Virus record (IMG/VR): IMGVR_UViG_3300009158_001631
Location: 1-44,753 of that record
Direction: 5' to 3' (one strand)
From: a virus
DNA length: 44,753 nucleotides
Shown: piece after piece, positions 1 to 44,753 of the stretch
How positions within the stretch are numbered: position 1 is the first letter of the stretch
Layout: every line of letters starts with the position of its first letter
Program-made: the position numbers and the translations under genes
Notes under the pieces: model-generated
What the model was told of the DNA's origin: nothing
What the model saw: the letters and a program-made list of their open reading frames with translations, nothing else
The model's database searches: none

Positions 1-297
1 TCATCTACACTCACAGAATCTGGCAAAAAGCTAGGTCTTGCAGGTGGAGCTCTTGGTGAAGCACCAACAGAGCGTCAGCTTATTGCAGTTGGTCAAGCAC
101 CAACTTCAGCAGCAGAATCTGCAACTGAGCGTGTATACTATGCACGTCGTGTTCTTTCTGTACAACAGTCACAGTTCTCTTTGGCTCGTAACGCAGCATC
201 AACATTCCCAGTAACATTCCGTTTGCTACCATCTGGTGACTCAGCTCACACAGGTCAGGAATATGGTTTCATTGTAGACCGTGTTCTATCAGCATAA
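1..297 (+). CDS. Major tail protein, C-terminal part (5' end outside window)
   Basis: The reading frame is open from the first base and ends at TAA 295-297, giving 98 residues that finish GFIVDRVLSA. It lies directly upstream of a strong terminator and then the tail assembly chaperone pair, which is where the major tail (tube) protein sits in long-tailed phages. Arginine is written almost only as CGT, unlike the AGA-rich genes that follow, as expected for a very highly expressed virion protein. The product call rests on position and codon bias; the fragment shows no diagnostic motif. Another virion protein at this site is possible. Confidence 0.55.
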   Translation, partial: SSTLTESGKKLGLAGGALGEAPTERQLIAVGQAPTSAAESATERVYYARRVLSVQQSQFSLARNAASTFPVTFRLLPSGDSAHTGQEYGFIVDRVLSA

Positions 298-315
298 TTA
301 ATTTAATTAATTAAT

Positions 316-345
316 AAAACCCCCCTAAGAAATTAGGGGGGTTTT
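316..345 (+). terminator. Strong intrinsic terminator after the major tail gene
   Basis: A perfect 13-bp stem (AAAACCCCCCTAA / TTAGGGGGGTTTT) is closed by a GAAA loop, a stable GNRA type, and ends in a T run. It begins 18 bases after the stop of the preceding gene. It separates the highly expressed tail tube transcript from the chaperone and tape measure genes. Because the stem ends are A and T runs, it could act in both directions. Confidence 0.9.
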
Positions 346-349
346 ATCA

Positions 350-378
350 TTGTATTGGTATTTCTGATATGATACAAT
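350..378 (+). promoter_or_regulatory. Sigma70-like promoter for the tail assembly genes
   Basis: TTGTAT (350-355), a 17-base spacer and TACAAT (373-378), with the extended -10 TG at 370-371. The predicted start is near 385, followed by a short leader with AGGAGG (396-401) before the TTG start at 408. It lies just after the terminator, so it would restart transcription for the chaperone and tape measure operon. Confidence 0.6.
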
Positions 379-407
379 AATTAAGACTAGATCCTAGGAG
401 GATTAAA

Positions 408-740
408 TTGGCAACTACAGTATATGATGTTGAAGAAATTCAGCTACAGAATGGCGCTACAGTTAAGCTTAAGCCTTTAACAATTAAAGAGCTACGTGAG
501 TTTATGAAGGTCATTAATAAGACACAAGAAGTAACAACAGAAGACGAAACATTAACAATCCTTATTGAGGCTTGTGGAGTGGCTTTACAGAAGCAGCTTC
601 CAGACTTAGTAGCGGACAAAGACGCATTTGAAGACACACTTGACGTTCCAACTATCAATCGCATTCTTGAAGTTTGCGGAGGAATTAAGATGGACGACCC
701 AAACCTACTAGCGGCAGCAGTACTGGCTGGTCAGAACTAG
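408..740 (+). CDS. Tail assembly chaperone, short form (gpG-like)
   Basis: A 110-residue protein starts at TTG 408, chosen because AGGAGG lies 6 bases upstream. It lies immediately before the second chaperone frame and the tape measure gene, the invariant position of the lambda gpG/gpT pair and its analogues. These chaperones coat the tape measure protein during tail assembly. The N-terminal part carries a substrate-like segment (KLKPLTIKELREFMKVI), and the rest is predicted helical. A slippery heptamer near its 3' end lets some ribosomes continue into the next frame, giving the longer form. Function is inferred from position and the frameshift signal. Confidence 0.8.
   Translation: MATTVYDVEEIQLQNGATVKLKPLTIKELREFMKVINKTQEVTTEDETLTILIEACGVALQKQLPDLVADKDAFEDTLDVPTINRILEVCGGIKMDDPNLLAAAVLAGQN
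698..704 (+). other. Programmed -1 ribosomal frameshift site CCCAAAC
   Basis: The heptamer fits X-XXY-YYZ in the correct phase: zero-frame codons are CCA (699-701) and AAC (702-704), and a one-base backward slip re-pairs them as CCC AAA. The -1 frame is closed by TAA at 686-688 but open from 689 to 1072, and the zero frame stops at 738-740, so the slip must fall in this 50-base overlap. This is the canonical arrangement for tail assembly chaperones. Confidence 0.88.
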
Positions 741-1072
741 ATCTAGCCGCTTTAGAAGGGGAAGTTTTTCTTCTTGGTAATTGGATAAATTACGAACAGC
801 TAGAAGAAAGTCTTTCAATGCCAGAATTAGTCCAGACTTTTAAATCAATGCAAAAAACTGAATCGGAAAAAAGAAAATTCTTAGCTTCAATTCAGGGAGT
901 AGATTTAAATGAAAGCAGTAATGAAAATAAAGGGGGGTCATCCTTCGAAGATGTTAAAAGAAGAGCACTTGGAGTTACGGCATCAGCAGACGATGTTGTA
1001 TCATTACAAGGGTCATTTGCCAGCGAAGCTGGTTTTGGCATCGGAGCGGGATTAGGATACTCTATAGAGTAA
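704..1072 (+). CDS. Tail assembly chaperone, -1 frameshift extension (gpT-like)
   Basis: Translated after the -1 slip at 698-704, this frame adds about 122 residues to the first 99 of the upstream frame, giving a gpGT-like fusion that spans 408-1072. The junction region reads SELDLAALEGEVFLLGNW, which has no start codon or ribosome site of its own. An internal ATG at 818 could be mistaken for a separate gene start but lacks a Shine-Dalgarno. In lambda-type tails the fused form recruits tail tube subunits to the tape measure protein. The tail contains a Gly-rich C-terminal end (GFGIGAGLGYSIE). Confidence 0.8.
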   Translation, partial: PTSGSSTGWSELDLAALEGEVFLLGNWINYEQLEESLSMPELVQTFKSMQKTESEKRKFLASIQGVDLNESSNENKGGSSFEDVKRRALGVTASADDVVSLQGSFASEAGFGIGAGLGYSIE

Positions 1073-1081
1073 CATAGTAAT

Positions 1082-4000
1082 ATGGCAGATAATAATTTAA
1101 CCACGTTTATTACCGCCAACGCAGACTTTACGAGTTTAAGAACTCAGCTAGCTGCGGTTACTGCCCAACTCGTAAAATTACAAGAAACAACTGCTGGCAC
1201 AAACGCTAAACTTGCAAATCAAATTGCAGTGATGAACAAGTCGTTTGCCACGACACTTACTTCAACAGGGCAATTTTCACAACACTTTGTATCTCTAACT
1301 TCAGACGTAGACAAGTTTGGAAGAAATTTAGATAGAGGCCGACTCAAGCTCAACGAATATTATAATGCTTGGAGCGGCCATACAAAGAAAACAAGCAATT
1401 TAGTTAGAGAACTTGCTAAGCAGCAAGTAATGCTTCAGCAGGCCATAGTTCAGCCTGTAGGTAAAAACGCACAAGGTTTAATGCAATACAATGTTATGGT
1501 TGCAAAGGGTCTTGATGAAGTAAAGAATAAGATGGCCATTGCTACACAGCAAGCAGCAATTATGAACAAGGTCATGCTTGACGGATCAACAGGGCTTATT
1601 AACTGGGGTAAAAATACTCAATGGGCTGGACGTCAATTAACAGTAGGACTTACTGTTCCACTAATTGCATTCGGCGCAGCAGCACAAAAAGCATTTAGAG
1701 AAGCAGACCAAGAGCTAGTAAGATTAACAAAAGTTTATGGCGGATTAGCTGCAACATCTTCAGCAGATTTAGCTCAAGTTAGAAAAGATGTTAGCGCAAC
1801 CGCAAAAGAAATTGCAAGCTCTTATGGAGTTGCATACAAAGAAACAATCGCATTAGCGGCTGATCTTGCAGCAACAGGACAACAGGGCAACGACTTAATA
1901 GCTGCTACACAACAAACTACAAGACTAGCAGTTCTTGGTGAAGTTGATAGACAAGAAGCAATGAAAGCAACTCTTGCAATTCAAAACGCATTTAAACAAA
2001 ATACAGACGAACTTACTGCATCAATTGACTTTCTTAACGCAGTTGAAAACCAGACATCAACAAGCCTTGCAGATTTAACTGAAGCTATTCCAAAAGCAGG
2101 ACCAGTAGTTAAATCACTAGGTGGAGATGTAAAAGATTTAGCGCTTTATTTAACAGCAATGAAAGAAGGCGGAGTAAATGCATCTGAAGGTGCAAACGCA
2201 ATTAAATCAGCAATGGCATCGCTTATTAACCCAACTAAGGTTGCGACAGAACAGTTTGCTGGATTTGGAATTGACCTTAAGGGAATAGTAAACGATAACG
2301 CTGGAAACCTTACAGAAACTATAATGGCGTTGCAATCAGCGCTAGACCAGCTTAATCCTTTAGATAAATCTAGAGCAATCGAACAGCTATTTGGAAAGTT
2401 CCAGTTTGCAAGAATGTCTGCACTATTTGAAAACCTCGGAAAATCAGGGTCACAGACATTGCAAGTTATGGACTTAATGAAAGCAAGTGCAGTTGACCTT
2501 GCAAGTATTTCTGAGCGAGAATTAAAAATGATCACAGAGTCAGCCTCTGGACAGTTTAAAAGAGCATGGGCTGCAGTACAAGCAGACCTTGCCACAGTAG
2601 GAGAGCAATTCTTAAAGATAAGCACAAAGGTTTTAAAAGTAGTAGATGGAATAATTAATTTCTTTAAAGCACTTCCAGGCCCAGTTAAAACATTTCTTAA
2701 TGCATTAGGTGGAATAACAGCAATTGCTGGACCACTCATAATGATGGCTGGTGTTATGGGTAACTTTATTGGTTATGTTGTAAAAGGCATATTCCACTTA
2801 AGACAATTTGCTAAGGGCGGACAAGGTTTTAGATTACTGACTCCAGAAATAATTGCAGCAGATGCTGCGGCAAAGGGGCTAGCAACATCTTTTTATTCAG
2901 ACTCAGAAGCAACTATAGTATTAAAAAATGCAGTAGATACTCTTGCAGCATCTTTTACAGGGCTTGAGACAAGAGCAAACGCAGCTAAGGTTGCAGTTCA
3001 ACCAGCAATATCTACAGTAGCAGGAAGTGTTCTTGCGGCAGGCGGAGTGGGACAAAGAATGGTAGACAAGAGTAACCCACTAATTGGAGAGCCATATTCA
3101 AGAGATATGTCTCATATGATTCCAGCACAAACAAATCAGCCAGGAACTATATTTGGAACAGTACCAGGAGCAGGACCAGTAAACCTTAGAATTGGAAAAA
3201 ATCCACAAGCATATATGAATGCAGATATGCCAAAGATTCCAGGAGTTACATCTATAGGTGGAACCTCTACAGGAATTGTTGCAGCCGAAGCTGCCAAATG
3301 GCATGCAATGACTGCAGCAATTGCAATGCAATCAGAAGCAGAAATTAAATTATTAAAAACAGAAGTTACGGCAACTGGAACAGTTACATCAAGCCTATCA
3401 GATTCTTATCAAGCATTACTACCACAATTTTCTGAGATTACTCAGCTTGCTGCAGCCGAAACACAAGCAATTGTTCAACAGCTTCAAGCAAGCAAAATAA
3501 CAGTAGATCAAGCAAGAGCAAAAGTAATTCAGTTAAATGCAACAGTAGAAGCAATGCTTGCAGAAACAACAGCGCTTACAGCGCAGACAATGGGAAGAAC
3601 TGCAAACCTAACCACAGTCCCATTTACATCTCAGCCAGTAGTCGATCCAGTTACTGGGAAATCAAACATGAAAGAGATGTTCCATAAGGGATCAACAAAA
3701 ACCCTTGTAGATAAAATTGCTAGAGCTCTTGGAGGAGTTAGAACTTCGGGTGCAGGATATAACATTGAAACAACAAAGCCTAAATTTGCTGATGGCGGAA
3801 TTGTACCTGGAACAGGAAATACAGATACATATCACACAACAGCAGAGGCTGGGTCTTTTGTAATTAATAAAAAATCTACTGAAGAAAATATGCCAATAAT
3901 TAGTAGCCTATTGGGTGGAACTCCTAAGTTTGCTCAAGGTGGTCAAGTACCAGTTGTACTAACTCCTGGTGAAGCAGTTATACCTGCAGCAGTTGCACAA

Positions 4001-7000
4001 AAGAATATGCCTTTGATGTATGAACTAAATGGTGGTCCAGGAAATACTTCAGGAGATGGTCAGCATGTAGATGGTGGAGGAATAACATTAGAAAGAAGCC
4101 ATCTTGCAGAAGGAACTCCCTCAGATCTTAAAGCAGTTAGATCTACAAAAGGCTATGCCAAAACAGTAAGTGTTAGCAGGGGTATACCAATTTGGATGAC
4201 AAGAGATGCAAACCAAGAGACACGATCTGTTGGCAAAGGAATGACGGGCCCAGAATTAGCTAAAGAATTTAGAAAAGCAATTAAGTCAGGCCATCACCCA
4301 TTTGAACCATGGATGACTGCGTCAAATGATCTCGGCGGAGATCCAAAAAATGCTGCTAAGTTTGATAAAGTTTTTAATGAAATGCTAGCTAAGCTTGAAA
4401 AAGACAGCAGAACATTTGGTGGTAAAAATGGAGACATAACATTTGAAAAATGGTTCCAAAAAGAAATTTTACCATCTAAATCATTTAGTCAAATAAGAGT
4501 AGGGAATAGATCATTTAAGTCTGTATTTAATTCAGTTCTTCAACCAATGGGCCCAAGAGATGGAAAGCAAATTGCTGCACTAGAAACATTAATTAAGGGA
4601 AGAAATGGATTGACTACAATTGAAAAATCTAGATTATCTGTAGTTGCAAAGGGACTGTTAGGAACATTTAGCGGAAGCTCTTACAATAGCGGTAGACAAG
4701 GTCTTGCTAAGCTTATGGCAAAAGCATTCCTTAAGAGAAACTCTGGAGGAATGATCCCAGGTAAGTTTGCACAGAGACTATTCGGCGGAGGAAGATTATT
4801 CCTAGGAATGCCTAAAACACTTAAGCAAGTAGAAGCTCAAAGAGCTCAAAAAGCTGCAATGGAAAAGGCAAGCGCTGCAGTAAATAATTCTAGATTTGCA
4901 AAGAAGTCTATTACAGAATATGGAGATTTGTTAGAGCCAACTTCAGGCAGAAGTTTCCCAGTTGCAGGAATAGGTGGAGTTTATTCAAAGAACGGCAATA
5001 AGGTTTTTGTAAAGCCAATGCTAGATGAAAAAGCTGCATTAGCTGAAATGAGAGCTACTCAAATTGCTCGTGACGTTCATGGATTAAATTCTCCAAAACA
5101 AAAAGTTGTTGTTATGAGAGACCCATCTGATCCAAACGGTAAAAGAAAAATACTGGCTCTTGAATCACAATATGATGAATCGTTTGCAAAACAAGACGGT
5201 AAATTTACAGAAGATCAATACTTTAGACAACTTGTTGCTTCAGCTTTGCGTGGAGATAAAGATTTAGGCAAGGGTAACCTTTCTGGAAATACTTTAGCAG
5301 ACGTTGGACCAGCAGGAGTATTTGCAACAGCATCTGGGCTTAGAGATTATTCCGCAACAATGCCATCATTTAAAGACCAGGCTATAACTAATTTATTGGG
5401 AAGAAAAGGAAGCGGAGCTAAAAGATTCTTTGCAGAGTCTACATTAAATATTCCAAAGGGAATGACGCCACAACAATATCATTCAAGAATGGTTAAAGAA
5501 ATAGAAGATGCTCTGCCAAAATTAAAACAAACTATTGCAACTTTTGACTTAAATGCAGAAGAAAAAATTATATACAATGCAATGATTAAAAGGCTTTCAG
5601 ATGCAAGAACTCAAAATTATGAACAGCTTCATGGCATGCACTCTGCGGTATCAGTATCAACAGAAAAGTCTATGACTCCAGCTGCAATTGCTAAGATGAT
5701 TGCTGCAGATGAGCTAAAGCGCAGACAGTCTGGTCACTCAGCTAGCCTATCAGATGCAAGTTTTAAAACAGCTAGTAATGGATTTTCAATTGGCGGAATG
5801 ATTGGCAATGTTCTTAAGGGTAAAGCAATGCATAGAATTGGTGCAGGTTTTGGTCCTACTGGTGCACCAAAGCCAAGCATGTATGAGTCAGCACCATGGG
5901 GAGTAACTTCACTGTCTATACAGATGGCAGAAACACTATTTGCAAACACTGGACTAAGAAAGCATACTCAAAAATTATTCTATGACAAGTTTGCAGCAGC
6001 ACTAGCAAAAGAAAAACCTTACGGTTATGTTAAAGACGCAAGCGGATCTTTAAAAAATGCTCTGGAGCCAGACGTATTAGATTCCATAGTAAGATCAGCT
6101 GCATCAGATCTTATTGGAGATAGAAATGTTCTTAAGCAACTATCTCCTATAGATAAAGATATACTTAGAAACAAATATTTAAATTGGGAATCTAAAAAAG
6201 ATACACCTCTTACAGAATCTTTAAAGCAAGTTATATTTGGGTTAGAGAAAAGAGAAATGGGTGGCCCAGTAAATGCTGGCCAGGCCTACGTTGTTGGAGA
6301 AAAGGGCCCAGAACTATTTGTTCCAAGAAACTCGGGAGGAATAGTACCAAATAACAAGTATGGTGTTGGTGGTCAAGTAGGAATGATAGCAGCTTCATTA
6401 ATACCAATGATGCTATCAAGTAAAATTGCTAATCCTATGATTCAAACAATTATGCAGGCCCTATCTTTTGTTTTGCCACAAATGATTATGACTGCAAGCA
6501 TGCAAAAAATGGGTGGAGACGGCACAGCCCAACCTGGAAAAATTAAGGGCATGGTTTCAAAGCTTCCAGAGTCTATGACTAGACCAATGGGTAGCGTTGC
6601 AAGAGGCACTGATGGAAAGATACTAAGTCGCTACGGCGCTGGCCTAGAATCAATGGCTAAGAGTGGAAAGCCACTTAGCTCAATGCTTGCAAAAATTGGA
6701 TTTGGACTTACAAGATTAAATGTTGGTCTTGCAGTTGGCTCACTTGCAGTTTACGGCGCAGTCAAGGCATGGAAAGCGCATAATGAGCATTTAAGAATTG
6801 GTGCACTTCAGTACGGATTAACAGAAGAAGCTGCAAAGAAGGCTGGGCTTAAATATACTGATTATAACTCTAAGCTTGCAAATATAGTTGAAACTACTAG
6901 AGCTTTAAGAGAAAAAAATCAGCTACTTTATGAGAGCATGCAAAATGCTAACACTCCAATTAGAATGACTGTTGAAGAGTATAAGAAGCTTAGAAAAGAA

Positions 7001-9022
7001 GTTAAGTCAGTCTATTCTGATCAGGTTAAATTAATTAACCAGACCAAGGGAGAAAAAAATACCAAGAAGCTTGCTGAAGATCTTAAGATTCAATTAATGG
7101 CTGCAGGTCTATCTGCAGAAGATGCCACTAAGAAAATTTGGGCTATGTTTAAGATGTCCGATAAGGCTTTAACTGCAAGCGACTATACACTTAAGAATTC
7201 AAAATTCAATAATATACAAACAAAACAAGATGCAGCAGCCCAAGCTGTTGGAAGATATGGTAAGGCAGCAGCAGAAGGCGGAGTAGAAGGCGCTGGTGCA
7301 GTAAATACAGGGCTTACAGCTATTGATACAGGCATACAAGATTTAATTGATAAGAGTAAAAAGGAAAATAAGAAAGATAAGAGCGTCCCAATATTAACCG
7401 AGTATGAAGCTCAAGAAAAAATGCTGAAAAGACTTAACAATCTTGAATCTTCAAAAACTAAACTTACAGCAGCAACTAGAGAAGAAATGATTAAACAAAA
7501 CCCAGCTCTTGCTAATGTTCTAAATCCAGCAGATACGCTAGTAAGTTTATTTGAAAAAATGAATCTTGCATCCAAAGGCTTTACTGGCAACCTGGCAAAT
7601 CTAGGCTCTGAAGCTGTTGCAACTCTATCTAAAATTGCAGATGTTGCAAGTGCAGCAATTGCAACTCAAAATGAAAATGGTTTATTAAAAGCTCAATACA
7701 AGGAGTTAGGTAGACTTGAGGGTCAATACAAATCATTGCAGAAAGCAGCCAAGGGACAATCAGTTGCTCAGCAAATTAGTACAAGAGATCAGCTAAAGTC
7801 TCTTCAGAAACAAATTGATGCAAATAATAAACTTGCAGATTCAAGATTAAAGGCCTTAGATGCAGCTAAGCAAGAAGGCGACATAGCAAATGAAATTGCT
7901 AAAAAGAAGGTTGAGTACGACTCAGCAATAGCAAGAGGAGACACATCTACAGCTCAGCAAGCAGGTCTAGATGTAAAACAGCTTGAATCAACAATGCAAT
8001 ACAATTCACAAAAAAAGTCTATTGAAGATTCAAGAGATAGAATTAATGCAAAACTACAAGAAAAAATTGATGCAATTAATAATGCACAAGAAAAGCTTGG
8101 AGATAAAGCAAACCTAGCTGGAGAAGGACTGTCAAAGCTTGCAGATAAAATTGCAACTCAAAGACAAAAAATTGAAGATTTTAATAAAGCAATGGTAACT
8201 CTTGTTTTAAATGCAATTGCTGCAGGAAAAACAGTTGCAGATTATATCAAAGACTCCAAGGCGGGACAAGGAGATGCTGCAAGCTTATTAACAAATGGAA
8301 AAGCTGTCGGTGCTTTTAAGGGAGATGTAAAGGGAGTAGATGTTGCAGCAGAAACTCTCAAGTTAATGGGTAAGCCTATGGACGCAGTTACTAGCGCTCT
8401 TTCTTCAAAGGGAATTACAATGGGTAGCGGAGATATTATTATTAATGGCAAAAAGGCTGATTTGTCTGCAAGCGTAGATGCAAATGGAAAACCACTTAAA
8501 GCTATATCTTATGCAGTATCAACAACTGGCGTCATGAAAAATACAGTTGGAGAAGGTGCTCTGTCTGCAGCTGGTGTTCAAGGCAGAACTAAGGGCACAA
8601 TGTTTTTAGATAAAGATGGCACAAAATGGAAAATTTCTGCAGCAGGTCAGTATGGTAATTATTATGTAGAAAAAGCTGGCTATGGAGCTATGAAGCTTAA
8701 TCCAAAAGTTCCTACAATTGTTGGAGATCGTGGACCAGAAATGGCATTTGGAGGAATGGTTATTCCTAATATGGCCAAGATACCATTCTCATCACCAAGA
8801 TATGATGTAAATCAAGCAGCAAAAATGTTTGAGCCAATGCGTGATTCACAAAGCGGTGGCAGTGTAATTAACCTTACTCAAAACATATACCCATCTGAAG
8901 GAATGAACACAGATGCATTTGTTAGACAAGTTGTTTCAATGACAAAGCAAGCTATTGGACAAGATAGTAAACTAAATGCTAAAATGGTAGGAAACCCAAT
9001 GAATGTGAGTATTAAAACATGA
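1082..9022 (+). CDS. Tape measure protein, very long, with embedded domains
   Basis: A 2646-residue protein that sets tail length and probably exits during DNA ejection. A TP901-1-type tape measure domain covers roughly residues 200-400. Hydrophobic segments lie near residues 540-575 and 1765-1815. Typical tape measure Gly-rich motifs recur: FADGGIVPG (about 902), GEKGPELFVP (about 1740) and GDRGPEMAFGG (about 2548). Long helical, coiled-coil-prone stretches run from about 1850 to 2400. Residues about 1280-1525 look like a separate globular domain with kinase-like spacing (K1311, D1392, D1394, N1399, D1407). At about 0.15 nm per residue the tail would be close to 400 nm. Arginine is nearly always AGA. 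Confidence 0.95.
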   Translation: MADNNLTTFITANADFTSLRTQLAAVTAQLVKLQETTAGTNAKLANQIAVMNKSFATTLTSTGQFSQHFVSLTSDVDKFGRNLDRGRLKLNEYYNAWSGHTKKTSNLVRELAKQQVMLQQAIVQPVGKNAQGLMQYNVMVAKGLDEVKNKMAIATQQAAIMNKVMLDGSTGLINWGKNTQWAGRQLTVGLTVPLIAFGAAAQKAFREADQELVRLTKVYGGLAATSSADLAQVRKDVSATAKEIASSYGVAYKETIALAADLAATGQQGNDLIAATQQTTRLAVLGEVDRQEAMKATLAIQNAFKQNTDELTASIDFLNAVENQTSTSLADLTEAIPKAGPVVKSLGGDVKDLALYLTAMKEGGVNASEGANAIKSAMASLINPTKVATEQFAGFGIDLKGIVNDNAGNLTETIMALQSALDQLNPLDKSRAIEQLFGKFQFARMSALFENLGKSGSQTLQVMDLMKASAVDLASISERELKMITESASGQFKRAWAAVQADLATVGEQFLKISTKVLKVVDGIINFFKALPGPVKTFLNALGGITAIAGPLIMMAGVMGNFIGYVVKGIFHLRQFAKGGQGFRLLTPEIIAADAAAKGLATSFYSDSEATIVLKNAVDTLAASFTGLETRANAAKVAVQPAISTVAGSVLAAGGVGQRMVDKSNPLIGEPYSRDMSHMIPAQTNQPGTIFGTVPGAGPVNLRIGKNPQAYMNADMPKIPGVTSIGGTSTGIVAAEAAKWHAMTAAIAMQSEAEIKLLKTEVTATGTVTSSLSDSYQALLPQFSEITQLAAAETQAIVQQLQASKITVDQARAKVIQLNATVEAMLAETTALTAQTMGRTANLTTVPFTSQPVVDPVTGKSNMKEMFHKGSTKTLVDKIARALGGVRTSGAGYNIETTKPKFADGGIVPGTGNTDTYHTTAEAGSFVINKKSTEENMPIISSLLGGTPKFAQGGQVPVVLTPGEAVIPAAVAQKNMPLMYELNGGPGNTSGDGQHVDGGGITLERSHLAEGTPSDLKAVRSTKGYAKTVSVSRGIPIWMTRDANQETRSVGKGMTGPELAKEFRKAIKSGHHPFEPWMTASNDLGGDPKNAAKFDKVFNEMLAKLEKDSRTFGGKNGDITFEKWFQKEILPSKSFSQIRVGNRSFKSVFNSVLQPMGPRDGKQIAALETLIKGRNGLTTIEKSRLSVVAKGLLGTFSGSSYNSGRQGLAKLMAKAFLKRNSGGMIPGKFAQRLFGGGRLFLGMPKTLKQVEAQRAQKAAMEKASAAVNNSRFAKKSITEYGDLLEPTSGRSFPVAGIGGVYSKNGNKVFVKPMLDEKAALAEMRATQIARDVHGLNSPKQKVVVMRDPSDPNGKRKILALESQYDESFAKQDGKFTEDQYFRQLVASALRGDKDLGKGNLSGNTLADVGPAGVFATASGLRDYSATMPSFKDQAITNLLGRKGSGAKRFFAESTLNIPKGMTPQQYHSRMVKEIEDALPKLKQTIATFDLNAEEKIIYNAMIKRLSDARTQNYEQLHGMHSAVSVSTEKSMTPAAIAKMIAADELKRRQSGHSASLSDASFKTASNGFSIGGMIGNVLKGKAMHRIGAGFGPTGAPKPSMYESAPWGVTSLSIQMAETLFANTGLRKHTQKLFYDKFAAALAKEKPYGYVKDASGSLKNALEPDVLDSIVRSAASDLIGDRNVLKQLSPIDKDILRNKYLNWESKKDTPLTESLKQVIFGLEKREMGGPVNAGQAYVVGEKGPELFVPRNSGGIVPNNKYGVGGQVGMIAASLIPMMLSSKIANPMIQTIMQALSFVLPQMIMTASMQKMGGDGTAQPGKIKGMVSKLPESMTRPMGSVARGTDGKILSRYGAGLESMAKSGKPLSSMLAKIGFGLTRLNVGLAVGSLAVYGAVKAWKAHNEHLRIGALQYGLTEEAAKKAGLKYTDYNSKLANIVETTRALREKNQLLYESMQNANTPIRMTVEEYKKLRKEVKSVYSDQVKLINQTKGEKNTKKLAEDLKIQLMAAGLSAEDATKKIWAMFKMSDKALTASDYTLKNSKFNNIQTKQDAAAQAVGRYGKAAAEGGVEGAGAVNTGLTAIDTGIQDLIDKSKKENKKDKSVPILTEYEAQEKMLKRLNNLESSKTKLTAATREEMIKQNPALANVLNPADTLVSLFEKMNLASKGFTGNLANLGSEAVATLSKIADVASAAIATQNENGLLKAQYKELGRLEGQYKSLQKAAKGQSVAQQISTRDQLKSLQKQIDANNKLADSRLKALDAAKQEGDIANEIAKKKVEYDSAIARGDTSTAQQAGLDVKQLESTMQYNSQKKSIEDSRDRINAKLQEKIDAINNAQEKLGDKANLAGEGLSKLADKIATQRQKIEDFNKAMVTLVLNAIAAGKTVADYIKDSKAGQGDAASLLTNGKAVGAFKGDVKGVDVAAETLKLMGKPMDAVTSALSSKGITMGSGDIIINGKKADLSASVDANGKPLKAISYAVSTTGVMKNTVGEGALSAAGVQGRTKGTMFLDKDGTKWKISAAGQYGNYYVEKAGYGAMKLNPKVPTIVGDRGPEMAFGGMVIPNMAKIPFSSPRYDVNQAAKMFEPMRDSQSGGSVINLTQNIYPSEGMNTDAFVRQVVSMTKQAIGQDSKLNAKMVGNPMNVSIKT

Positions 9023-9480
9023 CAATGACTTTGCCAGTAGGATCGGTTTTATATCTTGATACCTCTTTAACAGATACCCCAACTTGGGTTAAGCTGTCAG
9101 AACACAATAGGTCACCAATTTCAATTGATACTGAGAGGATTGAAAAGACTCAAAGAATGTCGGGCGGGACACTTAGAAAAGTATGGATTGCTGATAAGAA
9201 AACTATAAATACTAGTTGGAGCATGCTGCCAACAAATGACGCCATGACTGTTGATGGCGGATATGGAGCGGCTTCTATTAGAACGTTTTATCATGGAGAC
9301 AAGGGAAAGAATACATTTAAGGTAAAGATATCATACAACGGAGTTGCGGCTAGAGACGAGATACTATTAATGTCATTTACATCATGTTCATTTACCGTGG
9401 TTAAAAGAAATGTAAAAGAAAAGACTGCTGATTCTCCACAAGAATTTTGGGATGTTTCTATAGGCCTGGAAGAAGTATAA
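9019..9480 (+). CDS. Minor tail protein, distal-tail-like
   Basis: A 153-residue protein whose ATG overlaps the tape measure stop (ATGA). The sequence alternates short beta-type strands (TWVKLSEHNRSPISI, EFWDVSIGLEEV) without membrane segments. In siphoviruses the gene directly after the tape measure usually encodes the distal tail protein that links tube to tip, and the size and beta character fit. I see no family-specific motif, so the identification is positional. A second ATG six bases downstream is also possible. Confidence 0.6.
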   Translation: MTMTLPVGSVLYLDTSLTDTPTWVKLSEHNRSPISIDTERIEKTQRMSGGTLRKVWIADKKTINTSWSMLPTNDAMTVDGGYGAASIRTFYHGDKGKNTFKVKISYNGVAARDEILLMSFTSCSFTVVKRNVKEKTADSPQEFWDVSIGLEEV

Positions 9481-12400
9481 TGTTAACAGCAGCACCTGAA
9501 ACAATAACTACTCTAAATCAATCTCAATCAATATCTATGCAAAATGGATGCTGGGTTGAATATAATATGAATGCATTGATTGATGGGGCAAAGATTGATG
9601 ATCCAAACGGTGTACTCACTGTAACAAAAACAGACCAAGCATCGGGATACACATACAAGCCATTTGAAAAGCTATTCCCAGTGTCATCAATTCTTGATCC
9701 AAGAAGACCTAAATTGGCAGGAATTAAATATATGATTGCTGGTGACCCAAGCCTAACTAAAGATGCAGCATCAGGCGTAGTAGATAAGTATAAGACTGCA
9801 GCAAATTTTCCATCTAGATTATATTTTTCAGGATCTAAGATGGTTTACAAATATTGGGTAACCCCACAAGCAGCAGCGGGATCAACATCATTATCTAATT
9901 GCGTATTGACTGCAGTATATCCAGCAGGCAAAACTGCAGTTACAAATAAGATAGTGGTTAAATTTGAAACGTCACACTCAAAACCAGTTAATTGGTCGCT
10001 TAAGCTAATAGGACTTACTGGGACTGAATTTCCAGTGGTATCAAACATTCTAGTAACAGATGCCATGAATGGCGTAGTAAATCTGTATTGGAACGGAACA
10101 GCGTGGACAACAACAGAATTTACAACTCCTTCTGCAGGAGTTGATTTAAGCGGACTTAAACTAGAGATATCTTCATTAGATACCGCAGGCGGGTTTGTAG
10201 GAGTAATAGAGCTATCACCTAGATATGTAGTAGATATTACAAGCAGATTAGTTTCAATGACTATAAACAAGTCTTCATCAGACGACGTATCTGGAATAAT
10301 TCCAGTAGGAGATGTCACATCCAACTCTATATTCTTAGATATAAATGGATACGACAGAGCATACGAATCTTATGACAAAAGCGTAGCATTTAATAAAAAC
10401 AAATTTAATTTATACAAAGACGTAATAATCAAGCCATTTGTAAAAATTGGATCAGACAAGATTAGCCTAGGCGTGTTTTACACAGAATCATTTTCAGTAA
10501 GCGAGTTCGGAGATATTAGTCTGACTGGCCTTGATGGAGCTAAGGAGCTACAATACATTAAGCCACCAGATATTGTTTGTGACAACATGACATCGGTTGC
10601 TATTATAAGAAGGCTACTAGATTCAGTTGGATTTACTAATTATAACTTTAACCTTACGACTACAGATACAACTGTTATAACACCATATCACTGGTATACA
10701 GATAATAGCAAGACGGTATGGCAACACATACAAGATCTTTGTAAAGACACACAGATGATAGCAACGTTTGACGAGTTTGATGTTTTACAATTTTACCCAA
10801 GAGACTATATATTTAAAGCAGACAAGCAAACTAGCTTTAAACTAAGAGACAGAAATATAGGATCTAATCTTGCAAATATTTCTTCTATTTCAGTTGAAAA
10901 TGTTCCATCGGTTAAAGCCGTTAAGATAGTTTATACACCTCAGCTTGTAAGTTCATACAGAGGAACAGGAGAAAATTTATATGATGCCCCAGTCATAACA
11001 CTAGGAGCATCTGCTATAGTAAATAACATTCTGCCAACACAGCCGTCTTATACAAACAACTCAGGAGAGGTTGCAAGCAAGGGAATAGTCTCTTGTGAAC
11101 CAGTAGTAATTTCTGGACTAGGTTCAGCTCAATATACATTTAGCGGGTATCTTGTTATAGAAAAAGAAATAATAGAATATGATGCCATAGAATACAGCTA
11201 CACAGAGATAGGCACTGGAACTACAAAGTATAAATGGATTGCAACAGATTCTGATGTTGCTAAATTTCAAGGTCTTGCTACCCCATCATCATTTAAACCA
11301 ACTAACAATTATAGAATTAAAACAAGAAATGCATTTGGTGTACTTGGGCCAGTAACCGCTTCTTACACCCAAGCAGCAATGGACAAAGACATGACACACC
11401 TTTTAGGAAACTCCGATGACGGATGGACACAAAAAGAATGGAACTCAGAAACTGGAGTATTTACAGATAGCCCAGGTTCAATGTTAACCACAAGCATTCC
11501 ACAATATGATCCGAATGGCTCAGACGGACAAAGGCTTTTGTATAATGGAGTTTCAAGATCAATGGCTACAATATTTGCCAAAGACGTTAAGTATGTACCA
11601 AGTTCTGATCCAGCAAAGCCAACTGATGATAAATACATACCTAATACGATATATAAGATAGCAACTGCTGAAGCCCAATACAGCTCAGGGTCAGACAATG
11701 CATTTGTTATTGGGGCTAACATGTATTTCCCATTAATGGTAGACAAAGACACAAAAAAACAAACAGGTAATCAGATGACAATTGCTGGAATTGCATTTTC
11801 ATTAAGTGCAGACAACAAAAGCGGATACCTTTTGTCCATAGGAACTTCTCAGAATAACAACGGAGATAAGACATACAGAGATGTTAATTTCTATAAGATA
11901 GTTGCTGGCAAGCCTGTGGCCATGATAACAAGCCAAAAAGACGCAGACGGAACTATTATAACAAACATAAATGGCGGAGATTTATATAAGGTTGAAATTA
12001 AAGCAATGACGATTATGAATGGCTCTACAGAAAATAGAGTATTTAAAATTTCATTAAATGGAAAGATAATAGGAGTTACAGATTCTTCACCACTTACCCT
12101 TACAAATAAAATAGGAATAGCCTCATTACAGGGAACAACATCATTTGATTATGTTTACACAGCAAGCATTACAAAAGAAGACTTTGGATCCACTACTTCA
12201 TTTGATGCTTATGCAGGATTTCTTTCAACCAACTCGTCCATGGTAAAATCATTTAGCGATTTTATATTTAATAAGAGTGATAAGCCAAAGACAGATGTAT
12301 GGCTAAGAGAGTTCGGTCCAGTTGCCCGTGAGCTAAGAAGAATAACTGGAAGATACACAAACTCTCCAGGCTATCCCCTATATCCAGTAATAGTTCAAAA

Positions 12401-12896
12401 CAATGACGTAACCCTGGTAGGATCTTCCCTTGACCCATTTACAATGGACGTATTTGTTATGAATAATACTGGAACGTTTACCGACCTTGCCAATGGTCAG
12501 CAAAAATCATTTGTTATTGTGGGTAATCAAATAACCCCATCAGACTCATTTGAATACATTGATCCTAAGCTTACCGATGCAGATAGGGCGGAAGAAGTTG
12601 CATTTGACTCCCTATGGATACAAAAAGAAACAGAGGCAGCCAAGCTATCTGAGTGGATTACAAAACAATGGGCTAAGCAACAAAAGGTTGTCAGCATAGA
12701 GACATTTATTAATCCTTTAATACAGATAGGCGATGTAGTTGAAATATCATATCCTAAAAACCAGCTTTATTCCTCAGAAGACGTAACCCCCCCATACCCA
12801 GTAGGGAAATATGTTGTTCTCACAGTAGAAAATAGCTATGATGACCAAAGCGCACCTGTCACAAATTTAATGTGCAGATCGATTTATACTGGATGA
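9480..12896 (+). CDS. Large tail tip / baseplate hub protein
   Basis: A 1138-residue protein starting at ATG 9480, overlapping the upstream TAA (TAATG); a start further upstream would only add residues that duplicate the neighbour. The N-terminal half, with segments such as VVDITSRLVSMTINKSSSDD and a hub-like block about residues 260-470, resembles tail-associated hub proteins of long-tailed phages. Residues about 740-920 form a beta-rich block ending in KISLNGKIIGVTDSSPLTL, like a concanavalin/LamG fold that often binds carbohydrate. The C-terminal part carries a further beta domain. It probably forms the tail tip that first meets the host surface. Domain names are from pattern, not alignment. 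Confidence 0.65.
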   Translation: MLTAAPETITTLNQSQSISMQNGCWVEYNMNALIDGAKIDDPNGVLTVTKTDQASGYTYKPFEKLFPVSSILDPRRPKLAGIKYMIAGDPSLTKDAASGVVDKYKTAANFPSRLYFSGSKMVYKYWVTPQAAAGSTSLSNCVLTAVYPAGKTAVTNKIVVKFETSHSKPVNWSLKLIGLTGTEFPVVSNILVTDAMNGVVNLYWNGTAWTTTEFTTPSAGVDLSGLKLEISSLDTAGGFVGVIELSPRYVVDITSRLVSMTINKSSSDDVSGIIPVGDVTSNSIFLDINGYDRAYESYDKSVAFNKNKFNLYKDVIIKPFVKIGSDKISLGVFYTESFSVSEFGDISLTGLDGAKELQYIKPPDIVCDNMTSVAIIRRLLDSVGFTNYNFNLTTTDTTVITPYHWYTDNSKTVWQHIQDLCKDTQMIATFDEFDVLQFYPRDYIFKADKQTSFKLRDRNIGSNLANISSISVENVPSVKAVKIVYTPQLVSSYRGTGENLYDAPVITLGASAIVNNILPTQPSYTNNSGEVASKGIVSCEPVVISGLGSAQYTFSGYLVIEKEIIEYDAIEYSYTEIGTGTTKYKWIATDSDVAKFQGLATPSSFKPTNNYRIKTRNAFGVLGPVTASYTQAAMDKDMTHLLGNSDDGWTQKEWNSETGVFTDSPGSMLTTSIPQYDPNGSDGQRLLYNGVSRSMATIFAKDVKYVPSSDPAKPTDDKYIPNTIYKIATAEAQYSSGSDNAFVIGANMYFPLMVDKDTKKQTGNQMTIAGIAFSLSADNKSGYLLSIGTSQNNNGDKTYRDVNFYKIVAGKPVAMITSQKDADGTIITNINGGDLYKVEIKAMTIMNGSTENRVFKISLNGKIIGVTDSSPLTLTNKIGIASLQGTTSFDYVYTASITKEDFGSTTSFDAYAGFLSTNSSMVKSFSDFIFNKSDKPKTDVWLREFGPVARELRRITGRYTNSPGYPLYPVIVQNNDVTLVGSSLDPFTMDVFVMNNTGTFTDLANGQQKSFVIVGNQITPSDSFEYIDPKLTDADRAEEVAFDSLWIQKETEAAKLSEWITKQWAKQQKVVSIETFINPLIQIGDVVEISYPKNQLYSSEDVTPPYPVGKYVVLTVENSYDDQSAPVTNLMCRSIYTG

Positions 12897-12898
12897 AA

Positions 12899-12913
12899 TG
12901 GTAGAATGTTAAT
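12899..12913 (+). promoter_or_regulatory. Extended -10 promoter giving a leaderless mRNA
   Basis: TG-G-TAGAAT occupies 12899-12907, followed by GTTAAT and then ATG at 12914. The start codon lies 7 nt past the -10 box, where transcription would begin, so the mRNA would have no leader. No good -35 is visible. The same layout precedes the genes at 32086, 37707 and 39319. Confidence 0.6.
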
Positions 12914-13276
12914 ATGAGTAACCAAAAACAACAAGCATCTAAATCACCTAAAGCCAAAAAGCTATTATTATTTCCAGGAGATAAGCTTATAGAGGTCCTT
13001 AACCCAGACCTGTATCTAATTGTAGATCCGTCTACTTTAACTCAAGCAGAGATTCAAGGTATACAGGATGACAATGAAGCATTTATAGATGATGTTGAAG
13101 AAGAAATTGAAGATGACCCACTTGCTGGTCTTGGTGCTCCAAACCTAGAGGATATAACTTTAATAAGTAAAACGCTTGTAACAGATGGAAATAAAAATCA
13201 ATACGTAGAATTTAAATTTAATGTAAAAAATCATGTCGGAGCAGAAGTAGTAGGAGTAAATGGATATGGACAATAA
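12914..13276 (+). CDS. Small acidic tail-module protein of unknown function
   Basis: A 120-residue protein with a basic N-terminus (KSPKAKKLLLFPGDKLIEV), an acidic middle (DDVEEEIEDDPLAG) and a beta-type C-terminal segment. I do not recognise the family. It sits between the tail hub and a baseplate/fibre gene and overlaps the latter, so a role in tail tip assembly or as a small virion part is plausible. It appears to start a new transcript from a leaderless promoter, letting it and the fibre genes be expressed apart from the upstream tail genes. Confidence 0.6.
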   Translation: MSNQKQQASKSPKAKKLLLFPGDKLIEVLNPDLYLIVDPSTLTQAEIQGIQDDNEAFIDDVEEEIEDDPLAGLGAPNLEDITLISKTLVTDGNKNQYVEFKFNVKNHVGAEVVGVNGYGQ

Positions 13277-14222
13277 CTTATTGTTACAAGGAGAGTACCG
13301 CTTTTATGAAGACGGGAAAGAAATTTATAGATCTAAAAACATTCTCACCAAGTTTGGTAAGAGATATATAACCCAGTACCTGGCAGGGCAAGCAACAACA
13401 AACAATAAAGACATAGCTGTTGGAATAGGCTCAACCGTTGCATCAGAAAACAATACAGGATTAGACTTTGAATTTTATAGATCACAGGTAAATATTTCAA
13501 GTGTTAATATACAGACAAGCACAACATCAGGATTAAGCACCTATGGAGTTGTTTACAAAACAACCCTACCAGTAGATGTTTCTGGAATTGTTTCTGAAAT
13601 TGGTTTATTCCCAAGTGTCACACTTGGGTCAACAGACTATGCAAGCAAATCTATATCAACATTTTCAGATTATCAGCAATGGACAAATGATGACGGGTCC
13701 TATTCAACAGCAGTTACTTCTCCAACTCCAAGAATTGGAGCAAATCATTTATCATTAACAGCAGCAGCTTCAAATAGTAAACAGTATTCATCCAGCATAG
13801 ATATAGACATAAATGGGTATAGCCCAAATGACAGTCTTACACTTGCATATGTTCAAAGCGATTTAAATCTAGACTATGTATTTGTTAGATTCTATAGCTC
13901 TTCTACTAATTATTATGAAATTAGATATGCTGGAGACCCAGCAATTGGAAGCAAGATTAAACAATTAACTTTAAACAACTTGTACTCAAGTGGGTTTGGC
14001 GCTGGAACTCCAGACAACTCTTCAATAATTAAAGTATCGGTTGGAGCAAAAGCAAAATCTTCAGGCTCAACAAATGTATTATTTGATGGGCTTAGAATTA
14101 ATGATGAAGATTCATTTAGATCAGATTATGGTCTTATTAGCAGATCTGTTCTTACAGACCCAATAATAAAATCAATCGGAAGACAGATGGATATAGAATA
14201 TAGATTAGGGTTAAACTTCTAA
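13266..14222 (+). CDS. Baseplate / fibre-associated structural protein
   Basis: A protein of 318 residues that starts MDNNLLLQGEYRFYEDGK. ATG 13266 is chosen because AGGAG (13252-13256) is 9 bases upstream; an ATG at 13260 in the same frame is too close to it. The N-terminal third (YRSKNILTKFGKRYITQYLA, then a Gly-rich turn region) resembles baseplate proteins that carry fibres, and residues about 130-280 form a Ser/Tyr-rich beta domain like a carbohydrate-binding or jelly-roll module. It is followed one base later by the S74 fibre gene. The role is inferred from context. Confidence 0.6.
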   Translation: MDNNLLLQGEYRFYEDGKEIYRSKNILTKFGKRYITQYLAGQATTNNKDIAVGIGSTVASENNTGLDFEFYRSQVNISSVNIQTSTTSGLSTYGVVYKTTLPVDVSGIVSEIGLFPSVTLGSTDYASKSISTFSDYQQWTNDDGSYSTAVTSPTPRIGANHLSLTAAASNSKQYSSSIDIDINGYSPNDSLTLAYVQSDLNLDYVFVRFYSSSTNYYEIRYAGDPAIGSKIKQLTLNNLYSSGFGAGTPDNSSIIKVSVGAKAKSSGSTNVLFDGLRINDEDSFRSDYGLISRSVLTDPIIKSIGRQMDIEYRLGLNF

Positions 14223-14223
14223 A

Positions 14224-17040
14224 ATGCCAACGACAGCTTCTTGGAAAGGATATACTCCGCCAGATTTAGAAAAAACTACAACACAATCAGCGGATGCTGC
14301 TAAATCTGCACCTACAGGATCTTACGATAAAATAATTAGACTTCCTCTTGTTAAAGACAAGAAATACAGATTTTGGTTTACATACTTATATGAAGATGCA
14401 GAAACAAAAGAATTAACTGAAGGACAGCGTTCTCCAATTGTAGAGCTTGGATTTGATATTCCAAACCTAACTAAGCCAGTTATAAATTTAAGCATAACTG
14501 CATCATACAGAGCGTATGGAATTAAGTTTGACAATGATCCATTAAGCATACAAGAAGATGTTGTTGTTTATGAAAGCTTGTCTGCTGATTTTTCTGCTCC
14601 ATATATTGTTTATGTAGGAAATTCTACTAACATAACAATCCAGACTGGGAGTACGGCACAAAGATGGGTTAAGGTTGTAGTTAGAGATAAATGGCTTGAT
14701 ACAAATAGATCAGAGTCTCCTATATTAACAGTTACTCCTCTTAATCCAGATCCAGATACTACCTACACTGTTGCAAACCCAACAAGCACTTCTGCGTCAG
14801 CATCAATTGATCCAAAAGATTTAAGCGGATTTAGCGTAGCATCAAACATAACATGGGCGGTAGCAACAGATACAAAGACAGCTGGGTATGCACTAAGATG
14901 GTCTACAACAAACCCAGCAACGGGCACACCACTGTGGGAGTATGCTTCAGTTTCTGGTAGAACAACCAATACCTACAGCGCAACGGGATTAATTCCAAAT
15001 ACAACATATTATTATCAGGTTGCAGCAAAAACACCTTACGACACCACTAACTGGACTGGCGCAGCAACAAGCACATTTATAGCTTCAGATGCAGATGGAA
15101 CAGCAGCAGGAGCTCTTGCAAGACTTAAATCTTTTATAGCAATCGGCGGAGCAACCCAAGACCTTTTTAAAATAGGAACAGGAATTGCTCAAAGCATTAA
15201 TTTAAATACAGAGCCTTTAGCAAGCCCAACATTAACAGCAGGAACCTATCACGGAATTTTATTAAACAAGTCCACAACAAATGTTGGTAATAATTTTTGG
15301 CTAACTACAGGACAATTTAGAGTAGGAAACTCTAGCGAGTTCCTTTATTGGAACGGTACTGACCTCTACCTAACTGGAAGCATTGAAGCTACTGGAGGCA
15401 AATTTACAGGCAACGTTCAGCTTGCAATTCCAACAGGAGGCACTACAAGCGGAAGCCTTTATGCAGGAGCATCCGCAACATCAGGAGCTCGCTTAAGATT
15501 AAATAGCGAAGGCCTATTTGCGTATAACGGACTAGTCACAGATGCAACAGTTTCAATTACAAAAGACGGAACGATTGATGCTCGTAAGGGATATATCGGA
15601 GGATGGACAATTGATGGAAGTGCACAAACTACAGGAACTATTTCAAAAAACAATACCATTTTAGATAGTAATGGTAATATTTCAGTTGGAGATAAAACTG
15701 GAACATTGGCATCTGCAGTTAGATTAAGCGCAACAGATACAACTTATCGAATTTGGGTTGGCTCCACATCATCATCAAATGCTCCTTTCAGAGTTTCTAC
15801 AACTGGAGTTCTAACAGCAGCAGGAGCTATATTTACAGGCTCTCCACAAATTGAAGGATATGCAAAAACAACAGATCTAACAGCTCTAAGCACATCGCTA
15901 AGCACCTCGGTTGGAGCAAAGAATGCTACATTTGCACAAGCAACTACACCTACTGCAACAAAGGTAGGAGACATATGGATCGACACTGGCCAGGGTAATA
16001 TAATAAAAACTTGGACAGGATCTGTATGGACACAAAGAACTGATACTTCATATGCAACCAAAGCAGCTGTAGACGCAAAGCTAACTGCAGGTGGGTATCT
16101 TGTTGCTAATGCTGAAAATCAAGTTACATCTATAACATCTAATGGTATTACAATAACTTCAACAGGGTTTAAGATAAATACAGATACTACAGCTACAGCA
16201 GGTGCAAATATGGTTATATTAAATAGCCAAGGCATTGCTTCGTATAACAGCGCTGGAGCAGTAATGTTTTCAATCAACTCCAATGGAAACGCAGTATTTA
16301 ACGGAAATATATCTGGAGCAAGTGGAACATTTGGTGGAAGACTAGCTGTAAATACATCATCAGATACAGCTGCATATATTGATTCAGCAGGAAGCCTAAG
16401 CGGAGTAACTGGATTAGTTGTAGGATCAATTGGATTTAAAAATACATCTATTGGAGGATGGACATCTCATTGTTATCCATACATGCCAGGCGCTCCAAAT
16501 ATTGATCTGGGAACAAGAACATACAGATGGAATGACTTAAGAATAAGCGGAAACGTAATGGTTGGACACTCAGGTGCAGATAATGATGACAACGGAACTA
16601 CAGTAAAAACTAAACTACTTTCTGGCGGAAATATATACGCTAATGCATTAGGTACGGCAACTACCGCAAACTTTATAACACAGTCAAGCGGATTTTTAAG
16701 AGTAAACACATCTTCAAGTAGAAGGTACAAAACTGATATTGTTGATATAGATACCATAGACGCATTAAATCCAGAAAATCTATTAAATATTCCAGTTAGA
16801 GCCTTTAAATATAACGCAGAGCACCTTTCGGAATCTGATCAAAGATTCGGAGTCCTAATGCCTGGATTTATAGCAGAAGAAGTTGAATTGGTATATCCAT
16901 CTGCTGTAGACTATAATGATGATGGAACCCCAGAGAGATGGAACACAAACATTATAATTCCAGGAATGCTATCTCTAATACAAAAACAAAGCCTGGAAAT
17001 CATTAATTTAAAACAAAGACTTGACGCTATAGGTGCTTAA
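14224..17040 (+). CDS. Tail fibre with FN3 domain and S74 self-cleaving chaperone
   Basis: A 938-residue fibre. Residues about 200-285 form a fibronectin type III-like domain (NTYSATGLIPNTTYYYQVAA). The centre holds repeated beta-solenoid-like segments with recurring GGWT and GKFTGN-type turns. The C-terminal 110 residues are a peptidase S74 intramolecular chaperone: S831 and K836 in SSRRYKTDI have the five-residue spacing of the catalytic Ser-Lys pair, and the end contains the usual EEVELVYPSAV and a helical tail. S74 domains fold the trimeric fibre and then cut themselves off, so the mature protein should lack these residues. Likely the receptor-binding fibre. Confidence 0.9.
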   Translation: MPTTASWKGYTPPDLEKTTTQSADAAKSAPTGSYDKIIRLPLVKDKKYRFWFTYLYEDAETKELTEGQRSPIVELGFDIPNLTKPVINLSITASYRAYGIKFDNDPLSIQEDVVVYESLSADFSAPYIVYVGNSTNITIQTGSTAQRWVKVVVRDKWLDTNRSESPILTVTPLNPDPDTTYTVANPTSTSASASIDPKDLSGFSVASNITWAVATDTKTAGYALRWSTTNPATGTPLWEYASVSGRTTNTYSATGLIPNTTYYYQVAAKTPYDTTNWTGAATSTFIASDADGTAAGALARLKSFIAIGGATQDLFKIGTGIAQSINLNTEPLASPTLTAGTYHGILLNKSTTNVGNNFWLTTGQFRVGNSSEFLYWNGTDLYLTGSIEATGGKFTGNVQLAIPTGGTTSGSLYAGASATSGARLRLNSEGLFAYNGLVTDATVSITKDGTIDARKGYIGGWTIDGSAQTTGTISKNNTILDSNGNISVGDKTGTLASAVRLSATDTTYRIWVGSTSSSNAPFRVSTTGVLTAAGAIFTGSPQIEGYAKTTDLTALSTSLSTSVGAKNATFAQATTPTATKVGDIWIDTGQGNIIKTWTGSVWTQRTDTSYATKAAVDAKLTAGGYLVANAENQVTSITSNGITITSTGFKINTDTTATAGANMVILNSQGIASYNSAGAVMFSINSNGNAVFNGNISGASGTFGGRLAVNTSSDTAAYIDSAGSLSGVTGLVVGSIGFKNTSIGGWTSHCYPYMPGAPNIDLGTRTYRWNDLRISGNVMVGHSGADNDDNGTTVKTKLLSGGNIYANALGTATTANFITQSSGFLRVNTSSSRRYKTDIVDIDTIDALNPENLLNIPVRAFKYNAEHLSESDQRFGVLMPGFIAEEVELVYPSAVDYNDDGTPERWNTNIIIPGMLSLIQKQSLEIINLKQRLDAIGA

Positions 17041-17049
17041 TGGTATCCT
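17041..17049 (+). promoter_or_regulatory. Weak extended -10 element upstream of small coiled-coil gene
   Basis: TG-G-TATCCT begins at the base after the fibre stop. The start would be near 17056, leaving a leader with AAAGGAA before ATG 17074. The box departs from consensus at two positions and no clear -35 is seen, so it may be only a weak internal promoter. Confidence 0.3.
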
Positions 17050-17073
17050 TGATCTAAATAGAAAAGGAATAAA

Positions 17074-17232
17074 ATGGATAAAGTAGAACTAGTAGTACAG
17101 GCATTACAGCAAAGAATTGGCGAGGTCGTCTCACAATATGAGACTCATATTGCTGTTCTTCGTGCTGAGATTACTCAGCTAACAATAAGAATTCAAGAAA
17201 TGGAAGCTCCAAAGGAGCAACCAGAGGAGTAA
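17074..17232 (+). CDS. Small coiled-coil protein
   Basis: A 52-residue protein (MDKVELVVQALQQRIGEVV..., ending KEQPEE) preceded by a good AAAGGAA ribosome site. Residues about 3-42 have heptad-spaced leucine, isoleucine and valine and should form a coiled coil; there is no membrane segment. It lies between the fibre and another small structural-type gene, 2 bases from the latter. Possible roles are a fibre-assembly helper or a small virion protein. I do not recognise the family. Confidence 0.7.
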   Translation: MDKVELVVQALQQRIGEVVSQYETHIAVLRAEITQLTIRIQEMEAPKEQPEE

Positions 17233-17234
17233 AA

Positions 17235-17681
17235 ATGGTACAACTTACACCAACCAAGATATCAGCAGGAGATCCAGTAACCTCTGATTTGATTGCTGCA
17301 ATGATTCAAAATATAAATCTTCTTGCAGCACCCGCAGCACCTACTGTTATTAATATACAAAACGCTGGTGCCAATACTCCACCAGCTGCAGTATCTTCTA
17401 CAATAGTTGCTATTGCAGGAAGTAAGGCAATAAAGTCTGCAGGCGCTGGTACTACAACTACGGTATCTTTTGGAAAGAATGTTGAATTTACTTCAACTCC
17501 CAATGTGTGGGTTCAGATAAATACAATTGGACAAACTTCTCCATCCTGGGCAAACTCACAAGTTTTTCCACAAATAGAAAGTGTAACCTCAACAAGTGCA
17601 GTTATTAGATTTAGAACTGCTACTGCAAACACTACAGTTAAATATACATTGTTTGCTGCAGGAACATTAGTTACAAAATAA
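17235..17681 (+). CDS. Probable minor structural / fibre-tip protein
   Basis: A 148-residue protein with GAGGAG 5 bases before ATG. The N-terminal 50 residues (SAGDPVTSDLIAAMIQNIN...) resemble the virion-anchoring ends of phage fibre proteins, and the rest is a beta-rich domain (VSFGKNVEFTSTPNVWVQIN) similar in look to small receptor-binding or H-type lectin-like tips. It is the last gene of the tail module before a promoter-terminator border. Function inferred from place and composition. Confidence 0.55.
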   Translation: MVQLTPTKISAGDPVTSDLIAAMIQNINLLAAPAAPTVINIQNAGANTPPAAVSSTIVAIAGSKAIKSAGAGTTTTVSFGKNVEFTSTPNVWVQINTIGQTSPSWANSQVFPQIESVTSTSAVIRFRTATANTTVKYTLFAAGTLVTK

Positions 17682-17685
17682 CCTC

Positions 17686-17724
17686 TTGACAAGCTAGGCC
17701 AATATGTTACAATAAATGTAACAT
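17686..17724 (+). promoter_or_regulatory. Consensus promoter overlapped by a palindromic operator
   Basis: TTGACA (17686-17691), a 16-base spacer and TACAAT (17708-17713) preceded by TG. A perfect inverted repeat, ATGTTACA (17704-17711) / TGTAACAT (17717-17724) with a 5-base centre, covers the -10 and the predicted start near 17720. A dimeric repressor could bind there and block transcription. The terminator at 17726-17750 lies immediately downstream. Confidence 0.65.
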
Positions 17725-17725
17725 C

Positions 17726-17750
17726 AAAGTCACGTACCCGTGACTTTTTT
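17726..17750 (+). terminator. Intrinsic terminator or attenuator at the tail/replication border
   Basis: A 9-bp perfect stem (AAAGTCACG / CGTGACTTT) with a TACC loop runs into six T residues (17745-17750). It can end the tail operon, but it is also only a few bases downstream of the start predicted for the promoter at 17686, so transcripts from that promoter would meet it at once. Such a layout recalls lambda pR'-tR', where antitermination sets downstream expression. Confidence 0.8.
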
Positions 17751-17767
17751 ACGTATTAAGGTAGACA

Positions 17768-18568
17768 ATGAGCAACGATTTAAAATGGATGCTTTCATCC
17801 GATCAGCAGTTTCCGTATCAAGATGACAAGATGATTGCCCTATGGTTTAAAGTAATGAAATGGTTTAAGCCAGACGTTGTTGATTACCTAGGTGATACAG
17901 ATGATCAGGCGTGTTATAGCAAGTATACAGAAGGAAGATCTGCAGAGTTCTTAAATTATCATAAGACTGAAAGCGGAGATTTAATTGTTCCAATGATGCG
18001 TCATGAAGCAAAGGGCGCTAGAGACTTCTATGCAAAGACAAGAGAGATGCTTCCAGATGCTCAACTGTTTTCTGCATTAGGCAACCATGACATTAGAGTC
18101 TTTAATTATGTAGATGCCAAGCTTCCAGAGTATATCAGTGAGGTTACACCAGAATCTTTATGGAGTCTAGACTCTTTGGGGTATGAATATATTTATTATA
18201 ATGAACTACCTAAGCGACGCTTTGGAGACATACACGTACACCACGGTCTTTCAATTGCAGCAACAGGATCAGTTAGAAAAGATGTAGAAGACCTACAGGT
18301 TTCTTTAATTCGTGGACACTCACACAGAATTGCTTCCCATATGGTAACATATGAACTTAGAAACAACGGCGAAGGAGAAACGCTTCGTGGATATGAAATC
18401 GGTCATATGTGTGATGAAAAGAGTGATGGAATGAAATACAGTCAGCATCACGACTGGCAAAAGGGATTTGCGGTAGCACATATTGTTAACGACTATCCTC
18501 ATATTCAAATGATTCATATTGCACCAGACTACTCTTGCGTTGTAGATGGAAAGTTGTTTACTTTATAA
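17768..18568 (+). CDS. Calcineurin-like metallophosphoesterase
   Basis: A 266-residue protein with all dinuclear-metal motifs in order: D12 (SSDQQFPYQDD), G42-D43 (YLGDTDD), G105-N106-H107-D108, H156/H158/H159 (IHVHHG) and G183-H184-S185-H186. The first motif has D-x-Q where cellular enzymes have D-x-H. Such enzymes hydrolyse phosphomono- or diesters; in phages the substrate is usually unknown, with nucleotide or nucleic-acid ends likely. It is the first gene of the DNA metabolism module, and its start has AAGG seven bases upstream. Overlaps the next gene by one base (TAATG). Confidence 0.9.
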   Translation: MSNDLKWMLSSDQQFPYQDDKMIALWFKVMKWFKPDVVDYLGDTDDQACYSKYTEGRSAEFLNYHKTESGDLIVPMMRHEAKGARDFYAKTREMLPDAQLFSALGNHDIRVFNYVDAKLPEYISEVTPESLWSLDSLGYEYIYYNELPKRRFGDIHVHHGLSIAATGSVRKDVEDLQVSLIRGHSHRIASHMVTYELRNNGEGETLRGYEIGHMCDEKSDGMKYSQHHDWQKGFAVAHIVNDYPHIQMIHIAPDYSCVVDGKLFTL

Positions 18569-18753
18569 TGTGGTGTGGAAAATGTAACGGTAGAGTTTTT
18601 GTAGATAGAGTTTTTTCTCAGAAACTACATATGGAATTATTCTGTATCATGTGCGGCAAACGCTGGATGTGCAATAAGGAAACGAGTGCTTTCGGAAAAT
18701 GGCTAGATCAAAAAGAGACAGCAAACCAAAAGTTTTACGGTATTTCTTCTTAA
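18568..18753 (+). CDS. Small zinc-ribbon protein
   Basis: A 61-residue protein starting at ATG 18568, overlapping the upstream TAA. Two CxxC pairs, CGKC at residues 3-6 and CIMCGKRWMC at about 27-36, should bind one zinc ion as a ribbon. Starting further upstream would run into the metallophosphoesterase. The gene also overlaps the next one by 55 bases. Probably a nucleic-acid or protein-binding regulator; no specific function recognised. Confidence 0.65.
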   Translation: MWCGKCNGRVFVDRVFSQKLHMELFCIMCGKRWMCNKETSAFGKWLDQKETANQKFYGISS

Positions 18754-19184
18754 ACGATAAAATACACAAGGTGCTAAGCTCATCTAGATCCAAGGATGAG
18801 ATAGTTGCTTGGTGCTACCCAGATAAAAAAAGAGTTATGTATCCATACTCTCAAGTTAAAAAGAATATGGAGACGGCATATACAATCGTACAAGTATCTG
18901 CTATGCTGAATAAACATAGAGTTACAATACAGGATTATATTTTAGAGGGTAAAGTAATTACTCCAACTAAAATATATCCAATAGGAGAACCAGACAGCCA
19001 ATACTGGTCTAAGTATATGTTTAATCAAAAGAACATACTTGACATACATCAGCATATATTAGACTCAGGGCATTCTTCTGAGCTTCCTTCAAAGGCAGAA
19101 TTATTGGGGCTTCTCAAAAACAACTTTATATTGTATACTAAAACAGATGAAGGAAAATTCATTCCAATCTGGAAGGCGGAGTAA
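18699..19184 (+). CDS. HTH DNA-binding protein (excisionase/MerR-type fold)
   Basis: A 161-residue protein. Residues about 60-95 (AYTIVQVSAMLNKHRVTIQD then a basic wing-like KVITPTKIYPIG) match a MerR/excisionase-type helix-turn-helix. The first 25 residues are very basic. Located at the head of the replication module, it may regulate early genes, possibly at the palindrome at 17704-17724, or act in replication start. No integrase accompanies it, so the fold alone does not imply excision. It overlaps its upstream and downstream neighbours. Confidence 0.55.
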   Translation: MARSKRDSKPKVLRYFFLNDKIHKVLSSSRSKDEIVAWCYPDKKRVMYPYSQVKKNMETAYTIVQVSAMLNKHRVTIQDYILEGKVITPTKIYPIGEPDSQYWSKYMFNQKNILDIHQHILDSGHSSELPSKAELLGLLKNNFILYTKTDEGKFIPIWKAE

Positions 19185-19321
19185 TGGCTGAAATGGCACA
19201 GTACACACTTGAGACTGGCGCTGCAAAAAAGCGTAAGCGTGAAGCAGAAGTCGAGTACTGGAATTCTTTAAACGGTCCAGTTGTTGTTACCAAAGTTGTT
19301 GGTGACAAAGATGGCAAGTAG
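19184..19321 (+). CDS. Small basic protein of unknown function
   Basis: A 45-residue protein starting at ATG 19184 inside the upstream stop (TAATG). It has a basic patch (AAKKRKREAEVEYWNSLNGP) and a short beta-type end (VVVTKVVGDKDGK). No family recognised. It overlaps the next small gene by 11 bases, so it is probably translationally coupled. Confidence 0.5.
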   Translation: MAEMAQYTLETGAAKKRKREAEVEYWNSLNGPVVVTKVVGDKDGK

Positions 19322-19421
19322 CCGAATAGTAATATGCCCTGAATGCAATAAAGAACTTGAAGTACGATCTGATTTTGCACACATAACATTATCTAACCAT
19401 ATTAAGAAGGAGCACAAGTGA
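19311..19421 (+). CDS. Tiny C2H2-like zinc-finger protein
   Basis: A 36-residue protein from ATG 19311. CPECNKELEV at residues 9-18 and SNHIKKEHK at the end give a C-x2-C-(about 17)-H-x4-H spacing, a classical C2H2-like finger with almost nothing else in the protein. It overlaps the preceding gene and the following GTG start. Likely a DNA-binding or adaptor peptide of the early module. Confidence 0.5.
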   Translation: MASSRIVICPECNKELEVRSDFAHITLSNHIKKEHK

Positions 19422-19621
19422 CAACGAAGGTAAAGGTTGACCTATCATTTACTAGAAATCTAGGAAACTATGAGAGCATTAAAATTGGAATAGGCATTGA
19501 AGACGATGTCCGCCAAGGTGAGACGGTTGATGCTGCAACAGAAAGAGTATATGCTTTTGTTGAAAACAAGCTTATTGAAAAGACGCAAGAAGTAGAAGAA
19601 GAGCTAAAGCGTGGCAAATAG
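19418..19621 (+). CDS. Conserved-looking small protein of unknown function
   Basis: A 67-residue protein starting at GTG 19418, overlapping the upstream stop by 4 bases; AAGGAG lies 7 bases before the GTG. The layout is a beta hairpin (KVKVDLSFTRNLGNYESI) followed by a long acidic helix (RVYAFVENKLIEKTQEVEEE). I do not recognise it by name. It lies four genes before the helicase, in a run of small overlapping early genes. Confidence 0.55.
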   Translation: MTTKVKVDLSFTRNLGNYESIKIGIGIEDDVRQGETVDAATERVYAFVENKLIEKTQEVEEELKRGK

Positions 19622-19934
19622 CAAAGAGCCTTATATCCTTTTGACTCTGTATCAGAATCTATATAAGGATAAATACAATAAGGCTGTGACAATTAATAAG
19701 TTCCGTGAAAAGTGGGCTATGCAAGATGTCATTGATAGTGTAGGATATACTCGTGCAAAAGAATTACTAGAGTATTATTTTGGGCTAACTAAGAATGGGC
19801 ACCCACTTCAATTCTTCTTTTATAATTTTGACAAGATGGATTTAGTAAAGACTGAGATTGAAAAGGATAAAGAAAAGCGTCGTTTGTTACTGGAAGAAAC
19901 GAAGAAGATGGTAGAGCAAGGCGGAATAGAATGA
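19611..19934 (+). CDS. Unknown protein upstream of the helicase; possible loader
   Basis: A 107-residue protein starting at GTG 19611. It is helical, with an aromatic core (LLEYYFGLTKNGHPLQFFFY) and a highly charged C-terminal helix (KTEIEKDKEKRRLLLEETKK). It overlaps the DnaB gene by 4 bases, and phage helicase loaders often sit there. No loader motif or ATPase signature is visible, so this is only a positional suggestion. Confidence 0.5.
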   Translation: MANSKEPYILLTLYQNLYKDKYNKAVTINKFREKWAMQDVIDSVGYTRAKELLEYYFGLTKNGHPLQFFFYNFDKMDLVKTEIEKDKEKRRLLLEETKKMVEQGGIE

Positions 19935-21193
19935 ATACAGAAGCAACATTAATATCTGCTGTATGTAAGAATAAAGATATCAGTACGCTACTAGCAGACA
20001 ATGTAGACGATCTATTTACCTCCCATAAAGATATTTGGGAAGGCCTAAAGTCATATTATTATAAGTTTAAGGCTGTCCCAGAAGTTGGGATCCTTCAGGA
20101 AAAGTTTAAAGACTTTGAGCCAGTAGAGACAAAAGCCGAGACGGGTTATTATTTAGACACACTTAAGAATGAATTTTTGTCTGCAAAGCTAAAGAACATT
20201 TTATTAAAAAGCGGCTCAGCATTAAAAGAAGATGCAGCCTCAAGAGTACTAGAACAAATGCAAAGCCAACTTGCTGGTCTAAGCCGATTTACTAATAACG
20301 TAAGAGACTTAGATATTACAGATGCGGATGCTGCAATTAGGCATATGGAGTTGCTTCGTGTTAGGTCTGCCGAAATGGGTGGTTCTCCAGGCATCAAGAC
20401 GGGCTTTGAGGCCATAGATTTGGCATACCCAACAGGTATGGCTCCAGGACACCTAATCGTCGCTATCGGCTGGCCAGGGCGTGGTAAGACATGGTTTACT
20501 TCATACCTTGCCTGTAAAGCCTGGGAACAGGGATTTAAGCCAATGATTGTTTCCCTTGAAATGTCTCCAGAGAATATGCGTGACCGTATTTATACTATGC
20601 TAGGCTCTGGATTATTTAAAGCTTCTGATTTTTCAAAGGGTGATATTAATATAGATGACTTCCGTTCGTGGTCACAGAAGAAGTTCGAAAACAAGAACAG
20701 CTTTATTTTGATTTCAAACGAAGGAAATACTGAAGTTACTCCAGCAACTATTCAAGGCAAGATAGATCAGCATAAGCCAGATTTAGTTATTCTTGATTAC
20801 CATCAATTGTTTAATGATAACAAGCGAAGCAATTCTGAAGTTGAGCGTAACCGAAATGTCTCTCGTGAATTTAAGATGCTGGCAGTATCTAACAATATTC
20901 CAATTATTGATATTACTGCTGCTACTGCAGACGATGTGTCGGATCAAGACAATCCTCCTATGATGTCTCAGGTAGCTTGGTCAAAGGCAATTGAATATGA
21001 TGCCGATATGGCTATGGCAGTGCATCGATATCCAGGAACTAACATGATTGAGATTGTTTCACGCAAGAATCGACATGGACACGATTTTGGTTTATACTTA
21101 GATTGGGATATCAATAGGGGTATCGTCAAAGAGATTTATGAGAATCCATTCCAAAATAATGAATCACAAACCGATAAAAAGATTTCAGGTTAG
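19931..21193 (+). CDS. dnaB: Replicative DNA helicase, DnaB family
   Basis: A 420-residue RecA-fold hexameric helicase that unwinds the fork. The N-terminal 120 residues form a helical domain, and a RecA-like ATPase follows from about residue 150. Walker A is WPGRGKTWFT (K186, T187) and Walker B is PDLVILDYHQ (D289). LEMSPENMRDRI (about 210-220) is the family's conserved segment after Walker A. The length is slightly shorter than cellular DnaB (about 470), as usual in phages. It is followed by a primase, with which it would act at the fork. Confidence 0.93.
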   Translation: MNTEATLISAVCKNKDISTLLADNVDDLFTSHKDIWEGLKSYYYKFKAVPEVGILQEKFKDFEPVETKAETGYYLDTLKNEFLSAKLKNILLKSGSALKEDAASRVLEQMQSQLAGLSRFTNNVRDLDITDADAAIRHMELLRVRSAEMGGSPGIKTGFEAIDLAYPTGMAPGHLIVAIGWPGRGKTWFTSYLACKAWEQGFKPMIVSLEMSPENMRDRIYTMLGSGLFKASDFSKGDINIDDFRSWSQKKFENKNSFILISNEGNTEVTPATIQGKIDQHKPDLVILDYHQLFNDNKRSNSEVERNRNVSREFKMLAVSNNIPIIDITAATADDVSDQDNPPMMSQVAWSKAIEYDADMAMAVHRYPGTNMIEIVSRKNRHGHDFGLYLDWDINRGIVKEIYENPFQNNESQTDKKISG

Positions 21194-21449
21194 AGTTGAA
21201 TTTCTAGACGACTCTGATATGGTTCGTATTAAGCATCAATATGAAAGTATGCTTACGCACCAGATGAGAGATAAGGGATATCTTAGGGTACTTGACATAG
21301 ATACTAACTTTTCGGTAGAATTTGACGGTACAACATGGGTGTTCTTAATGACACTCTATGGAACATATGTGGGAAAGAGGAAGGCATGGCACTCAGAAGC
21401 AATTACGCAAGGAAAGCTGATTCCACGCAGTACGCTGTCTCGCAAGTAA
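21159..21449 (+). CDS. Small protein between helicase and primase, unknown
   Basis: About 96 residues from ATG 21159 (MNHKPIKRFQVRVEFLDDSD...); an earlier in-frame ATG at 21138 would lengthen it by seven residues inside the helicase gene. It has a beta-alpha-beta look with VRIKHQYESMLTHQMRDKGY and an aromatic strand (TTWVFLMTLYGTYVG). It overlaps both neighbours, so it may be co-translated with the replisome genes. Family not recognised. Confidence 0.5.
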   Translation: MNHKPIKRFQVRVEFLDDSDMVRIKHQYESMLTHQMRDKGYLRVLDIDTNFSVEFDGTTWVFLMTLYGTYVGKRKAWHSEAITQGKLIPRSTLSRK

Positions 21450-22378
21450 AAGCAATTGTAAAAGCTCTAGGGCTACACGAAACTTCAGAGGCAAACAATA
21501 ACCTATTAATGTATTGCCCGTTTCATTCTAATAGACATACGGCAAGCTTTAGCATTAGTTGTGAGAACGGAGCGTGGCTCTGCTACAACCCAGCATGCGG
21601 AGAGTCTGGAAACCTTGTTGAGTTAGTTAAAAGAATCTTGCACAAGAATGATTTTGAGGCCCTTAGATTTATCGGGTCTAAGCAAAACGAAGCTCTAGAA
21701 AACTTTGACGAATTGCTATCTGGGCTAATGGAAGAGAAACCAGACTTTGAAGAGTTCCCACAAGAGACTCTTGATAAACTATACTCTGAGATTTATTCAA
21801 CGGAAGAAGGCAAAGATTATTTTAAGTCTAGGGGTATAGAGTCACAATCAATTATTGATTTTAATCTAGGATACTCAAAGAATATGGGGATGGTTACTGT
21901 ACCAGTTCACAGCCCAGACGGAATTGCAATTGGAATTGTTGGCAGATCTATCGAAGGAAAATCTTTTAAGAATAGTACAAATTTGCCTAAAAGCAAAACG
22001 ATATTTAATATACATCGTGCTAAAAAAATTGGCAGTAATGTCATAGTAGTAGAGTCCAGCTTTGATGCAATCCGTGTGCACCAGGCTGGCTTTCCTAATG
22101 TTGTAGCCACTCTTGGAGGATCTTTGTCCTCAGAGCAGCAAAGGCTACTAAATAAATATTTCAGCACAATTGTAATAATGACTGATGCTGATGAGGCTGG
22201 GCGTGAGCTTGGCCTAAGTATTGCAAATAGATTAAATACAAAAGACATCTTGTGGGCTTCCTATGACTATGGTAAGATATACCCTCATGACGCAAAAGAT
22301 GTAGGAGATATGACGGATCAGGAAATACAGCAATGTATAAAAAATTCTGTTTCTCATATTGAATATGTCAGTTGGTAA
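21386..22378 (+). CDS. DNA primase, CHC2 zinc finger plus Toprim
   Basis: A 330-residue DnaG-type primase that lays RNA primers. The start at ATG 21386 is chosen for the GAGG run just upstream. A CHC2 zinc finger uses C44, H47, C66 and C71 (YCPFHSNR, then WLCYNPACGESG). The Toprim domain shows the conserved E223 (VVESSFDAI) and D267/D269 (MTDADEAGRELG). There is no helicase-binding C-terminal domain as in cellular DnaG, so it pairs with the separate helicase gene upstream. Overlaps the preceding small gene by 64 bases. Confidence 0.9.
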   Translation: MALRSNYARKADSTQYAVSQVKAIVKALGLHETSEANNNLLMYCPFHSNRHTASFSISCENGAWLCYNPACGESGNLVELVKRILHKNDFEALRFIGSKQNEALENFDELLSGLMEEKPDFEEFPQETLDKLYSEIYSTEEGKDYFKSRGIESQSIIDFNLGYSKNMGMVTVPVHSPDGIAIGIVGRSIEGKSFKNSTNLPKSKTIFNIHRAKKIGSNVIVVESSFDAIRVHQAGFPNVVATLGGSLSSEQQRLLNKYFSTIVIMTDADEAGRELGLSIANRLNTKDILWASYDYGKIYPHDAKDVGDMTDQEIQQCIKNSVSHIEYVSW

Positions 22379-22387
22379 TGCTATACT
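22359..22387 (+). promoter_or_regulatory. Promoter of the single-stranded DNA-binding protein gene
   Basis: TTGAAT (22359-22364), a 17-base spacer and TATACT (22382-22387) preceded by TGC. The start is predicted near 22394. A small inverted repeat, GATGG (22397-22401) / CCATC (22409-22413), would form a hairpin at the 5' end of the transcript, before AAGGAG and ATG 22436. The promoter overlaps the end of the primase gene and gives this abundant protein its own transcript. Confidence 0.65.
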
Positions 22388-22435
22388 AATAACACAGATG
22401 GATTTACACCATCAACTATAAACTAAGGAGATACA

Positions 22436-23107
22436 ATGGGTATCGTTAAAGGACTAAAAGGCCTAAATAAGGTCATGGATGCACCGCAACACTCAAGCGG
22501 AGATGGAGTGAAGGCTCGTTGGGCCAAGTTAGAAGATGCAGAAAGCGTGAAGGTTCGTTTCCTTCAAGAGCTTGATCCAGATTCGCCAACATACAACGAA
22601 AAGAATGGCTTAGGCTTTATTGCCGTAGAGCACACAAATCCAAAAGACTATCGCCGTAAGGCTTTATGTTCTATGGAGGACCAAGGTAAGTGTTACGGAT
22701 GTGAACAGCATCGTAAGGACTATAAGGCTGGGTGGAAAGGTCGTTCACGACTTTATACAAACGTTCTTATTGATGACGGCAAAGAAGATCCATACGTGGC
22801 AATTCTTTCTCAAGGTTCAAGCGGAAAGACAATTACACCTACACTAATTGAATACGCAGGAGAAATGGGTTCAATCACAAATCTAATGTGGCGTATCAAA
22901 CGTTCAGGAACAAAGACGGACACAAGTTATACAATCATTCCACTCGCAAAAGATGAATCACCATTTGATTCATCATCACTCGAACTGTACGATTTGGAAA
23001 CAACTGCAGTTCGTGACCTACCTTACACAGAGCAAGAAGCATTTTTTGCTGGTGAAGGCGGACACACAGAAGAAGCTTCTGCATCAAGCAGCAGCGTAGA
23101 CTGGTAA
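22436..23107 (+). CDS. Single-stranded DNA-binding protein, T4 gp32-like
   Basis: A 223-residue protein that coats single-stranded DNA at the fork and during recombination. Zinc ligands H66, C78, C86 and C89 (AVEHTN, ALCSMEDQGKCYGCEQH) follow the H-C-C-C spacing of T4 gp32. A basic aromatic core follows (YTNVLIDDGKEDPYVAIL), and the C-terminus is acidic and Ser-rich ending SSVDW, as in SSB tails that recruit partners. It has its own promoter and terminator. Many CGT arginine codons suggest high expression. Confidence 0.85.
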   Translation: MGIVKGLKGLNKVMDAPQHSSGDGVKARWAKLEDAESVKVRFLQELDPDSPTYNEKNGLGFIAVEHTNPKDYRRKALCSMEDQGKCYGCEQHRKDYKAGWKGRSRLYTNVLIDDGKEDPYVAILSQGSSGKTITPTLIEYAGEMGSITNLMWRIKRSGTKTDTSYTIIPLAKDESPFDSSSLELYDLETTAVRDLPYTEQEAFFAGEGGHTEEASASSSSVDW

Positions 23108-23118
23108 ATTAATTAGTT

Positions 23119-23142
23119 AGGGGCAGTCTATTGACTGCCCCT
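23119..23142 (+). terminator. Intrinsic terminator after ssb
   Basis: A 10-bp stem, AGGGGCAGTC (23119-23128) / GACTGCCCCT (23133-23142), with a TATT loop, 11 bases after the SSB stop. The T tract that follows is broken (ATTCTATTT), so termination may be partial. Its loop and 3' arm contain a TTGACT that looks like the -35 of the next promoter. Confidence 0.82.
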
Positions 23143-23165
23143 ATTCTATTTAGTAGACTGTTAAT
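23131..23165 (+). promoter_or_regulatory. Promoter nested in the terminator; leaderless downstream gene
   Basis: TTGACT (23131-23136) lies in the loop and 3' arm of the terminator hairpin, followed by a 17-base spacer and TAGACT (23154-23159). The ATG at 23166 is 7 nt after the -10, preceded by the same GTTAAT that precedes the leaderless gene at 12914. The -10 lacks the TG extension, but the -35 is good. Confidence 0.5.
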
Positions 23166-23372
23166 ATGAACACATACGAGATACCAGATCCTTTTGATAC
23201 TTTTGTAGCAAATAAGTATAAAGACTATAAGGGAATGCTGTATGATTTCTTTGCAAGAGAATGGCACTTGAAGGCCGCATGTTGTGGCGAAGACCTTTAT
23301 GCACCAAATAAAAAGACTATGACTAAGATAAGACTTTATCATACAAGAAATGAATGCATGGGCGGATATTAA
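23166..23372 (+). CDS. Small Cys-containing protein, WhiB-reminiscent
   Basis: A 68-residue protein with REWHLKAACCGEDLYAP at about residues 35-51, which matches the W-x3-A-x-C opening of actinobacterial WhiB iron-sulfur regulators. The rest of the WhiB signature is missing: only one further cysteine (NECMGGY) is present, so a normal four-cysteine cluster cannot form. It could be a degenerate WhiB-like protein or unrelated. It overlaps the DNA polymerase start by one base and appears to have a leaderless promoter. Confidence 0.55.
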   Translation: MNTYEIPDPFDTFVANKYKDYKGMLYDFFAREWHLKAACCGEDLYAPNKKTMTKIRLYHTRNECMGGY

Positions 23373-26300
23373 TGAGCTTTACACACCTACACGTTCACTC
23401 CTATTATTCATTAATGGATGGACTAAATTCACCTAAAGAATTATGCCAAGCAGCACTAGATGCTGGGCAAACTGCGATTGCAATTACAGACCATGGTACT
23501 CTCTCGTCACACAGAGATATGCAAATTGCCGCAAAGGAAACTGGCATTAAGCCAATTCTTGGTGTTGAGGCGTACATTTCTCCAACCGATAGGTTTGATA
23601 GATCATCTAAAACAGATAAGTCTATTCAGGCCTACAACCATATTATTTTGCTAGCGAAAAATAAAAAGGGGTTGGAGAATATAAATATTCTACAAGAACT
23701 TGCTTGGAACGAAGGCTTTTATCATAAGCCACGTATTGATAGAGAAGTTTTAAATGATTATAGCGAAGGTATTATCGTTCTCAGCGGATGTCTTAATGGA
23801 CTCATTAGTAAGGCTATCGATAAAGGTAACATGGAGGAAGCAGAACTTCTTCTCAAAGGTTTTAAACAAACTTTCGGACAAGATTTTTACGTGGAAGTGC
23901 AATCACATAACCCTATGGAGATCAACTCTGCCCTTTTAGAATTAGCAGACAAGCTTGGAATTAAAGCGGTGGCAACAGGAGATGCTCACTTTGCTAAAGA
24001 AGAAGATAGAATATTAGAAGAAGCATTACTTATCCTATCAACATCTCCTAAGTTTGATAAAGATGCTGACTTTGATATGTCTAGAAATATGAAGGATATG
24101 TTAGATAGATTTAACTATCTTTATCCTGACCGCAGAATCTCATTTCAAGATATGAATCTCTTTATTCAAAGCCGTTCTGAGATAGAGGCAGACTTTAATA
24201 AAGCTGGAATTAATCGAACAGACATCTATGAGAATACAATGGAAATTGCAGACAAGGTAGGAGAATATGACTTCTATCAGGGCCTAGACCTTCTGCCAGT
24301 CCCAAAGACAAATGCCGATGAAAGACTAAGGGAGCTTGCTGAAAGTGGCTTAGAGAGCCTTCAGAAGGCTTCAGACCCTATTTATATGGACAGGCTTAAC
24401 GAAGAGTTATCTATTATTGCTAAAAAGAATTTTGCATCCTACTTCCTAGTTGTCGGAGATATGATTAATTGGGCAAAAGAAAATGACATCCGTGTTGGCC
24501 CAGGCCGTGGTTCGGCAGCAGGCTCACTTGTGTGTTACGCACTTGGAATTACAGATGTAGATCCAATTGAATATAACCTTTTGTTTTTCAGATTTATTAA
24601 TGAAGAACGTAATGACTTTCCAGATATTGATACTGACTTTGAAGATCGTCGTCGTAAAGAGGTTAAGGATTATTTAAAGAAAAAGTTTAAGCACGTCGCC
24701 TCTATTTCCACATACACTTATTTTAAAGATAAGGGCGTTGTAAGAGATGCTGCTCGTGTGTTTATGGTGCCACTTCAAGAAGTAAATCGTGCATTAAAAA
24801 CTGTAGATACATTTGAAGACTTTATTGATTCTCCAAATACAAAAGAATTTAGAATGCGATACCCAGAAGTTGTGTGGCTGGCAGACAGACTACGTGGGCG
24901 TATTCGTTCAGTTGGAGTGCATGCTGCAGGTGTAGTTGTAGCAAAAGATGATCTAAGAAAGTTTGCACCAGTAGAGTCTCGTGAGGACTCACAAGACAAA
25001 GTCTCTGGGAGAATTCCTGTTGTTGCATACGATATGGATACAGTTGCTGATATCGGCCTAATTAAGTTAGATGCACTTGGTCTTAAGACATTGTCTGTAA
25101 TATCTGACACACTGAAATCAATCAAGGAGAGAACAGGGAAAGATATTGACCTTTCAAAACTTTCACTTGATGATCCAAAGGTTTATCAGATGCTAAGCGA
25201 CGGGTATACAAAGGGAGTTTTCCAAGCAGAAGCAACTCCATACACAAACCTATTGATTAAAATGGGTGTCGATAAGTTTGAAGATCTTGCCGCTTCAAAT
25301 GCACTTGTAAGGCCAGGAGCTATGAATACTGTAGGCGCTGCCTATATTAATAGAAAAAATGGCAATGAGGCAGTTGACTTTAGCCACACTATTATGAAGC
25401 CGTTCACCGAGAACACATATGGTGTTATTATATATCAAGAGCAAGTTATGCAGGCATGCGTACACTTGGGAGGTATGACTTGGGCAGAGGCTGATAAGGT
25501 CCGCAAGATTATTGGAAAGAAAAAAGATGCAAAAGAATTTGACCAGTTCAAGGATAAGTTTGTTATTGGGGCTTCAGAACACATTACTAAGAAAAAAGCA
25601 GAGGCGCTTTGGCACGACTTTGAAGCGCATGCTGGTTATTCTTTCAACCGTTCCCATGCTGTTGCTTACTCTATGCTTAGTTATTATACTGCTTGGCTTA
25701 AGTCCTATTATCCTCTTGAGTTCATGTTTTCAATTCTTAAAAACGAAAATGATAAAGACGCCAGAACAGAATATTTAATTGAGGCAAAAAGACTAGGCCT
25801 CAAGGTATTACTTCCACACGTTAACGAATCGGGACTTTATTTTTCTTTACAAAAAGATTCAATTAGATTTGGCCTATCTGAGATAAAATTTATTTCAGAC
25901 AATATTGCAAACAAGATAATAGAAAGAAGACCTTACAGTGATTATGCTGACTTTATTGAGAAAGCATCGAAGAAAGGTTCTGGCATTAATAGCCGTGCTA
26001 TTACTGCTCTTAACTCCATCGGCGGTGCTGCGTTCCCTGATAACAAAAGGCAAGGAAATGAAAAAGACAACTACTACGAGTATTTAGGAATTACAACATT
26101 TAATCTTGAGGGTATTCCCCCAAGAATTAAAGCGCAGGCAAGACATATTAATGAGTTTGACGACCTGGGATCATTTGTAATGTTTGGAATGGTAAAGTCT
26201 ATCAAGCGAGGAAATGGCTGGGCCAGAGTAGAACTTGTAGATGAAAGCGGAACTGTTGGTCTATTTCATACCGAACAAACTCAAATTGAAACAAACCAGA

Positions 26301-26641
26301 TGTATTTTATTTTGGTGGGGGACAATCGAATTGCAAGGTATGTTAAAGTTACCGACATAGATCCAAAGTCTAACGATCTATTTGTTGACTACCTCTATAG
26401 GAAAGAATACGATTTAGAAGAAGATGAGTATATTGTGGTAAACTTTACTCCCTACACGACCAAAGCTGGGAAACAGATGAGCCACCTAATCTTATCAAAT
26501 AGAGATAAGCAGCTCACAAGAGCTATTGCATTTCCAGCAATGTATAAAATGACACTAGCTAAAATGCGTGAGGGAATGAAGTGCAAGGTAACATTATCTA
26601 AACTGGATGATGGAACATTAAGTATCAAGGAGATAAAATGA
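23372..26641 (+). CDS. dnaE: DNA polymerase III alpha subunit (DnaE-like)
   Basis: A 1089-residue C-family replicative polymerase. ATG 23372 overlaps the upstream TAA. The N-terminal PHP domain keeps metal ligands (THLHVHSYYSL, ITDHGT, SGCLNG, GDAHF). The polymerase core has GPGRGSAAGS, the acidic FPDIDTDFED (D418, D420) and the third acidic residue D567 in LIKLDALGLKTL. The C-terminal part includes a helix-hairpin-helix-like region and an OB-like block (VELVDESGTVGLF). It is near the size of cellular DnaE (about 1160). A phage with its own DnaE copies its genome without the host replicase. Confidence 0.95.
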   Translation: MSFTHLHVHSYYSLMDGLNSPKELCQAALDAGQTAIAITDHGTLSSHRDMQIAAKETGIKPILGVEAYISPTDRFDRSSKTDKSIQAYNHIILLAKNKKGLENINILQELAWNEGFYHKPRIDREVLNDYSEGIIVLSGCLNGLISKAIDKGNMEEAELLLKGFKQTFGQDFYVEVQSHNPMEINSALLELADKLGIKAVATGDAHFAKEEDRILEEALLILSTSPKFDKDADFDMSRNMKDMLDRFNYLYPDRRISFQDMNLFIQSRSEIEADFNKAGINRTDIYENTMEIADKVGEYDFYQGLDLLPVPKTNADERLRELAESGLESLQKASDPIYMDRLNEELSIIAKKNFASYFLVVGDMINWAKENDIRVGPGRGSAAGSLVCYALGITDVDPIEYNLLFFRFINEERNDFPDIDTDFEDRRRKEVKDYLKKKFKHVASISTYTYFKDKGVVRDAARVFMVPLQEVNRALKTVDTFEDFIDSPNTKEFRMRYPEVVWLADRLRGRIRSVGVHAAGVVVAKDDLRKFAPVESREDSQDKVSGRIPVVAYDMDTVADIGLIKLDALGLKTLSVISDTLKSIKERTGKDIDLSKLSLDDPKVYQMLSDGYTKGVFQAEATPYTNLLIKMGVDKFEDLAASNALVRPGAMNTVGAAYINRKNGNEAVDFSHTIMKPFTENTYGVIIYQEQVMQACVHLGGMTWAEADKVRKIIGKKKDAKEFDQFKDKFVIGASEHITKKKAEALWHDFEAHAGYSFNRSHAVAYSMLSYYTAWLKSYYPLEFMFSILKNENDKDARTEYLIEAKRLGLKVLLPHVNESGLYFSLQKDSIRFGLSEIKFISDNIANKIIERRPYSDYADFIEKASKKGSGINSRAITALNSIGGAAFPDNKRQGNEKDNYYEYLGITTFNLEGIPPRIKAQARHINEFDDLGSFVMFGMVKSIKRGNGWARVELVDESGTVGLFHTEQTQIETNQMYFILVGDNRIARYVKVTDIDPKSNDLFVDYLYRKEYDLEEDEYIVVNFTPYTTKAGKQMSHLILSNRDKQLTRAIAFPAMYKMTLAKMREGMKCKVTLSKLDDGTLSIKEIK

Positions 26642-26889
26642 CAGAAGAGATTAAGGTATCTACTGCCGAAGAAGTATTTGGAACATTAAGCGTACCAAAG
26701 ATTTTAATTGCAGCAATACAAACGCTAGGGAAAATTGTAGTCCCAACCGATTTGTTTATAAACGCTGGAACAGAAGATCAAGAATTACAAGTTGATTACA
26801 ACTCAGATGATCAAACATTTACATTTACACTAAAGGAATTAAATGTATCAGGATTCAATAACGACCAGCTCATTGAAAGTTTCGAGTAA
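26638..26889 (+). CDS. Small protein of unknown function
   Basis: An 83-residue protein overlapping the polymerase stop (ATGA) and the next gene by 47 bases. It has a helical start (STAEEVFGTLSVPKILIAAI) and an acidic strand region (ELQVDYNSDDQTFTFTLKEL). No family recognised. Its place between DNA polymerase and a MazG-like enzyme suggests a role in early metabolism. Confidence 0.5.
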   Translation: MTEEIKVSTAEEVFGTLSVPKILIAAIQTLGKIVVPTDLFINAGTEDQELQVDYNSDDQTFTFTLKELNVSGFNNDQLIESFE

Positions 26890-27232
26890 AGAAGTAGAAC
26901 TAGTAACAGACTATGGACTTGATGTCCTTTCTGCGATTCTGCACGAGACTGCGATAGAAAAAGGGTTTTGGAACAACCCAAAGAATTTTGATGTATTTGG
27001 AAACAAGCTTGCATTAGTTCATTCAGAAGTAACAGAAGTCCTTGAAGCAATTAGAAAGAATAAGGGATCCGAAGAAATTGTTGAAGAGATGGTTGATATT
27101 CTAATTAGAACCCTTGACCTGTATGCGTCTATGCGGAATGCTGGATTTGTATCTCATAGTTTAGATGAAATTCTATTTAAGAAAATGGAAATAAATAAGG
27201 CTCGTCCAGCACTTCACGGCAATTTATTTTAA
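26843..27232 (+). CDS. MazG-like nucleoside triphosphate pyrophosphohydrolase
   Basis: A 129-residue all-alpha NTP pyrophosphatase. The metal-binding pattern is E62-x2-E65 in ALVHSEVTEVLEAI and E82-x2-D85 in VEEMVDILIRTLDL, as in MazG and dUTPase-like relatives. The ATG at 26843 has AAAGGA 5-6 bases upstream. Such enzymes clear aberrant or regulatory nucleotides, and phage versions may alter (p)ppGpp or nucleotide pools. The substrate cannot be told from sequence. Confidence 0.8.
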   Translation: MYQDSITTSSLKVSSKEVELVTDYGLDVLSAILHETAIEKGFWNNPKNFDVFGNKLALVHSEVTEVLEAIRKNKGSEEIVEEMVDILIRTLDLYASMRNAGFVSHSLDEILFKKMEINKARPALHGNLF

Positions 27233-27241
27233 TGATATAAT
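27213..27241 (+). promoter_or_regulatory. Promoter of recA
   Basis: TTCACG (27213-27218), a 17-base spacer and TATAAT (27236-27241), a perfect -10, preceded by TGA. The start is predicted near 27248, leaving a short leader with a GAGAGAG ribosome site before ATG 27263. Confidence 0.6.
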
Positions 27242-27262
27242 TGTACAAAAGAGAGAGAAAAA

Positions 27263-28267
27263 ATGACTATAGCAATAGATGATATTCTAGCAGGACTAGA
27301 TCCAAAAACAAGGGCAAGAGTAAAAGCCGCACAAGATGTAAAGGTTGAAAAGCAAAAGACGCCCAGCATTGGCCTTAATATGGCGCTTAAAGGCGGGCTT
27401 GGCTATGGTCGACAAGTTCTTGTTTGGGGAAATAAGTCTGCAGGAAAGTCTTCGTTTTGCTTACAGATGATTGCTCTTGCACAAAAAGAAGGAAAGACTT
27501 GCGCCTGGATTGATGCTGAAGCTTCATATGATCAGGCATGGGCAGAGATGCTAGGAGTAGATTCATCTTCCCTTATTTATTCTTCAGCAAAGACTGTTAA
27601 CGACATGGTTGATGTTGCTACAAAACTTATGGATGCTGGAGTAGACATTATAGTTGTTGACTCAATATCTGCACTATTACCAGCAATTTATTTTGAAAAA
27701 GATGGAAATGAAATGAAGGATTTGCAAGACACCAAGCAAATCGGCGCTGAAGCAAAGGATATGACTCACGCAGTCAAGATGTTAAACTATGCAAACAAGA
27801 ATACACTATTGGTACTCATCTCACAGCAAAGAAATCAATTTGGATCTATGCATGCTTCCCATATCCCAACAGGGGGAATGGCAGTCAAGTTCTTTTCTTC
27901 AACGGTCATTAAGTTATGGTCCTCAGAAGCTGAAGCAAATGCGATTAAGGCTGGCATTAAAGTTGGTGACAAGATCATTGAACAAAGAGTTGGCAGACCA
28001 GTCAATTGGATTATTGATTACAACAAGCTCGGCCCCCCTAACCTTTCAGGGCAATACGACTTTTATTATCAAGGAGAGTCCCTAGGGGTTGATCTGGTCG
28101 GAGAGACGCTTGATGTTGCAGAGATGGTCGGTGCAGTTGAAAAAGGTGGAGCTTGGTACACGGTAAATGGAGAAAGACTTCAGGGTCGTGCTAAAGCTGT
28201 GACTTATTTAAGAGATAACCCAGATGTAGTTGAAAAGCTTATTGAGGATATCAGTGCCAAATCTTAA
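27263..28267 (+). CDS. recA: RecA recombinase
   Basis: A 334-residue RecA/UvsX-type strand-exchange protein. Walker A is WGNKSAGKSSF (K62), where cellular RecA reads GPESSGKT. Walker B is DIIVVDSISALLP, and the L2-type region is near QQRNQFGSMHASHIPTGG. The C-terminal part is shorter than in cellular RecA (about 350). It would drive phage recombination and repair along with the SSB, nuclease and resolvase encoded nearby, and it has its own promoter. Confidence 0.92.
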   Translation: MTIAIDDILAGLDPKTRARVKAAQDVKVEKQKTPSIGLNMALKGGLGYGRQVLVWGNKSAGKSSFCLQMIALAQKEGKTCAWIDAEASYDQAWAEMLGVDSSSLIYSSAKTVNDMVDVATKLMDAGVDIIVVDSISALLPAIYFEKDGNEMKDLQDTKQIGAEAKDMTHAVKMLNYANKNTLLVLISQQRNQFGSMHASHIPTGGMAVKFFSSTVIKLWSSEAEANAIKAGIKVGDKIIEQRVGRPVNWIIDYNKLGPPNLSGQYDFYYQGESLGVDLVGETLDVAEMVGAVEKGGAWYTVNGERLQGRAKAVTYLRDNPDVVEKLIEDISAKS

Positions 28268-28451
28268 TGAATTTTTAAACAAGACCACCATTGAGTCTGT
28301 TTCTCTTGATGACAGTGTTGAGGTTATACAGCAAATGAGACCCTGCTCAAAGTGCGATTTATATGTTGACTCTTATAACTTTAATAACCAAACAATGGAG
28401 ATGAGTTGGGTATGTAAAGATGGACATGAGACAAGGTATAGTGTTGGGTAA
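28254..28451 (+). CDS. Small zinc-binding protein
   Basis: A 65-residue protein starting at GTG 28254, chosen because GAGG lies 6 bases upstream; an upstream ATG at 28230 would lie deep inside recA. CSKC (about residues 31-34) and VCKDGHE (about 54-60) suggest a C-x2-C/C-x3-H zinc site. It overlaps the recA end and the next start (TAATG). Function unknown. Confidence 0.55.
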   Translation: MPNLNEFLNKTTIESVSLDDSVEVIQQMRPCSKCDLYVDSYNFNNQTMEMSWVCKDGHETRYSVG

Positions 28452-28759
28452 TGTCAGAAAGATCAGAAGTTAAAAGAGACGGCGCAAAAGCACAGAAGAA
28501 TTCTGGGCGTGGGGATTATCAAAAGGGTGATGCACAATGGAAGCAGTTCATTGTAGATTACAAAGAAGCAGGATCATCATTCACTCTAAACAAAGATAAC
28601 TGGGCAAAGATTTGTACAGATACCTTTAAAGTAAATAGAGATATGCATCCAGCACTAAAAATTATTATAGGAAAAGATTCAAAGGTTAGGTTAGGGATTA
28701 TTGAATGGTCGGTTTTAGAAGAACTTATACAGTTTTGGGAGGAAAATTATAATGGCTAA
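28451..28759 (+). CDS. Small protein of unknown function downstream of recA
   Basis: A 102-residue protein with a basic, flexible N-terminus (SERSEVKRDGAKAQKNSGRG) and a mixed alpha-beta remainder (WAKICTDTFKVNRDMHPALK). No family recognised. Coupled to both neighbours by overlaps. A basic tail in a recombination cluster suggests DNA binding, perhaps as a recombination mediator, but nothing here proves that. Confidence 0.5.
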   Translation: MSERSEVKRDGAKAQKNSGRGDYQKGDAQWKQFIVDYKEAGSSFTLNKDNWAKICTDTFKVNRDMHPALKIIIGKDSKVRLGIIEWSVLEELIQFWEENYNG

Positions 28760-29543
28760 GCATACAGTTATTAATATTTTGTCTAAAGAAGAGTGTGAAG
28801 TATATGTAAATAAGATAGACTTGCTAAGCGAGCACTGGATAAAAAGAGTTGTTGGACCTACACACCACTATACGTTAGGGACTGCAACATATCTTGATAT
28901 AGAGCCATACGGAGATGTAACTGAAGAACGAATTAATTTAATTAAAGAAAGCAATAGTCTACTGCAAAAGAATTTTTCAACCCTATACAATAAAGTTTTG
29001 CATTATATAGAAAAAGAGTACGGTCCAGCCGAGCTAGTTGTAGATGGTCCCATCCCAGGAATTTTTATTTATGGAGAAGCAAGACCAAATGATATTGTAG
29101 AAGAGCCAGAAGAGCCACGGCGTGGAAGGGTATCTTTGCATACAGACGGACAAGAGAAATGTCTTGAGTATATATGGTCTAGATATAGCGATGTAGAAGA
29201 AGAGACAATTGCGTTTACACTTGCCCTAGAGATGCCAAAGAATGGTGCATCATTTTTGTTATGGGATCAAGAGGACTTCGGCTTTTATTCAAGCTCTGAG
29301 TCTTCAAAGCTTTATAAAGAATATGATTATAATGAAAACCCATACAATGAAAAAGTTTTTAATGAAAGCATTTTAAATAAAATACCAGAGGTGATTGATC
29401 ATATCCCAGGCAACATGTTAATTCAAAGCGGAGAGCAGTGGCACTCAGTTGGGTTTTCAACAGCGCCGTTCAGTACCGATAGAAGAATTACTTTACAAGG
29501 ATTTGGTGTAAAGTGCGATGGAATCTGGAGACTATTCTTCTAA
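28752..29543 (+). CDS. 2-oxoglutarate/Fe(II)-dependent oxygenase (first of four)
   Basis: A 263-residue cupin-fold dioxygenase. The iron triad is H130 and D132 (VSLHTDG) with distal H231 (QWHSVG), and R244 or R245 (DRRITLQG) binds 2-oxoglutarate. Such enzymes couple 2-oxoglutarate decarboxylation to hydroxylation of proteins, nucleotides or small molecules. The substrate is unknown. It overlaps the upstream gene by 8 bases and stands inside the recombination cluster, unlike the other three, which flank the terminase or lie in the cargo region. Confidence 0.72.
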   Translation: MAKHTVINILSKEECEVYVNKIDLLSEHWIKRVVGPTHHYTLGTATYLDIEPYGDVTEERINLIKESNSLLQKNFSTLYNKVLHYIEKEYGPAELVVDGPIPGIFIYGEARPNDIVEEPEEPRRGRVSLHTDGQEKCLEYIWSRYSDVEEETIAFTLALEMPKNGASFLLWDQEDFGFYSSSESSKLYKEYDYNENPYNEKVFNESILNKIPEVIDHIPGNMLIQSGEQWHSVGFSTAPFSTDRRITLQGFGVKCDGIWRLFF

Positions 29544-29647
29544 TGACTATGTTTTTATTAGGGTTAATGATAGGTTTTATTACTGGATACCCACTAGGGC
29601 TATTCATAGATTATTGGGACAAGAGGATTAAAAATGACAGAGGATAA
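29543..29647 (+). CDS. Tiny single-pass membrane protein
   Basis: A 34-residue protein from ATG 29543 (TAATG with the upstream stop). MFLLGLMIGFITGYPLGLFI forms one membrane helix, followed by a charged tail (DYWDKRIKNDRG). It overlaps the next gene by 14 bases. A small holin or membrane modulator is possible, but it is far from the endolysin gene. Confidence 0.5.
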   Translation: MTMFLLGLMIGFITGYPLGLFIDYWDKRIKNDRG

Positions 29648-29972
29648 GAATACCCTACAGCTTATTAGTGATATTACGGAGTTCAATGACCTTCATGAGT
29701 ATATGAAGGACGAGCATCTTGATAAAGCTCTTGCAATTGTTGTAAAAATCTTAATGAATCCAGAAGTTCCATCTGCAAAAGCTCCAGTTTTAATTATGGA
29801 ACTTCAAGCAATGTCGACAAAATTTGGAGTCATGGCTTCTGTATATTCTACTATTGCAAAAGATAAAGCTGGCACAGTAAATAACAATAAGAAGAACGTC
29901 TATTATTCAGTAAAGGAGTCCATAGACAAACTTGTAGATGCACTTAAGTATGTCGTTAGGTACAACTCATAA
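29634..29972 (+). CDS. Helical protein, possible recombination mediator
   Basis: A 112-residue, almost wholly helical protein without motifs (residues 23-45, 50-75 and 87-110 form helices; KKNVYYSVKESIDKLVDALK near the end). It sits directly before a Cas4-like nuclease and near recA. The size and helical build resemble recombination mediators such as T4 UvsY, but I cannot confirm that by motif. Confidence 0.5.
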   Translation: MTEDKNTLQLISDITEFNDLHEYMKDEHLDKALAIVVKILMNPEVPSAKAPVLIMELQAMSTKFGVMASVYSTIAKDKAGTVNNNKKNVYYSVKESIDKLVDALKYVVRYNS

Positions 29973-30764
29973 ATGGCTAGAGATATTGTAAAGAACCTTA
30001 AGTTTAAAAAACATACTGGAAAGTTCTTTGACCCAGAAAAATTTGCAGATCTACTTGACAAGTCTTATAGGGATACCAAACGTGCAGATGGATCAATGAC
30101 TAAGAAATCATTTAGTCCAAGTTCTTTAGGTTATGGTCACGGAAAGTGTCCTAGATACTGGTATATGGCATTTTCTGGAGCAGTATTTATTGACGATAAT
30201 GATGCTGTAGCAATTGCTAACATGGCGCAAGGAACACAGGCTCACGAAAGACTTCAAAAACTTATATCGACTATGCCTGAATGGCGGGCGGAAGAAGAAG
30301 AGATAGTTAATGAGTATCCACCGATTAGAGGATTTATAGACCTTATTATGGAATATGATGGCGAAACGGTAATTGGAGAAATTAAGACGGCAAAGCAAGA
30401 GGTATGGGATACTCGTCAATCAGAGATGAAATCATCAGCAAACCATATGCTTCAGCTACTTACCTATATGAAGCTAAAGAATGCTAAAGAGGGATTCTTT
30501 TTGTATGAGAATAAAAATACACAAGAAATATTAATCATACCAATTTCAATGAATGAGAAGAATAAAAAGATCATTGAAGACACGTTCATCTGGATGCAAG
30601 AAGTATACGACAACTTTAAAGACGGCGATATACCCATGAGACCTGCTGGGGCAACTAAGTCTAAAATGCCTTGCATATATTGTCCTATCAAAAAGGAATG
30701 CTACAGCAAAGATACCCCAATTGGTACAGTTCAGATTGAAATGTTTGAGGTTCCAGTTATATGA
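29973..30764 (+). CDS. Cas4/RecB-like PD-(D/E)XK nuclease with Fe-S cysteines
   Basis: A 263-residue nuclease. Core residues are H91 (GTQAHERL), D123 (RGFIDLIME), E136 and K138 (IGEIKTA), then Q161 and Y165 (QLLTYM). Four cysteines, C59 (KCPRYW) near the N-terminus and C234, C237, C243 (PCIYCPIKKEC) at the C-terminus, have the split arrangement that holds a 4Fe-4S cluster in Cas4 and AddB. It probably trims DNA ends for recombination together with the RecA and RuvC-like genes. No cas1, cas2 or CRISPR array is present. Confidence 0.85.
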   Translation: MARDIVKNLKFKKHTGKFFDPEKFADLLDKSYRDTKRADGSMTKKSFSPSSLGYGHGKCPRYWYMAFSGAVFIDDNDAVAIANMAQGTQAHERLQKLISTMPEWRAEEEEIVNEYPPIRGFIDLIMEYDGETVIGEIKTAKQEVWDTRQSEMKSSANHMLQLLTYMKLKNAKEGFFLYENKNTQEILIIPISMNEKNKKIIEDTFIWMQEVYDNFKDGDIPMRPAGATKSKMPCIYCPIKKECYSKDTPIGTVQIEMFEVPVI

Positions 30765-31039
30765 TATGCATAAACCTAGAATGTAAAAAAGAGTTTGACG
30801 CAAAAACTCATAACCAAAAGTATTGTTCTGACGAGTGCTGTAGAATTGCAACAAATAAAAGGATCATGCAAAAATACTATGAAAAGAAGGCAATTAAAAA
30901 TGGTGCAGTTAGACATTGCAAAAAATGTAAGTCTGATTTAAGTAGGTATAATGCAGAAAATATTTGCTCTTCTTGTCAAAAAATTAACTACAAGAAGACA
31001 AAAGATTTAGTTGCAGAGATTATAAATGAAATTAGCTAG
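30761..31039 (+). CDS. Double zinc-ribbon protein
   Basis: A 92-residue protein. Its first cysteine set is MICINLECKKEF and KYCSDECC (residues 3-27), a pattern seen in small zinc proteins; the second is HCKKCKSDL and NICSSCQK (about 53-73). Basic segments (KRIMQKYYEKKAIKNG) lie between them. Overlaps both neighbours. Likely DNA-binding; no nuclease residues are evident. Confidence 0.6.
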   Translation: MICINLECKKEFDAKTHNQKYCSDECCRIATNKRIMQKYYEKKAIKNGAVRHCKKCKSDLSRYNAENICSSCQKINYKKTKDLVAEIINEIS

Positions 31040-31592
31040 CCTAGTAAAGACAAAAGCAAATAGGGTTTTGGGCATAGATGCCTCTACAAACTCTATAGCT
31101 TTTTGTTTAATGGAGGACGATGTTCCTTTAAAATGGGGCAAGATTAATCTAGTTGGTGAAGATATATATGAAAAAATTTACGATGCAAAAAACAAAATGG
31201 CAATGATGTTACATGAATTGAAGAGTGATTATATTGCTGTAGAGGGTGCGATACTTGTCAGATCACCCGATGCTGTGATAAAATTGTCTTATGTCTATGG
31301 AGTTGTTATTGCTGAGCTTATGTCTACTGGTGCTAAGGTTATTACTATTAGCCCATCCTCGTGGCAGGCGTACATTGGCAACAAGAATCCGACAAAAGAT
31401 GAGAAGTCTGCAATAAGATTATTGAACCCAGGCTACGCAGAATCCTGGTATAAAAATCAATTAAGAAATATGAGGAAGCAGAGAACTGCTGACTACTTTA
31501 ACAAGAAATATGGTTTAGAAATTGTGGATTTTGATGTTGCAGATAGCTTTGGTATTGCACATTATAGTAACCAGGTGCTTACTAAGCGATGA
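31026..31592 (+). CDS. RuvC-like Holliday junction resolvase
   Basis: A 188-residue RNase H-fold nuclease. The acidic quartet is D18 (RVLGIDASTNS), E73 (AVEGA) and D170/D173 (DVADSFGIAH), as in RuvC. Phage resolvases of this kind cut branched DNA before packaging. It is slightly longer than cellular RuvC (about 173) and carries a Lys/Arg-rich loop (KNQLRNMRKQR) between the third and fourth regions. Follows the nuclease and zinc gene and overlaps a tiny HTH gene. Confidence 0.85.
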   Translation: MKLASLVKTKANRVLGIDASTNSIAFCLMEDDVPLKWGKINLVGEDIYEKIYDAKNKMAMMLHELKSDYIAVEGAILVRSPDAVIKLSYVYGVVIAELMSTGAKVITISPSSWQAYIGNKNPTKDEKSAIRLLNPGYAESWYKNQLRNMRKQRTADYFNKKYGLEIVDFDVADSFGIAHYSNQVLTKR

Positions 31593-31735
31593 AACTTTAT
31601 CAGAGTAAAGATTGGCTGTATAGAAGGTATGTAGTACAAAAGAAAACAGTTACAGAAATAGGTAAAGAGTGCGGGGTCTCTGCTATGACTATACAGAGAT
31701 ATTTACAACAGTTTGGACTACTAAGAAAAAAATGA
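31589..31735 (+). CDS. Tiny HTH DNA-binding protein
   Basis: A 48-residue protein starting at ATG 31589 (ATGA with the resolvase stop). Residues 9-45 (WLYRRYVVQKKTVTEIGKEC then VSAMTIQRYLQQFGL) form a homeodomain-like helix-turn-helix, as in resolvase C-terminal domains, with nothing else attached. It overlaps the next gene by 4 bases. A small regulator of late genes or a DNA-recognition adaptor is plausible. Confidence 0.65.
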   Translation: MKLYQSKDWLYRRYVVQKKTVTEIGKECGVSAMTIQRYLQQFGLLRKK

Positions 31736-32058
31736 GCAAATACCCAAATAAAGATGGCGGATATCAGATGTGGGTTACAGACCTGCAGTTAATTGCAACA
31801 GATGCCCCGTCAGGACACAATATTATAGTTGAATGCCTTGAAATAGCAGAGATGCTTATAAAGAAAAATATATCTTACGGAAATTCTGCACTTGATCCAA
31901 TTCGTATTTTTTCAAAGGCGGATTCAACAGAACAGATTCGTGTTCGTATTGATGATAAATTAAATAGAATTCAAAATGATAAGGCGTTCCCTGGGGATAA
32001 TGACATTGATGATCTAATTGGATACCTTATCCTTCTTAAAATTGCCAACAAGTCCTAG
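31732..32058 (+). CDS. Nucleotide-modification-associated (DUF1599-like) protein
   Basis: A 108-residue protein from ATG 31732. The pattern NISYGNSALDPIRIF, then VRIDDKLNRIQND and NDIDDLIGYLILLKI resembles the DUF1599 family, associated with modified nucleotides in phages. It overlaps the HTH gene (ATGA). The family is tied to DNA base modification pathways in the literature, but this window has no recognisable base-modifying partner, so the role is unclear. Confidence 0.6.
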   Translation: MSKYPNKDGGYQMWVTDLQLIATDAPSGHNIIVECLEIAEMLIKKNISYGNSALDPIRIFSKADSTEQIRVRIDDKLNRIQNDKAFPGDNDIDDLIGYLILLKIANKS

Positions 32059-32070
32059 TCAACTAAAACG

Positions 32071-32085
32071 TGGTATAATTTATAT
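32071..32085 (+). promoter_or_regulatory. Extended -10 promoter giving a leaderless terminase transcript
   Basis: TG-G-TATAAT at 32071-32079 has a perfect -10 hexamer, and six bases later comes ATG 32086. No -35 is evident. The packaging genes would begin with a leaderless mRNA. Confidence 0.65.
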
Positions 32086-32631
32086 ATGAGCGAATTAGAG
32101 CCAGCAGTACATTTTGACCGCATGAATAAGGTCGTAGAAGAGCTTTTGAAGGGCAATTCAGCAACGCAGATAGCAACCATCACTGGGTACTCAAGGAAAG
32201 AAGTTCTAGAGTACCTAGACGAGTGGAAGTCTGTTGTGCATAACGATAGCAATATTCGTGACCGTGCAAGAGAGGCAATATCTGGAGCAGACCAACACTA
32301 CGCAATGCTCATCAAAGAGGCCTGGAAAACCGTAGAGGACGCAGATACCCAAGGCCAACTAAATGTTAAGGCGGGAGCCTTAAAGCTTATAGCAGATATT
32401 GAAACAAAAAGAATAGCAATGCTTCAATCAGTGGGAGTATTAGAGAATACAGAGATTGCATCACAACTTGCAGAGACTGAAAGAAAGCAAGAGATACTTG
32501 TAGGTATACTTAAAGAAGTTACCGCAGGGTGTCCTAAATGCAAGATGGATGTTGCAAAGAGATTGTCTCAAATAACTGGAATAGTAGAGCCTGTATATAT
32601 AGATGCAGAGGTTACAAGCAATGTTCAATAA
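32086..32631 (+). CDS. Probable terminase small subunit
   Basis: A 181-residue protein. The N-terminal HTH (SATQIATITGYSRKEVLEYL, about residues 26-45) would recognise packaging DNA; the middle is helical for oligomerisation, and the C-terminal part holds CPKCKMDV (a CxxC pair). It lies upstream of the large terminase with a 2OG oxygenase between them. Position and the N-terminal HTH support the call, though terminase small subunits are poorly conserved. Starts a leaderless transcript. Confidence 0.68.
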   Translation: MSELEPAVHFDRMNKVVEELLKGNSATQIATITGYSRKEVLEYLDEWKSVVHNDSNIRDRAREAISGADQHYAMLIKEAWKTVEDADTQGQLNVKAGALKLIADIETKRIAMLQSVGVLENTEIASQLAETERKQEILVGILKEVTAGCPKCKMDVAKRLSQITGIVEPVYIDAEVTSNVQ

Positions 32632-33208
32632 AGATGGATTTGAAAAACTAGGCGAAGACATATATGTGTATCATAATTTTGTTACAGAAGAAGAATGCAA
32701 TTCTATTCTAGATATTGCCAAGTCACTTACAGAAGAAGAGTGGGTTGGAAGATTTAACACTACAGGAGAAGGTCACAAGACATCTAATAGATCTATAGAC
32801 CAGCTAGTTCCAATAAAAAAGAGGCTGTCTGATAAGCTAGAAGAAGGAATCCACCTAGCAGAAAACATTAGCATTGTGCGGATGAGAAAAGGTGCGACCT
32901 GGGGATTACATTCAGATAATCATGACTTCTTAGACTTAATAGCAGCAAGCAAACTTTACACTGAAGGACAAGAGTACACATTAGAAAAAAATAATATATG
33001 GGGTCTTGTAATGTACTTTAATGATTTTGATGGAGGAAGATTGTTTTATCCAAATCAAGGCGTAGAATATCAACCTAAAAGAGGTGATTTAGTAATACAT
33101 AGCTCAGAAGAACATTGTCTTCATGGAGTAGATGAATTAAAGAGTGATGTTAGATATTCACATTCAAATAATTTATTTAACTATATAAAAGTACCGAAAG
33201 GGATTTAA
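32621..33208 (+). CDS. 2OG-Fe(II) oxygenase, prolyl-hydroxylase-like (second of four)
   Basis: A 195-residue dioxygenase starting at ATG 32621 (GAGG nine bases upstream). Iron ligands are H97 and D99 (GLHSDNHD) and H168 (CLHGVDEL); R178 (DVRYSHS) should hold 2-oxoglutarate. The core is the P4H-like double-stranded beta helix (LVMYFNDFDGGRLFYPNQG). It overlaps the small terminase gene and the large terminase start, so it is co-transcribed with packaging genes. The substrate is unknown; a virion protein or host translation factor is possible. Confidence 0.85.
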   Translation: MFNKDGFEKLGEDIYVYHNFVTEEECNSILDIAKSLTEEEWVGRFNTTGEGHKTSNRSIDQLVPIKKRLSDKLEEGIHLAENISIVRMRKGATWGLHSDNHDFLDLIAASKLYTEGQEYTLEKNNIWGLVMYFNDFDGGRLFYPNQGVEYQPKRGDLVIHSSEEHCLHGVDELKSDVRYSHSNNLFNYIKVPKGI

Positions 33209-35010
33209 TGTCATTTGATTTTTCTGATTTAATTGATATCCTTGACGGCGAAGAGTTTGAAGAAAAGCCTGTAGACTTACGTACATTTGTCAATGATCCA
33301 AACTACTTAGGTCTTCCAGAACTCTCAGAATATCAATATACTTTAATTGAAAAAAGTTCACAGATATATAAAGAGTCTACATTAAAAAAATTGTTCGGAG
33401 AAGAAGAAGGCCATACCAGATTTAAGCAAACGGCTAACGAAGTAGTAGCCCAGCTCGGCAAAGGTTCTGGAAAAGATTACTGTTCAACAATTGCTGTAGC
33501 CTATATAGTATATTTACTATTATGCATAAAGGATCCTGCTACATATTACGGCAAACCTCCAGGAGATTCTATCGATATTATTAATATTGCTATAAACTCT
33601 CAGCAGGCAAGCAATGTATTTTTTAAAGGCTTTAGAAGCCGCATAGACAAGTCTCCATGGTTTGTCGGTAAGTACTATGCCAAAGCATCAGAAATACAGT
33701 TTGATAAAGCAATCACCGTCCACTCTGGGCACTCTGAGCGTGAAGCTTGGGAAGGCTATAACGTAATTGTTGTTATTCTTGACGAGATCTCTGGCTTTGC
33801 AATTGAAAATACAACAGGACACGATCAGGCAAAAACGGGTAGTGCGGTTTATGATATGTACAGGGCATCAGTAGACTCTCGTTTCCCAGACTTTGGAAAA
33901 GTAATTCTTCTTTCATTCCCAAGATTTAAGAATGATTATATACAGCAAAGATATGATGCCGTAATTGGAGAAAAAGAAACGGTAATCAGAGATCATAAAT
34001 TTAAGATGTATGAGGAGTTGGCAGATGGAACTGAAGGCAATGAGTTTGAGATTCAATGGGAAGAAGATCATATAATATCTTACAAGATACCTAAAGTTTA
34101 TGCACTTAAGCGTCCGACTTGGGAAGTTAATCCAGTTAGAAAAATTGATGATTTTAAAACAGCATTCTATACAAATCCAACAGATGCTCTTTCAAGATTT
34201 GCTTGCATGCCTCCAGATGCAGTTGACGCATTTTTTAAGTCAAGAGAAAAAGTAGAAAAGGCATTTAATATAGGTGCAATTGCCGTAGACAATTTTGGAA
34301 GACTTGAAGAGTGGTTTCTGCCAGACCCAGATAAAAAATATTATATACACGTAGACTTAGCCCAAAAGCATGACCATTGTGCGGTCTCAATGGCACATGT
34401 TAATAAATGGGTTAATGTTAAAATAACAGATGCCTACTCTCAGCCAGCCCCTATTGTAGAAGTTGACGCAGTCAGGTATTGGACACCAACGCCAAACAAG
34501 TCTGTTGATTTTACTGAAGTAAAAGATTATATACTTTCTCTTAAAACAAGAGGATTTAATATAGCAGTATGTACCTTTGACAGATGGAACTCTCATGATA
34601 TGATGCAACAACTAAAACAATATGGCATCAATACAGAGATTCTATCTGTCGCTAAAAAACATTATGACGACATGGCAATGGTCGTAGCGGAAGAAAGATT
34701 AATAGGTCCACACATACCATTACTTATAGATGAATTATGTCAGCTTAGAATTATGAGAGATAAGGTTGATCACCCTAGAAAAGGTTCAAAAGACTTAGCC
34801 GATGCTACTTGTGGTGCAATATTTAATTCAATTAGCAGAACTAGGTTTGATAATAATCAAGAAATAAATGTACATACTTATGAATCAATGAATTACGACA
34901 ATGATTTTGGGGCCAAAGATGACCCAGATACAACATCTTATAATCTGATCAGAGCACCCAGAATGCCTGAAGACTTAAAAGAAGCAATGGACAGGATGCA
35001 AATAATATGA
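33208..35010 (+). CDS. terL: Terminase large subunit
   Basis: A 600-residue packaging motor. Walker A is QLGKGSGKDY (K89) and Walker B is VVILDEISG (D192, E193); the C-terminal RNase H-like nuclease has HVDLAQ (D383), CTFDRWNS and a further acidic site near DLADATCG. The ATP-binding motif uses GKGSGKD in the usual position after the adaptor region. It pumps DNA into the empty head and cuts the concatemer. The start overlaps the preceding TAA by one base. Confidence 0.92.
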   Translation: MSFDFSDLIDILDGEEFEEKPVDLRTFVNDPNYLGLPELSEYQYTLIEKSSQIYKESTLKKLFGEEEGHTRFKQTANEVVAQLGKGSGKDYCSTIAVAYIVYLLLCIKDPATYYGKPPGDSIDIINIAINSQQASNVFFKGFRSRIDKSPWFVGKYYAKASEIQFDKAITVHSGHSEREAWEGYNVIVVILDEISGFAIENTTGHDQAKTGSAVYDMYRASVDSRFPDFGKVILLSFPRFKNDYIQQRYDAVIGEKETVIRDHKFKMYEELADGTEGNEFEIQWEEDHIISYKIPKVYALKRPTWEVNPVRKIDDFKTAFYTNPTDALSRFACMPPDAVDAFFKSREKVEKAFNIGAIAVDNFGRLEEWFLPDPDKKYYIHVDLAQKHDHCAVSMAHVNKWVNVKITDAYSQPAPIVEVDAVRYWTPTPNKSVDFTEVKDYILSLKTRGFNIAVCTFDRWNSHDMMQQLKQYGINTEILSVAKKHYDDMAMVVAEERLIGPHIPLLIDELCQLRIMRDKVDHPRKGSKDLADATCGAIFNSISRTRFDNNQEINVHTYESMNYDNDFGAKDDPDTTSYNLIRAPRMPEDLKEAMDRMQII

Positions 35011-35243
35011 GCGAATATCAAGAAAGAGCTAAAGAGTGTAAGTGTTGCAGTAAACACGTCCCCTTGCCTACGGTTATGAGGGAATACAATAATACTGTTG
35101 TCTGCCCAACTACATTTGCAAATATACTTGAATATAAAAGAATATGGGACTCTTACGGATCAAGACCAATGGGCTCTATAAGAAAACATTTTTCAGAATA
35201 TGTTCAGCAAATAGTAGAAAATTCTATTGACAAATCTGTATAA
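35007..35243 (+). CDS. Small Cys-rich protein, unknown
   Basis: A 78-residue protein, ATGA-coupled to the terminase. C-x-CC (CKCCSKHVPLP, about residues 11-21) and VVCPTTF could bind zinc; the rest is helical (KHFSEYVQQIVENS). Not recognised. It ends just before the promoter of the tRNA genes. Confidence 0.5.
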   Translation: MSEYQERAKECKCCSKHVPLPTVMREYNNTVVCPTTFANILEYKRIWDSYGSRPMGSIRKHFSEYVQQIVENSIDKSV

Positions 35244-35255
35244 AAAATATATACT
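35227..35255 (+). promoter_or_regulatory. Consensus promoter for the tRNA-katG unit
   Basis: A perfect TTGACA (35227-35232), a 17-base spacer and TATACT (35250-35255). The start is predicted near 35262, four bases before the first tRNA. No terminator is seen between the tRNAs and katG, so katG should be read from here. It is among the best promoters in the window. Confidence 0.8.
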
Positions 35256-35265
35256 AATAATGTCA

Positions 35266-35339
35266 GCGCCAGTAGCTTAGTCGGTTAAAGCCCCGAACTC
35301 ATAATTCGGTAATCGTAGGTTCGAGTCCTACCTGTCGCA
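35266..35339 (+). tRNA. tRNA with anticodon CAT (Met or Ile2)
   Basis: A complete cloverleaf: acceptor GCGCCAG/CTGTCGC with one C4-U69 mismatch, D stem GCTT/AAGC, anticodon stem CCGAA/TTCGG with loop CTCATAA, T arm GTAGG-TTCGAGT-CCTAC. The discriminator is A and CCA is not encoded. CAT is read as Met, or as Ile for AUA if C34 is modified to lysidine by the host TilS enzyme. C4-x/C5-G68 in the acceptor resembles the Ile2 type, and AUA is common here, so Ile2 is a serious option. Confidence 0.92.
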
Positions 35340-35343
35340 CTAG

Positions 35344-35415
35344 ACCTCTGTAGCTCAGAGGAAGAGCAACAGACTTCTAATCTGTTGGTCGCTGGTTCGA
35401 TTCCAGCCAGGGGTA
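35344..35415 (+). tRNA. tRNA-Arg (anticodon TCT)
   Basis: A complete cloverleaf: acceptor ACCTCTG/CAGGGGT with one U-G pair, D stem GCTC/GAGC, anticodon stem ACAGA/TCTGT with loop CTTCTAA, T arm GCTGG-TTCGATT-CCAGC. It reads AGA (and AGG), by far the commonest Arg codons in the tail and accessory genes here. Four bases after the previous tRNA and 32 before katG. Confidence 0.95.
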
Positions 35416-35447
35416 CAAACGTACAGCCGATTACAAAAGGAGACAAA

Positions 35448-37511
35448 ATGAGTGAAGCAAAGTGTCCAGTAACTGGACATTCATCAAAGCCAGAAGCAAC
35501 AACAAATGAATACTGGTGGCCTAATAGATTAGATTTATCGGGCTTAAGAAAGCATTCAGAAAAGTCTGACCCTATGTCAAGCGATTTTGATTATGCAAAA
35601 GAATTTGAAAGCCTAGATCTTGATGCAGTTAAAAATGATATTAATAGTATTTTAACTACATCTCAAGAATGGTGGCCAGCAGATTATGGAAATTACGGGC
35701 CATTTTTTATTCGCATGGCATGGCACTCAGCAGGAACTTACCGAACAGCAGACGGACGTGGTGGTTCTGGAGAAGGCCTACACAGATTTGCACCACAAAA
35801 CTCATGGCCAGATAACGGCAATTTAGATAAGGCCCGACGTTTACTGTGGCCAATTAAACAAAAGTACGGTAAAAAGATTTCTTGGGCAGACCTAATGATA
35901 CTAGCAGGAAATGTTGCCCTTGAAAACATGGGATTTAAGACGTTTGGTTTTGCTGGTGGTCGTGAAGATGTTTGGGAATCTGATGATACATATTGGGGTA
36001 ACGAAAAAGAATGGCTAGCAGATAATCGATATAGTGGAGATCGTGAATTAGAAAATCCATTAGCAGCTGTTCAGATGGGATTGATTTATGTAAACCCAGA
36101 AGGACCTAATAGCAACCCAGATCCAATTCTTTCTGCAAGAGACATACGTGAAACTTTTGCCCGTATGGCAATGAATGATGAAGAAACTGTTGCATTGATC
36201 GCTGGCGGACACGCTTTTGGAAAGGCACACGGAGCTGGTAATCCATCTAATGTTGGTCCAAATCCAGAGCAGGCACCAATAGAAGAAATGGGGCTTGGAT
36301 GGAAGAATTCATTTGGAAAAGGTAATGCAGAAGACACAATTACAAGTGGAATTGAAGGCGCTTGGACTCCAACACCAACCAAGTGGGATAACACTTACCT
36401 GGAGCTATTGTTTACATATGACTGGAAGCAGACAAAGTCACCAGCAGGTGCAACTCAATGGATTCCAACTGATGAATCTACTGTTAACTTAGTTCCAGAT
36501 GCACACATAGATGGTAAATTACATGCACCAATGATGACTACGGCAGATCTAGCATTAAAATTTGATCCAGAGTATAACAAAATCTCAATGAGATTTCTTA
36601 AAGATTTTGAATACTTTTCGGATGTATTTGCTCGTGCATGGTTTAAGTTGACTCATAGAGATATGGGACCAACTTCAAGATACCTTGGCAAAGAAGTCCC
36701 ATCAGAAATATTAATATGGCAGGATCCAGTTCCGTCAGTAAAAATAAAAAAGATTTCTGACAAAAATATTAAAAAGATAAAGAAGCAAATATTAGATTCA
36801 GGATTATCTATTTCAGATCTAGTTATTACTGCATGGGCTTCTGCCTCTACTTTTAGAAAAACAGATAAGCGTGGTGGTGCAAATGGTGCAAGAATTAGAT
36901 TTCAGCCACAAATATCATGGGATGTAAATGACACGCCTATGATTAGCAGAGTTCTTGCTGTTCTAGAATCTATTAAAACAGAGATGTCAATGGCAGACCT
37001 TATTGTACTTGGTGGATGTGCTGCTATTGAAAAGTCAGCAGAACAATCAGGAATTAAAATATCTGTTCCATTTACACAGGGCAGAACAGATGCAACGCAA
37101 GCACAAACAGATGTTGCATCATTTGCAGTTCTTGAGCCAAAGTTTGATGGTTTCCGTAACTACACTAATTGGGCTGTCACTGCTCAAGAAGAGGTGCTAC
37201 TAATAGAAAAAGCCAACCTATTAGATTTAAATCCAGTAGAGCTTGTACTATTGCTATCTGGAATTAGAATGCTAAACAACAATGAATTAGACAACAGTTA
37301 TTTAGTTGAGCTACTTTCTTACACTAATGCTAGTGAGGCAATTAGCGTTCCTCGTATAGACCTTATTATTGCATCAAACTCAGAGCTCCGTGCCATTGCA
37401 GAAGTATACGCTTCTAATGACGCTCAGGAAAAATTCTTTGTGGATTTTGCAAACGCATGGAATAAGGTTATGATGCTTGATCGATTTGATATAAAGAAAG
37501 GGACAAAATGA
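35448..37511 (+). CDS. katG: Catalase-peroxidase KatG, phage-encoded
   Basis: A 687-residue haem enzyme that turns hydrogen peroxide into water and oxygen. ATG 35448 has AAAGGAG upstream; an open frame further back runs through the tRNA. All key residues are present by comparison with M. tuberculosis KatG: distal R89, W92, H93; Y214 and M240, which with W92 make the unique Met-Tyr-Trp cofactor; proximal H255, W306, D367; and the mobile arginine R404. [24 protein letters not shown] and [12 protein letters not shown] are clearly visible. The C-terminal half lacks some 50 residues against typical KatG (about 720-740), but the haem half is complete. It is probably functional. Confidence 0.97.
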
Positions 37512-37639
37512 GAACAGGTTTATTTTACTTGCTACATTCCTCAGCGATTGCTGGGCTAATGGTAGGATCATATTTTTATGGTTTTAAGCAAGCATCTCAG
37601 AATGTAAAGCAAAAAGCTTTTTCTTTTAAAAAGAAGTAA
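37508..37639 (+). CDS. Small membrane protein coupled to katG
   Basis: A 43-residue protein (ATGA overlap with katG) with one hydrophobic helix ([17 protein letters not shown], about residues 10-26) and a basic tail ([10 protein letters not shown]). It would sit in the cytoplasmic membrane with a positive cytosolic end. It could be a holin-like, transport or anchoring protein. Its only strong clue is co-translation with katG. Confidence 0.55.
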
Positions 37640-37691
37640 TAGAAGTAGTCCTGGGTAAGACTAAAACTGCCCACTATAAAAAAATAAGAAA

Positions 37692-37706
37692 TGGTATAAT
37701 GAATAT
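37692..37706 (+). promoter_or_regulatory. Extended -10 promoter, leaderless oxygenase gene
   Basis: TG-G-TATAAT at 37692-37700 with a perfect -10 hexamer; ATG 37707 follows after six bases (GAATAT). Same arrangement as at 32071. No -35 seen. Confidence 0.68.
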
Positions 37707-38402
37707 ATGGAATCATTTAGTTATCCAGAAAATATGACAGAGGTTGTGCATAGGCCTGACATAGTTGAATACAAAAATGTATTAACTAAACAGGAATGTA
37801 GCAACATAATAAAATACTGGAATAGCCTAGATGACTGGTCGCTTTCATGCTTTTACAACTCTTATGTAATTTCAGGCAAAAAGCCAAACACCCCAGAAGC
37901 TGGACCATTGCTTAGACAAATTCAATTAAAGTCTCAAGATCTTGCAGAAAAAGTATTTAAGTCAAAGCTAAGACAAATTAGCTTGAGTGCACATAGGTGG
38001 GATCCAGGTGCTTTTGCAGGAGATCATGCAGATAACGCAGAGCTTGATGGAACTCCTAACGCATGGCAAGAAAATAAGTTTGTAACAATGATTTATCTTA
38101 ATGATGATTTTGAAGGTGGACTACTTACATTTAGAGACCACGGGCTGGCATTTAAACCAGAGACTGGGTCTTTTATTGTTTTTGATGTTGGCATAAAAAA
38201 TGTACATGCTGTCACAGAGGTCCTGTCTGGGCAAAGATATACCATGCTTGGATCGTATGATTATGAGAATTCGTCATATGATAAAGATTTTCAAGAAATT
38301 AAAAATTCAATAAAAACAAATCAAGATAAACAAAAAGAACAATGGTCTGAAGGCAAAGTCATGCCCTCAACAACTGCTACGGCATATCAACCAATCAACT
38401 AA
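37707..38402 (+). CDS. 2OG-Fe(II) oxygenase, prolyl-hydroxylase-like (third of four)
   Basis: A 231-residue dioxygenase with iron ligands H107, D109 (GDHADN) and H167 (NVHAVTEV), and R177 (GQRYTMLG) for 2-oxoglutarate. The core shows FVTMIYLNDDFEGGLLTF, typical of P4H-like enzymes. The C-terminal 40 residues form a Lys/Gln-rich helix. It is the first gene of a transcript from a leaderless promoter. Its substrate is unknown; its paralogues at 28752 and 32621 differ strongly in sequence. Confidence 0.86.
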   Translation: MESFSYPENMTEVVHRPDIVEYKNVLTKQECSNIIKYWNSLDDWSLSCFYNSYVISGKKPNTPEAGPLLRQIQLKSQDLAEKVFKSKLRQISLSAHRWDPGAFAGDHADNAELDGTPNAWQENKFVTMIYLNDDFEGGLLTFRDHGLAFKPETGSFIVFDVGIKNVHAVTEVLSGQRYTMLGSYDYENSSYDKDFQEIKNSIKTNQDKQKEQWSEGKVMPSTTATAYQPIN

Positions 38403-38418
38403 AGAAATCGGGAACCCA

Positions 38419-39282
38419 ATGATACTCGTTAACACAACAGAGTTTACGTCTATTGAAGAAATTAAGTCTAATCCAGAAAAGTACAAAGATCTTTTTCTAA
38501 AAGACAAGATCATTGTATTTAGAAATGCTAATTTAAATAAAGAGCAACAGACAGACCTAATGGAATTTTTTGGAGATACCCTGGGTTGGTATCCAAATTC
38601 TTCAAACCGTAGCCCATCTGATTATGTAGAGGACCACCACAAGCATATGGTAAACGGAAGGTACGCTACAAAAGACCAGCTTATGTTAAACTGGCACACA
38701 GAGCACGTAGAGAATGAGAACGATTCTTTCCACGGATCAACCTGGAGAATGGAAAAGTTTAACTGCCCAGAAGATTCAGGACATACATATTTTATGGATA
38801 TGACAGAGATGTATGCTAATTTAAACAAAGATGATCAAGAATTTTTAGATAAATGCATAACCTATTTAACAGTTGTTGAAGCAACCTACGATAAAGAAGA
38901 TAAGCAGACTCTTAAAGAGATTAAGCAGTCCTTTAAGACAGTAAATACGCACCCAATAACAGGAGAGAAAACATTAAGAGTTCATCTTGCGTCACCAACT
39001 CCAGAGTTTATATCCTTAGAGACATTTGATGGGCGAAATCCAAGTGCTGAAGAAAAAAATAATTTTAATCGTTTAATTAAATGGGTTTGCAACGAGGTAT
39101 GGACAAACGAAGAAATTAGAATGGTTCACAAATGGCAAGAAGGAGACCTTGCAGTTCCAGATTTATATAAGCTAGCTCATGCAGTAAGCGGAGGATTTGT
39201 AGAAAATCAAAGAACTCTTCAGGGACAATTTGGCAAAGCAACACCTTGGGGCCCCCCAATAATGTCTAAGAGCGGTTGGTAG
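38419..39282 (+). CDS. TauD/TfdA-like 2-oxoglutarate dioxygenase (fourth of four)
   Basis: A 287-residue protein with the TauD/TfdA layout: N-terminal VFRNANLNKEQQTDLMEFFG, iron ligands H93 and E95 (NWHTEHVEN; the usual motif is H-x-D, here H-x-E), distal H254 (KLAHAVSGGF) and R265 (QRTLQGQF). GDLAVPDLYKLAH before H254 fits the family. Members oxidise taurine, other sulfonates, amino acids or antibiotic precursors. H-x-E replaces H-x-D, still a legal iron triad. The gene follows the third oxygenase in the same transcript. Confidence 0.82.
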   Translation: MILVNTTEFTSIEEIKSNPEKYKDLFLKDKIIVFRNANLNKEQQTDLMEFFGDTLGWYPNSSNRSPSDYVEDHHKHMVNGRYATKDQLMLNWHTEHVENENDSFHGSTWRMEKFNCPEDSGHTYFMDMTEMYANLNKDDQEFLDKCITYLTVVEATYDKEDKQTLKEIKQSFKTVNTHPITGEKTLRVHLASPTPEFISLETFDGRNPSAEEKNNFNRLIKWVCNEVWTNEEIRMVHKWQEGDLAVPDLYKLAHAVSGGFVENQRTLQGQFGKATPWGPPIMSKSGW

Positions 39283-39303
39283 TAGACTTCGTGGTTAAGG
39301 AAA

Positions 39304-39318
39304 TGGTATACTAAGATT
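39304..39318 (+). promoter_or_regulatory. Extended -10 promoter, leaderless Dps-like gene
   Basis: TG-G-TATACT at 39304-39312 with ATG 39319 after exactly six bases (AAGATT). It is in the 36-base gap after the TauD-like gene. No -35 seen. Confidence 0.62.
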
Positions 39319-39789
39319 ATGAAACAATTAATTAACTCACTACAGGAATTACAGTCAAATTCATTTATATATTCAAACCTTGTAAAGGGTTTCTATTTAA
39401 ATACAGAGTCTATTTTAATGAGACAGTCACAGATCGTATATAAAGAGATATACTTAGAGTCAGATAGACTGCTCATGGAAACCTCCCTATGGCTACGTAG
39501 ACTAGGTGGAGAAGCCTTATATACTATTGAAGATATATCTGCATCACAAACCCTAGGCAATGTTAAGCCAGACACCTACTGTGGTGTTGAAATGGCAATG
39601 CATCTTGTGCCAATTAATAAAACAATGATTGAAGAGATTCGAGTTGTTACAGATCAAGCAATAGCAAGCAAAGAGTGGGCACTTGTTCCACATTTATCAG
39701 AATTGTTAAAGAAGCATCAAGAGTGGAATTGGATGCTAGAGTCAAGCTTAAAGCTTCCACCGAATCCTTGGAAGTCACTTAAGGATTAA
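39319..39789 (+). CDS. Dps/ferritin-like protein with replaced ferroxidase ligands
   Basis: A 156-residue four-helix protein with Dps hallmarks: LNTESILMRQSQ at the first helix bend, LWLRRLGGEA and LLKKHQEWNWMLESSL at the end. Aligned without gaps to the Dps consensus I know, the iron sites become Y26 (His), Q38 (His), M53 (Asp) and L57 (Glu), so the ferroxidase centre appears lost. Dps normally binds DNA and oxidises iron with hydrogen peroxide; this one may keep the dodecamer or DNA-binding role alone. Co-located with katG. The comparison is from memory and should be realigned. Confidence 0.72.
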   Translation: MKQLINSLQELQSNSFIYSNLVKGFYLNTESILMRQSQIVYKEIYLESDRLLMETSLWLRRLGGEALYTIEDISASQTLGNVKPDTYCGVEMAMHLVPINKTMIEEIRVVTDQAIASKEWALVPHLSELLKKHQEWNWMLESSLKLPPNPWKSLKD

Positions 39790-39791
39790 AT

Positions 39792-40850
39792 ATGCAATTA
39801 GACCCAATCACTAGCCCTTTATGTTTTGACGATATACTTCTTGTACCAAAAAAGTCTGGTGTTGTAAGTAGGTCTGATATACAGTTTACATCTAAAATAG
39901 GTAATCCCAATAACCCAGCAGCCTGGGTACACCTTGACAATGCATTTGTTTTAGCTCCAATGGAGTTTATTAGTAGCACCAAGATGATTAAAAAGGTTTT
40001 AGATAATGGTGGGCTTGCTTTTGTACAAAGATTTCAACCAAAAGAAGATAGAATTGCACAGTATAAACAAATTGTTTCAGAGTCTAAATGGACCGATAGA
40101 TTAGGATTTTCTATAAATAACGCAGAGGCAGAAGATAAAGATCTTATTGAACAAATCCTTGCTACTGGGTGTAAGATTATATTAATAGACACTGCATACG
40201 GACACACAGACATGGCAGTAAATGCAGTAAAAAGATTAAGAGCCCTTCTTCCAAACTACATACACATAATGAGTGGCAACGTTTCTTCATACGATGCTTA
40301 CAAAGACTTGATGGATTCAGGAGCTGACTCTGTAAGAGTTGGTATAGGAGGAGGCGCAGCATGTACTACAAGAATTGTAACTGGGTTTGGCACCCCAGTT
40401 CTTGGATCAATTATGGACATTTATCAAAACGTAAAGACAGACGAAGTAAATGGAATAGTTTCTGATGGTGGAATTAAAAATAACGGAGACATTGTAAAGG
40501 CTCTTGCAGGCGGAGCAAGTGCAGTAATGATGGGAACCGCTTTTGCAGGTCATGAAGAGTGTGACGGAATGACAAATGGAAAATTTTTATTTAGAGGACT
40601 TGCATCAGAAGGAATACAGTTAGATAAAGATACAGGGGAAAGGCCACCACTAAATGCTTTGCATATAGAAGGGGTCTCAGCTTATCTAGAAAATAAAGGC
40701 CCTGTAGAGTTGACTATTGCACAAATAATTAATAACGTTAAAAGCGGAATGTCCTATTGTGGGTCACCTACGCTAAAATCTTTCAGAGAGGACTGTAGAT
40801 TTATTAAAGTATCTCCACAGTCGCTGAGAGAATCTGGAAGCAGAATATAA
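39792..40850 (+). CDS. IMP dehydrogenase/GMP reductase family enzyme
   Basis: A 352-residue TIM-barrel oxidoreductase. The catalytic loop is VGIGGGAACTTRIVTG (C191, T193), and the phosphate loop is VSDGGIKNNGDIVKAL. The GHEECDG and FLFRGLAS region after the loop resembles GMP reductase more than IMP dehydrogenase, and there is no CBS domain. GMP reductase makes IMP from GMP and so shifts purine pools. Two bases after the Dps-like gene. Phage examples exist for both activities, so the reaction is unsettled. Confidence 0.78.
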   Translation: MQLDPITSPLCFDDILLVPKKSGVVSRSDIQFTSKIGNPNNPAAWVHLDNAFVLAPMEFISSTKMIKKVLDNGGLAFVQRFQPKEDRIAQYKQIVSESKWTDRLGFSINNAEAEDKDLIEQILATGCKIILIDTAYGHTDMAVNAVKRLRALLPNYIHIMSGNVSSYDAYKDLMDSGADSVRVGIGGGAACTTRIVTGFGTPVLGSIMDIYQNVKTDEVNGIVSDGGIKNNGDIVKALAGGASAVMMGTAFAGHEECDGMTNGKFLFRGLASEGIQLDKDTGERPPLNALHIEGVSAYLENKGPVELTIAQIINNVKSGMSYCGSPTLKSFREDCRFIKVSPQSLRESGSRI

Positions 40851-40861
40851 AGGAGAATAAA

Positions 40862-41473
40862 ATGGCAGCAAAAGGAAGCTTAGAAGCAATCATTGAGGTT
40901 GCAAAAAAGGAAATTGGAACTATTGAAGGTCCAAAAGATAATGAAACAAAGTACGGTGCATGGATGAAGGTAAACTTTCAGCCATGGTGTCAATCTTTTG
41001 TTTCTTGGTGTGCTTACACAGCAGGGGTAGCAAAATTCCCAAAGTCTGCATCAACAGTAGCAGCATCAGATCAGTTTAAAAAGGAAGGCCGTTGGTCAGA
41101 TGCACGTAATGACGATCCACAGCCAGGAGATTGGATTTATTTTGATTTTCCAGATGATGGAGTAAATCGTATTTCACATGTAGGTCTTTGCATTAAGAAT
41201 AATGGCGATGGAACTATTCAGGTTATTGAAGGAAATACTTCAGGAACTGCTAAGGGAGATCAGCGCAATGGTGGAATGTGCGTAGAAAAAACACGTGGCT
41301 ACGTAAAAAATAACAAGAAGAAGCTTATCAATGCAGTAGTTGGCTGGGGACGACCAGTTTATGCTGGAGAAGAAAATGCTCCACTTCTTAACAAATTAGC
41401 TGCACCAGCTCCAACAGAACCAGCAAAGAAGGCTGCTCCTGCAAAAAAAGCACCTGCTAAGAAGGCTAAGTAG
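40862..41473 (+). CDS. Endolysin with CHAP domain and Lys/Ala/Pro-rich tail
   Basis: A 203-residue cell-wall hydrolase. The CHAP domain covers about residues 5-160, with catalytic C43 (PWCQSFVSWC), H106 (RISHVGLC) and a polar residue in EGNTSG. The C-terminal 35 residues (KKAAPAKKAPAKKAK) are Lys/Ala/Pro-rich, which could bind anionic wall polymers. It lacks a signal peptide, so it needs a holin. AAAGGAG lies just before ATG. It overlaps the thermonuclease gene. Confidence 0.82.
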   Translation: MAAKGSLEAIIEVAKKEIGTIEGPKDNETKYGAWMKVNFQPWCQSFVSWCAYTAGVAKFPKSASTVAASDQFKKEGRWSDARNDDPQPGDWIYFDFPDDGVNRISHVGLCIKNNGDGTIQVIEGNTSGTAKGDQRNGGMCVEKTRGYVKNNKKKLINAVVGWGRPVYAGEENAPLLNKLAAPAPTEPAKKAAPAKKAPAKKAK

Positions 41474-41880
41474 TGTACGAGTACTACGTAAGAAAAGTAG
41501 AAGGTATAGTCGATGGGGACACAATTGATGTCCTCATCGATCTAGGCTTTGATATACTGTTTGCATCAAGGGTTAGACTGGCTGGGATAGATACTCCAGA
41601 ATCAAGAACAAAAGATCTTGTTGAAAAAAAACTGGGGCTAGAATCTAAAGAATACCTAAAGTATAAACTAAAAGATGCAAAGTCTGTTAAGATAAAAACA
41701 GAAAAGATGGACTCGTCAGAAAAGTATGGAAGAATACTTGGTTGGATATTTATTGACGATCAAGAAATTTCTATTAACGAGCAAATGATTTCAGACGGAT
41801 ATGCCTGGTCTTACCTTGGTGATACAAAAGTAAAGGATTTTGAAGCACTTGCTAAAGCAAGATTAAAGTCTAAAAAATAA
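41473..41880 (+). CDS. Thermonuclease (staphylococcal nuclease-like)
   Basis: A 135-residue SNase-fold nuclease starting at GTG 41473, overlapping the endolysin stop. Catalytic features are D14/D16 (VDGDTIDV), R35 (VRLAGIDTPES), E43 and R87 (YGRILG). It has no signal peptide, so it would act inside the host, perhaps degrading host nucleic acids, or be released at lysis. Shorter than Staphylococcus nuclease but with all key residues. Confidence 0.85.
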   Translation: MYEYYVRKVEGIVDGDTIDVLIDLGFDILFASRVRLAGIDTPESRTKDLVEKKLGLESKEYLKYKLKDAKSVKIKTEKMDSSEKYGRILGWIFIDDQEISINEQMISDGYAWSYLGDTKVKDFEALAKARLKSKK

Positions 41881-41881
41881 C

Positions 41882-41911
41882 TTGCAGTTTTAGTCACCTA
41901 AATGCTATAAT
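41882..41911 (+). promoter_or_regulatory. Promoter of the hsp20 gene
   Basis: TTGCAG (41882-41887), an 18-base spacer and TATAAT (41906-41911) preceded by TGC. The start is predicted near 41918. The transcript would begin inside a 9-bp inverted repeat. Confidence 0.65.
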
Positions 41912-41913
41912 AG

Positions 41914-41942
41914 ATTAGTACCTGCCAAATGGGGGTACTAAT
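41914..41942 (+). repeat. Inverted repeat at the start of the hsp20 transcript
   Basis: ATTAGTACC (41914-41922) and GGTACTAAT (41934-41942) form a perfect 9-bp repeat with an 11-base loop. It covers the predicted transcription start (about 41918), so it could be a repressor operator or a 5' hairpin that stabilises or thermally controls the message before AAAGGAG and ATG 41968. Confidence 0.7.
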
Positions 41943-41967
41943 TTAACTCGCTTAAAAGGAGCATAAA

Positions 41968-42384
41968 ATGGTAACACAATTTGCAATGGATCTTTTCAAG
42001 GATCCATTTTTTATTGGTTTCAACCGAGAGTTGGAACGATTTAACAGTCTAAGTAAGGTAAATAATACAGCTTTTCCGCCGTATGACTTACTGAAGTTAG
42101 ATGAGGATAACTATCAACTGTCTTTGGCAGTTGCTGGATTTACAAGAGATGATTTAACTGTATCTATTGAAGATGGAAGTCTTTGGATTACAGGTGAAAT
42201 CAAAGAGGTAATTGACGCAGAGGTTGTTCATAAAGGAATAGCTGCACGTAAGTTTACAAGAATCTTTGAGCTTAGTGAATACATGGAAGTATCTAATGTC
42301 GAGCTAAAGGATGGAATGCTACACATTAATGTAGTAAGAAACATCCCAAAAGAAAAGCAACCAAAAGTCCTAAAAATTAAATAA
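41968..42384 (+). CDS. Hsp20 / alpha-crystallin small heat-shock protein
   Basis: A 138-residue chaperone. An N-terminal hydrophobic arm (QFAMDLFKDPFF) is followed by the alpha-crystallin domain (residues about 38-130; LSLAVAGFTRDDLTVSIEDG, GMLHINVVRNIP). The C-terminal I-x-I-like KVLKIK is short. Small heat-shock proteins hold unfolded proteins; phage versions are known in cyanophages. It has its own promoter and a structured leader. Confidence 0.9.
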   Translation: MVTQFAMDLFKDPFFIGFNRELERFNSLSKVNNTAFPPYDLLKLDEDNYQLSLAVAGFTRDDLTVSIEDGSLWITGEIKEVIDAEVVHKGIAARKFTRIFELSEYMEVSNVELKDGMLHINVVRNIPKEKQPKVLKIK

Positions 42385-42388
42385 CATT

Positions 42389-42476
42389 CTGTACGTCGGT
42401 GGACATCGGGATATGTAGGAAGCGTACAGTCTGCACCTGAGCATGTGTTTAAAAGGCTCACTAACTAAGGAGTATT
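42389..42476 (+). promoter_or_regulatory. Possibly structured leader of the kinase-nucleotidyltransferase gene
   Basis: The 92-base gap after hsp20 carries CTGTACG (42389-42395) and CGTACAG (42423-42429), a 7-bp stem enclosing a G-rich loop (GGTGGACATCGGGAT) with a small internal ACAT/ATGT stem, and then a CTGCACCTGAGCATGTG segment before AAGGAG. No promoter is evident. The unusual length and G-rich loop suggest a regulatory RNA or riboswitch, but it matches no class I can name. Confidence 0.45.
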
Positions 42477-43238
42477 ATGATTATTCAGATTATTGGGCTA
42501 CCAGGCTCAGGCAAAACAGAACTAGCAAAAGCACTAAAAGAGCGTATTAATGCAATACATCTTAATGCTGATGAAGTAAGAGCTACAGTAAACTCTGACT
42601 TAGGATTTACTCCAGATGACAGACTAGAGCAGTCAAGACGAATGGGCGAGATGGCACGTCTAATTTCTAAGCAAGGTGTGGCGCCAGTCATTGTTGACTT
42701 TGTGTGCCCAACCGAACTTACACGTGCAGCATTTGGCAAGCCAGATATCCTTATCTTTATGGATACAATTGAAGAGGGAAGATTTGAAGATACCAATAAG
42801 ATGTTTCAAAAGCCAACTAAGATTGACTGGATGTTTGTAAATCACAGGCTAGATCCAAATGAAAAGGCTTCTGTAATAATTGAAGAATTTAAGTTACCCG
42901 ATTGGTCTGCTCCTACCACATTGATGCTTGGTCGCTATCAGCCATGGCACGAAGGCCACCACGCCCTTTACAAAGAGGCGGGGAAAAGAACAGAACAAGT
43001 CCTGCTCGGCGTACGTAACACATATAACACAAGTGAAAAGGATCCACTTAAGTTTGATCAGGTAAAAGAATATATTGCCAAGGATGAATTTATGGACGGA
43101 GCATTAGTATTAAGATTACCTAACATCACTAACATTGTATATGGTCGTGATGTAGGATACAAAATTGAGCAAGTAGATTTGGGGGCAGACATTCATGCTA
43201 TTAGCGCTACGCAAAAACGTAAAGAGATGGGTCTCTAA
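42477..43238 (+). CDS. P-loop kinase fused to cytidylyltransferase-like domain
   Basis: A 253-residue bifunctional protein. Residues 1-140 form an APS-kinase-like P-loop domain: GLPGSGKT (7-14), HLNADEVRATVN and VDFVCPTELTRAAF. Residues 145-253 form an NMNAT-type nucleotidyltransferase with H158-x-G-H161 (WHEGHHALY) and the closing ISATQKRKEMGL, as in ISTxxxR. NadR-type fusions pair nicotinamide riboside kinase with NMNAT, so NAD salvage is one possibility; nucleotide-sugar or sulfur activation is another. AAGGAG lies before ATG. Confidence 0.78.
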   Translation: MIIQIIGLPGSGKTELAKALKERINAIHLNADEVRATVNSDLGFTPDDRLEQSRRMGEMARLISKQGVAPVIVDFVCPTELTRAAFGKPDILIFMDTIEEGRFEDTNKMFQKPTKIDWMFVNHRLDPNEKASVIIEEFKLPDWSAPTTLMLGRYQPWHEGHHALYKEAGKRTEQVLLGVRNTYNTSEKDPLKFDQVKEYIAKDEFMDGALVLRLPNITNIVYGRDVGYKIEQVDLGADIHAISATQKRKEMGL

Positions 43239-43280
43239 AATAAAAGAAGTTTTGTCATGGCTGGCTTTAGGAGCAGGGCA

Positions 43281-43484
43281 ATGAATGTAACTAAACAAAG
43301 ATCAGCACTAAAGGCAATCACTTGGCGCATAATTGGAACTGCAGATACTTTTGTGTTGTCATACTTTATAACACATAAGGCAATTACTGCTGCATCAATT
43401 GCAGGGTTTGAAGTACTAACAAAAACAATACTTTATTACTTTCATGAGCGTGGCTGGAATAAAGTTAAATGGGGCAGAATGTAA
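43281..43484 (+). CDS. DUF2061 membrane protein
   Basis: A 67-residue protein starting at ATG 43281 with AGGAG 7 bases upstream; a start 24 bases earlier has no such site and precedes the family's N-terminus. It matches DUF2061: QRSALKAITWRIIGTADT, then ASIAGFEVLTKTILYYFHER and a basic end. Two membrane segments are predicted. DUF2061 proteins are small membrane proteins of unknown function, here directly after the kinase-nucleotidyltransferase gene. Overlaps the next gene by one base. Confidence 0.85.
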   Translation: MNVTKQRSALKAITWRIIGTADTFVLSYFITHKAITAASIAGFEVLTKTILYYFHERGWNKVKWGRM

Positions 43485-43672
43485 TGCCAGTATACGAATA
43501 CAAGTGTTCATATGATGATGCACATGCCACAATGTCAGTACACAGATCAATTAAAGAGAATGACCCAGGATACACATGCGTAGAATGCGAGTCGGATATG
43601 ACAAGATTCTTTACGCCATTTGGTATTCAGTTTAAAGGTAATGGCTTTTATAAAACAGATAATCCTAAGTAG
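43484..43672 (+). CDS. FmdB-like zinc ribbon protein
   Basis: A 62-residue protein from ATG 43484 (TAATG). PVYEYKCSYDDAH at the start and YTCVECESDMTRFFTPFG then KGNGFYKTDN match the FmdB/CxxC zinc-ribbon pattern, though the first pair is C-x-x-D rather than C-x-x-C, so only three cysteines remain. FmdB-type proteins are small regulators. No specific role here. Confidence 0.75.
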   Translation: MPVYEYKCSYDDAHATMSVHRSIKENDPGYTCVECESDMTRFFTPFGIQFKGNGFYKTDNPK

Positions 43673-43687
43673 TTTAAACTAACATTC

Positions 43688-43696
43688 TGCTATAAT
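43688..43696 (+). promoter_or_regulatory. Extended -10 promoter of the secreted protein gene
   Basis: TG-C-TATAAT at 43688-43696, with a perfect -10 hexamer and no good -35. The start is predicted near 43703. An 8-bp inverted repeat lies across the start region, and GGAG precedes the TTG start at 43740. Confidence 0.6.
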
Positions 43697-43698
43697 TA

Positions 43699-43728
43699 CT
43701 AAGTAAGCAAAAATATTGCATTACTTAG
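43699..43728 (+). repeat. Inverted repeat across the predicted transcription start
   Basis: CTAAGTAA (43699-43706) and TTACTTAG (43721-43728) pair perfectly; inside, GCAA (43707-43710) and TTGC (43716-43719) extend the stem with one bulged A. It spans the predicted start (about 43703) like the repeat at 41914, so it may be an operator or a 5' hairpin. Confidence 0.65.
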
Positions 43729-43739
43729 GAGATACCTAG

Positions 43740-44753
43740 TTGACTAGAAAGTTACAGTATTTTTTAACCAGCCTTTTTATAATCGGCTGGCTTTTCCTTT
43801 TTGGACCCAGTGTTGCTTATGGTGATGAAGTACCAGCACCTGCAGAGCAGGTAGTTGTAAGTCCTGCACAACAAGCGGTTAACACAGCACTCGCTACAGC
43901 AACTACAGAAGTTATACAAGCTGTAGCGGCATCAGATACAGCAACTGTAACAATAGCAACAGCGGTTCAGGCTGTATCAGCATCTAATACTGCTGTAGCA
44001 GCAGCAAATACAGCAGTTACAGCAGCAACCACTGCGGTTGCAGAAGTATCAAATGTGTCCACGGCGGTAGAGACAGCAACAGCAGTTACTCAGACAGTTA
44101 CTCAAACCGTGACTAGCGTAACTCAGGCAGTAGCAGCAATCCCAGTAAGCGCTACAACACAAACACCAGAAGTTGTGGCAGCTCAAGCAGTAGTATCAGC
44201 AGCAGTCCCTGTAATTGAATCAGCAACAGCCACGGTTATAGCCACAGCAACTCCATTAATGACAGAAACGCCAACTACGGTTACTCAAGTAGCAACTGCA
44301 ATTGCGGTAGAAGTTGCACAATCAGAAACAGCAAACACTTTAATTCAAGCAGCTCAAACATCTATAGATACAGCCACAGCTACAGTTGCAACTGCAACCA
44401 CGGCGGTAGCAGCAGTAACACCTGCACGGACAGAGGCTCAAACACAATTAACTCAAGCAAATGTAGCGATTAATAATGCACAAGATGCAGTAAACGCACT
44501 TGCAGCAACAATTGGAACAACAACAAATGTATTAGCAAATACAGATGATGCTGGAATTAGAATGAACCTTCCATTTAATTTACAAATGGGTGGGGTTACA
44601 TATAACAATGTTTATGTAAGCTCAAATGCCACTATTACTTTTGGTGTTAATGAGGGACAAAACTATTACTCTACTCCCAACGCCCCTTCCATTTCTATAG
44701 CAGGGTATGATTGGACTACATGGAGCAATGGATCTGGAGTAACTTATTCAACA
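43740..44753 (+). CDS. Secreted Ala/Thr/Val-rich protein, N-terminal 338 residues
   Basis: The frame opens at TTG 43740, with GGAG about 9-10 bases upstream, and stays open to the end of the window, so the 3' end is missing. A signal peptide is clear: basic MTRKLQYF, a hydrophobic core (SLFIIGWLFLFGPSVAYG) and cleavage near AYG-DE. Residues about 40-260 are a low-complexity Ala/Thr/Val repeat (TAVTAATTAV, VTQTVTQTVTS) that may form a fibrous or coiled structure. A folded domain follows from about 275 (NLPFNLQMGGVTYNNVYV). It could be a surface-exposed host-modifying or virion protein. Confidence 0.75.
   Translation, partial: MTRKLQYFLTSLFIIGWLFLFGPSVAYGDEVPAPAEQVVVSPAQQAVNTALATATTEVIQAVAASDTATVTIATAVQAVSASNTAVAAANTAVTAATTAVAEVSNVSTAVETATAVTQTVTQTVTSVTQAVAAIPVSATTQTPEVVAAQAVVSAAVPVIESATATVIATATPLMTETPTTVTQVATAIAVEVAQSETANTLIQAAQTSIDTATATVATATTAVAAVTPARTEAQTQLTQANVAINNAQDAVNALAATIGTTTNVLANTDDAGIRMNLPFNLQMGGVTYNNVYVSSNATITFGVNEGQNYYSTPNAPSISIAGYDWTTWSNGSGVTYST
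43768..43799 (+). terminator. Terminator-like hairpin inside the signal-peptide coding region
   Basis: CCAGCC (43768-43773) and GGCTGG (43785-43790) flank an 11-base loop and are followed by CTTTTCCTTTTT. It looks like an intrinsic terminator but lies about 65 bases into the transcript, within the coding region, so it could attenuate the gene or end upstream transcripts. The stem is short and the hydrophobic coding need may explain the T run. Confidence 0.35.

Follow-up and report, generated by a model that had tools for sequence, protein, structure and literature searches.

Proteins of the Dps (mini-ferritin) type, such as B. subtilis MrgA (2chp), H. cinaedi CAIP (5lbh) and T. elongatus Dps (2c41), share a four-helix bundle with a BC helix. 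Two further Dps proteins, DpsA and DpsB of Lactococcus lactis, are reported to be without the classical ferroxidase centre. The lactococcal proteins bind DNA via an N-terminal helix, and in every Dps each dimer interface is stated to hold a ferroxidase centre (PMC13319912). It is also stated that not all Dps have ferroxidase activity (PMC3613396). In the His-type Dps, Nostoc Dps4 and T. elongatus DpsA, a histidine replaces the aspartate ligand and metal binding at the site is kept through other ligands (PMC6675082).

The window, as we call the whole 44,753-base stretch of a viral record that was analysed, encodes a 156-residue protein, DpsX, with Tyr26, Gln38, Met53 and Leu57 in the ferroxidase-ligand columns, a conserved block at residues 79-100 and the C-terminal tail LPPNPWKSLKD. 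It is very probably a dead-site paralogue of Dps that has come under a new constraint.

Fold and descent of DpsX

The hallmarks of a Dps fold noted in a preliminary description of this gene were borne out by sequence profiles, AlphaFold2 models, Foldseek and VIA-align 2. Against the Ferritin family PF00210 the window protein scores 21.8 bits (E = 1.9e-4), below the gathering cut-off of 24.5 bits, while a sister DpsX from the phage contig L043 lies above it at 36.3 bits. Profile alignment with Dps had been proposed as a check; when a profile of nine relatives was compared with solved structures, Dps proteins came first (5lbh, E = 8.3e-6; 2chp, 2.9e-4; 1ji4, 1.1e-3). No gaps were needed to align it with 5lbh. 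The AlphaFold2 model has a pLDDT of 92.3 and a pTM of 0.86. The same four long helices and BC helix were predicted from an alignment of DpsX rows only (pLDDT 84.4, pTM 0.81), with the C-terminal tail at low confidence, which shows that the canonical Dps rows do not impose the Dps fold. The best Foldseek matches of the model in the PDB are Dps proteins, with TM scores of 0.86-0.89, and VIA-align 2 pairs residues 1 to 145 of the model with 10 to 153 of the MrgA chain (Z 22.2, rmsd 1.5 Å over 144 residues). Rather than a fold unlike ferritin, AlphaFold2 and the fold searches therefore gave that of Dps, and the models allow DpsX to be assigned with confidence as a Dps-fold protein, a ferritin-like four-helix bundle with a short BC helix.

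A profile search located 64 DpsX loci in viral contigs. None was found across 84,980 bacterial and archaeal genomes in a scan for short peptide patterns, which could miss divergent copies, and tblastn gave no match among the known phages of INPHARED. With zero relatives in this pattern-based scan of the genome collection, a host-derived gene was rejected as the origin of DpsX; a role in defence or anti-defence was dropped when PADLOC returned no match. Canonical phage Dps are far commoner, with at least 583 viral relatives. In the tree DpsX forms a single clade (support 100/100), which includes L064, whose tail ends SLQD; its stem is 1.21 changes per column long. The clade is nested within a supported group of canonical phage Dps, and the Dps of bacteria and of other phages fall outside that group. 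The phylogeny thus indicates a single origin of DpsX from a ligand-intact canonical phage Dps. DpsX is Dps by fold and by descent, but it should be classed as a paralogue derived from Dps and not as a functional Dps.

Ligand loss and selection

His26, His38, Asp53 and Glu57 are each present in 30/30 aligned canonical phage Dps, to which the window protein is 23-36% identical, and these rows confirm the earlier assignment of Tyr, Gln, Met and Leu to the four columns. The register was checked on canonical Dps of related phages, which are far nearer in sequence than the E. coli protein. Alignment to the 30 is gap-free across the ligand region, with small gaps only further on, and together with the structure match this rules out a shift that would regain the His, Asp and Glu ligands. 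A full ligand set is absent from every one of the 33 aligned DpsX sequences. Position 38, Arg or Gln in each member, is the sole ligand position lost throughout the family; some members retain one or two of His26, Asp53 and Glu57 (for example VRDE in L054 and HRHV in L043), and 11 of the 33 have His53, always together with Arg38. Chance is excluded because similar loss is seen across these 33 sequences, drawn from 64 loci. Of the four ligand columns, three rank with the 14 most variable of all 156 (hypergeometric p = 0.002). On the simplest reading His38 would have been lost first and the remaining ligands eroded piecemeal afterwards. With all four canonical ligands gone from the window protein, normal ferroxidase chemistry is not expected, and the sequence supports the view in the preliminary description that it could not oxidise iron in the usual way. 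The window protein thus has neither the His/His/Asp/Glu set of Dps nor, with Met53, the His-for-Asp exchange of the His-type ferroxidase Dps.

Away from this site DpsX is held under strong purifying selection, above all in two segments, 21-41 and 79-100, and along the C-terminal tail. Pairwise dN/dS values among DpsX are 0.02-0.08. By region, the ratio of non-synonymous to synonymous differences is highest in the ligand columns (0.165) and lowest in the C-terminal 15 residues (4 against 80; 0.014). Reading frames are intact family-wide and 56 columns are invariant. At 25 positions invariant in DpsX the majority residue of canonical Dps differs; nearly all of these lie in 21-41, 65-71, 83-99 and 147-148. 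From ferritin topology, these segments would represent the AB turn, the beginning of helix C and the C-terminus, and would share one end of the bundle. The loss of the iron-oxidising site together with the gain of other fixed features suggests that DpsX probably does a different job, and the pattern of substitution points to neofunctionalisation, not decay.

Neighbouring genes and probable host

The order of genes around dpsX is katG, a 2OG-Fe(II) oxygenase, a TauD-like gene, dpsX and an IMPDH-like gene (Table 1), followed by NlpC/P60-like and SNase-like genes (both called by eye), Hsp20 and a kinase/nucleotidyltransferase. The TauD-like gene is directly upstream of dpsX in the window's phage group. 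Phages of the L043 group have a canonical dps between the genes for the 2OG oxygenase and the TauD-like protein; it is absent from that place in the window. The window has two further 2OG-Fe(II) oxygenase-like genes, at 28752-29543 (called by eye, without a Pfam match) and 32603-33208, and L032, L054 and L064 also carry several each. The DpsX phages L243 and L244 encode WhiB and a radical SAM/SPASM protein. Judged by eye, they also have a PLP enzyme resembling cystathionine gamma-synthase and S-layer-like secreted proteins.

Table 1. Features of the window around dpsX.
Feature	Coordinates	Strand	Remarks
katG, catalase-peroxidase	35448..37511	+	NF011635 and TIGR00198, both above cut-off
TGGTATAAT element	37692..37700	+	6 bases ahead of the ATG of the oxygenase gene at 37707
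2OG-Fe(II) oxygenase, prolyl-4-hydroxylase-like	37707..38402	+	PF13640, E = 1.4e-9; synteny
TauD/TfdA-family 2OG-Fe(II) dioxygenase	38419..39282	+	PF02668, E = 1.9e-21; synteny
TGGTATACT, extended -10-like element	39304..39312	+	ends 6 bases ahead of the dpsX ATG
dpsX	39319..39789	+	ATG to TAA, 156 residues
IMPDH/GMP-reductase-like gene	39792..40850	+	PF00478, E = 5e-70; 2 bases past the dpsX stop

The IMPDH-like protein retains the catalytic Cys loop GGAACTTR, gave no match to a CBS domain and has an IMPDH as its closest solved structure (E = 2.8e-51); it falls below every cut-off of the NCBIfam equivalogs, so that either IMP or GMP may be its substrate. The gene is found in 18/21 DpsX records compared with 1/24 records that have only a canonical Dps (Fisher p = 1e-8), a test in which the records share ancestry, are not independent and may be incomplete. 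It starts 1-10 bases downstream of dpsX in 13/21 representative loci; in phages of the L033 group ~14 kb separate the pair. The correlation of DpsX with IMPDH-like distances is strong given SNase or NMNAT and falls to r = 0.33 given terL, hence it is not decisive, and since the DpsX phages are related the co-occurrence may reflect shared ancestry. Judged by gene content and order, the IMPDH-like gene appears to be the best-linked partner of DpsX.

The elements ahead of dpsX and of the oxygenase gene at 37707 are accompanied by a third at 32071, ahead of a gene at 32086 that reads by eye as the terminase small subunit. The pattern TGGTATAMT-N6-ATG thus occurs 3 times in the window against 0.04 expected, and many loci of related phages have elements of this type ahead of dpsX and of canonical dps genes. 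They may be extended -10 promoters giving leaderless transcripts; an extended -10 with a leaderless start is common in Actinobacteria.

The closeness of dpsX to katG had been taken to suggest a peroxide defence shared by the two. For katG the ATG start is preferred because the listed TTG at 35385 falls inside a tRNA gene. In phages with a 99% identical DpsX, L003 among them, ahpC-ahpD, named from reading the sequences, occupy the position of katG (L003 3276-4324), between flanks that match the window at 97.8% and 99.2%. Exchange in one place between phages this similar marks the slot as a peroxide cassette. Among 65 DpsX loci, katG was seen in 5, ahpC-ahpD in 14, both in none and neither in 46, in the sequence examined. 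So the link to peroxide defence holds for the interchangeable slot and fails for DpsX itself: with most loci lacking both, it is a cassette trait of the phage group, and katG as a constant partner is ruled out by its presence in only 5 of the 65. An independent dps-katG pairing occurs on the Aeromonas plasmid pAER-f133 (L241 435-1450), where a Dps-family gene is directly upstream of katG.

The closest KatGs are those of low-GC freshwater Actinobacteria, with 64% identity to that of IMCC25003 and, within its order, identities reaching about 70% across most of the protein. Sister phages encode WhiB (PF02467), which is known only from Actinobacteria and their phages. Together these make a low-GC freshwater actinobacterium of the order of IMCC25003 the probable host. 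PF00210 was found in 0/121 sampled genomes of this order, which may be incomplete, compared with 14/14 control genomes. This stands in contrast to the many viral contigs that carry a canonical dps. Interference with a host Dps through mixed assembly, as suggested previously, is accordingly unlikely.

Possible roles and relation to known Dps proteins

The reading tentatively preferred here, to which we would give not quite an even chance, is that a ferroxidase-dead Dps paralogue has been turned into a binding or scaffold protein, with the IMPDH-like enzyme as its most likely partner. DpsX would neither oxidise nor mineralise iron and would act non-catalytically, the bundle end that carries the AB turn, the first part of helix C and the tail docking a partner, for which the adjacent IMPDH/GMP-reductase-like enzyme is the best candidate. 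In the window phage DpsX would probably be part of a set used at the time of infection that comprises the peroxide scavenger, the Fe(II)/2OG oxygenases, DpsX and the IMPDH-like enzyme. The conserved bundle end could instead serve oligomer contacts. A narrower version, in which DpsX is a dedicated partner or regulator of the phage IMPDH/GMP-reductase-like enzyme with a job outside iron chemistry, is possible if rather doubtful; if true, the purine pool of the infected cell would be tied to a former iron-storage scaffold.

It seems unlikely that DpsX is a non-catalytic co-subunit which, much as ferritin L chains mix with H chains, would join a catalytic Dps of phage or host in a hetero-dodecamer and tune iron entry or storage. 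The retained Dps fold and the promoter-like element common to both paralogues would fit, and 6/40 DpsX records also encode a ligand-intact canonical Dps, the two genes lying close together and sometimes directly adjacent, so that mixed assembly with a phage-encoded Dps is possible in a minority of phages. However, the 44.7 kb window has no canonical Dps, nor do most DpsX records, including those of 110-120 kb, allowing that records may be incomplete; DpsX is strongly constrained even in phages without a visible partner Dps, and the inferred host order offers no ferritin-family gene in the 121 genomes.

Replacement of the lost site by a new metal or catalytic site is a distinctly unlikely alternative. 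Cys88, Glu91 and His95, spaced i, i+3, i+7 on helix C, are invariant in 33/33 DpsX and not conserved in canonical phage Dps, and with neighbouring invariant residues they might form such a site, but they do not stand out because nearly all of 79-100 is invariant, and a similar known site was not found.

The preliminary description had also proposed a DNA-binding shield, an oligomer that coats or compacts DNA without iron chemistry. A Dps fold and a DNA compaction that would suit a phage fit this proposal, and Dps without ferroxidase activity are said to exist (PMC3613396). The established determinants of DNA binding by Dps are, however, Lys-rich or helical N-terminal tails (PMC13319912, PMC7762939), a feature of many, not all, Dps that DpsX lacks. 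Its helix A starts at residue 2 with neither an N-terminal extension nor a Lys tail, its pI is acidic (5.7 in the window, 5.5-6.5 across the family), its only tail, the short conserved C-terminal one, is just mildly basic with a net charge near +2, and the hyperconserved residues are not surface lysines. The sequence features thus leave the proposal unsupported, and we consider it highly improbable. That DpsX is a functionless, decaying pseudo-enzyme, as drift at the ligand positions might suggest, is scarcely credible, being contradicted by the low dN/dS, intact reading frames and invariant columns of the selection analysis.

The C-terminal tail may resemble an encapsulin-like cargo peptide, a reading that was considered and set aside; no capsid genes were seen beside DpsX in the stretches read. 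In L141 a single reading frame (2-1993) combines a HAD-like with a Dps domain (PF00210, E = 5e-16) and with a prohead protease of the HK97 type (PF04586, E = 2.6e-48), with the major capsid gene following at 2357-3541, and in BFVD some Dps-fold matches bear the name prohead protease. Some phages may take Dps into their proheads. Our search of the literature on phage Dps as an auxiliary gene, and on Dps with prohead protease, found nothing on point.

A whole phage clade has thus dropped its catalytic site after one origin from an intact Dps, yet hardened the rest of the protein. It offers a clean case in which catalysis was lost and a new function probably followed. Some genomes hold the intact paralogue next to the dead one, and whether the Dps cage serves purposes beyond iron and DNA becomes open to test. 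The case further points to Dps-type proteins and interchangeable peroxide-scavenging cassettes in phages of freshwater Actinobacteria, whose inferred host order seems ferritin-free.

Compared with the mini-ferritins MrgA, CAIP and T. elongatus Dps, DpsX has in common the bundle and BC helix (VIA Z about 22, rmsd 1.5-1.6 Å) and descent shared through phage Dps; it differs in lacking all four ligands and the N-terminal tail. The canonical Dps of environmental phages (for example L043 4721-5167 and L017 5541-5987) are its direct sister group, and in some phages occupy the same locus behind the same promoter-like element. In contrast to DpsX they keep His26, His38, Asp53 and Glu57 invariant, have another majority residue at the 25 positions and no C-terminal extension, and neither the invariant 79-100 block nor the PPNPWKSLKD tail is seen in them. 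The His-for-Asp exchange of Nostoc Dps4 and T. elongatus DpsA (PMC6675082) recurs at position 53 in 11 DpsX; unlike these His-type proteins, DpsX has also lost His38 and mostly Glu57, and the window protein has Met53. L. lactis DpsA/DpsB, represented by 1zs3 among the fold matches of DpsX, are likewise reported to be without a classical ferroxidase centre, and unlike them DpsX is without a DNA-binding N-terminal helix.
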